Translations under genes and position numbers: made by a program
The notes under the pieces: generated by a model
What the model was told of the DNA's origin: nothing
Database searches by the model: none
Seen by the model: the letters and a program-made list of their open reading frames with translations, nothing else
In this document: positions 1 through 64,000 of the stretch, in pieces
Layout of the letters: each line of letters begins with the position of its first letter
Position numbering within the stretch: position 1 is the first letter of the stretch
Assembly: GCA_963402885.1 (NCBI GenBank)
Contig: OY727095.1
Location: 35,377,847 to 35,441,846 of the forward strand
Direction of reading: 5' to 3'
DNA length: 64,000 bases
DNA from: Antedon bifida
Taxonomy: Eukaryota; Echinodermata; Crinoidea; Comatulida; Antedonidae

Positions 1-409
1 CAAAATAACTTTTCGTCCCTTTGGTTGAAACTATTGTTTTGGTTAGCAAAGCATAATAATTATAATGATTAATTGGTCTTAAAACATTGTCTAATAATAA
101 TGCTTATTTTACTATTTGGATCTTACTTCTTCAATTCCTGCATTATCAAACGAATAGTTCGTTTTATTTTTCCCTTTTGGTAACTGATTTGCGTTTCCAA
201 GACTGCGTACAACATCGAGTAACCTGTTTCTTTCTTGTAATACTAAATAAAAATACGAACATTTTCAAAATCGTCCATTTTAAGAAATTTAAGAGCAAAA
301 TTTCGTGTATAGGCCTACATGTTACTGTCCAACACACACGTCACAATCTCGACATAGACTTTTTGCATGGAATAGTATAGGTTCATACTAAACAGTTTAT
401 TTAACGTAC

Positions 410-521
410 CTTCAAAATGTGATGTGTCGTGATTGAATAAATAATGATCGATATTCACGTAAAACAAAACACCAAAGACAATTAGCACGGCAAAAACAAT
501 GTATCTGTGGTTCGTGGCCAT
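410..521 (-). CDS. First coding exon of a type II membrane protein (partial)
   Basis: The exon opens with ATG at 521 and ends at a GTACGT donor after base 410 in phase 1, giving 37 codons plus one base. The 5' side has an acceptor (ttattttTCAG) near 550, so this looks like the second transcribed exon. The peptide has a short N-terminal tail (MATNHRY), one hydrophobic helix at about residues 8-26, then a polar segment. That is the layout of type II signal-anchor proteins such as Golgi glycosyl- or sulfotransferases. The rest of the gene would lie to the left of the window. The enzyme class is inferred from topology only; any single-pass type II protein would fit. Confidence 0.5.
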
Positions 522-549
522 CCTAGTATCTGCCTATAAAACACTGAAA

Positions 550-2030
550 AATAATGAAGTTAATTTTTTTTTCTGAATTTTCTGTCTTAAATCTATATTT
601 TTTAAATAATAGGCCTAATGATATATTGTTTTTTTTGTAGTTCCTTCTGATTTGGCTAATTATGAATATGTATATTTGTTTATGTAATATTGTTGATGTG
701 AATAAAAGAACCAGAATAGGTCAGGATAAAAATCGCGTCCTGGCATAACAAGTTTGGTCGCGTTCCGGGACTGCTGATAATTTTCACCTAAAACATTTAT
801 GTATTGTAGGCCTATGTCCTGCCCAGTGAGTATCTAGGCAACATCCGGGCCTAAAAATATCATATATTCATTCAAAGTTATTATTATCTACGAGGTCATA
901 CATTAAATGGATATCCGTGAATGTGTTTGAAGCTTATACAGTATTAGGAAACAAAGCCTGATTACCTAACCCTAAACAAAAATTTGAAATCTTACCATTA
1001 AATAAAGACCACTGAAATACTATTATACAGTAAATTATCCTTCAAAACGTGTTATAACACTTCACTTGGGTATTTTGTCCAGCAGAATGCCACCCGTCCG
1101 TGTCGTGAAGTGTATTTATTATTGATTACTGATTTCAATCAATATGATAATGTTTACAGTTGAGTGATTAAATCAAATTAGTATGGGCTCATACACCTCC
1201 ACCTCCACACAGCTTGTACCAATGACAGCTGGTATATTAAAAATACAGTAATGATACAATTATGCTATTGTGAAGAGAGGGATAATTGTTCATAAAATAC
1301 AATAAACGGTTTATAATGCAATCGATGATTATTTAAATGTACATAACACACTTCAATAGCATAATTAATTAACTTAACTGCTGTGATTGTGTTATTCTAA
1401 TTACGATGTTTTTGCTTGTAAAACTACATTTGTATCTATATGCGAATCAACAGTGATATCGCTCTACGAACTTCCATTGGCAAAATAAAAGTAATACATT
1501 TATATCATCATACTTAAAACAGGCAATAGGAGGGTTAAAATAGTTTAAAAACAATGTTTACATTAAAAGTATGCGTTTATTCGAGGGAGGCGTTTATTTT
1601 GTTTGGTGTTTAATATGTTATAGTCAAATAAATGGGGGAGGGGTGGGGTCGTTTATTTGAGGAGGGCGTTTATAGTATTCAAAGCGGAGCATTTTTATTC
1701 GAATAAATACAGTATATTAATTTATAGTTTCTTCTCTCTCCGGTGATTGACTGTGACGTAGATGGCTAGCCAATCACTAGGCACCACAATATACTAATAT
1801 AATCACATCAAAACTCAAGGAGATTCATGTAAAATCCACTGCTTAGCCATACATTAAAACACGTTTACACCGGTAACGGCATAGGCCTACATGGTTAAAT
1901 GCATACTGTAATTTAATATTCTATAGATTAACGCAATTTTTAATTTCCGGAAGTTTCAGAAACAATATAATAATTCAAATAAAAAAAATTTCATATTTTA
2001 TTAATATTACCAACTACAGTCGTAAGAAAG
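550..2030. other. Intergenic, no gene seen; G-rich repeat-like patch at 1570-1715
   Basis: No supported coding exon. The stretch 1570-1715 repeats the words GCGTTTATTCGAGG, CGTTTATTTGAGG and ATTCGAATAAATAC, which looks like a fragment of a dispersed repeat. The remainder is AT-rich and featureless by eye. Confidence 0.4.
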
Positions 2031-2039
2031 TGAGGTTCT

Positions 2040-2490
2040 AAACCTTCTTCTACCACTAAACTTAAAAAAATCCAGAATAAAGCTATCCGTCTACTACTCG
2101 ATCTATCTCCCACTACACATCTCTCTCCTCATCACTTTTCCAGTGCTAAGACTCTCCCCTTCCATGAACGATACCTCTTTCAGCTTGCATGTCTATCTCT
2201 CAAAGCTCTACATCACTCTGCTCCACTTACTATATGTCAGCTTTTAACTAAAGTAACTTCCAACGGCCGTATGAACACTAGGCAAATTACTAAAGGAGAT
2301 CTTCTTATCCCTCGTCCTTACCTTGAAATCTTTAAACTTTCTTTTAGTTTCAATGCTCCTTCTTTCTTTAATTCTCTACCTTTAAGCATTCGTAAGTCAA
2401 TTTCTCCTCCTTTAAATCTCTTTTGAAAAAACACCTGTTTCTCTCTCTGATTTTATTTCTTTTTATCCTTCTTTCATTGCTGGCATACTT

Positions 2491-2530
<40 letters not shown>

Positions 2531-2670
2531 TTTTTATATCTTTGTTAATTTTGTGTTTTTATAGTTTATTTTGTATTTACTGTTTGTATTGTTTGAGGGT
2601 CCCTAATGATCAGCTGATGCTGTATGGACCACCCTCATAAAATATTGTTGAAATAAAATAAAATAAAATA
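2040..2670 (+). mobile_element. 5'-truncated LINE, 3' end with RT C-terminal tail
   Basis: An open frame at about 2067-2426 encodes a peptide beginning KIQNKAIRLLLDLSP and containing the RPYLEIF and FFNSLPLSIRK motifs, like the extreme C-terminus of non-LTR reverse transcriptases. It stops with TGA at 2424-2426. A pyrimidine-rich 3' region follows, then an (AT)n run, then the tail word TGAGGGTCCCTAATGATCAGC at 2594-2614, and finally an AAATA-type tail at 2655-2670. The catalytic RT and endonuclease domains are missing, so this is a dead 5'-truncated copy. The LINE clade cannot be fixed from the tail alone. Confidence 0.7.
2494..2527. repeat. (AT)n microsatellite
   Basis: About 17 AT dinucleotides, lying within the 3' untranslated part of the LINE fragment. 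Confidence 0.9.
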
Positions 2671-2679
2671 AAAGTTGTT

Positions 2680-3790
2680 GATCCTAATTAAAAGTTGATT
2701 CGCAGCGTTCTATAGAGGACCGCGGTTAGAGACATAGAGTTCAAAGGCAGCAGTGCTTTAGTATAGGCGAGTGCGTTGGAAAATATTTTGTCACCATCGA
2801 TACGTATCCATCGTATTCAATAATCCCTTCTGAGGTATGGAATCTTATACGACATGCCATGTGTGCCAACATGCTTTTTACCAATTTGGTCTACTACATG
2901 TTGCAATCCTCTCCTCCGTAATGCATCACTTCACAGGTGGCTCTCTATAAATTGATTCTGTGAATTCGACAATAAATTTGTTTTAGTTAACATTCGGATA
3001 TGGTTCTGAAAGCTTATTCCATGAGATTCGTTATAAAGCTGATAAACGATGCGAACTACCATCAATAAAATATTAAATTACGTCTATAAATGATGCATTG
3101 TTGAAAAACGTACGGTACTACGTGATTGACGATCAACCAGCAACAATCAATAGCTGATTAACCAGCTTCGAAAAAACAACGCAACACAGTATAAGTCGCG
3201 TTGAACGATAGGTGTGCATATTATCAACAAATATTTTTAAAGCAAGGTAATTCGTAGGCCTATAACGTATAGTAGTCAACTTTAGGCACACAGTATGCAA
3301 AATGGTCTTTAGACTAGTTCCGTGGACATAGGGTAACAAAGTTAAGTATGGCGGTGATTTAAAAGGAATGATACCCGCTCCATTGGGCGGTTTTCTAAAT
3401 GTAGTTTTAATACTAGTTTAATTCCGGTAATTTTGATATGTATGGATGCGTGCAATAGCAAAACTGTGTATTCAACAATGATGTCTTATTCTTTCTCCCA
3501 CTTAAATTGTGGCATTAGCCACAGCTCTGAAGACATACGATAGAAATTAGCTTTATTATTGTTAATTCAGACAAATAATTGGAATCTTGGATTGATATTA
3601 TGATCAAACCAGGTAATTATAATTATGTTGATATAAAGTTTGCGGTACACCACGTGTGTTAGTTCTGAAAAGAACTGTTGAGTTTCTCGACGTTTCGATC
3701 AATATACTTTGATCGTCCTCAGGAGCCATGCAAACCTTCAAACAATAAATTATAATTATGTTTCAAATTTACACTTCTTGTGTTTCTTTC
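2680..3790. other. Intergenic; probable repeat edge at 3650-3735
   Basis: No gene seen. Bases 3650-3735 hold the phrase GTTTCTCGACGTTTCGATCA...TTTGATCGTCCTCAGGAG, which contains a short inverted repeat (GATCAA/TTTGATC). From memory, similar phrases occur in Penelope-like element ends, but I cannot confirm it. An acceptor-like TTTCTTTCAG ends at 3792, just before the GPCR start, suggesting a 5' UTR intron. Confidence 0.35.
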
Positions 3791-3823
3791 AGAAGAGCTT
3801 ATCTTGTACTTTACCGATATATC

Positions 3824-4768
3824 ATGAATGATTCAAGTCAATATCAGTCTTATAACTCCAGTTATGTGTCGTACTCATACTGGAGTTGGGAGGAGGACAC
3901 GAATTATTTTGTTGATGGTTTATATTTGCTGATAATCATACTTGGAATTATTGCTTTCTTAGGGAGTGCATTTACTCTAATTGTTGCCTTAACTACGAAG
4001 AAGATCCGAAAGAAACGTAGCAATTACCTGATAATGAACCTAGGAGTTCAAGATAGTGTTATGGGTTTCACAGTCGCAACCCTCTACTTGATTATTTATA
4101 CATCAAACTACAGCGATATTAACGTGTTTTTGTTAACATTTTGTTCACTAACTTACACGGGTCTTTTAGTATCAACATTACTGGCAATTTTAATGATTGC
4201 CATTGAACGATGTTTCGCCATAATTGCACCATTTCACCATCGCATATACGTTACAAAAACCACCTTATCAATCGCAATCTTTTTAGACTGGGCCGTATTT
4301 GGGGGAATGTACATATTCCTCAATTACTATAAAGGCTCTCGGTTAACGGTGACAATATTGAATTTATGCATTATATTTATAGATGTAGTTCTATACTTGG
4401 TAATATTTGTGTATGTTAAATGTCATTCAGCAAAAATTCAACGTTTTTCTAGCATATCTCTTAAAAAGAAGACAAAACAGGATATCAAAATGATCACTAC
4501 ATTCGCTCTATTAGTTGGAATCCTAGTAGTGTGTTGTATCCCATTTTGGGTAGTTGATGTTTTTGTGACGATTAACCCGTCAAAAACAGTAAACGACGCA
4601 TTTCTAATAGCAACAGTGTTTATTCCACTGAATTCGGCGGTGAATATATTTGTGTATTGGTGGCGTATACCGGAGTTCAGAGGGGCCTACAAGCGGATAT
4701 TATGCGTCAGAAAAGAAATCGCACGGACAAACACGAATGTGTACGTTGTGAGCTCCACTGTATTATAG
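3824..4768 (+). CDS. Class A (rhodopsin-like) GPCR, single coding exon
   Basis: This is a 314-residue seven-helix receptor. I start it at ATG 3824 (MNDSSQ) because an acceptor-like TTTCTTTCAG ends at 3792 and the residues before it look non-receptor-like; an in-frame ATG at 3758 is possible. The N-terminus has NDSS and NSS glycosylation sites. TM2 has MNLGVQD. TM3 ends IERCFAI in place of DRY. TM4 has its Trp. TM6 has CCIPFW. TM7 has NSAVNIFVYWW in place of NPxxY, followed by RIPEFRGAYKRIL. The TM1 Asn is replaced (GSAFTL). This variant set recalls the large orphan GPCR expansions of echinoderms. The ligand is unknown. The last ~100 bases are tandemly duplicated downstream. Confidence 0.85.
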   Translation: MNDSSQYQSYNSSYVSYSYWSWEEDTNYFVDGLYLLIIILGIIAFLGSAFTLIVALTTKKIRKKRSNYLIMNLGVQDSVMGFTVATLYLIIYTSNYSDINVFLLTFCSLTYTGLLVSTLLAILMIAIERCFAIIAPFHHRIYVTKTTLSIAIFLDWAVFGGMYIFLNYYKGSRLTVTILNLCIIFIDVVLYLVIFVYVKCHSAKIQRFSSISLKKKTKQDIKMITTFALLVGILVVCCIPFWVVDVFVTINPSKTVNDAFLIATVFIPLNSAVNIFVYWWRIPEFRGAYKRILCVRKEIARTNTNVYVVSSTVL

Positions 4769-4990
4769 TCGTATTATTTATTTATTTTCCGTCATATTCA
4801 ACAGCGGTAAACATATTGCGTAGGTGGTGTATACCGGAGTTCAGAGGGGCCTACAAGCGGATATTATGCGTCAGAAAAGAAATCGCACGGACGAACACGA
4901 ATGTGTACGTTGTGAGCTCCACTGTATTGTAGTCGTATTATTTATTTATTTTCCGTCACATCCAACAGCGGGAAACGCGCCACTAGAATG
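4667..4990 (+). repeat. 164-bp tandem duplication of the GPCR 3' end
   Basis: The ATACCGGAGTTCAGAGGGGC segment at 4667 recurs at 4831, an offset of 164 bp. The repeat covers the receptor C-terminal tail, its stop and the next ~50 bases. The second copy keeps the FRGAYKRIL...VVSSTVL frame but has no helices before it, so it is a non-coding duplicate. Confidence 0.9.
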
Positions 4991-5009
4991 GATTAACAAT
5001 ATTTAAAAC

Positions 5010-6290
5010 AATATAAAAATTGTAAACACCATCACATTATATAACCATACCGTTTTTCTTCAAAAAGGTAACAGTACACAAGAAATGTTATCATGTTATA
5101 GATTTATTATTTATATACTGAATAAAGATTAAACTTGTTTTTCTCAATTAATCTTTTATCCATCCAAGCATCCATGAAATATTTATGAAGTACCGTATTG
5201 ATTTATAGGTAGGATCATGTTTGGATGCTTGTACCAGTAATTGTGCAAAGTGTATGCATTTGCATTAAATCAATATTTATTCTTTAATAATCTTGTTTTG
5301 ATCCTAAAAAACTATATTGCAATATTCACATAGCTGTTCAAAAAGTATATTAGGATTGATCGATAGCTTACTTTTCTTTTGTAAATTATTATACTGTTAT
5401 TATAGGCCTAATTACTGTTTATTATTTTGGTAGTCATGACATTTACAATAATTATATAGTAGGTATATATTAATATATACTGGTATATATTAAATATAGT
5501 TTAATTTGGTCATTATAACTCTTGATGCTATTAAAAAGCAACAAAAAACCCACATTTTTATTTTGCCGTCGGTGGCAAGCTTCCCAGTGATGATATAGAA
5601 CGTTATTTCTGATTGGTCAGTAGTTCATTTGGACATATTTTGTCTTGTCACGACGAAACCTACATATTTATGTTAAAGCATTAATGACGACAGTAAAGCG
5701 TAGTTTCAACCATTTCAATAAGTCATTTAATCATTTTTCATTGATATTTCTGGTTATTGTGTCAATGATCCTGATGTCGCAAAAAAAATTGTAGAAAAGA
5801 AAAATAATTATTTTTATATTTAAATTGATTATCAGTATATTATATATTCATTGATATAAAATGTTTGTAATACCATGGCCCTTTATAGGTTGTCAAATAA
5901 ACTGAGAACAATATGAAGACATTACATATTATATAAATATGAACTGAACAATATGAAAATATTTGGAAATTTCGTCATGCATTTATTTCATTTAGAGATC
6001 ACAAGGAAGTTTCTTTGTAAAATCTGCAGGGAACAATTGTATAGACATTTCTTACTGAAGTTAAAGCAAATTTTTCAGGTTGGTAGTCACAGGGACTTGA
6101 GTCAAGTGGTGTTTAATTTCTTGTGATCTCTTACAGTGGGGTATTTGGTAGTAGTAGGTAGGACATGTGGTAATTATATTGAATTGAATTAATAAAAAGG
6201 ATTAATCTGATATTAATGTATATATTATATTAAAATCACAGGCACAAAATATACTGTATATACAGGGCTATTAATAATTACTATTATTAA
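5010..6290. other. Intergenic, nothing recognised
   Basis: AT-rich sequence with no supported exon, RNA or mobile element on either strand. It probably contains the 3' UTRs of the two convergent neighbours. Confidence 0.4.
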
Positions 6291-6296
6291 TTACAA

Positions 6297-9200
6297 TTAT
6301 TTTAAACCACATGTATCTAAGTGTTCTACTAGTAAATGATGATTATTAAAAGAAAAACTTTTAAAACATGCTGGGCATTGAAGATCATCTTTGTTAAAAC
6401 TGTCCATTTCATCATCAGTTTTAGCGCCGTCGATTTCCACATCGTCAGACAGCCCTGACCCATTGTATTGCAAGCGTCCTTGATGATCAATACCTCTTGA
6501 TCTCATTCCAGCTTCAAAAGACTATTAGGACAAAACAAATTTATTTCATTAAATGAATTAAATTAATATTTGGAGCCGTTTACAATAATTAGTTTCCATT
6601 TTTGGAATAAAAATGTACTTACTCTTGCTGCTGTAGTTTCCCAGTTTCTATATGGATATGATGTTTCATCTTGTTTGTTTAATAACTGTAATAACAAAAA
6701 ACAACATGGTTACAGGATAATAAGGTCTAATATAAGAAAGAGATGGTAACAAAAGCTATATCATCTAGAATTTGTGTCAAAGATTAGAACTCTGAGCTGA
6801 CAGAGGAGAGTCTTGAATTAAAGAGGAGACTTTTCAAGTTAGCAACTACTCTAAAGTGCAATAAGACAAAATCTGGCTGGAAGAATGTTTGAGAGGGCCA
6901 TAGAATTATGAATGTGAGTGACTTACTGTAAGTTTGTCAATAGTTCTTTTAGCTTCCAATAACTCTAATCTGGTTGATTCATACTTTTCTTGAACAGCTT
7001 CACGATCCTTCCGTTCTTTTCTAAAATCTTCAACATATACATTCACTTGTTGTCGAAGGAATTCGATCATTGTCATACTTTCTTCTGACTGATTATTAGT
7101 CTTTAGTTCTGCCTTAAGTTTCTGAATTTCAGCTTCTTTAAGTTCCAACTGTGCTTTTAATTCAATATTCTCAGTTTTTAAAACATTCTCCTGGCTTGAT
7201 TTCATATCCATAATTTTCCGTTCAGACATCTGTATGTGATCTTTATGCATCGTTAGCTGCCGTATCATTATTGCACGTTCTCGATCCCTTTCCTGATCTT
7301 TTACCTCACGTTGGTCATTGTATCGTTGCCAGTTTGTGTTCATCCTCATAACTTGATATAACTGTTCAGTGAGTTTCTTTATTTCTTCATCTTTAGATTC
7401 AAGCTTCATTCTTAATGAATGATTATCAGTTTCTACAGTCATCTGTGAAAACAATACTAAACAGTAAACAATCTTGTTACATTTCCCAACTTACTGCAGT
7501 TGTTCACACAAATGTAATTTGCTGTATTCATTTATCTTTAAGAGCTTTCAGGACAGCAATGCAGTATATTTTATCATTATTCCAATTGTCAAGCCTTCTG
7601 TTTTATCCCTTTTCAGAATTACACAATATGTATTATGAAAATCATGATTACAAACAAAATTACAAACTTATAGTTATACCTACATCAAAAAATGAATGTG
7701 TGTGTCTTTCACAATTGTGCAAGCAGTTTTTACACATCAAAAATAAATGATTAATAAAAGCAAGCAACAACCAGAGCAGCAACATAGACGATATTTATTC
7801 AATATCTGTATTTACCAAGTCTAAAAAATGTATACTGTATATTTGGAAAAGGAAGTTGTTCTGGATCACAGCACTCTTACAATGCTTTACATTATTTTGA
7901 ATACAAAGAAAATATTTAAACCAAAATAACAATTTATAAACAAATGTTGGAAAGTTGGAAAACCTAAAAATATTACCAACAGTAACAGTTTATTAATCTA
8001 CACATCTACCACTATATCAGTAGTCTATTACTATGTTGAATGATCTATGATTATTTAATGTGCCTTGACAATACTGTACTGAACATAGAACAATAATAAT
8101 ACATGGTACAAAGATCAGCCAGGCAGCCAAGGTTCCGTAACAGCAAATACAAAAAAAAAACCATTTATTGATGGAAAGCATACAGATGATAGCATGATCT
8201 ATCAAAGAAACAGGGTGTCCTGACTGCAAATAATAAAAAAAAAAAGATTTATTGTATGCAGGAAAACATAACTGAATTTACTAATCTTTTTTAATGATGT
8301 ATGCAAACAAGGAAGTGAGATAATAATAATATACAGTACACTGAGAAGAGGGGAATATTTTAAATAATACCCAATTCTACTTTGTCATGAACCAACGTGC
8401 TGATTGGTCATTTTAAAGAAACAAGAATTCAAACAGTGTGTAATGAAAGTATTTTCACTTTATTGGAAATGTTGTTCTATAAATTAAATCTGATTATGGC
8501 ATTGTTAGTACATACTGTTATTAAATATAATTAGTAATAGTTAAATTTTAATGGGAGATTTATAATCAATGATTTCATAATCAATAACGTTTTATTAATT
8601 ATTTTATATTATGTCTTGTGGATATATCTTCATTTTGGGTGTGTCTCAAGTTGAGAAGATGCCATGGATCAGTGATTTTTCCACTAATTTGACTCGAGCT
8701 TGCGCCATATAGTATTTTTCATATTATGAATTTGCACACAGAATTATTATTAAGCTTCTGTATGCGGCAAAACTTACTATTAAGGAAATGAAAGTAATGA
8801 GGTGTACAAAAAAAACATTAAATTAATTAATTTACAATTACTCTTGCGATACAGAATGACAGATACAAAATGATCACTTATAAAATATTTAAGCACATGT
8901 AGGTAGTCACAAGTTGGATGTAGCATTAGCAGTGCACTATTTGGCAACTGAGAAATCACAAAATATGTAAGTCACATTTGAACATTTAGAGTTTTGATAC
9001 TTTTATAATATATTAATTATTATTATAAGAAGGTATTATTATATTGATATTATTGTCGAGTGGAGTTGTGGCTTGGTGGTTATGATGCTTGGCTACCACT
9101 CCAAGGGTCCTGGGTTCAAGTCCCGTCACATGTCAGGATTTTTTCTAAGGACCAAATTACTCCACTCCCAAAGATTTGTAATAAGACTTTGTTTATGTAG

Positions 9201-9761
9201 AGCATCTTGTGTATATGTTTGTCTTGTGAACCTCTGAGGGTCCCTAATGATCAGCAATAGCTAGGGTACTACCAAGCTACAATACATTTGTGAATATCAC
9301 CACCAGGATGTTACACAAATTCTATATCCAGATTTCCTAGACTTTAAACAGAAAGGTTTTGTAACAGTGTATGTACTGTACACTCAGTGGTCATAAACTA
9401 AAGCAGGATATATTATATTGATGCAATAAAATATCAAGTTCCAATAATTGAAATTGCATATTACTGATGTAACTTTCTAAATTAGGAAACAAAACTGATG
9501 ATGAAAACCAACAACAATAATATAAACAAATTATTTTTCTGCTTAACTTGTTGGGGGATTTTCTGAACACAATGGATTTAATTAATAAATGAGGAAACAA
9601 AATATGACTTTTTTTGTACTTACCTGGTGCATATCTTCTACAACACTTGGTATGACTGTTTTATCTGCTGTTCTGTACTTGAGTGTTCCACGTGAAATTA
9701 GGGGTGATCTTTTGGAGGTTGATCCTTCTACACTACTTCCAATGTAGAGGTCCTCCATCAT
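6297..9761 (-). CDS. CEP55/TNIP-like coiled-coil protein with C-terminal zinc finger
   Basis: Four coding exons join in phase: 9761-9624, 7442-6927, 6685-6623 and 6521-6297, for 313 residues. A 5' UTR exon begins near 9840. Residues 1-46 are polar and start MMEDLYIGSSVEG. Exon 2 is one long coiled coil. It holds NTNWQRYNDQREV, like a CEP55 segment, and then EFLRQQVNVYVEDF followed by RKERKDREAVQEKYE, which resembles the ubiquitin-binding UBAN/NOA segment shared by NEMO, optineurin, TNIP and CEP55. The last exon ends in a C2HC finger: CPACFKSF, then H, and LDTCGLK. CEP55 acts at the midbody in abscission; TNIP and optineurin act in ubiquitin signalling. Which branch this belongs to is unresolved. 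At 313 residues it is shorter than vertebrate CEP55. Confidence 0.72.
9065..9300 (+). mobile_element. tRNA-derived SINE in intron 1 of the coiled-coil gene
   Basis: The head at about 9065-9130 has an A-box-like GGCTTGGTGGTTATGATG, a potential anticodon stem CTTGG/CCAAG and a B box GGGTTCAAGTCCC. The tail at 9235-9255 carries TGAGGGTCCCTAATGATCAGC, identical to the word in the LINE tail at 2594-2614. Confidence 0.65.
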
Positions 9762-9769
9762 GACAACTG

Positions 9770-11660
9770 CTTTTTACCGGTGATGACTTTTTAGACATGC
9801 AGCAGTAAGTCTATGTCCTATGTCTTGTCAACAATTACCTGAAAATAAAAGTGTAATCCGATTACAATATTTCAATACATGCACTTGAATGAATGTACGA
9901 TTCACTGCATATATTTGATACATTTAACTGTATTATTTTAATTTATACAGTACTCTTAAATCATTGTCCTAATGATTCACTACAATGTCATTTCCTACCA
10001 TGTACATACTTTTGATGACCAAACCACTTTTGTATCCTGAATGTGGTCAGGTTCAAGTTTGTACCTGCCCTGCATTACATAATACATGTCTTACAGTGTA
10101 AATTATTATTATTAATTGTTTTATAAAACACACACTGTTCTAAAGTAAACTTTAATTTAATTGGCTGATCCATCTTGAACAAGGCGCAGAGTAGAGAGGA
10201 GGGTACGCACTACAGAGTAATTTTCGAACATAGATAGGGGGTCAGTAAACAACCTCTCGTGGCAACAATTCTAAATATGTTTATAAAAAAACGCTGAAAA
10301 TGCATTAGAACCATTCAAATGACAAATGATACATAATTAACCAATCAAATATAAATATATACAATTTTTATATATTAATTTAAATGTTATACTAGCCTAG
10401 CTAGCTAGCCTAGGCTATGCAGTATTAATTTGTATTTTATAAACACACCTACTGTAGTGTCAATTATTTCAATGAACGCCCAAACAATCCTAGGTCTAGA
10501 AAAGGCATTAGGGTCCTAGGCCTAGAGGCCTACTAAAACTAGAGAGGGCCTCTGCTCTACTAAATAATATTAATAAGGCCTAGCCTAGCTAGGCCTAGTC
10601 TAGGCCCTACTAATCTATAGGCTATATTTCCTAGTAGTACTGTATATGCTAGTAGTAGTTTACCGTACCATAAAAAGATCAATTAATATCAAAGAAACAA
10701 ATAAATGTAAAGTAAGTGGCACATACTGACCAAAATTACAGGTTTAGGCCTAACTGTAAAACAACACAACACAAAACCTTGCTAGGATACGCGGAAGCCA
10801 TCTTGTTGACGTGACGTACGTATTTTACCACCAGTGTGGCGGCGCGGCGGCGGCCAGAGCGATAACAAATCAGTCAATCAAAAAAGTATGCTAGTAGTAT
10901 TAGGTGGCAGCACACATTATCATCTCCCACAAAAGCGAAAAATTATGCTAGATTTGGTTACAATTATGCTAGATTTCTTTGAAAAAATGCTAGATCATGT
11001 TAAATATTCTTCAAAAATGTATTTTTCAGAATTATGCCAGATTATCATATATGCTACAATTTCTATAATGAATGCATGAATGATAAAACGTTGTGACCAG
11101 CCAAGCGTAAAAAACAAAAGTAAGTGTCTTCAGAGCAGGATACCATGTTAATTTTAACAAATCTAACTTCTAAACGGAGGGTTGTATGAGAAAATAATTT
11201 ACTGTAAAATGTTTTTAAAAGATTAGCTTACAATGATAAAAACAAAATTGAAAAACTGTTTTGATCTTCTAAAATCCACGAATCATTTTTTAGCAAACAA
11301 ACGACAGACAAATGACGTAATGCTAATCCTAGATTGTTGCAAATCGAAAGTTCCCTATTGTCATCACAACAAAAACAAGTGTATTTAATTACAACTGTAT
11401 TAACACATTTGTTGTCAAATTTCTTTCTCAATACAGTATATAAAACTCTGCTAAAACAATATATTAATTGCCTACAAAAAAAGTACTTTTTTTAAAGATT
11501 GTAAACAAATGTTGTGCTATATTCAAATATAATTTGCTTTAAGAACGGAAATAAGGGTTAGATAAATCAGATTTTCAGTCTAGGTATGAAAGTGAGTTCA
11601 CAGTTTTGTTATACTGTATTTAATTAGCACATATACATTGTTATTTTGATCATTTTTCTA
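9770..11660. other. 5' region of the coiled-coil gene and intergenic
   Basis: On the minus strand a 5' UTR exon ends its intron at TTTTCAG near 9841. A probable first exon lies at about 10830-10780, where CAAGATGGCTTCCGCG precedes a donor-like AAGGTTTTG; its CAAGATGGC word resembles a YY1 initiator element. That ATG runs into a stop in the next exon, so it would be a short upstream ORF. The stretch 10390-10620 is rich in GGCCTAG/CTAGCTAG words. Around 10890-11000 the word ATGCTAGAT recurs. No other gene seen. Confidence 0.4.
10390..10625. repeat. GGCCTAG/CTAGCTAG-rich patch
   Basis: Palindromic words such as TAGGCCTAG, CTAGCTAG and AGGCCTA are packed densely here, close to the proposed 5' end of the coiled-coil gene. 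Similar patches sit at 21285-21400, 23670-24030 and 53620-53710. Confidence 0.7.
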
Positions 11661-11665
11661 ATTCA

Positions 11666-14600
11666 TTAATGTGCATTAGGTGAGAAATTAGCGTCAAATG
11701 AATCGTTACAATCCAAAATACACCCATCTTCCATCAGTATGACAGCAATCCGAGCAATATTTCTTGCATCCGATATTCCTCTATGAGGGCGTCCTTCAAA
11801 AGTAAGTTCATGTGCAGTCAGCATATTTTTTAGACTCATTCGAGGTAAATGATAAAAATTGCTCATAGCTTTACAAATGTTCACCCATTTTCTGCAAAAT
11901 TTAGGAAATGGAACTTGACTGAGATGGCATTGCACGTTCAGAAACAGATTCATATCCCATGGCCTGAAAAAATAAAAGGTTATATATATTCAGGAATTTG
12001 TTACAGTATAGATGCATTAAAACGGTAAATTATTTTTGTGCTTTTTACATTTTCTGTTCAGTGCTTAGATGTGCCCTGCATTTTTATGCTTTAGAAATTG
12101 ACCATTATTATTATTTCCATTTTAATGTAGCATTACATACCCATCACATGCTACTGCAAATGTATAGTAGGTTCCTAGTCCCTTAGAGTCCATCCATTTA
12201 CAAACTTTTTTCCATACATCTGGAAACAACTCTGCACTATCAACCATACTCTAAAATTCATACAAATTAATTGATGATTGTTAGATGATGACAATTAGAT
12301 GTTTTTGCCCTACTCTGACGTAATTTGTACTTTATACTAAGTACATTTGAGAATACTTGCGAAAAAATTCGCAAGTAGTTCTCGGGTGGGACTCGAACCC
12401 ACGACCTCCAGATCACTAGCCTGGCGTTCATACCTTCAGACCACCGAGAAAATTTACTTAATATAAAGTACAAATTACGTCAGAGTAGGGCAAAAACATC
12501 TAATTACTCAACTCCCTGACGCAAAAACTACAATTACAATCCTAGATGATGATAAATACAATAATGTGAATGATAGGTGGTTAGTGTGGAGAGCTGAGGC
12601 CACCACATACCTACCTGTGTAATACTTGTGAGATCTGTACAAAATTGATAGGTGGTTGTGGAGAGCTGAGGCCACCACATACCTACCTGTGTAATACTTG
12701 TGAGATCTGTACAAAACTGATAGGTGGTTGTGCAGAGCTGAGGCCACCACATACCTACCTGTGTAATACTTGTGAGATCTGTACAAAATTGATAGGTGGT
12801 TGTGGAGAGCTGAGGCCACCACATACCTACCTGTGTAATACTTGTGAGATCTGTACAAAACTGATAGGTGGTTGTGCAGAGCTGAGGCCACCACATACCT
12901 ACCTGTGTAATACTTGTGAGATCTGTACAAAATTGATAGGTGGTTCTGGAGAGCTGAGGCCACCACATACCTACCTGTGTAATACTTGTGAGATCTGTAC
13001 AAAATTGATAGGTGGTTCTGGAGAGCTGAGGCCACCACATACCTACCTGTGTAATACTTGTGAGATCTGTACAAAATTGATAGGTGGTTGTGCAGAGCTG
13101 AGGCCACCACATACCTACCTGTGTAATACTTGTGAGATCTGTACAAAATTGATAGGTGGTTGTGGAGAGCTGAGGCCACCACATACCTACCTGTGTAATA
13201 CTTGTGAGATCTGTACAAAATTGATAGGTGGTTCTGAAGAGCTGAGGCCACCACATACCTACCTGTGTAATACTTGTGAGATCTGTACAAAATTTGGTTA
13301 ATTTTGGATTAAATGTAGGACGGCAAAATGCTTGGAATTCATCTTCCTGAAAAATCAAATATCATTGAAAAATAATTATGAGTGTACATACCAAAAATGA
13401 AATTGTTTTTGTCTATCGTATATAGTTATTTAGAAATAAAAATTATTAGACTTTTTTTTATGTTGATAGTAGTAATAGTATTCGCTTACGAGCGACACCA
13501 GCTAACGTTTTTTTTTTTGTTCAGCTTAATGTAAGATACAGTATAATAATAATAATACTGTATGTTTGAAATGTTTTTATCTCTTTACCAATATTAAGTG
13601 GTATTGCTGTTTAGCACCTAGACTATTGAGAGACCTGAACTACATCAAGCAATTACATACAAATGGATAGTGTTTACAATGAGTTAATGCAACATTGTTC
13701 AATAGTTTTGTTTTTGCAAGACCCTTTTACACAAAACATAAACATTATATATACACAATTTAGTGTTGCTCATTGAGTGATAAATAGTATTTTTAATTCG
13801 TTTTTACTTTTTAATTTTGAGAATTGGTTCAAATCTACTAGATTGGACTTAGTTCCAATGTACATCATTCACTACTAATTTACACATGAACTTACAACTT
13901 CAAGAGTGCTTGTGTTAATCAACACAATGGGAAACTCAATTATTTCAGGAACAAAATCTGGTGGTTCTGGTTCTTCGCATGTTGCTTCATAATCTATCAC
14001 TAGTAAATAGTCAAATTGTTGATGCATCGATTGGAAGCCTGTCTCTGCTGCAAGCAGTCGTTGTTTATAGTAAGATTTCAGTCTAGACTTTAATATATCA
14101 ATTCTCCCTCTAAAGAAAGATAAAAATACCATTTGTTTGCAAAAAATCTTGCTGAAAAAAATCTAGAATGATATATGACAATGCACACAAATATTAAAGG
14201 GGAGTTTAAGGGAAAAGGTTAAGGTTAATTTGAAGGGGGACAAATTGAAGGTTACAGTAGAAAGGGGTAAAAATTTATTTTGGGGTGGAAAAGTTTGTCG
14301 GAGTACCCACTGACCTACACAACTTACCGAGTGTTCAGCTTTAAAGTACCAAGCTTTGCTTTAACTTCACTAGAATTCAGTTTGTTTATTTCACCATTTT
14401 TACGAGAAATTTGTTTGAATACCGGATGACTTTTATCTATCTATAAATAAAACAGACAATTGTATACTACTAGGTGTAGGTAGGAAGCAGGTGAAATATG
14501 AATATTAGTATTACAGTACAGTACTATTATTATTAATAAATGAGATATTAAATATGTCACATGTGCATGATTTTTTGTTGACTTGAATGTTTTTGTCTCT

Positions 14601-14902
14601 TCTTCTCGTTATGATACTGTATATACTGTCATCATCAGTACCTTATTAATATTATTAAATCTACTGGTCACGCCGCTGGATTGATCTTTGGAAGTAAACT
14701 TAGGTCTAGACTGTTTTCTATCTCCATGAACCCCACAACAATCATCCAAGCAGAGGTGTTTTAGTTCTTTATCAAGTGTGGCTAGGGCTAGACCTTGGCT
14801 GGAGGAGTCCCTCACAGTTGGACATTTTTGCGGACAAGCTGTAGGCCTAGGCCTAGTAGACGTATGCCTAGTACCGGCATCCACCACTGACGACGACGTC
14901 AT
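11666..14902 (-). CDS. ERI1: ERI1, 3'-5' exoribonuclease (SAP + DEDDh)
   Basis: Six exons join in phase: 14902-14642, 14440-14328, 14109-13896, 13346-13263, 12250-12141 and 11963-11666, giving 359 residues (human ERI1 is 349). Exons 2-3 encode a SAP-type segment (NGEINKLNSSEVKAKL, then LKSYYKQRL). Exon 3 holds the exonuclease motif IDYEATCEE (D164, E166). Exon 5 ends in ACD (D260) and exon 6 has GRPHRGISDARNIARI with the later His and Asp. ERI1 trims histone mRNA 3' stem-loops, matures 5.8S rRNA and degrades siRNAs. I start at MTSSSVV, because a TTGTTTCAAG acceptor-like site precedes it; an upstream in-frame ATG would add a hydrophobic N-terminus. A 72-bp array multiplies the exon 4 donor. 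Reading is highly confident; only the start is doubtful. Confidence 0.93.
12293..12505. mobile_element. 213-bp inverted-repeat element enclosing a tRNA-like sequence
   Basis: Arms of about 43 bp at 12293-12335 and 12462-12505 are inverted copies of each other (AATTAGATGTTTTTGCCC... against ...GGGCAAAAACATCTAATT). Between them lies a 72-nt tRNA-like cloverleaf on the minus strand. The element sits in ERI1 intron 4. No clear target duplication beyond the arms is visible. Confidence 0.75.
12379..12450 (-). tRNA. tRNA-Thr(AGT)-like cloverleaf, probably element-borne
   Basis: The 72 nt fold fully: a 7-bp acceptor (TTCTCGG/CCGAGAA), D stem GTCT/GAAC with one mismatch, a 5-bp anticodon stem CCAGG/TCTGG with loop CTAGTGA (anticodon AGT, T33 present), and T arm GTGGG/CCCAC around TTCGAGT. 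A T6 run about 14 nt downstream could end Pol III transcription. The D-loop/A-box is degenerate and the acceptor starts with T, unusual for a real tRNA-Thr. Because it sits inside an inverted-repeat element I treat it as a mobile tRNA-like sequence, not a housekeeping gene. Confidence 0.5.
12569..13290. repeat. 72-bp x 10 array spanning the ERI1 exon 4 / intron 4 border
   Basis: Ten units of 72 bp. On the minus strand each unit has about 30 nt of the exon 4 end, the junction ACACAG|GTAGGTATG and about 42 nt of the intron start. The authentic border is the rightmost (exon end 13263). Nine further copies place an identical donor at 13191, 13119, 13047, 12975, 12903, 12831, 12759, 12687 and 12615. 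Because 72 is divisible by three and the unit lacks stops in the ERI1 frame, that frame stays open to 12534. Confidence 0.97.
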
Positions 14903-15031
14903 TCTTGAAACAATAAACAACCCAAACAGAAACACAACTGTTAATACAACATAAAGCAGAATGATTTGCATAGTATAAATGAACACGTCATTATTGTAAA
15001 TATAGGCAATGAATCGCTGCTCTCTGCCTTG

Positions 15032-17314
15032 GCACTTGCTGCTGCTGCTGCTTCTCTCTCCTCCTCCTTTTGTGTTAATCTCTCCTGGCTCTCTTCCGCC
15101 CTCTAGAAAACAAAGAATCGATCGAATATCTAGAATGAGCAAACCTGCTTTATACCGTACCTCCATGGTAAATCACGTTAAATTCTATTTTGATGTTAGT
15201 TTACTGCCGAATAGACAGTCAACTACCGGGAGTCTACGGGTTGTGTTTTTACGAATAATGATAGTGTATACTAATTAACATTTCAATGTTCTAAGTAGAA
15301 AAGATAAATATTAATTAAATTTGACATTGTAGTCTTTCAAGTTATATCATAAATCATTACTTGAATTACTGGGCGTTGATTAGTACACGACAAAATGGAA
15401 AAGAATATTCCTGCTGGGTAACGCATGGTTGATTTTGTTAAACAAATTTAGCATGTTTGTAAAATATTTTATTAAATATTTTCTATGAAATGTTAGTTGC
15501 CTTATATTATTTCGATGGGATACTCTCTCCACCCCCACTCCCCGGCCGTGAATTTTGCCACATTTTGTGGATGCGCTCCCATGGAGGTATAATACCTCAA
15601 TGCGCTACCGATTTAATTATTTATTTCTCACAATACAATACACATAACATTTTTATACCTCCATGCAATACAAAACTAGTTTTTTATTTAATGGAAAAAG
15701 CAAAGTTATTTTTGTTATTTATATTTTAATTTAAAAAAAAGAACAACAAATTGAGATCAGATGGCTAGCTACTAAAGGCATAAATGGTGCTCCATAGAAG
15801 TAGAGAATGCTCGATCGTCGAAATGACGCTCTGAATATACCTCAAGTTTCGGGGTAGGTGGTGTTTTTTTATCAACAGTCCCCTCTATCTATTATCGAGA
15901 GTTTAGGAGTGCAGTGTGTGAGTCACAAGAGTGGTGGCTATGTAAGGGGAATCCCCTTTCCCTTGAGAAAAAAAATAAGAAAATTATGACCGCAGCCCAG
16001 ATGGTCATACAATGGCATACATACAATATACAATGTATAAGCCTTTTTGTTTATTTTAATGCAGATGACCACACATATACAGTACATAAAAATTCAGTTA
16101 TCTTTGTATTCTGGGAGAAAATGTAGAAACCGGGAGACCAGTCGAATAGAATTACTGGAGTGTTTGTATGTTTTGGCACTTGCTGCTGCTGCTGCTTCTC
16201 TCCTCCTCCTTTTGTGTTAATCTCTCCTGGCTCTCTTCCGCCCTCTAGAAAACAAAGAATCGATCGAATATCTAGAATGAGCAAACCTGCTTTATACCGT
16301 ACCTCCATGGTAAATCACGTTAAATTCTATTTTGATGTTAGTTTACTGCCGAATAGACAGTCAACTACCGGGAGTCTACGGGTTGTGTTTTTACGAATAA
16401 TGATAGTGTATACTAATTAACATTTCAATGTTCTAAGTAGAAAAGATAAATATTAATTAAATTTGACATTGTAGTCTTTCAAGTTATATCATAAATCATT
16501 ACTTGAATTACTGGGCGTTGATTAGTACACGACAAAATGGAAAAGAATATTCCTGCTGGGTAACGCATGGTTGATTTTGTTAAACAAATTTAGCATGTTT
16601 GTAAAATATTTTATTAAATATTTTCTATGAAATGTTAGTTGCCTTATATTATTTCGATGGGATACTCTCTCCACCCCCACTCCCCGGCCGTGAATTTTGC
16701 CACATTTTGTGGATGCGCTCCCATGGAGGTATAATACCTCAATGCGCTACCGATTTAATTATTTATTTCTCACAATACAATACACATAACATTTTTATAC
16801 CTCCATGCAATACAAAACTACTTTTTTATTTAATGGAAAAAGCAAAGTTATTTTTGTTATTTATATTTTAATTTAAAAAAAAGAACAACAAATTGAGATC
16901 AGATGGCTAGCTACTAAAGGCATAAATGGTGCTCCATAGAAGTAGAGAATGCTCGATCGTCAAAATGACGCTCTGAATATACCTCAAGTTTCGGGGTAGG
17001 TGGTGTTTTTTTATCAACAGTCCCCTCTATCTATTATCGAGAGTTTAGGAGTGCAGTGTGTGAGTCACAAGAGTGGTGGCTATGTAAGGGGAATCCCCTT
17101 TCCCTTGAGAAAAAAAATAAGAAAATTATGACCGCAGCCCAGATGGTCATACAATGGCATACATACAATATATAATGTATAAGCCTTTTTGTTTATTTTA
17201 ATGCAGATGACCACACATATACAGTACATAAAAATTCAGTTATCTTTGTATTCTGGGAGAAAATGTAGAAACCGGGAGACCAGTCGAATAGAATTACTGG
17301 AGTGTTTGTATGTT
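15032..17314. repeat. 1142-bp direct tandem duplication, two copies
   Basis: Copy 1 is about 15032-16173 and copy 2 about 16174-17314. Both start GGCACTTGCTGCTGCTGCTG and end GAGTGTTTGTATGTTT, and they are nearly identical, so the event is recent. The block lies directly upstream of ERI1 exon 1. Each copy holds a terminus of the foldback transposon family (15775-15842 and 16918-16984: GGCATAAATGGTGCTCC...GAATATACCTC). Within it the minus-strand peptide MEVRYKAGLLILD and the plus-strand MLVALYYFDGIL appear twice, but neither has family features, so I do not call genes. Confidence 0.95.
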
Positions 17315-18320
17315 TTTATAAACTGTATAATGTTAACACACATTCAGCAAAGTTATTTTATTGACTGACCTTCCCACTATCACCTAAAGCATTTTATAAC
17401 ACCACTAGTCTAAAAACTACTACACATTTGTTTAATAAATCATTTTTTTACATCCAACTTGACATAGAATGGATCAAACTACAAATATACATATAAAAAT
17501 AAATATTTCTTTTGGATAAACAAATCTGCATACAAATTTAGGTTTAGTTTTGCTTTTGTATTTTACTTACTGTGGATGCACCTTCATTCAAGAAGTGTGC
17601 CACTGTGTAGCTTTCAAATAAATGATTATTATATCTTTCCTGGTTGTTTTCTTCCACTCATATCAAATTTTGTTTGGGCCAACCTAGTAATATTTGACTT
17701 TGACAAAGAAACGATTGAACAATAAACGACTACATGAGTGGGAGAAACACAAGAAAGCAAAACCAAACTTAAAATTTCTATAAATAATGAAAATGGAATG
17801 TATTATACAGAATAACATTTATAGTTTAACTATGTACCTCTACCAACTTCAGCTGATAATGCAGCAAATATATATCCCTCTCACTAATCTGGACCACAGG
17901 GATGGGGTGTCCCAATGGTTTAAATTAAATTAGGCCTGGTAATCAGTCAATAAATATGTACTAAATATGTATTTTTCGAACAATGTGATTAAACAAACCT
18001 ACTGTAACCCTAAACCAATTCTCTGGACCTCAAAGTGCATATGAAAGTTAATCTAGCTACTACAGTAAAGTATTATTATCATTGATTAAGAAACCTATAT
18101 TTGATGCGTGACCCCACTCTATTAATTATGAATTATAATTAATATTCAACCCTGTTTTAACAGTGACACAAAATAGAAAAAAATCTTCTACCAGCATTTT
18201 AGTATACTGTTTGCTTATAGCAGTTTCTTTCTGGGTAAATAAAAACATAGACCTGAATAAGTCAACTTAAAACCTTTCAAAACATAGACCTGAATAAGTC
18301 AACTTAAAACCCAATAGGTT
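17315..18320. other. Intergenic and 3' UTR, nothing recognised
   Basis: No exon seen. A 40-bp direct repeat (AAACATAGACCTGAATAAGTC, two copies at about 18244 and 18283) lies just beyond the stop codon of the neighbouring membrane protein, likely in its 3' UTR. Confidence 0.4.
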
Positions 18321-18323
18321 CAG

Positions 18324-21300
18324 TTAAAATTGTTCATCATCTGCCACATAATCTGCACTCAGACGGCTGTACTTGTAGTTGGGAATTACTAATCCGCTAT
18401 TTTTCTTTTTTCCATAAATGAACCTTACAAGGATGGTTAAGAATACTCCACAGGCAATACCAGTTGCGATGTAGCCAATAATTTTCCAATTAAATGACTT
18501 GCTCTAAGGAAAATGGCATTACAATATTTACTTATTACAAACAAAAATGTTTATATAGTTAGTTAGATACCTACATACAAGAATGTGAGTATATGTTAAT
18601 TATAATGTATTATTTAAATCTTTTATTAGTTAGATCAATTTTAATAATAAAAAAACAAATCATTAGATTTACTAACCTTTGATTTGTTTGATGATTTTGG
18701 TTTTCTTGGATGTTGAGATGCTGCAGGTGGGTTCACAGTAGTAGTAACCATTGAAGTACATATTGCAAGAGGGCAGCAACAGCCATCCTTAAAACAAACA
18801 TCAGAGAATTAACATTAGAATTACAATACAAATTATTACTAATACTTTTTCTAATAAGTAATATATTTTTTTCTTTTATATACAATATTTGCAAACCTGA
18901 GAGCAATGGTTTTCGGCCAGATTTAATCTTGAACATTTATCTTCACTGAAGTTGTTGCATGCTGCTATGACTTTGTCTGTTCCAATGCTTTCAAACATGA
19001 AACCATCAGCTTTTCTGGAGGTGTCAACTGTAAAATGTTACAACAAATTTAGGATAGGAGTACAATACATTTGGAAATCATTGGTTACGTATGCCAGAAA
19101 CTAAAAGCTGGTTTTAGTTGAAGGGAAAACTAAAATTAACAACATATTGACTTTGTCAAAATTACACTGGGTAATTTGTAGTATTATTGCTGTACACTTG
19201 TTCTACCACCAGAAACATGGACAAGGAGAGTTTTGAACTTGTGCAGAATTCATGGCTATAGGTTGCAGTGCACTTAGATAGGTGACTCAATGAATACAAT
19301 ATAATAACATTGAAAGTTGTCAAAAGTAAATGTGCAGTATATATTAGGGCAATTCACATTTAAAAAACTTACTGTGATATTGCTTCGTACAATTATTGGG
19401 TAAAGCAACAGTCTTGATATATGTCTGTAAAAACTTGAGGTCATTACAGCCGTTTTGATTGCAGACCTGGAATATAAGTTTGTAGGGTTATTAGGATAAT
19501 AATAATTTTGATTAGTGTATGTGAATTCTGTAATCTGATTACTCATATGTACGAGAGATAATTCCAAATTAATTGGTAAAACAGATTCAATTTCAATAGA
19601 TCGATTATTGTTGTCCTCCACTACTACCCTAAACTCACTTGAAGTGAATAAAATAGCAATTATTGGCTAGGAGAGGGAAATATACATTTGTACCTTATCA
19701 GAAGAACCATCATCAGAAGAACCATTATAGCAGGAAAAACTGGCATTCCACCCAGAGTTATTGAAATGTAATTTGTCTTCTGTTTGTGCTATTGAAATCT
19801 GACAACATGCTGGTGGTGGAGGATTATCGTCTCGTTTCTTCCGGCTTTTCTTTCCAGAATCTGATGCAGCAGAGGTTGATTGTGTTTTGGTAGTACTAAG
19901 TTCTTGTTTAGATGTCTGGACAGGTTGGTATTCATTAGTAGTTGCATCTGGTGTTAGGGTAGCAGCAGGTTCATCTTGTTCCTCAGTAGTATGATGTGTA
20001 GAAAGTTTAACAGTTGTAGTTGGAGGCAAAACTGTTGAAGCTGTTTTCTGTGTATAAGCAGCAGAAGGTGTCACGTTTTCTGCAGAGCATGAACTCAGTT
20101 TGATTCTCACATTTCCGGCAGATGTAGCCCAGCCAACATAACAGAAACAGTTTTTAGATGCCAGAGCACTAGAAGTTATTGATAATTTAATTATTAATAA
20201 CAAGTATTGATGATGAAGACTTGAGGGTACACTTGTACTTGGCTTATATTGATGCATTACAATTGACCTTTTTTTTGCTTTGAAATTGAAAACAACATCT
20301 TTATTATATAAGAGAACTAGGCAGTGGCATTTTTAACATTGGTTGCATGTTCAGTTTTTTTTGTAAATTTACATATTGAGAATATGCAACATAGCGGTGG
20401 TGACTGAAGTGAATACTGTAAAGCCGGCTATGAAAATTAAAATGATTACAAGACAATATAGTAAATAAGAACGATACATTTTTTGGCGACCAATTTTTAA
20501 GTGTCACCATTTGTTGCATTTGTTTGCAAGTCATATTTATAATCAATGAATCACCATCTGTGGAAAAATTAGAGGTATACTGTAGGTAGCCAGGCAGTAT
20601 AGGCCAAATTATAATGAACAAACTGGCTGCATCTAAGCTTGGTTGTAGGTACAATCTCCAAACTATATCTACGCCTATATAGCGCCACTATAGATTTGCA
20701 TGTACCTTGTTGCGCCAATTTTGTGCAAAATAGTGAAAATCGATGTTGCGTACCGAGCATTGGTAAATACAAAATATTTCATGATAATGTTTAATAATAC
20801 TAATTAAATTAACAAAATTGTTTTTTGTTTTGTTCAAGAGCTCATTGTGCTAAAAAAACAATACACCGATTCCTAAAAGACGATCCGTTTCGGTGTTGGC
20901 AAGCCTTTTCAAAGTAACAATGCAGCTCATGTTAATAAAAAAAATGTGCCATGCACTTGCCGTTGCATGTACATTTTAACCGCCATGACAACTAAATATT
21001 ATAAGATACAATATAATTAACAATAAAAAGAAAAATGAAATTTTAATATCTTTTATCTAAATAAATGTATGTATATAAATTTGTAATAAATGTATTTTAA
21101 TAAAATAGCACGTGTGACGGATCCGCACATGACATTTAAATTGTTTTATGAATAAAAACTGTCTCTTACTCCTATCTCTTAATTACCCTTTTGCCTGCGA
21201 TAACTATACTCTACAGAACCAAACAATGGCTACATTGGCGCGCCATAGAAATCGGTTGTGCTGGGCCGAAACGGTAATATGCCGGCCTAGGCTAGGCTAT

Positions 21301-21459
21301 CTAGGCTTGGCTGTACTCTGTACTACTGTAGTGTAGGGCCTATATTATAATATTAATAAATATAGTCTAGGCCCTAGCTAGGTAGTTGTAGATTAAATAC
21401 TTAAGCAGGTCTTACCTTACTTGAAAGAGAGAAATTACGACAAAAATCTTCATATCCAT
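18324..21459 (-). CDS. Novel cysteine-rich type I membrane protein with furin-like site
   Basis: Six exons join in phase: 21459-21416, 20168-19694, 19466-19373, 19027-18897, 18787-18677 and 18503-18324, for 344 residues. Exon 1 joined to exon 2 makes a textbook signal peptide, MDMKIFVVISLFQVSALA, with cleavage after SALA. A Thr/Ser/Pro-rich mucin-like stretch follows, then the basic site KKSRKKR, then Cys-rich segments (CCQIS, SCYNG, VCNQNGCND, NNCTK, DGCCC). A transmembrane helix (IIGYIATGIACGVFLTILV) and a tail of about 30 residues with YKYSRL and NYKY motifs complete it. I recognise no family. Cleavage at RKKR would give two linked or shed parts (inference). Exon 2 is alternating Ser/Thr, fitting O-glycosylation. 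Confidence 0.75.
21285..21400. repeat. GGCCTAGG-rich patch in intron 1
   Basis: GGCCTAGGCTAGGCTATCTAGG and related words occur immediately after the exon 1 donor of the membrane-protein gene. Confidence 0.6.
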
Positions 21460-21469
21460 TATAGGCATA

Positions 21470-22495
21470 GGCCTACATACAAGCAAGCAAGGCTAATATA
21501 ATATTAATTAATATTGAAACAAAACAAAACACATCTCTCGATGATTTTCGTAAGTGAGTCTTCCTCTTCCGCCCTCTATATACTGTATTCACGTTGTTTT
21601 CATCTTCTTTTCACACGCCGTCGTCACACATGTCGTACCCACGCGCAACACACAGTTTAATAAATTATTGAAATTATTTAATTGAAAGTTTAATAAACAT
21701 TCATTTTATTTAATAAACATATTATATTTTAATAAATTTTACAATGTTGAAATACAAAACAGTATATATATACAGTACTAAAATTATTTTAATTGTATCG
21801 AACTTGCATTTATGATTGTTATGCTGTGACAAAACAAATAAATACACATTTTAAAACAAGGTCTATATACTCTTATTAGTATTGTTTACACCAACATACT
21901 ACGGGAAAAAGCAACAACAAACCCAACACAAGATCCTCAAAAACTCTGCGACAGAGGGCTATAAATTGCTCCTTTTCCGCTGATTGTTCATATTAATTAA
22001 GGAAATGGTGGCAATCCATATTATTGTTTGTTTAATGTGTGTACGTGGTGACTCAACCTAATCCAGACCCCCAACAGAAATATAATTTATATAAGGGGTC
22101 TCTGTTTTTGAGAAACCTCTGAAACACAGACCCGAACATAAACTTCTCAATATTGTATACGTTTGGGTCTCTGTTTCTATAGTAGAATAGAATAAATAAT
22201 AACACAAAGCAACCAAGTTTGATTTTCATATTTTGATTATATTAGTTTATTTGACAGATTCATTCCTACTTGAAAACTACATAGTTATTCCATTGTGTAA
22301 AACATTATTTATATATGTTTAAAGTCAATCAAAAGCTCATTGGAGAGCCTAACCATCTACATTAATTGAATTACAGTATAATCAGTTATTTCATACATAA
22401 TATTGTAAAAACAATACAAATAGATGGATCATTCAGAGGAAAAAACTCTTAAACTATTTTAAAGTACTATGAATATGTAATGTCCAACAACTACA
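21470..22495. other. Intergenic, nothing recognised
   Basis: Holds the presumed promoter of the membrane-protein gene (right of 21459) and the 3' UTR of the macro-domain gene. AT-rich; no exon, RNA or element seen. Confidence 0.4.
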
Positions 22496-22501
22496 TAGCT
22501 G

Positions 22502-24222
22502 TTAGTCTTTATGTATGAGTTTTAGCTTAAAAGACAATTGTGTAATTGCATCAGTAGCTTGAGAATCAATATTCACAAGTCTAATTTCTTTCACATGTTC
22601 AAATTTATCGTCATCTACAAAACTGTTGATGGAATCAATTAATGCTTTAGCACATTCCATCTTTTGTCCACCAAATATACCAGAACTGATCAAAGGAATT
22701 GCAATAGACTTTGCTTTGAGCTTTTCATCTGCATAAGAAAGACAATTGAAGAATGTTTTCTTTAACTGCGACTGAAACTGATCATTTCTGCCCTGTATTG
22801 GTCCGACAGCATGTATCACAAACTTTGCATCCAGTTTATAACCTTTAGTATGTAATACTTCTGATACTCCTAATGTACGTCCTCGTTCTTGTAGTCTTTC
22901 TTCTCCTTCAATATCAATTTCTGGACCAGCTTTTACAGCAATGGCTCTTGCAACACCTCCCCCATGCATAAGTCTGCCATTAGCTGCATTCACGATAACA
23001 TCAACAGTTTCAAGGGTAATGTTAGCTTTTTTTATAATCACATTGATACCACGTTTCATTTCCAAATTTTTGTCTTGCTCCTCACTTTTGGAACCTGTAG
23101 GTCCTTGGATAGGTGCTTGGATTTCCTTGTCACCGCTGGCCAGTTCACTGTTCTCTTCAGGTTGATTGTTGGGTGGGATTGCACATGTATTTGGCAATGA
23201 AGTTTCAGCTATAGGTGCTTGGATTTCATTGTCACCGCTGGCCGGTTCACTGTTCTCTTCAGGTTGATTGTTGGGTGGGATTGCGCATGTATTTGGCAAT
23301 GAAGTTTCAGCTATAGGTGCTTGGATTTCATTGTCACCGCTGGCCGGTTCACTGTTCTCTTCAGGTTGATTGTGATCAGGTGAGACCGGACTTATACTTG
23401 AAGCATCTATAGTTTTTGAATCACTATTCTTTCCACCATCTGACATTTTATTTTGTATGTGTTTCCATACAGTTATTGTTAGTACCAACCCTAATGCGCC
23501 TGTAACAACAATATTTTTATATTCTGCAAGATAAAAACACATAACAGTATATTCAAAATGACATTTGTTTTGGTTGCAGGACTAAATTTTGCATGCAGGG
23601 GGTAGTTTCTGAATTAAATTAATTTAATAATTACAAGTTATTTTTCTCCTGATCTTTCTATTAATTAATAATTAGGCCTAGGCCTAATGACATTTATAAA
23701 TTGTGTGTAAAACGATCAAAATTTGACTAGCTTGGCCCAAAAGATTTACTAGCATAATATAAGGCCAGGCCTGGGGACTAGATAGGCTAGAGGCTAAGGG
23801 GCCTAGCTAGTATAATTTTATTAGTAGGCGTAATAGTTAATTAGCAGGCTGGTATTATTAATTTTAGTAAGGTAGCACGTTTTAGGCCTAGGCCTAGCTA
23901 GTTATGTCTATCTAGGCCTAGCCTAACTAGCTAGCCTAGTACTAGGCCTAGTAGGCTAGGCATAATAGGTTTACTCTAGGCCTAGCCTAGCCTAGGCCCG
24001 GGCCTAGCTAGGCCTAGGCCTATCTCCTTATCTTCTCTAGCCTATCTATAGATAAGAATTTACAATAGTCCTACTACTATTAGGCCTACGCCCCTATATA
24101 ACACAATTGGCGCCATACAATTATCAATTATGATTGAGTTAGAGGGTAAAACTAAACTATTAGTATTTAATTTTACCTTTAAACCATTCTGACCACCACG
24201 TAATATTTAAACTATTCAGCAT
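22502..24222 (-). CDS. Membrane-anchored macro-domain protein (ADP-ribose binder)
   Basis: Two exons: 24222-24177 (MLNSLNITWWSEWFK) and 23523-22502, joined in phase 1, for 355 residues. Exon 2 opens with a hydrophobic helix (IVVTGALGLVLTITV, about residues 19-35). A linker follows with a 33-residue unit (NQPEENSEPASGDNEIQAPI...) repeated about 2.6 times. A macro domain fills about residues 165-352, with VDVIVNAANGRLMHGGGVA, KFVIHAVGPI and AIPLISSGIFGG, the adenine and phosphate loops of ADP-ribose binders. Such domains bind or remove ADP-ribose. The Asn of NAAN and the GGGVA loop are intact. A helix N-terminal to a macro domain suggests anchoring at a membrane, perhaps mitochondrial outer or ER (inference). 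Confidence 0.88.
23130..23385. repeat. 99-bp in-frame coding repeat, about 2.6 copies
   Basis: The unit encodes NQPEENSEPASGDNEIQAPI followed by AETSLPNTCAIPP. The copies are nearly identical at DNA level; the last diverges (ELASGDKE) before the macro domain. Confidence 0.92.
23670..24035. repeat. GGCCTAGG-rich patch in intron 1
   Basis: The densest patch of AGGCCTAGGCCTAGC-type words in the window, including CCTAGGCCCGGGCCTAGC around 23990. It lies in the first intron of the macro-domain gene, starting about 140 bp from the exon 1 donor. Confidence 0.8.
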
Positions 24223-24410
24223 ACTCTCTCTCAGTACAGTAATTCGTTTCGGAAAAAATTAAAAAGAACAACTGTACTGTACGACGACGATGAATTGAGA
24301 GGTATATTCTGAGCGTCATTCTGACGACTGGAGCATTCTCTACTTCTATACGGAGCGCCATTCATGCCTTTATTAACTTTATTAACAATAATAGAAATAG
24401 TACTACGGTA

Positions 24411-24740
24411 ACTGCTCAAGTGGACCCAATTTGGCACCAGGGTAGCACAGTGATATAAAATAGAAATAAGTCACTACTTTTAATATCGTTTCGTATCTAA
24501 TTAACTGTGCTCAAGTGGACCCAATTTGGCGCCAGTGGAGCACAGTGATATAAAATAGAAATAAAGTCACTTAAGTTTCAATATTTTCGTATGTATACAC
24601 TGTGCTCAAGTGGACCTAATTTGGCGCCAGTGGAGCACAGTGATATAAAATAGAAAAAAGGTCACTTAATTTTAATATCTTTTGGTATGTTAATACACTG
24701 TGCTCCAGTGGATCCAATTTGGCGCCTGTGGTGGAGCACA
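24411..24740. repeat. ~95-bp tandem units, left arm of foldback element
   Basis: Four units, each with CACTGTGCTCAAGTGGACCCA ... GGCGCCAGTGGAGCACAGTGATATAAAATAGAAA (key words only). The first is degraded. The unit ends are self-complementary. Confidence 0.9.
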
Positions 24741-25760
24741 GCGAAATAGCCACATACAAAAACATCGAGAAAAAATACCTCTGGAATTCAAAAATATTTC
24801 AAACTTGGAATGTATGTTCAATATCGGTTACTCCATCCGCAATGCAAATGAAAAATTAGTTTCAAGCCATATCAGTGATTTTAATAACTTGCGTTTGTCT
24901 GAGATAAATAATTATTTAGTGTCCCTGGAAAGTGCACTTATTCATTGAAATATGAAATTAAATATTAAGTCTCCAGTACTATCCCACCATGGTTGGGGCA
25001 GAGCTAATAATGAAAATAGAGCCCAGAATTGCACTTATACTTATACTTATTACTATACATAATCACCTGTGATAATTATGATAATGTTAACATTTCAACT
25101 ATCCAGATGCGACGTCAACATTTTAGGTGGGGTTTTCTACTTTAAAACTCGACTTCGTATATACCTAAGGCCTAGCCCCGGCGGCCGGTGGAATTAGTCT
25201 AAGCCTCGAAATTGGTCTAGAAATCGCCATCTTTGCAAATGTTCAATATTTTATCTTATTTCACTCTCCATTAACCCCACACAAAAACCATCGGAGACAA
25301 ACTATCTGTTTAAAACATGTTTATTCTGGGACGGTGCGGCCATACACACCAACTACCATAAACGTGTATTCATACATATACAATACAATATTGCATGAAT
25401 CGGACATTTCGCTACCAATATGTAGCAACATATTGATTAACAAAATCGACAATGTGACGTGTTAACCGCGAATGACTAACACTACGTCTTTCCCAATTCA
25501 ATTTCTTTTAAAATTGAGGGCGGCAAACATAAAATTTACGAGATCGAATACAGGTTGAAAAAAAAATTAAATAAAAAAAAAGATGTTAAATGTGTTCTCC
25601 CTGCCTCAGCACTAAGGCCCTGCCACAGCCTTTTGGGGTCGTTTCCAGCACATCACCAGATGAATTGATGTTGTCGCCTCATGATGTGTGGTGGAAAGGG
25701 GGACGTATAATCTGTGAACCCCAAACACAGTGGTCGCATACCTTTAACTCAATTCCACCG

Positions 25761-25830
25761 ACCAGCGTGGGAATTGAACCCACGACATACGTGTTGTCAA
25801 TACGACGCTCAGGCGACTGAGCTAACTGGT
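25761..25830 (-). ncRNA. tRNA-Val(GAC)-like SINE head
   Basis: The 70 nt have an acceptor stem ACCAG/CTGGT, perfect D stem GCTC/GAGC, T33 with potential anticodon GAC, and T arm GTGGG/CCCAC around TTCAATT. The anticodon stem has only three pairs, so this is decayed. The stretch 25590-25760 that follows on the minus strand is probably the SINE body. It lies in the loop of the foldback element. Confidence 0.5.
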
Positions 25831-25933
25831 CATTTTGGTTTTAACAAGGTTAATAAGATGTTTATGACGTAATGATGAATTACGTAATACATGTATAAAT
25901 AGACTATTATCAGCTGTTCAGACATGTACTACT

Positions 25934-26010
25934 TTGTAGCTTAACGGGCAATGCTCAGGTTTACGTTTGAGTGCTTTCAGCTCTGGATTGGGTTCGAATC
26001 TCTACGGGTT
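25934..26010 (+). ncRNA. tRNA-like sequence with T-run terminator
   Basis: Begins GTAGCTTAACGGGCAATGCTC (A-box-like) and has GGGTTCGAATC (B box). The ends TTTGTAG and CTACGGG can pair with G-T wobbles. A run of T residues follows directly. Likely a tRNA pseudogene or SINE head; it diverges from the one at 25761-25830. Confidence 0.45.
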
Positions 26011-26269
26011 TTTTTTATGGAAAATAATGAATATTGTTTTTCTTTTATTTTTGAAAGAGAGATATTTTGAGCGTTGTAAATGTCAAGCAAAATTAACATC
26101 ATTACGGATGAAGTAACCGATATTGAACATAATTATATACCAGGTTTGAAATATTTTGTTATGTTTTTGTATGTGATTGTTTTACTGTGCGCAAAGATGG
26201 GTTCACTATTATAATGAGATATAACTTTTTAGTAATTTGTTTTCTATTTTATATCCATGTGTTCCGCTC

Positions 26270-26480
26270 GTGCCAAATTGGGTCCATTGAGCTCAGTGTA
26301 TTAGATACGAATGAGATACTGCATTAAAATTTAGTGACTTTATTTCTATTTTATATCACTGTGCTCCCCTTTTGCCAAATTGGGTCCACTTGAGCACAGT
26401 GTATTAACATACGAAATATATTTAAATTAGTGACTTATTTCGATTCTATATCACTGTGCTTCACCGGTGCCAAATTTCAC
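26270..26480. repeat. Inverted counterpart tandem units, right arm of foldback element
   Basis: Three units with ATCACTGTGCTC...GCCAAATTGGGTCCACTTGAGCACAGTG (key words only), the reverse complement of the left-arm units. Confidence 0.88.
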
Positions 26481-26609
26481 TGGACCAGTTACCGTAGTAC
26501 TATTTCTATTTCTGAAGTAAATAAAGGCATAAATGGCGCCCCGTAGAGAAGTAGAGAATGCTTCATCGTCAGAATGACGCTCTGAATATACCTCGAAGAA
26601 TTGAGACTG

Positions 26610-27725
26610 GAGCTTTTGTACTTCACAACGTCTGTATTTCAAGTCTACTCGACTTATCAGCAGCTCTCACAATCTCCTCGCCGCCACGCTAATCATTTTT
26701 TAAATCAAATTGATCAATACAGGTGACACGTATACATTGCAAAAATAGTTTCTCATATAAGTCAAAACTGTTCAATTACTACATCCATTAATGCAAAAGA
26801 AAATTCAGTTCCAAGACAATAATAATAATAATTATAACAACTATTGAACTCGTCACTTTTGAGCTCTATCGCTACCAGTACAGAGCAACCCTTTCTAAGC
26901 TGAGCACGAAATCAGTGCGCAAAAGCGCGCGCATTGCACAAAAAATGTGAAATGCTATCAAATGTCCTGAAAACGTGTAGAAATTGATTTTGAGCATTTT
27001 TAACTTTCAAAGCGCGCGTACACGAAAAAACCCTAATCTTCAAAATTTTGCTGATGATACAGAAAGAAGACCCCTGACATGAAGCATAGCCTACGTGTGT
27101 GTCCACTGGTATATTATTTTCAAAACATAAAACAAATGTCATTACGGATAAAGAATACATTTAAAAATGGTTCCTCTTAATTGCACCAATCCTCTTCACA
27201 ATCGCTCAACCCTAATACGTAAACACGAATTGGGTTTGTTTAAATTTGACTCAAGTAATTCTCAGGGTGCTAATTTTAGTTGACTATACATAAACCGTGT
27301 CTATTTATTCGTTCCTGCAAACGACATGTATTTAATAGTCCTGCGATACGTACATTTGAAATCGCCATTTTGTTTTACGCTGAAATACTGTGTATTCGAA
27401 AACTATCTGTGGGCACGTACCATCTAGTGTTTATGTTTGTTGTTGGTTGTAATTTCACTCTTCTCTGGTTGTCATTATTAATATTTTTCACTTTGACCAT
27501 CACTTGGATTAAAAAAACAAACTATAGGCCTATATTTACCTGAAGTCAAATTGTCTTCCAGCAATGTTTTTTGTTTAAATAAACGTTTTGTTGTTGTTAT
27601 AGTATGGTGATGCGACGTGCCATCGAACATTCTCTACCGTTTTGTCTAATCACTATGGACCACTAAGCATTTAAACTATGATAAATGATAATATTTTACA
27701 AGGAATACCATGTTGAATTTCATTA
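26610..27725. other. Intergenic, nothing recognised
   Basis: No supported exon. CG-rich words (AGCGCGCGC) occur around 26920 and 27010. The word CATCGAACATTCTCTACC near 27625 resembles part of the foldback terminus and may be a relic. Confidence 0.35.
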
Positions 27726-27733
27726 GAAATGGA

Positions 27734-29438
27734 CTACTTTGTCTCATCTGCTATACTAGGAACCTTAAGTACAATAGTCTTACGTTCCTGTGTTTCAAAG
27801 GAAGAGTTTAGACCATCGTCGTCTAACCATTGGTTTATAATTGTCGGCTTACGGATGTCTCCTTCTGGTAATGTGATGTCACAATATCGTCTTATAGTAG
27901 CAGGCCTACGCGATACTGTCTGCTGTTGGCAATACTGTCGTGAAAGAGTGCTCAAACCAAAAAGTACTTTCTTATCGTGCCTTACAATAGACTTAACAAT
28001 TGGTTCAAATACTGGTATATTGTCAGCTGTTTGACGCTTTCTGAAGTTCCCTTTGTTGCTATACTTTTCGTTACATATGTTGATATCACAATTAATTGGC
28101 ACACCAGTAGAATTGGACACCCCTTCCATCTGAACATGAGCTGAGTAACGTCTAGTGAGTGGTATCCCATTGCCAAGTAGCTCGGCCGTGGACTGTCGTC
28201 TTCCCAGAGAAGTGGCACAAAGCGACGTTTGGTTTAAATGGTTAACAGATCTTGTGGTACCAATTTGCTTTATTCTGGACAATGCATTGCTTCTACTTGG
28301 GTAGCATGAAGTTGGTCTTGGTAGTACAGATAATCCAATTGCAGAGAGTGTTTCTGCGCTAAATGTTCGTTGCTGTTGTTTTTTGCAGATTTCTGATAAA
28401 GCAGAAACTGGATCATATGGTTCCTGTAATTTCATAACATGGTATTTTGATGATACACCTGCAACTTTCTTATCAGTTTCTCGAGTCACAAAGCGCATAA
28501 AATGTATCACTTTCTTATCGTTAGTACATTTATCAGTTTCTCGAGTCACAAAGCGCATAAAATGTATCACTTTGGATGAACCTTGGATAGAGAACGCATT
28601 GTCTTTGATAGATGGCCGTGGTCGTACAAAAGCAGAATCGTAACTTGAAGGAGGCCGTTGAGCAAGTTGAGGAGGAGCAAGAGGTTTATTTGGTCGAAGT
28701 AAGCTTATCTTTTGCAATGAAGGAATCGAGTTTTTTGAAAGCCGACGAGGACGAGATACGCTTTCACCTATAATGCAGATTTCTGAGAAATCAAGATAGA
28801 TGAAAATGATTAATGAAATGAATTAAATAGATATTTTTTCATATATTTAAATTCTTTCATTAAATTAATTATATACACTTTTTGTACCATTAGTATAGGC
28901 CTAGGCCAATACATTTAAAGCATATTTTGCTAATATTATAATTATGTTCAAATTCTGCAGCAGCGCACATCACAATTCGCAACCTTTCTTTATCATTCGT
29001 GCGCAATTTACAATTACACTAGGCCTTTAGTATTGGATGTATTTGTTTTGTTCACTGAGATGCGTCCATTCAGAGTAATCGAAAAAGATAACTGCCCGTA
29101 GGCCTATATTAGGCGCTTGGCATAACATCGCTTTGCTATAGATCCTATAACGGTGGAAGTTTGTTACACAAGTTGTGTTTGTGTGCAGGTGGTTATTATT
29201 CCTGAAATCATCAGCAGCAGTGTGAGGGACCGTAGCATATTAGGCCTATTATTGTCAAGAAGACGTCCGGTGGATTTAAGACGGTCTTTCTTCTTTCTGT
29301 ATATTTTATTCCAAGCTCTAATTATTCCCCGACAAATTGAAGTTACACCTTTGCGACTATGCCATATAAAATTCAGATAAAAGTAAAAATGAACTTTAAG
29401 AGAAATAGTACTAACTTACCATGGCTTACTTCTTTCAT
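27734..29438 (-). CDS. Unrecognised basic protein with internal 20-residue duplication
   Basis: Two exons, 29438-29420 (MKEVSH) and 28767-27734, join in phase 1 and give 350 residues. The protein is rich in Arg, Ser and Pro and looks disordered, with no membrane helix. Visible features: PRRLSKNSIPSLQKISLLRP near the N-terminus; the segment KVIHFMRFVTRETDK present twice in a row; KKVLFG, which fits the RVxF-type docking motif for protein phosphatase 1; and a C-terminal block of ITLPEGDIRKPTIINQWLDDD. I do not recognise the family. A PP1 regulatory or cytoskeletal role would be guesswork. The splice junctions and long open frame support a real gene. Confidence 0.6.
28468..28590. repeat. 60-bp coding tandem duplication
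   Basis: TTATCAGTTTCTCGAGTCACAAAGCGCATAAAATGTATCAC (key region) occurs at 28469 and 28529, in frame within the unrecognised gene, with almost no divergence. Confidence 0.93.
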
Positions 29439-29444
29439 TTCAAT

Positions 29445-30470
29445 TAATACTTAAATTTATATTACTGAATCGACATAATTGGCAATTGTCGAAAAGTATT
29501 ACTCGATCGAGTGCATACACGTATGCCGCCGCTAAATGCCAGTCATAGAAACGAACGTATCGATAACTAAACTACGAAAACTCTCGGAAGAGATCGATAA
29601 AGCGGAAAACACAATCCTCAAACAGACAAAAGATCGTGTACCCGGATCCTACTCAACAAAACACACGAAGGATTAATTGATCAAAGACGAAGGTTAAATG
29701 GTTGATAATTGATTTACTAATTTTGGGCCTAACATTATCTTGTTCATATGATATGAATATTCTTTCAATTTAATTTCTGGACAATATTTATCGATCTTAC
29801 CTCTGAACTTAAATGCCTTGAGTGTATTAAAATTTTTTATAAAATCACATTGCATTTCTTCGTCATCGGTAGCTATAGCATCTGAAGACGTATACTAAGT
29901 TTACATGTAGTCAGTTCGGTACATATATAGAAATCGACATTTTGAAAATGTTACGCAATTACGTAATTTGATACCAAACTTGACATAGTTATGTAATTTA
30001 TAGTATATTTAATTTTCACAACTACATAAGATATTTAAAAGGGGCGTGGTCAAAATGACGTCATTAAATTATTCGAATTGTTAGTTAGGTCGTCCTAAAG
30101 AAGATTTCTGCCAAGTTTGGTGCTTTTTTCACAAAAGTGCACAACATGGCCAAAAATAGGACCTAAGCGACCACCTGACTATTTAATAGGAGATAGCCTA
30201 GGCCTTGTGTCGTCGTCACGTCGACGACTGTATTTTTGACAGAGGGCAGTATTTCATTATGACTGATCCATCTCGAGTTCGACTGCGTAACATCATACAC
30301 AAGAAGTGGACTTTGTTGAGTATTTTATTTGTACTGTGACGACCAAATTAGCTGTTGAGTATTGTAGTAAAGAGGAAAAATCAACCTTTATATTTACATA
30401 ATAAATAAAACTAGGTGTAAGCTTATTTAGTGACTTGTGGCGTCCATTATCCGACCTCACCGGTCCTAGG
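29445..30470. other. Divergent intergenic region between minus and plus genes
   Basis: Contains the promoters of the unrecognised minus gene and of PI4K2. The palindromic GTCGTCGTCACGTCGACGAC-like run near 30212-30230 sits about 250 bp upstream of the PI4K2 start. No other exon seen. Confidence 0.4.
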
Positions 30471-30474
30471 CCCA

Positions 30475-36613
<6,139 letters not shown>

Positions 36614-36619
36614 TAATAT

Positions 36620-38860
36620 CTTGTTGGATCTGATATAATATACTGAGAAGAATGTAAATTTTATACTTGGTTTACACCTCATATTAGACACAAATCTTTC
36701 ATTAACATGTCATTACACAAATATATATGCATCAACATAGGGTATATAGATTTTAACATATTTAGAGATATATAGACAATATTCACACAATGTATGATCA
36801 GTCCATGGAGGTATAAAATGTTTATACTTCCATGATCAGTCTACTGAATTTAGTGAAGATTGTCACTCATTAGGAAAGATGTATGTAAATTGCAGAACTT
36901 CAAATACTATTACTTGTACAATATTCATTAATAATACTGTGATTCATTCATATTCACATTCACTTTGAACCAGTCGAAATATTACAAACTAAAGTATATG
37001 AACAGTCTTAGGGGTCAACATTTGAGTAAAAAACTTACAACTGTCCCTGAACAGAAAAAAAAACACATATGCTGTGACATATCCCTAAATTATGTTGGCA
37101 TAGAAATTATTATTATATCGGTTTATATTGGTTTGCTACAGCATTCAAATCAATGTTTTAAATCAGTACACTTAATTGGATCATTGAAGCTTTCTGCTTA
37201 TAAGGTGTTCATTTGTGAACATTATATATTGTAAACAATTGATCAGATGAGTGATTGGCTAAGAATATTGTAAATTTCAAATTACATTAAAATTGTTATT
37301 GGGATTATTGATACTGGTAATATATATATTTATTTGGTATCTATAGTGTGTTGCAATATGAACACACTGCTGTACAGTGGACCTTATTGAAACTTAGTCA
37401 CGCATAAGGAAACTATTATTGAATGTCTATGCTGGTAAATTGGGATAATATACGTTTTTGTAGCATATTTACATGTTTTAAAACTTGCATATATATTTTT
37501 TCACAAAAGACAATAAATAAAGATGTTCTTACGGTTATATGTGGGATTCAAATATTTGGTCCATGGTAGGTAGGCGTTAGGGCTGCCAACAAATTTTAAA
37601 CAATTCTATAACAATGTTTTTTTGTTGTAGGGGCCTAATTTTCTTTTGCTTTTATTCTATTCTTTTAAATCGGGGTAGCTTCAAGTAGAATAATTTATGT
37701 TTTACTATTTTTTTTTTACTTTTGTTCCAACATGATTGTCCTGAAAGTTTTTACTTAAAAGTCATTTATCACTTTTTCTTTCATGCAGTTTGGTACTGAC
37801 TATTGTACAAACAAATAATATACTTTATATGCTATATTATTTTGTATGGTTGATTTTGTTGTCTTCTACATTTAGTATAACAGTATAATAATAATAATTT
37901 TTCAAAAACATTAACTGGCTTAGCTTTTTGCAGAGGTGTACTTTCCTTTTACAATACAATTGTGTCTTTCAACCTAAACTATAAGAAATGAAGATTTTAT
38001 TGATATTTTGTTGTGGTACAAAATTGTAATAGCTACTGGAGGCTAATGTGGGCCTGTTGATGAAGTGCAATAAAGGAAATAATTATTTGAGATTTTTTTC
38101 AAAGTTTGTTGTGGTTACAATTACCTGCTTCAGCCAATACACCAAATTATTTTTGAATATTAAAATAATATGCAATTGCTGTTGTATTAAGGTATATGAG
38201 TAGATTTGTTACAATAATGTGGTACAAATAATAACGTTATTAGGTACAAGTGCAATTTGGTCCTGGGCGTATAGTAGTATAATGTGTTTAGTATTAATGA
38301 TATTCCACTTGCATATAACATTGCACTTTTTAATTTTGGCGAATGCTTTAATCTTAAGTTGACTTACAAACTCATTTTCTTTGCTTATATGCCTACATTA
38401 GTCCATGTCATTGGATGCCAATACGATAAGTCACTTTTTTCAGTTACTCCAATTATTGACCTATTCATTAATTGCGATTACTTCGTAAGAAAAGAAAACA
38501 ATAAAAATGATTAAAATAAAATGTGTGTTTAATTATTATTGTATTATTGACCACCATTATCATTGTTATTATAATATTTATTTATTTATTTCAATTAAAT
38601 GTAATTGAATTATAATTGTAACTATTTCTCTCTTAAGCGCCACTGGGGGAATTTGAGTGAAGATGTTAATTGTAAAGAACACAATGGCATACCACAGGGG
38701 ACGAATGTGTCTTAACATGCATCGTTTTTTAAATACACAAAACAAAAATAGCACATCTCTACAAGTATTTCATACTGAGACAACAACCTTTCACAGGAGT
38801 ATTTGGTGTTTATAACACTCGCTGTGCAGTAATCATGATCGACATGATGGACAATCGATA
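36620..38860. other. 3' UTR and intergenic after PI4K2
   Basis: No exon seen. AATAAA words at about 37510 and 38072 are candidate poly(A) signals for PI4K2. A short palindrome CCATGGAGGTATAAA...TTTATACTTCCATG lies at about 36803-36835. Confidence 0.4.
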
Positions 38861-38867
38861 TTCATCA

Positions 38868-39552
38868 TGATGGACCCTGTTTCTGTTCATCATGAGGGAC
38901 CCTGTTTCTGTTTAATGATTTGATGGACAATCGATATTCATCATGAGGGACCCTGTTTCTGTTTAATGATTTGATGGACAATCGATATTCATCATGAGGG
39001 ACTCTGTTTCTGTTTAATGATTTGATGGACAATCGATATTCATCATGAGGGACCCTTTTTCTGTTTATCATGAGGAACCCTGTTTCTGTTCATCATGAGG
39101 GACCCTGTTTCTGTTTAATGATTTGATGGACAATCGATATTCATCATGAGGGACCCTGTTTCTGTTTAATGATTTGATGGACAATCGATATTCATCATGA
39201 GGGACCCTGTTTCTGTTCATCATGAGGGACCCTGTTTCTGTCCCATCATGAGGGACCCTGTTTCTGTTTAATGATTTGATGGACAATCGATATTCATCAT
39301 GAGGGACCCTGTTTCTGTTGATCATGAGGGACCCTGTTTCTGTTCATCATGGGGGACTCTGTTTCTGTTGAATGATTTGATAGACAATCGATATTTATCA
39401 TGAGGGACCCTGTTTCTGTTCATCATGAGGGACTCTGTTTCTGTTTAATAATTTGATAGACAATCGATATTCATTATGGGGGACCATGTTTCTGTTCATC
39501 ATGAGGGACTCTGTTGCTGTTCATCACAAGGGACTCTGTTTCTGTTTAATTA
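38868..39552. repeat. Composite minisatellite (TGATGGACAATCGATATTCATCATGAGGGACCCTGTTTCTGTTTAA core)
   Basis: Two short blocks alternate in varied order: GACAATCGATATTCATCATG and AGGGACCCTGTTTCTGTT. Unit lengths therefore differ along the array. Intergenic; no gene assigned. Confidence 0.93.
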
Positions 39553-39559
39553 TTTAATG

Positions 39560-41070
39560 TCGAGACATTGAAAGAAGAAGTTCAATCAATAAATATAAGT
39601 ATAAAATACTAATAATAAAATAATCAATTGATAAACTTTATCTATTACGGTACATCACAATGGCAATTGCATCAATTATTTGCCCAACAATTTTTCGTCC
39701 GTCCATCTGTAACCCATGGATACCTGATTAAATTGTTTGTAATATTTGTACAATGACAATTTTGTAGTAGTCTTTTTTCCCCTAAAAATGCATTTATTGT
39801 AATTTATTTCTTGTTGTTAGTGCATAATGGAGTTTAATAATATCGTATTCAATCAAGTTCGGGGATTACTGTAATAGCCCGCTGAGAGGGTTTATCGGAT
39901 AACATTGTTTCTAGCTTGAACCAAATATGCTATGCACAAACCCAGTAGGAGACGTCCCCCTTGTCCTTCCTCCCTCTATAGCTCCTAATCATCCATCGAA
40001 ATATTGTCTGCTAGTGGTCTGTCGAACAAAGGGTAACGAACTAATGAATTAGCCCAATTGTTTAAAATTGTTATATTATAGCTTGGGGAGCAAAATGAAA
40101 TTTCCTGTTGAACCTTGTGAATTTACAATAAATCAAAACAACATCTTTCAATAATAATAAAAAAAACATATAAGAACCGCGCCAACATACGTCACCACTG
40201 TACTAATAAATAATTGTGTTCACAGGGCCTTTGCTGCCATTTTCTTAACGTGCTTGACATATTATGTTTTGCGATGAGTGCTATGCGTTTCGTGTTATTA
40301 TTTTGTGTTTAACAAATTTCCCATTATTTTGCGTTATTTTATGAAAAGAAAATGTGACCGACTTACAAAATAAAATATTACAACTATTAAGTTTATAATA
40401 TATAAGTATTGGTAATGACTCAATGGTCACACCAGAGAAGAGTAAAATTGCAATTTTCTTTTCCCTGGTTACAGACACCTCGTGTTTTGAAACTGTCAAT
40501 CAATCAATCATTCAATCTAATTGATGGGAATATACTATTGTCCAATAAAAAAACCTGAGCCTACGAGTAACTGTGACGTCACGTTTCTCTATACGTTCCC
40601 CGCAGAAATCATGCCGACGGGAGGTGTTGGTGAACAATTCCTGGCCAATTTAAATACAAGGCGACCTCTCACCCAAAGAGACTAAACATTAATTCATTAC
40701 AATAATAAGCTGAAAATCGACGTACGTGGCAATTAACCAATTGAGCTGATCCTGCCATGAACGCCTAATTAATAGAATATAATGGGATTGGCTTAGACAC
40801 CATGCGAATTGACAGACGCTAGTCGCACTGTCCCGTCACCGGTTATGCTTAACTGCCCATGCGCGATGCGTAATAATAAAGTTTTTAACTTTCAAGTGTA
40901 AGAGTTTATAAAACTAGTTTGCATTTTTACTTCGATGTAGTCGAGTTGTGATAACTTCAGTCATTAAGTTATTTCTATTTTTACGTCAGCTGTCGATATT
41001 TTGCTTATTTTGAAACTACTTGGACTGACATTGAGTAAGTTTAAAGGATATTGGTCTGTGTTCTTCTTTG
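39560..41070. other. Intergenic, upstream region of the homeobox gene
   Basis: No exon is recognised. The last several hundred bases before 41076 presumably hold its promoter and 5' UTR. No element identified. Confidence 0.35.
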
Positions 41071-41075
41071 TCTTT

Positions 41076-44000
41076 ATGGAAGGTAGAATAGTTGGAAGAC
41101 CATTTGTAAGATGGTTTGAGGACGAAATGTGGCCAAGAAAAAATATTCCAATGAAAAATAATTTTGAAGATTCTGTAAGAATTTCCTGTGCACAAAAACA
41201 AAACGTACAGATGCCTCTCGTGTTACGGTACCAAGCCGATCTAAACACAAGAATATCTGAAGATGAATTAAGAGGAAATGAAACAAAATCACCGTCGTCG
41301 TCTTCGTCGTCGTCGTCGAAAATGATGTCTTATTGTAGAGTACTTGAATTTACAGGTAAGGCATTACTTTTTAATTATGTCTTATTGTAGGGTACTTGAA
41401 TTTACAGGTGAGGCATTACTTTGTAATTCTATATATTCTATTTATTCTATTTTCATTGTATTTCCATTCTAGTTTTGTTTATTACACCTAAAAATGTAAG
41501 AGGACGAAATTGGTTTAATGTCAATTCATGGCAACTTTATTTACATATTGTTGTTTTTAAAAATGTTTTCATTAAAAATAGAGTATACAATACATGCATT
41601 TACGAAACTTTTTAAAGTATGCTTCCACTGTTATTTTGTCATTTCATAGGTTACCAATATTCGTTTGTAAAGGTTGTGGCGCGCGTAATTGTTCGTTTTA
41701 TAACGCAGCAGTCAAAGTTGCGTTCGTGGTTATTGACAACGCTGCTTAATTGCCGATTAAACTTTGATTAGTAAAGAAAATAATTACAGAGAATAAGAAA
41801 CTATACCCACTCTATAAATTGATTACGCATCCACGACTTAATTAATCTGTTAATTGGGTACACGCACCAAAGTGGACTGGAATCAGTTTTCTTCGGAGCC
41901 AGTATCCAGCTCCTGTCTCCGACGATTTACCGAGGCGTATTAGAAAGAGTCTAATTCCCCTAATATTTTATTATTAAGAGTCTCACTTGCTATAGTATTT
42001 CAATAAAGACTGCTTACATTGGAAAGTTACACTTTAATTCGTAGACTCAACTATTGTTTACTTCTTATTTCTGACTCAATTAACCCAATGTTAGGTTTAA
42101 CGGTTCTTCGTCGACTGTACACACGGTTTGGAGTAAATGGGAAAACCACAAATTTACATAACGCTTGTAGGCTTATAACAGTAACAATGTCAGGAAACCG
42201 ATATTTTCTTTCTTTGCTCAAATAATGTTTTACTGAATTTATTTTTTTGCAAACATAAATAATAACAGCTTACTTTTTATAATATAGAAATTTAAGATAC
42301 AATCCTAAATACAATATACAACATTTGTGTTCACATGCTCTGGGTGTATAGGACTACCATTGAGGCGGAACTATAATTATAGTTTAATATTTATTTGTTT
42401 GTCGTTTGTTATACTAGCCTTCCATTAATTCAATTTTACTTGACAATTATATCATAATAATGCTAATATAATAATCATATAGAATAAACACAACATAAAA
42501 TAAATAAAAAAATAAATATATAAATAAATGGATAAAGAAAATAACCTATTTAAACAAAATGTGCAATAACTTCATAAATGTTAGTATATTCTGCTTTATA
42601 GTTTTACTTTTATTTTCATAAGCAGCTCATATGAACATTATCAACAATAATTTATGTATTCATACATCTAATTTTTTAAATTAGATTGCCATATTGTACT
42701 TTTGTATTTTTATTTTATTTTTGCTTGTCAAGTTAGCTTGTCTCTCCTCAGTGCTCTATTTTTTTGTATGTATTATGTAAATCCACGTATCGTAACTCGT
42801 AGTTTATTTTGGCTGGCCAATGTTTGTTTCTTCTCCTGTGTCGTCAATGGCGTCGTTTGCCACATAATTTGTTGCTACAATCCTTATGTGATAACCTGTC
42901 ATGAATTGGGAAGCACCGGATTAAGAAATCACGATTTCTATAGAAATTGTTACAAGTCACACCGATAAGGTGATTAACTCGAGTAGTACGAAAATTGTGT
43001 AACAATTCACGTTGAACCGAGCTTATAGTTATGTTTCGATGTCTATCACGTTAACAGACAGCAATGTTTGTTAGAAGTCAATGACAAAATGTTAAGGTGG
43101 TAAAGAGTAAAGGAAATTACAATTAAGGCACTACATTGTCAGAGATAAAAGATAGAACTCCAATAGCAATTTGTTATTGTTGTTGTATGTTAGCCATTTT
43201 GCAGTGTTAAAGTGTTTCTTTTTGTTGCAAATGTCAATAGATAAATCTATTGTTTTTTTAACTGATTGACAACATGTTATTCTTCTTAATGTGTTTATTT
43301 AAATTTCACATAGCAATTTTACTGAAAATGCTGTATACAATGGTAAAACAAAATTTCTAATAATAATTTTCTCTTGCATGTCTATAAGCATTAAGCACAA
43401 TTTTAAGATTTGATTACTGTATTTGACTTTAAACTATAATTTATTATAAAAAGGTAACACGACAATCACAATGGTTATCCGCAAAGTGTCGATAACCAAT
43501 TACCTACCGTATAGTAAAAAAGGATTTTTGCTGAATGTCTCTATACAATAATACTTTGGATAGTGTTGGTTTTTCTGTATTTACATTTTATTTAACAAAT
43601 ATCCTTTTACATTGTTTTAGGTTGAAAAAATGAAATGTTTACTATTACCCTGAATTAAAAATTATTAACCAATCACAGAACAGCAAGTGATATCATGGAT
43701 ACAAACATTTAAACATTATTAACCAATCACAGAACAGCAAGGGATATCATGGATACAAACATTTAAAAATGATTAACCAATCACAGAACAGCAAGTGATA
43801 TACAAACATTTTAACAATTAATCTGATCGATATCACGTACAAGAAATCAAGAAGGAAAGTCAGTTTTCGAGGATGTTAACATGTCTGCAGTTCCCATATC
43901 ATTTATGTTTTTTTTTGTGTTAATTTTGTAATGGCTTTTGTTATCTATGGCTTCTTTTTCTTTTTAAAGTTTAATCGGTGTATCACAAACATGAAAAATA

Positions 44001-45467
44001 AAAATGATTATAATTTCAATCAACAGCAATATGAAAATTGTCGATGTATGCATCTTTTCTGATAATAACAACTGCATCAACTTCTGTATAAGAGTTAAAT
44101 ACGGCATGTTTATATAAGTCGTGGGCTCTATAATAACAACTGCATCAACTTCTGTAAGAGTTAAATACGGCATGTTTATATAAGTCGTGGGCTCTATAAT
44201 AACAACTGCATCAACTTCTGTATAAGAGTTAAATACGGCATGTTTATATAAGTCGTGGGCTCTATAATAACAACTACATCAACTTCTGTATAAGAGTTAA
44301 ATACGGCATGTTTATATAAGTCGTGGGCTCTATAATAACAACTGCATCAACTTCTGTATAAAAGTTAAATACGGCATGTTTATATAAGTCGTGGGCTCTA
44401 TAATAACAACTGCATCAACTTCTGTATAAGAGTTAAATACGGCATGTTTATATAAGTCGTGGGCTCTATAATAACAACTGCATCAACTTCTGTATAAGAG
44501 TTAAATACGGCATGTTTATATAAGTCGTGGGCTCTATAATAACAACTGCATCAACGTGGGCTCTATAATAACAACTGCATCAACTTCTGTATAAGAGTTA
44601 AATACGGCATGTTTATATAAGTCGTGGGCTCTATAATAACAACTGCATCAACTTCTGTATAAGAGTTAAATACGGCTGTTTATATAAGTCGTGGGCTCTA
44701 TAATAACAACTGCATCAACTTCTGTATAAGAGTTGAATACGGCATGTTTATATAAGTCGTGGGCTCTATAATATTTCTTTCTAGATATCAATCATATCTA
44801 GATATGTATTTTTATTATGCTGTTATATATACATTGTTTTAATATTTCAAATGGTGTTATTATAGATTATTATTATTTTTAAAATGTTTAGATCACAATG
44901 GCAAGAAAAAAGAGATGATTTTTCCTAAAGGGTTGGATTTAGATCGTCCTAAACGAGAACGAACGTCATTTTCAGCACATCAGCTTCAACGTCTAGAAGA
45001 AGAGTTTATTAAAACTCAATATGTGGTTGGGAAGGATAGATGTATGTTAGCTGCTAAATTAAACTTGTCAGAAACTCAAGTAAGTTGTTGGAAGTTGGCT
45101 TTTCACATGTTTTAGAATATCCTTATTATACATTGAAAATAGAAACAGATTGGTTTGTGGCCTTTAATGTAAATGTAACATGGTCAAATCCTGAGTTTTA
45201 AGACATTTGTGAAAAAAGTAATGTTCGATACTCCGAATGTAAGAGACTATGACTAATAATTACAATAGTTTGCCTGATTCTATTATATTTACTTTAAAAA
45301 TGTTTCAGGTAAAGGTATGGTTTCAGAACAGGAGAACAAAGTTTAAACGTGAAAGAACAAAACTAGTTGAAATAAACCACGTTAACGCAGAGAGCATGGC
45401 AGCACGCAATATTCTTCATATTATTGACAGCACTCGACCCGCATTCATTCCTGCACAAACCAGTTGA
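41076..45467 (+). CDS. ANTP-class homeobox protein, VAX/EMX/NOT-like
   Basis: Three exons join in phase: 41076-41355, 44892-45079 and 45309-45467, for 208 residues. The start ATG gives [21 protein letters not shown] poly-Ser run from (TCG)n precedes the first junction. The homeodomain spans about residues 113-172, with [31 protein letters not shown] and [16 protein letters not shown]. Position 50 is Gln, and an intron splits the domain between positions 44 and 45, as in several ANTP-class families. DRPKR, QYVVG and [18 protein letters not shown] match VAX best; RRTKFKRE also recalls EMX. These are transcription factors of anterior neural and ectodermal patterning. Both exon 1 and exon 3 have duplicated 3' ends. 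Confidence 0.88.
41291..41318. repeat. (TCG)n coding microsatellite
   Basis: Encodes the Ser run in homeobox exon 1. Confidence 0.85.
41325..41428. repeat. 52-bp x 2 repeat spanning the homeobox exon 1 donor
   Basis: ATGTCTTATTGTAGAGTACTTGAATTTACAG|GTAAGG recurs 52 bp on as ...TTTACAG|GTGAGG. Using the second donor would bring in an in-frame TAG. Confidence 0.92.
43661..43810. repeat. 54-bp x ~2.8 tandem repeat in homeobox intron 1
   Basis: Unit starts ATTATTAACCAATCACAGAA; contains CCAAT-type words. Intronic. Confidence 0.88.
44060..44772. repeat. 68-bp minisatellite, about 10 copies, homeobox intron 1
   Basis: Unit TCGTGGGCTCTATAATAACA...TTATATAAG, with one truncated unit near 44550. It ends about 120 bp before exon 2. 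Confidence 0.95.
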
Positions 45468-45660
45468 AATAAACCACGTTAACGCAGAGAGCATGGCAGC
45501 ACGCAATATTCTTCATATTATTGACAGCACTCGACCCGCATTCATTCCTGCACAAACCAGTTGAAATAAACCACGTTAACGCAGAGAGCATCGCAGCACG
45601 CAATATTCTTCATATTATTGACAGCACTCGACCCGCATTCATTCCTGCACAAACCAGTTC
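45365..45660. repeat. 97-bp x 3 duplication of the homeobox gene 3' end
   Basis: Copies start at 45365, 45462 and 45559 (AGTTGAAATAAACCACG). The TGA that ends the protein comes from the junction between copies 1 and 2. The far end of copy 3 continues AGTTCTTATTAA, which would have read SSY then stop. Confidence 0.94.
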
Positions 45661-45664
45661 TTAT

Positions 45665-47035
45665 TAATGATATTGAATGAAGAGCGTATGAACTTAGAAA
45701 GGTAGTCTGGGTTCCAGACAGAGTTTTGACTTAATATTAGTAAAAAGATAAATATTTTGGCCTCGACAAATAACTACAGACTTGGGGCAAGTCTATTAGA
45801 AAGGTAGCGAGGCCGGGAGATTACCAAAGGCTTGTACCAAAAATATTATTATTATTATTATATTATTATTATTATTATTATAGTAGGCAGATAAAAAAAA
45901 ATATTTGCCAGATAAAAAGATTACGATTATTCAATAAAAACCATGAAAGCCCCGCAGTGGTAGTAGTATAAAAGGATGAGGTTCTCGATTGGGGCGGGTT
46001 TGAGAAGAAGCAACTCAAGTTAAGAAAACACCCACTATTTATCTTTATAGGCCTAGTCTTATTTTATCTGGATTTATATTGCAATTATGAAGGAAAAGAT
46101 ATAAAAAAAAATTATTTGATTGGTTAATTGATTAAAAAAATGATTTAAGAATGTTATATTTTTCTGTAAAATGTTAGTTTAATACTCTCTTTATTGTACA
46201 GTAGTTTATTATTTATTAGATCTACTCTTTACTGGTTATTTTGCATAAAAGCAGTTTATTGATCATATAGTTTGTGTTGGTCTATTACATTCATGTATCT
46301 GGATCAATTCTACTATGACGTCATTCTACTTCGGAAACAGTTCTGTGGTACACATTCTGGCAGTCTAATTCGAACATGCACACTAACTGGTGGTAAGGTA
46401 GTGAAGGCCTCCATCCATATAATTGCGGTACACAGAATCATTAACACAAAAACATAGGTCTGTTCATTCTCTCTAATACTAGTATGTTTAAGAATTTATT
46501 CTGAAATTGAATTTTATTTTAAAAAGAAACGCAAATGTGGTATTGGATTTAACTCTCTATGCTTCTATAATGTGTTACATAAACTAAACATACAAATGAC
46601 GATTTAACGTGTATCCAAGAAATGTAATACCAACATTATCAGAGTTGAAATTGCAACCATCTCTTAAAGAAAACAAAATTAAATGTAAGTAATACTATTT
46701 ATAATAAAGAAGCATTTTAGCACAAACGTAAATTATATATAATTTTACAAAACCTAGAAGCTACACTATAGGCTCTTTAATGTAGTACCCTATTCATAAC
46801 ACTGCATCAAATTATTACAGCTGCTTGCCTTTATATAAAAATAGGTCATAACTATGATATTTATGAAATCAATAACTATTGTTAATAATATTTATAAAAA
46901 CTAGAAATAATTAACAGGATGTACATAAATGTTTTAGTTTTTGTTATTATTAGTTTCAAAATGATTTCACTGTAAAGAAATACATATCATTATAAAAATA
47001 AGCACTAGAAAAGTTGAGGTGTGTTTCTTGATCAC
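45665..47035. other. Intergenic, (ATT)n microsatellite near 45845
   Basis: Tail-to-tail spacer between the homeobox gene and WDR1. It includes a TTATTATTA run at about 45845-45882. Nothing else recognised. Confidence 0.45.
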
Positions 47036-47043
47036 ATTGTTGC

Positions 47044-50000
47044 CTATGCATGCTCTATGGTCCATTCCTTAAGACAGCTATCAGCACCAGCTGTTGCAAT
47101 TGTGTTTTCACTTAGCCATACTATGCTATTAATGGCACCAGTACCATGTGCTCCTAAAATGAAAAATATAAAAACAGACAATCACGTCAATTTAAAATAT
47201 AACAAATTTAATATTTATGTATGCTAAATAAATTTATTTACTATAGTAAACTAAAAAAAATATATAGTATAAGGTTGAATAATAAATTGATTAAATGGCA
47301 TGGGAAACATAAGCCTCATAACCAATTAACATATTAACAAAGTTTTGTTTGCTATATAATAATAACAAGGTCAGAGTTTAAAGGTTAAACAATTGGAATT
47401 TGACAGCTACTATGACAACCTACAATTATAAGTCATGTTGAGGTAAATCCTTACTTGTATTTGCATTCAAAATATATAAATAATTATTTGAAATCTGATG
47501 AAACAACCTACTTTGTCTCAAAATTGGGTTGCTTGGGTTTTCAATACTCCATACAATAATATTAGTGTCCAGTCCGACACTGGCCAGGTAACGACTGTCT
47601 GGTGACCAATCAACCCTCATTACACTTGCAGTATGGTGTGTCCATCTATTTGGTAATAACTACACACACATTTTAAAGGGTAAAAACATATAAAAAATAT
47701 AATTATAAAAAGTTAACAATTGATTGGTATATAATATTTTCTTGAAGGATTCTTACCATATAAGATTCATCCACCTTATGTACATTGACTGTTTTGTTAG
47801 AATTGACAGCTGCAAGGTAAGCTCCATCAGGTGAATAACAAACATCATTCACGCTACCCTTGGCATCCAGCTCGCTGCTCTTCACAAGGGTATCTCCTTC
47901 TATTTTGTAGATGAATACTTTGTTATCCTATCAAAAAATTAAAACTTTAGTTATACATCTTTATGTAGATTATATAGTGTGTAGTATAACCATTATTGAG
48001 TGAAATTACAGTAATAGAATAAGTAGTACACTATTACAAGAAACCATTAGTTATTATTACTTTAGAAGCAACTATAGCATTATAAATAGACATAAATTGC
48101 TGTTTGAAGCAGTAGAATTAAATGTACCCATTACTGACCTGCCTTCCTACAGCAACTTCTGTCTTTCCTGGGTGAATTGATGCAGAATATGATTCACATT
48201 TTTCTGGTTGACTAAAAACTTTTTTTCCATTTCTTAATAATGTTACCTAAAGATAAAAGTGTATTACTGTATATGCATGATGATATTATTAAGCAAAATT
48301 CTCCATTCATGTTGTTAATATTAAAAACAATGAAAATGCTGGTGGTTACAGAGGGACTTACCTCATTAACAGTTGCAACAACTGTTAAGTCTCCAATACA
48401 ACTCAATCCTTTGGGAACACCATTTGTTCCAAATGATTCATTCCTTTAAAAAGAATACACAATTAAACAATTACTCTAGTATCATTTTTCCACTCAACTT
48501 GTACAAAACTTTATTTCATGATTTTCTTTGTGATATTTTTTTTTCAAAGAGTCTTACGACTAAAGACAATAAGCTTTTCTCTGTAAGATCCCTCCAACAT
48601 TGTATATAATGTAAATATATATTTTTTAATAAATGTGAATAATTAGGTTTCGGATTTTAAATCATAAATAATCTGTACATAAAAAATGTAAAGTTGTAAT
48701 CTGCAGACCACCCTGTTCAAGCTTAAAGAGTAATTCAAGCCAAAATAAAGCAATGAACTTACGTAAACTGCTTTGAATTACTATCAAAGCTTTTGACTGT
48801 ATCATCCATTGCGGCTGTAACAATCTTGTTTTCAATAGCAATCATGCGGTTGATTTGATTTTTGTGTGCATTACCTACAATTTCTTCACATTCACCAGAA
48901 TCTCTACTCCATGAGCGTAGGTTATGTTAAGAAATTATACTGAATCTAAATGAAACTGTACTGAAGTGACAGTATGAATTGAATTATGAATTTTTATATA
49001 CTGTAGCACATAATTATATTAAATATACTCAAGTCGATGTTGAATAGATGTTTATTATTTTCAATGTTTAGATGTAGAAATAAAATCACTTCTCAAGCCA
49101 AGGAAATTCAAAGAAAAGGGGCACAGTGCATTAACAATGCACTGTGACAATAAAAGGATATGGATTCGGTTGTCAAAACTTGCAGAGAATAGAGTTGATT
49201 TGTCATTTGACAGAGTCATTGCAGTAATAGTTTTCTGGTGTCCCTGAAAAATATAAACAGTAGATGGAGATAAAGTAAATATACAGAGTTTACTAAATTC
49301 AATAAATTTGCTACTTTTATAAGGTGCATTTCGTAAAACTTTGACTTAGATCAAAAGGATTGCAAATAGAAGTTGAAAAGAGCATTTGCATTTATCACCA
49401 TACACACACACACAAACACTAGTAAAGTAAGTTCATCTTTAAAATGATACTCCTGTATTGTAATAATAAATATGGCTTGTTGCTCTAACACATTGGGAAA
49501 GATTTATACACTTGGTTAAACAGGATATTTCACACTACTATAGAAAGCAGATGAAGTAAAGTAATATAACTATAATATAACTAAATATAACTATAAGTGG
49601 TATTGCTTTGCATCAAAACATACCTTGAGTGTACGGATGACTTTGGACGGACTTGAAAAATCAAGGTAGGAAATGTCGCCAGATAGAGAAACAGAAAGAA
49701 TGTCTTGTCCCTGCCAGAGACAACCAAGCTGTTGGTTGCCAACATCATTGCCAAAGAAATGCTCACTATGAAATATACAAGTTCAAATTAATAATTTGAA
49801 TCATCTATAACACCAACTGTATACATTTCTAATAATATTTAGAGCACAAAGTCAGATTTAAATTGTTAGAAAGAATTTGAGGTAATGACTTACGCAACCA
49901 GTTTGTTTTCAGAAACATCCCAGAGTTTAGCAGTTTTGTCTGCTGAAACTGTCAGCAGTTGTGTGTTGTCTGGGCTCCATGCAAGCTAACAAAGAAACAA

Positions 50001-53000
50001 GTACAGGATTTAAATTAATACAGTGGCGCAAAAGCTATGATCACTTACGGCTAAACCCAACTTTACTTACAGACATGACTCCACCAGAATGAACTTCTGT
50101 TCCTTCACCACCAAGTGGGTGCAGTAACATACCATCTTTACCCTCATATAAAAACACCTAAAAGAAAATTATATATATTTAAATGTAAATGGGGGAATAA
50201 CCTGCGAATTGCAGCCTACTGGGCTGAATTGAGCACAGGTGTGGACGACACATACCATTACTTTCTACTCCCCTAAGAGTCTGTTTGTGATCGAAACAGT
50301 GCTCTTTTGTATGTCCACAACAGGGGCTGAGATGAACCAGGGTAACCCCCTACTCTTCTGAAATATGCACTGGGTTCTTTAAAGTGCACATGAGCCAGAT
50401 ATGTACACTGGGCCCGTGCCGATTATATAGCTATGTAGTAGTAATTTGAATTTTTAAAACTAAAGTTAAAATAATTTTTGTTATTGAGAATCAAAATTAA
50501 AAATGAAGATACCTTTCTATCGGATGACCCAGTTGCAAAGATTTTACCATCTGATGAGTATCTGACAATATTAACAAAACCAGCATGATCCTAATAAAAC
50601 AAGTTTAAAAGAATACTGTTTTAGTATTTTGTTTTTTTAATGGAAATAGTGTTAAATCAACTCTCACTAAACAAGGAAAAAAAATGGGTTGCCAATTTTC
50701 CAATCAAATGGCAAGAATAGGTGTGTTATAATAATGTTTATATAACACTAGTATTAGTATGTTTATATAAATAATGGAGATGTCATAAATAATATAAAAC
50801 AATTTTACATTCAGGGGAAAAATGGCAAAAGGTTTCCTACTTTCTAGGATTTTTATCAGATAATCTCATGTAACATGACCACAGTGCTGATTTTACTGTG
50901 TTTTACTGCACTTACTTCAAGAACTTTCTTGTATTTGAATGGTGGTCCTTCAAACATTCCGGCAGTTCTATCGTCAGATGCTGTAACAATCCTGAATGGA
51001 CGAGTAGGTCGGTAGGCTATTGAGTTTGTAACCGAACTATGGCAATTTATTGTACCAACTGTTGTACCAGTGTCAGCAAGGAAAACTGCAGCGAATCTAA
51101 TGCAATTAAAGATAACATTTGTATCTTTTAAAATTTAAAGCAGTTATGGTTAAGATTCTATATTTTATATGGTCATTACAACTTTTTTGTGGACGTGAAT
51201 AAACTAGTGGATTTAGAATCCTCCTTTCGCAACCTCCAAATATCCTGGATTCACTTCATTTTACTTACGACTGTTTCCCAGCACCTGTTATAGCTAGCCG
51301 TTTGCTATCATCAGACCATGCGATATCAGTGATTTGGCCAGAAATAGGTTGGTATTCATTTTTAAGAATATGCTCTTTTTGTGTTGTGTCCCAGATACGG
51401 ACTTTACCGGATATATCTGCAAAATAAAATTGTCATTATTTGAAACATTATTAAAGCCTGTTTTCCTGTCGACGTTAATCGAAAGCTATCGTCGTTGATC
51501 GTTAACAGTTCGACGACGATCGTTTGAAAACTATCAAGTTGAAATGATAACGATAGCGAGTACCTTTTCCTGTAAATCGTTAACATTTCAATGTTTACGT
51601 AGAAGATCGCCGAATATTGTTAACGATAGCGTCGAATAACGTCGACAGAAAAACAGGCTTAACAATTAACCCAAATAGACCTACCTATGTATTTTAAAAC
51701 ATCAAGTGTACTAAATATCTGTACACAGTAAATACAAAATATAAATCAATGAATACAGTGCTGAGTATTGCCACATTGGATATTGAATTTATATACATTA
51801 ATAAATTTGGGGAAAACAATGTGAATTGGCAACATTTTGACATTATAATGTACATTATATAAATAATTCCTGTCATTTGATTGGACGAATGTGGGTCACA
51901 TGGCGTGCAATAGTATGCACTATTAAACGATCATATACTAGTACTTTTTTTTGTGTACGAAAAAAAAAATCTTTTGGAAAATATTTTGTTTTATACTATA
52001 GCTTTTGAAATACAACAGCGCCACATATTTTGTACTTTCCCTGCGATTTGAATGTTATGACTGGTTTTTCGCGATGGAAGTACATTTCTGGAGAGATATA
52101 TGTACTAATTTAGATCAAAGAGGCATTTAAATCGCTTTAGATCGTGTTCATAAAATCCATATAAATATAACATTTAATATAATATTATTAAAAACCAAAT
52201 GTTACTGTTTTAATCAATGTGAATCAAATGTAGGCCTTGGCTAGGGCTACCTTTTATTTGATTCAAATGACAGGGTTAGGGCTATTTAGATGTTATATAA
52301 AACAAATAATGAATGTTTTATATTCGTGTAATGGTACAAATAATTGCATTTGGTGAATGATGAAAGGTTATATATATAAAACATTCCTTATTTGTATAAT
52401 AATCTACCTGCAGAGGCAATGTAGAAGCCACTAGGAGAATATGCAGCCACAGTTGTATCCTTTGAATGCTGACTGTAAATATCACATAGTGTTGGATTCT
52501 GTCAAGATGAAATGATGAGTGTTGGATACGTAAAATACAAATTGACTAATAGGTTTAAAACAACATACAGTATAAGTAGTCAAATTGAGATTGATGTTTT
52601 CATTTTCAACAACAATAAAGAATAACTCAATTTAAACCAATGTGAGAGTACACATTAAGTCAACATAGCTCCAACATGTTTTGCAAGTGCGCCTTCATGG
52701 GCTGGCGTTGTTTGTTCGTTGTTGCTTTTATTTCCATGTTGTTGTATTGAGTTATTGACAGTTATTAAAATACATTGTTCGCATTACATCGGTCTATGTA
52801 GTGTGATCTGTAGAGTTGTGGCATAAAACATCAACCGTATGAAATTGTTATATTCAAAGGTAAATTTAAAAATCACAGACTAGTATTTCAACTCCATGTT
52901 GATTGGTGTGTACTGCATGTTTATATTACACAAAGGTCAATTATATTTCAGCAATGAGGAATCAGAGAGGAAAAAATTAATCAAAATTCATGGAGTTCTT

Positions 53001-53764
53001 TGCTACTATTAATCAATAAAACTTACCTCAATGTCTCTAATAAAAACTGAATTTCCATTACAGTACAGAAAGTTTTTTCCTTTGGGATCTCCACCAAGTT
53101 TCATGCTTTTAGCTCTTTCGGTCCTTGGAAGGGCTGCATACAGAGACTCTTTAGAGTGAAACACATTTATTAATAGAAAAAAAACAAGTCATGTTGTTCA
53201 TAGGGTGATTATGATGTAATGCAATTTTACCGTACCTTTAGCAAACGGAAGTTAGGATACGGTACCGTATTTTTAGCCACTGCGTTAAAATAATTAAATA
53301 TCACGTTAGTATGTACTTGATAACATTTTATATCATAATTAAACCCTAACGGGCGCAGATTAGCATGACCCGTCGTGGGCTTGATTGATGTGCTTTTATT
53401 TTATTATGTTCTACCGTCTAGCAGAAACCAGAAACAGGCCTTTTATGAATGGTTTATTACAAGCAAGAATAATTATGTTGGGCCACACACGCGTTGGTAC
53501 CAGCTTGGAAATAAGCCCGATCATCCATTATGAGCCCGATCATCCATTATGGGTCCGATCGTCTAAAGAGCTAGTTGTACTAGTATTAGTAGTATGTATA
53601 GGGGCGCCGCCGTAGTAGGTAGGGCCTAGCCTAGCTAGCTAGAAGGCCTCACTAGCTAACGCCTAGTTAGTACGTACCTAGGCCTAGTAGGCCTAGACTA
53701 CTAGGCCTAACATTTTATTTCAAATGCAGCGCACACTGTAATACTTACTTAACGACACAGACAT
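47044..53764 (-). CDS. WDR1: WDR1 / actin-interacting protein 1 (AIP1)
   Basis: Sixteen exons join in phase to 603 residues (human WDR1 is 606): 53764-53749, 53148-53027, 52498-52408, 51416-51269, 51096-50916, 50590-50513, 50157-50071, 49985-49894, 49765-49624, 49243-49162, 48916-48763, 48443-48362, 48246-48139, 47927-47757, 47659-47512 and 47153-47044. N-terminal [16 protein letters not shown] is family-diagnostic. WD blocks include GKVRIWD, SPDNTQ...[12 protein letters not shown] and [19 protein letters not shown]; the last exon ends [12 protein letters not shown]1 speeds cofilin-driven actin filament disassembly in the cytosol. Intron 10 (48917-49161) has U12-type AT-AC ends. Other introns are GT-AG. 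Confidence 0.95.
48917..49161 (-). other. Probable U12-type AT-AC intron in WDR1
   Basis: The donor reads ATCC|ATATCCTTTT, an exact match to the U12 AT-AC 5' consensus ATATCCTT. The 3' end reads TTTCTTAACATAACCTAC|GCTC: a TTCTTAAC branch site at 48926-48933 lies about 10-11 nt before a terminal AC. No GT-AG pair keeps frame here, while AT-AC joins IR to SWSRDS correctly. Confidence 0.88.
50210..50440. repeat. Probable dispersed repeat in WDR1 intron 6
   Basis: A GC-richer block with TGCACTGGGTTCTTTAAAGTG and TGTACACTGGGCCCGTGCC, words that I recall from repeats in marine invertebrates. No terminal repeats visible. Confidence 0.35.
51454..51660. mobile_element. 207-bp MITE-like inverted-repeat element
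   Basis: Ends AAGCCTGTTTTCCTGTCGAC and its inverted partner GTCGACAGAAAAACAGGCTT. The interior holds more CG-rich inverted words (ATCGTTAACA). It lies in WDR1 intron 3, 37 bp from exon 4. No clear target duplication. Confidence 0.75.
53620..53712. repeat. GGCCTAG-rich patch in WDR1 intron 1
   Basis: GGCCTAGCCTAGCTAGCTAG and TAGGCCTAGTAGGCCTAG words, ending about 40 bp from the exon 1 donor. Confidence 0.65.
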
Positions 53765-53769
53765 CTCGA

Positions 53770-55480
53770 TTGAATATTATTAGATTGAAAAATCGATGTT
53801 TTGCGAATTAAGTTCTTGTACCTCCCTCCTCTACTCGTAGTGTACTATTATAGTGTACTGTATTCTACACTTCCGGGTTCATTAGATATTATAATACCCG
53901 AATTCCATATTTGGTAGGGGCTGTTCGATGACTTCCTTATTTGGAGACTATACGCTTATATTAATTCATTTATTTATTTAGAATAAAAAAACCGCCCGAT
54001 GATAATATACTGAAAATTACTTTAATCATAATTCCATTAATTTTGAAGCGATTCTAGATGAGGAAATCTTGTGGAATGCGAATGTCGATATCGTGACATT
54101 GATCATTCAAAGATTTTCTTTGTCCATAATCTGGAAATTTAACTTTCCTTTGGCAATTAGGCATTAAATACATCAAAAGACTGAACAATTAAGTGACCAA
54201 ACTTTTTTCTCTTTTTCCAGACTTAAAATATAAAATATTCTTAAAAACAAGAGTATTGAAAACTTTATAAAATGTTAAACATTTAAAATAGGCTATTTAT
54301 AAAATACTTAATTTATGATTTAAGTACATTTTGTTAAAATAAAAAATAGATTCGGGTAAAATAGAATGTCGATATCTTGTGAGACGGATTCGTAACCCAA
54401 TAGTCTAAAACCAGTCCGATTAAAATTATATTGCACAAATAAAGGATTGTACTATCTTTCATAATATAATTTAATTTTTGCATGATGATACCTTCTTTGT
54501 AAAGAACTGAGCCAATATTCACAAAGCTGTGAGTGCGCTGGGCTACTCTCTTTTTATTTTCTTTTGATGTACCATATAACATAAGGTTATGGGTGCCTAT
54601 TTAAAATTAGTGGCCAGTTCCCATTATCGTCTTGTAACAATCATCTTAAAGGATTTAATTATGGAAAGTTAAATAAAGCGAAGCCGTTATGCGGGATTGG
54701 CAAATGACGAAATTAGAATATTGCATGTCATGCATGGGCTGGAATTGTGTCTCACACTATTTTCACCGAAACAGCAAACTAGTCCTATATTTTCAACTTG
54801 TTTAATTACTCTGTCTAAATCCTCAAATTTTATAGGTTGGGAACTTGGGATAATTGTCTTAATTCAATCACACGTCATGACCTCTCCTCCTGTAAAATGG
54901 AATAATCCTTAAATCATTTAATCAGTCACAACCAATGAATTTGCATACAACCTATAACCACATGTTGTATGTAATTAGTCTCTTGGAGGGGACTACTAGT
55001 ATAGTTAAATGTAAGTATTTTATCGATATTTCAGTATATTTTGTCAGATATAATATGTATTTCATGCTTGAACGTTATACATACCGTAAGTTTGTACGTA
55101 CACAAGCTGCAGCAGTAACTGCGATTGTGCTCACGGACCATTCACTCATATACTGGCGTGGTTGTTGCACAAGTACCATGTAGACTATAGCGTAGATTAA
55201 GATCATAATATTATAGTATGTTAGTTTAAACTTTTTACAAATTACTTATATGGACTTATGTTACTGGTATGTTTTTGTAATAATAATAACAGGCATGACA
55301 CAATTGTATAAGCCAAATAAAAGTAATAAATAATTGCCAAACAATCAGTTGGGTGCGTGTGAACGAAAACTAAATAAAATAGATAATAATGAATAATATA
55401 TAAACAATAGTGATATACGACCATCTAAGAAAATCCCAGGGAAGAGAAATATTTGCGTTCCTATAAGATTAACGATGGTC
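53770..55480. other. Intergenic between WDR1 and Cyclin J (divergent)
   Basis: Contains the WDR1 promoter. No exon, RNA or element recognised. Confidence 0.35.
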
Positions 55481-55487
55481 CAATTAA

Positions 55488-56220
55488 GTTGAATCGATCT
55501 AGCTAGTATAACTCCTCCTCCAGATATACCAAAATGAATAATAATATTGATTAAGTTGAATCGATCTAGCTAGTACTCCTCCTCCAGATATACGGTACCA
55601 AAATGAGTAATAATATTGATTAAGTTGAATGGATCTAGCTAGTATAACTCCTCCTCCAGATATACCAAAATGAATAATAATATTGATTAAGTTGAATCGA
55701 TCTAGCTAGTACTCCTCCTCCAGATATACCAAAATGAATAATAATATTGATTAAGTTGAATCGATCTAGCTAGTACTCCTCCTCCAGATATACCAAAATG
55801 AATAATAATATTGATTAAGTTGAATCGATCTAGCTAGTATAACTCCTCCTCCAGATATACCAAAATGAATAATAATATTGATTAAGTTGAATCGATCTAG
55901 CTAGTATAACTCCTCCTCCAGATATACCAAAATGAATAATAATATTGATTAAGTTGAATCGATCTAGCTAGTATAACTCCTCCTCCAGATATACCAAAAT
56001 GAATAATAATATTGATTAAGTTGAATCGATCTAGCTAGTATAACTCCTCCTCCAGATATACCAAAATGAATAATAATATTGATTAAGTTGAATCGATCTA
56101 GCTAGTATAACTCCTCCTCCAGATATACCAAAATGAATAATAATATTGATTAAGTTGAATCGATCTAGCTAGTATAACTCCTCCTCCAGATATACCAAAA
56201 TGAATAATAATATTGATCTT
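55488..56220. repeat. 63/67-bp minisatellite, about 11 copies
   Basis: Unit TTAAGTTGAATCGATCTAGC...CCAAAATGAATAATAATATTGA, with or without an internal ATAA, so two unit lengths occur. Intergenic. Confidence 0.95.
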
Positions 56221-56384
56221 GACACAAATTTAGCAGCCAACATTTCACCAATGAAACTCTGTCAAACCAGATCGTATCATTATTCCATCCTATGAATGTA
56301 CTGATCAATTTGAGACCAAAATTACCTCGCTGTGATCACATTGGTGTTTGGTCTTATAACCAACGTGCGAGTACATCACAGCGA

Positions 56385-56505
56385 ATAGCGACGTCTTCGG
56401 GTTGCTCTTAAAGTGTTCAGACTAGTGGAGCATTTAACTGTTGCTGGTAAACTGTTCCATACACTTGGGGCTGCAACGTCAGATCTCTGACCCCACTGAT
56501 TTGTT
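56385..56505 (-). mobile_element. LINE relic: RT C-terminal fragment
   Basis: The minus-strand reading GQRSDVAAPSVWNSLPATVK continues to TSLNTLRATRRR, the AAPxxWNSLP signature at the end of many non-LTR reverse transcriptases. No flanking ORF remains. Confidence 0.6.
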
Positions 56506-56974
56506 TGACTACCCTACCACTTTTCATAACTGTTTGAATTAAATTCGCTACACTTAAACTACATCCAAGGTTTAACATATAATCACGAAACGCACGTGTG
56601 CGTACATTCAATCACGGTGTCAATCACCTATCACATTTATTAAAAAAATGCTCAAATCAATTTCTAATCAATTAGCTGCGTTTCAAATGTTTTCATTTCT
56701 TTGCGTCACGGGCTCTTCAATGGGCAAATTTAATTGTCTTCCTCATGGTTTACCACCAATTTCATTTTGATTACGTCATCACGTATACACATTTAAATAA
56801 TGTACTGGGTCGCTTAATTAAAGGTGACCATCATGTTTAAATTGTACTTAACGGATGTTTTGACGTCACATATGGCCAGCTAAATTACTCTTTTATCAAA
56901 GCATGGTCAAAGTTAGGTCTATATATTTAAAAGATCATTTAGACACAATTCAGCACTAAGCTTCAGGTTTAGGA

Positions 56975-57520
56975 TGATATATACCAAATGTCTGCGCACA
57001 TAATGTAACATGTATGTGCAAGAAGGATGTGTGCATAGGTGATAAATATAGGATGATATAATAAATCAAATGTCTGCGCACATAATGTAACATATTGTAT
57101 GTGCAAGAAGGATGCATAGGTGATAAATATTGGATGATATATATATATCGAATGCCTGCGCACATAATGTAACATGTATGTGCAAGAAGGATGCATAGGT
57201 GATAAATATTGGATGATATATATATATCAAATGTCTGCGCACATAATGTAACATGTATGTGCAAGAAGAATGTGTGCATAGGTGATAAATATATGATTAT
57301 TATTATATCAAATGTCTGCGCACATAATGAAACATGTATGTGCAAGAAGAATGTGTGCTTAGGTGATAAATATAGGATGATATATCAAATGTCTGCGCAC
57401 ATAATGAAACATGTATGTGCAAGAAGGATGTGTGCATAGGTGATAAATATAGGATGATATATCAAATGTCTGCGCACATAATGTAACATGTATGTGCAAG
57501 AAGGATGCATAGGTGATAAA
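56975..57520. repeat. ~60-80-bp minisatellite, about 8 copies
   Basis: Unit CAAATGTCTGCGCACATAATG...GTGCAAGAAGGATG, then TAGGTGATAAATA. It ends about 115 bp before the Cyclin J exon that carries the start codon. Confidence 0.94.
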
Positions 57521-57661
57521 TGACGATGTCTTGCAGCCGTCTAACATTATATATCCATATCTTATAGTAGAACTTCATTCTGACATCAATTAACGATGAT
57601 ATATTATAATGTTTATAACTTGAATGTAATTGTAGGTCTGCCATCAAAAAGCCTCAACAGC

Positions 57662-60004
57662 ATGACACTGATACGAGATGAGTGGACTGATCCCGATCTG
57701 GCTTGTGACATCCACCATACCCTCAAGGCAAAAGAAAAGCAGTTGGCTGCATTTAACTGCAATTCTCCTCAGATTGGTCTACGAAGATTTCTAGTTGATT
57801 GGTTAGCTATAATTTCCGAGAAGTACGAGATATCAGCATACACTTTACATCTGGCAATATATTGCATGGACAGGTTTATGGACAAGTATGATATTAAAGA
57901 AGCAACATTGCATCTTGTTGCCCTTTCCTGTCTTGTTATTGCAAGTAAGTAACATAATTAGTGCGGCAGTGAAACAAACATGTAATATAAAATATTATCA
58001 GCAAATTTAGTACCCTGATCAACCATCAGCTGAAATGAAAAAAAAATGCAACATATGCCATCTAGAAGTCTTTAGCGTGCACTTCTCTCTATATATTTGA
58101 GAATTTGATGAACGTTATAATGGCAATTTAGGTTTCATAGTTTATGATGGCTGAGAAAAGAAGGTAATTAAAAACCACTGTTGATAAACCTTATGATTTT
58201 TTTTGACAGCAAAATATGAAGAAAAAGAAGAAAAGGTTATGAGTCTATGCAATTTTAACAGTTGTGCTTACGAGTCCGACAAAAAGGGTGATTACTTAAA
58301 AATGGAAATTCTTCTATTGGAATTTTTTTCTTGGAAAATTTCAATACCGACTGCTGTTCATTTTATGGACTACTACATTACTGATGCTGTTTGTGATAGA
58401 GATCTACATGCTGGGCAACCTCTGACATCACTATCTGATGCCGTCACATACATGAAGAAGTACACCAAATATTTCTTAGATATTTCACTTCAAGGTATTT
58501 GTTTGAGGAATTAAACATCTATATTACAGGCCTAAGGAGTCGCTACCCCGTTCCAAAATCAATAAAATACTTAATGATGTCACATGAGCAAACGTATAAC
58601 GTCTCTGTTGTGAATAATGGAGTTGGTGTTATCTTTCGTTAATAATAACAAATAAACATGATTTTAAACACCGAAAAACTAATGTGTTTGTGCGAGCTCT
58701 TATACTAATTCCTCATATCTTATATTCAGGTGTTATACTCAGGTATTAATGCATAACCTCGGGTAATTAGTACTGATTTTTTTTAACAGTTTTTAACTAA
58801 CCATTATGTTTGTAGTGTCTGGAGTCTACATACAAATATAGCATGTTTTCCTAATGATTCAAGAGAGATTAGTTTTCAAGACAAACATTTGACGGCACTC
58901 TTAAATTATTATCGCAAGATTTTCCGTATTATCCACCAAAAATGGTATACTAGGCTAAATACGAACATACATACGTAAGCAATAATTATTTTATATAAAC
59001 CTCAGCAGCGAAATGGAAACGAAACGTAAGTGTATACTCACTGATGTATAAATCATTTTATTAACCTAATCAATTTTTCCAACAACAGATCATGTATTTT
59101 CAAGTTGTATGCCGTCGCTTGTTGCTGCGTCTTGTATTGCTGCCTCTCGTGTCTGTCTAAAATTGACTCCAACCTGGACAACGAAGCTTAGGAAACTTAC
59201 TAAATATTCATGGGAACATATTGCACCTTTAATCGAAACGATGCTCATGTGAGTATTGATTATGTTTTGATTTATTTTATTTTATTTATTTATTTATTCA
59301 TTCAGGTTGATACAAACATGCAGACCAAAGGCTGAAATTGTTGGGTTGCATACCGTATATTTTGTTCATGTTTTTAAAAAGCTCAAAATAAGTTTGTAAC
59401 ATTCACGCACTTTGAGCAATCCATCTGCCTCTCGTTTGTTTTATTCACACTATTTAAATTTTAATAATATGTTTTACACACTAAGTGTAGTCTTATGTTC
59501 CACGGCTCATACTGATTGCATTTATCCATTGTTGTATTAGTACTCCCGTTTGTGTTTAATTTCATTTATTATATCCCTCATCACACATTACATGGTTTAA
59601 AATTGTAGGCGTTTGTTCAAGTTAAAATAGAGATACAGAAATACAATTACAAGAAAAAAACAATTCTATAGTTAAAGTTGTTAGAAATGGTTGAACATTG
59701 TTTAACATTTCTTAGTCATATTTTAAGAACGTCTGTTGTTATCATGGATTAATTTGTAATAGCGCAGGTCTTTACTATTAACGATTTAAAACTACTCATC
59801 AAAAATAATAAGGCGGGAGAGGAAATTTGACACCTTGATTTGTATGTTTTCAGTGCACATGAAGTAGATGAGAAAGCTGCCGAAACTAGTTCTGATCATT
59901 CTACGGCGAAAGTAGTTCTTCTACCAACAACCCCAGCAAATGCATCTACAGTTGGGACTTGGCATGATATGATTAAACCAGATTCAATGAACAGAAAATC
60001 ATAG
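57662..60004 (+). CDS. CCNJ: Cyclin J
   Basis: Four coding exons join in phase: 57662-57944, 58210-58494, 59089-59248 and 59854-60004, for 292 residues. I start at ATG 57662 (MTLIRDEW), which aligns with the vertebrate Cyclin J N-terminus; the exon itself begins at an acceptor ending 57635, so a 5' UTR exon lies upstream. The cyclin box starts with SPQIGLRRFLVDWLA, then YCMDRFMDKYDI, LHLVALSCLVIA and KYEEKEE; the C-terminal fold has MEILLLEFFSWKISIPTAVHF and PSLVAASCIAASRV. Cyclin J is a divergent cyclin with poorly understood CDK partners, active in oogenesis in flies. The tail is short compared with vertebrates. Confidence 0.92.
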
Positions 60005-60009
60005 ATAGG

Positions 60010-61460
60010 CCTAATTGTGTGTGAGTTTAAGCTGACATGCAAACTGTTTACATTATGAGTGATACCACATTGTTTAACCAATGTTACAATCGTCTGATAA
60101 AACTATGTAGAATAGAATTAATTGATATTATTACATAAACTAAGTTGACCTTAAATCAGTAATTTATGACACACCTTGTTTAACCAATGTTGATCCTAAA
60201 TCATGTGTGCCTTTTTACTTGTCTTTTAATTATCACTGTGCGCAAGTACAACCAAGGGTATAGTGGCGCACAGTGATAAACTATAAATCGTATTTATTAT
60301 CACTGTGCGCAAGTAGGCCTACAACCAAAATGGGTATAGTAGCGCAAGTCGTAAACTAAATTCTACTTAATATCACTGTCGCAGGTACAACCAAAATGGA
60401 TATAGTATTTTATTAGTAGGGTAAAAATGCCCGTTGGACCCTACAAGTGCGAAGAGCCACACGACAAAATGACGTTTTTGGTTAGACAATTAATTGATTG
60501 TCTTATCCGAAAATGCGGCCAGTTTGGTTACTCTTGAATTTTTCGATTATTCTAGATCAGTCGTATTTGAGGTATTGGTGTCACTTTTTGCAGAATTTAC
60601 TTCATCTATTTTTTTGGGGGGTAATTTTGGCTGTAGAATACGAATATGAATGTTGATCGCAACGGGGAGGGGGAGTTTTCGAGATATGAAGGGTCAAAGG
60701 TCAAATTAGGTCAAATAAGTCATTTTATGAAGAGGAAATCGTTTAGATATGTTAAATGCAACAGAATTTTGTTGTCTATAGTTTTTTACCATATGACGTA
60801 ACTATGACGTCATAAGGTAGTTGTGATGTCATATATTATGTTATAACTGCTTAAATGACATTATCCTATTCGTGGGCTCTATCCCCTCATCCTCCGTCTG
60901 GAAACACAGGTACTATTTGTCGAGTACGTCAGAGGGCTATTAATGCACTTTATATGCCTTCATTATTTATTTTACAGAGTGAACAGAGAGTTTTGGGCTG
61001 CTGGCTATGAATTTGTTTAGAACATGTATTACAATTAATCATAGGCCAATGCAATGTGCAACAAACACAAACAACACTTATTACAACTTATGTGGATTAA
61101 GTAATGAATAGGTACACAGTGTTCAGAGATAAGCAATTCAAGGATCACCATTTCATTTCATAGTCATATTTTTCCTTCATAATATACAAAATAAATAATA
61201 CAATACAAAATTCATAACGAGAAGAAAGATAGTTAAAACAATACAATTTTTGTTCTCATATTTAAAATGAATAAAACAATATTATGAAGGAGGCACAATT
61301 TCTAAAAAGAAAAAGCTTGTGTTAAAAGTGCCTGAACAGAAACAAAAAGTTACTAAAATCAAGTTAGTAAGTAATAGTAAATGGTATATAGGAATAAAGT
61401 AATTACCATAACGGAATATGAAAACAATAAAAACTGATACCTAGAATATAACTAATTTTT
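60010..61460. other. Subtelomeric intergenic region
   Basis: Holds the Cyclin J 3' UTR and hairpin repeats at 60230-60420. Otherwise nothing recognised. Confidence 0.4.
60228..60420. repeat. Hairpin tandem repeats (TATCACTGTGCGC...GCGCACAGTGATA), about 3 units
   Basis: Each unit has self-complementary ends and a CAAGTACAACCAA core. The design matches the arms of the foldback element at 24.3-26.6 kb but the sequence differs. Confidence 0.75.
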
Positions 61461-61464
61461 AAAT

Positions 61465-61755
61465 TACTTTTGTATTAAATATTGTTTAGTGTTAAAGACG
61501 AAGCTATGTTTGTTTGCAGAAGTTGTAATTTTGTTAGGAAGTGAGTTCCATATCTTGGGTCCAGTAAATCTAATATTATGTTGAAAAGAAGTCTTTTTGT
61601 GTTTAGGAATATGAAGGTTATTGAGGATTCTTGTGGAATAGCCGTGAAATTCATAACTGGGAGAAAATATATCGCGTAAATGAGTTGGAAGAAGAGCATT
61701 TTGGCTTTTGTAAATAAATAAACATTGTTGGAAAATATTAATATCTGTTAATTTT
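61465..61755 (-). mobile_element. LINE relic: RT C-terminus close to the telomere
   Basis: The minus-strand frame reads FIYKSQNALLPTHLRDIFSP, then YEFHGYSTRILNNLHIP, then IRFTGPKIWNSLPNKI and ends YLIQK then TAA. This is the typical C-terminal end of a non-LTR reverse transcriptase. It is 5'-truncated and the frame is intact over about 90 codons, so insertion may be fairly recent. Confidence 0.75.
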
Positions 61756-61899
61756 AAAAATTTAACTATTTCGTGCCTAGCTTACCTGGATAAACCGACA
61801 ATAGCCCTTTCTCCTCGAAGAGTGAGATATACCTCGAAAAGTAGAAATTTTCATTGAACACCCCTCTCCACAAGTGGTATAGTCCATGAACTTTGCCCC

Positions 61900-64000
61900 G
61901 GGTTAGGGGTTAGGGTTAGGGGTTAGGGGTTAAGGGTTAAGGGTTAAGGGTTAGGGGTTAAGGGTTAGGGGTTAGGGGTTAGGGTTAGGGTTAGGGTTAG
62001 GGTTAGGGTTAGGGTTAGGGTTAGGGTTAGGGTTAGGGTTAGGGTTAGGGTTAGGGTTAGGGTTAGGGTTAGGGTTAGGGTTAGGGTTAGGGTTAGGGTT
62101 AGGGTTAGGGTTAGGGTTAGGGTTAGGGTTAGGGTTAGGGTTAGGGTTAGGGTTAGGGTTAGGGTTAGGGTTAGGGTTAGGGTTAGGGTTAGGGTTAGGG
62201 TTAGGGTTAGGGTTAGGGTTAGGGTTAGGGTTAGGGTTAGGGTTAGGGTTAGGGTTAGGGTTAGGGTTAGGGTTAGGGTTAGGGTTAGGGTTAGGGTTAG
62301 GGTTAGGGTTAGGGTTAGGGTTAGGGTTAGGGTTAGGGTTAGGGTTAGGGTTAGGGTTAGGGTTAGGGTTAGGGTTAGGGTTAGGGTTAGGGTTAGGGTT
62401 AGGGTTAGGGTTAGGGTTAGGGTTAGGGTTAGGGTTAGGGTTAGGGTTAGGGTTAGGGTTAGGGTTAGGGTTAGGGTTAGGGTTAGGGTTAGGGTTAGGG
62501 TTAGGGTTAGGGTTAGGGTTAGGGTTAGGGTTAGGGTTAGGGTTAGGGTTAGGGTTAGGGTTAGGGTTAGGGTTAGGGTTAGGGTTAGGGTTAGGGTTAG
62601 GGTTAGGGTTAGGGTTAGGGTTAGGGTTAGGGTTAGGGTTAGGGTTAGGGTTAGGGTTAGGGTTAGGGTTAGGGTTAGGGTTAGGGTTAGGGTTAGGGTT
62701 AGGGTTAGGGTTAGGGTTAGGGTTAGGGTTAGGGTTAGGGTTAGGGTTAGGGTTAGGGTTAGGGTTAGGGTTAGGGTTAGGGTTAGGGTTAGGGTTAGGG
62801 TTAGGGTTAGGGTTAGGGTTAGGGTTAGGGTTAGGGTTAGGGTTAGGGTTAGGGTTAGGGTTAGGGTTAGGGTTAGGGTTAGGGTTAGGGTTAGGGTTAG
62901 GGTTAGGGTTAGGGTTAGGGTTAGGGTTAGGGTTAGGGTTAGGGTTAGGGTTAGGGTTAGGGTTAGGGTTAGGGTTAGGGTTAGGGTTAGGGTTAGGGTT
63001 AGGGTTAGGGTTAGGGTTAGGGTTAGGGTTAGGGTTAGGGTTAGGGTTAGGGTTAGGGTTAGGGTTAGGGTTAGGGTTAGGGTTAGGGTTAGGGTTAGGG
63101 TTAGGGTTAGGGTTAGGGTTAGGGTTAGGGTTAGGGTTAGGGTTAGGGTTAGGGTTAGGGTTAGGGTTAGGGTTAGGGTTAGGGTTAGGGTTAGGGTTAG
63201 GGTTAGGGTTAGGGTTAGGGTTAGGGTTAGGGTTAGGGTTAGGGTTAGGGTTAGGGTTAGGGTTAGGGTTAGGGTTAGGGTTAGGGTTAGGGTTAGGGTT
63301 AGGGTTAGGGTTAGGGTTAGGGTTAGGGTTAGGGTTAGGGTTAGGGTTAGGGTTAGGGTTAGGGTTAGGGTTAGGGTTAGGGTTAGGGTTAGGGTTAGGG
63401 TTAGGGTTAGGGTTAGGGTTAGGGTTAGGGTTAGGGTTAGGGTTAGGGTTAGGGTTAGGGTTAGGGTTAGGGTTAGGGTTAGGGTTAGGGTTAGGGTTAG
63501 GGTTAGGGTTAGGGTTAGGGTTAGGGTTAGGGTTAGGGTTAGGGTTAGGGTTAGGGTTAGGGTTAGGGTTAGGGTTAGGGTTAGGGTTAGGGTTAGGGTT
63601 AGGGTTAGGGTTAGGGTTAGGGTTAGGGTTAGGGTTAGGGTTAGGGTTAGGGTTAGGGTTAGGGTTAGGGTTAGGGTTAGGGTTAGGGTTAGGGTTAGGG
63701 TTAGGGTTAGGGTTAGGGTTAGGGTAGGGTTAGGGTTAGGGTTAGGGTTAGGGTTAGGGTTAGGGTTAGGGTTAGGGTTAGGGTTAGGGTTAGGGTTAGG
63801 GTTAGGGTTAGGGTTAGGGTTAGGGTTAGGGTTAGGGTTAGGGTTAGGGGTTAGGGTTAGGGTTAGGGTTAGGGTTAGGGTTAGGGTTAGGGTTAGGTTA
63901 GGGTTAGGGTTAGGGTTAGGGTTAGGGTTAGGGTTAGGGTTAGGGTTAGGGTTAGGGTTAGGGTTAGGGTTAGGGTTAGGTTAGGGTTAGGGTTAGACTT
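61900..64000. repeat. Telomeric (TTAGGG)n array
   Basis: About 2.1 kb. The first ~80 bp mix TTAGGGG and TTAAGGG variants. Then about 1.7 kb is uninterrupted TTAGGG to about 63720. A few single-base slips follow (near 63725, 63848, 63895 and 63978). The last six bases (AGACTT) leave the pattern. The G-rich strand runs 5'-3' rightward, as at a right chromosome end. Confidence 0.97.

Follow-up and report, generated by a model that had tools for sequence, protein, structure and literature searches.

When a tandem repeat copies an exon's own 5' splice site, which of the copies is used? The question is raised by a gene for the exoribonuclease ERI1 in a window of 64,000 nucleotides of Antedon bifida DNA, the whole stretch that was analysed (GC 34%). 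ERI1 trims histone mRNA, 5.8S rRNA and small RNAs, and the repeat in its gene may determine the dose of this RNA-processing enzyme. Ten identical, evenly spaced, in-frame donors also offer a natural test of how the spliceosome selects one 5' splice site from several equals; within the array the donors differ in little but position, and NMD does not blur the outcome.

A minisatellite that carries the exon 4 donor of ERI1

We modelled ERI1 as six exons on the minus strand (14902-11666) with GT/AG borders, which give a protein of 359 aa when exon 4 ends at the first donor, donor 1 (Table 1). Residues 89-352 of this protein align to human ERI1 (PDB 4l8r, E 3.6e-88) without an insert at the site of the array, and the exon 4 stretch FCTDLTSITQ corresponds to human FCISLTGITQ. 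The eight distinct PDB sequences that were matched are named ERI1 (or 3'-5' exoribonuclease 1), ERI2, ERI3 or Cell death-related nuclease 4. The Pfam domain RNase_T (PF00929) is present (E 2e-25; 90.7 bits, cut-off 24), and so are, in the alignment to human ERI1, residues D164, E166, D264, H321 and D326, assigned from what we take to be the list of DEDDh catalytic residues. The alignment to 4l8r begins at residue 89, presumably the region where SAP lies, and Pfam gave no SAP match at E 1e-3. The start codon at 14902 was a choice: the ORF that holds exon 1 (14609-15172) has in-frame Met codons upstream, making the N-terminus uncertain.

Table 1. Features of the ERI1 locus, in window positions; a slash marks the exon-intron border
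Feature	Position	Strand	Basis or remark
ERI1 exon 1, from the chosen ATG	14642..14902	minus	further in-frame Met codons upstream, same ORF
ERI1 exon 2, start of the stretch aligned to PDB 4l8r	14328..14440	minus	gene model and alignment
ERI1 exon 3, ExoI motif D164/E166	13896..14109	minus	gene model
ERI1 exon 4 via donor 1, 84 nt, EDEFQAFCRPTFNPKLTKFCTDLTSITQ	13263..13346	minus	model; aligned to human ERI1
72-bp minisatellite, 10 copies, donor CAG/GTAGGTATG	12571..13294	minus	TRF and unit comparison
Sequence added to exon 4 by donor 10, 648 nt, 216 residues, open	12615..13262	minus	gene model
Stop-to-stop open frame over exon 4 and the ten copies, 275 aa	12534..13361	minus	ORF list
Element with 56-nt inverted repeats (96%) around tRNA-Thr(AGT), 213 bp	12293..12505	minus	Rfam 46.7 bits, ARAGORN
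ERI1 exon 5, 110 nt, not divisible by three	12141..12250	minus	gene model
ERI1 exon 6, D264, H321, D326 and stop codon	11666..11963	minus	gene model

TRF reports a single array (period 72, 10.0 copies, 97% matches), located at the 3' end of the model's fourth coding exon. Each unit consists of the last 32 nt of exon 4 followed by 40 nt of intron 4, close to the roughly 30 and 42 nt given by the sequence-only reading. That reading had also proposed an identical ACACAG donor in every unit, and ACACAG/GTAGGTATG was indeed found in 10 of 10; its exon 4 start (13346), donor (13263) and acceptor (12250) fit the six-exon model. Within the 64-kb window, the 15-mer ACACAGGTAGGTATG has ten occurrences on the minus strand and none on the plus strand. 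Successive copies are spaced 72 nt apart, with last exon bases at 13263, 13191 and so on to 12615. Units 1-9 vary in only three of 72 columns (columns 2, 58 and 61), and unit 10 has three additional bases close to its end, as judged by eye. One of the variable columns is synonymous (CAA/CAG) and two change a residue; at the level of sequence, three columns are too few for demonstrating selection. All ten tandem units hold the exon's own donor, and the array is a real, clean, in-frame, donor-spanning minisatellite in ERI1.

Any residues added by the array would enter after Q224, between ExoI (D164/E166) and ExoII, whichever start codon is used. The insert had earlier been placed between the first acidic motif and D260. 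The position between the two motifs holds, while the acidic residue of ExoII, found in WDMN, becomes D264 when counted from the start at 14902; D260 is then the D of CDG (counted by hand). The earlier numbering may rest on another start codon.

The reading frame through the ten copies

Splicing from donor n to exon 5 would yield products of 359 + 24(n-1) aa, that is 359, 383 and so on up to 575 aa. All ten predicted products contain one stop only, at the end, which bears out the claim that the ERI1 frame stays open through ten copies with up to 216 residues added. Without use of any donor, the exon 4 frame reaches a stop inside intron 4.

A unit that is divisible by three and stop-free in one frame leaves that frame open at any copy number. 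Two of the three minus frames and one of the three plus frames of the periodic 72-bp unit are open. We rejected the open frame as proof of coding, given that the unit is also open in unrelated frames. With the exon part of the unit kept, the ERI1 frame stayed open through the intron part for 33% of 4000 random pieces of the window's plus strand placed after GTAGGT, for 66% of full shuffles and for 90% of shuffles retaining GTAGGT. TRF gave 34 rows with a period of at least 20, of which 25 were kept and nine overlapping ones dropped (periods 51, 152, 203, 254, 29, 97, 165, 68 and 38). The period is divisible by three in 10 of the 25 kept rows, including the ERI1 array, and in 12 of all 34 (counted by hand). 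The open frame lies near chance expectation, and lends weak support to coding.

The peptide encoded by the repeat was also modelled. AF2 without an alignment predicted a repeating all-strand pattern for the exon 4 frame, with a mean pLDDT of 72.5 (50.5-72.5 over five models), which resembles a beta-solenoid as judged from the secondary-structure line only. As control, a frame from the plus strand of the array was modelled, and it gave a repeating all-strand pattern as well (66.2; 39.6-66.2 over five models). According to the available part of PMC11795689, AF2 is reported to give such patterns for perfect repeats. Considering the similar pattern in the control frame, we rejected the repeat peptide as a folded domain. 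A Pfam search of the repeat frame returned XET_C at 35.9 bits (cut-off 31.3), and DUF6330 and Mx_ML below their own cut-offs. We take all three as repeated weak chance matches, no single stretch passing alone.

Choice among ten equal donors

In the model, pairing between the exon 4 donor and the U1 5' end extends over all 11 nt (-13.7 kcal/mol), and this full pairing leads us to regard donor 1 as strong. The consensus gives -14.0 kcal/mol, and the other four donors of ERI1 range from -5.4 to -9.3 kcal/mol. Isolated 45-nt folds place a hairpin over every donor, the weakest at donor 1 (-11.8 versus -14.3 to -18.0). The z-scores against shuffles were 0.76, -1.41, 0.11, 0.11 and -1.31 for units 1, 2, 3, 4 and 7, and no clear excess of hairpin stability was found in these five units. 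The energy needed to open donor 1 was the lowest with flanks of 60 and 150 nt, and the second highest of the ten with 100 nt. The mean unpaired probability was 0.24-0.25 at donor 1 versus 0.13-0.23 at the other donors. A weakest hairpin at donor 1 would favour that donor in these models, yet its apparent advantage varies with the length folded.

The borders within the array would also suit recursive (ratchet) splicing, in which each CAG/GTAGGT serves first as acceptor and then as donor and is passed in 72-nt steps, leaving the same mRNA as donor 1. AG and GT are juxtaposed in this way, as CAG/GTAGGT, at 10 of 10 sites. Considering that the sites are without a polypyrimidine tract (of the 20 bases preceding CAG, 10 are pyrimidines, counted by hand) and that 72 nt is very short for an intron, we find this barely credible.

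Intron 4 measures 1012 nt from donor 1 and 364 nt from donor 10, and the other four ERI1 introns 177, 201, 218 and 549 nt. The intron left by donor 10 falls inside this range of 177-549 nt, which we count against the dominance of donor 1. The same fit would speak for a true splice-site ladder, in which many donors are appreciably used, array length sets the isoforms, and the long forms are functional or alter the dose. The ten identical donors, near-perfect for U1, agree with such a ladder, and so do the ten open products, which would escape NMD. We nevertheless regard it as unlikely. The insert would split the conserved nuclease stretch LTGITQ/DQVD, the frame is open near chance level, and the AF2 model of the repeat, mirrored by its other-strand control, lends no support. 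Later donors are moreover little used in the human precedents ABCA7 and IFI6 as far as their available texts go, with a caveat about NMD for ABCA7. The full claim, that several of the ten equal donors are used, that ERI1 comes in forms whose nuclease domain is lengthened in steps of 24 residues and that the active share is tuned by the inherited length of the array, seems to us quite unlikely. If it were true, an inherited repeat length would tune the active share of an RNA-trimming enzyme, with in-frame long forms that escape NMD.

Genomic surroundings of the array

The arrays of the window with a period of at least 20, merged into 24 and including the ERI1 array, occupy 13% of the 61.9 kb that precede a telomere-like tract. 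With such coverage, it is unsurprising that one of them crosses a splice border. The tract itself, at 61900-63996, holds about 348 GGGTTA hexamers (TTAGGG type) at the right end of the window. The window therefore appears to reach a chromosome end, with ERI1 within about 50 kb of the telomere.

Between the array and exon 5, intron 4 contains the MITE-like tRNA-Thr element, with the tRNA on the ERI1 strand. Allowing up to three mismatches, a 23-mer from its arm was not found elsewhere in the window. Removing nine units and this inverted-repeat element would shorten intron 4 to 151 nt, near the introns of 177, 201 and 218 nt. An exact 23-base scan of viral contigs returned no DNA relatives.

Several other repeats lie in the window. 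A 33-bp array of 51.8 copies (33739-35451) has long open stretches in several frames on both strands, open array frames being cheap locally. An apparent tandem duplication with a step of about 1.14 kb is found upstream of ERI1 exon 1 (15280-16420), where two ORFs (15463-15729 and 16605-16871) hardly differ from each other, and the minus ORFs at 15172 and 16314 begin almost alike. The minus ORF 22502-23581, macrodomain-like by reading of its translation, contains a 102-bp repeat (2.6 copies, 23109-23373) that is probably coding and in frame. A 164-bp repeat (1.9 copies, 96%, 4659-4976) duplicates the 3' end of ORF 3749-4768, whose translation reads as GPCR-like.

Donor use in the light of human precedents

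In human ABCA7, the first two bases of a VNTR in intron 18 are the exon 18 donor, and its length differs between people, according to the available part of PMC5954066. This VNTR has a 25-bp unit and is out of frame with one unit retained, whereas the ERI1 unit has 72 bp and is in frame. It spans about 12-427 copies (298-10678 bp), the ERI1 array 10 copies and 724 bp. In the same part of the source, the donor of the next unit accounts for 2 +/- 1% of transcripts regardless of array length, and longer arrays lead to more skipping of the exon after the array (PMC5954066). The next-donor product is out of frame there, and blocking translation with cycloheximide raises such transcripts (PMC5954066). 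The 2% is therefore a lower bound for donor use, because out-of-frame products rise when NMD is blocked.

Considering that next-exon skipping, rather than next-donor use, grows with array length in the ABCA7 data available, any effect of length in ERI1 might instead be skipping of exon 5. With 110 nt, this exon would cause a frameshift when skipped, giving less ERI1 rather than a longer form. This analogy places the ERI1 array near the short end of the ABCA7 range, however, and we think such an effect very unlikely.

The IFI6 minisatellite, reportedly described by Turri, Cuin and Porter in 1995, is said to have a 12-bp unit and to add 4 residues per step. The ERI1 array would add 24 per step, within the catalytic domain. 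We take the 130-aa form of IFI6 to be its donor 1 product. For this gene (also G1P3 or 6-16), the available text of PMC4526556 reports three mRNAs that arise from the use of two downstream repeat units as donors, with the 130-aa form predominating. Some use of the next copy, as reported in these texts for both ABCA7 and IFI6, speaks against a wholly silent intronic minisatellite in which donor 1 is the sole site used. Such a minisatellite would fit the normal ERI1 obtained from donor 1, which aligns to human ERI1 over residues 89-352 free of an insert there, but we consider complete silence unlikely as well.

Our preferred account, to which we give a probability of roughly 0.63, lies between silence and a ladder and draws on these analogies. 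A tandem duplication across the exon 4/intron 4 border of ERI1 would have grown into the ten-copy minisatellite, in a repeat-rich stretch adjoining the telomere-like tract and with the authentic donor carried by every copy. Most mRNA would join donor 1 (13263) to the acceptor at 12250, encoding the ordinary 359-aa nuclease. A small leakage to donors 2-3 would lengthen the nuclease domain in its middle by 24 or 48 residues and probably lead to misfolding. The array would be nearly neutral, and its open frame could be explained without selection. Dominance of donor 1 with slight leakage is expected by analogy with ABCA7 and IFI6; the leakage could exceed the ABCA7 level, because in-frame ERI1 products would escape NMD. 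Two further points weigh against this account. When identical donors compete in vitro, the intron-proximal site is often favoured. Among human exons with alternative donors, proximal-major and distal-major classes both exist, according to the part of PMC2423196 available.

Other known systems share features with the array. Human ERI1 (3'hExo; PDB 4l8r and 1zbu) shares the nuclease over residues 89-352, a likeness at the level of the protein. A known tandem duplication over an intron-exon border, as far as its source text goes, creates extra splice sites like the ERI1 array, but as a single duplication that creates an intron. CBS carries a 31-bp VNTR, c.1444_1467+7(16_21), of 16-21 copies and polymorphic length (from the available text of PMC2630376), placed at exon 13-intron 13 in that of PMC1395315. 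Like the ERI1 unit, its unit spans an exon end and an intron start (24 + 7 nt, by its name); unlike it, 31 bp is not a multiple of three. A second CBS variant, 844ins68, was dropped as evidence on donor choice: its junction is that of intron 7 and exon 8, and the cited work on it concerns 3' splice sites, although the duplicated sites are termed donors in the part of PMC2630376 available. None of the literature matches listed mentions ERI1, a weak test for earlier accounts of such a repeat in this gene. As far as the available texts of these sources go, the kind is already known from human ABCA7, CBS and IFI6, and the ERI1 array is a new in-frame example of it.
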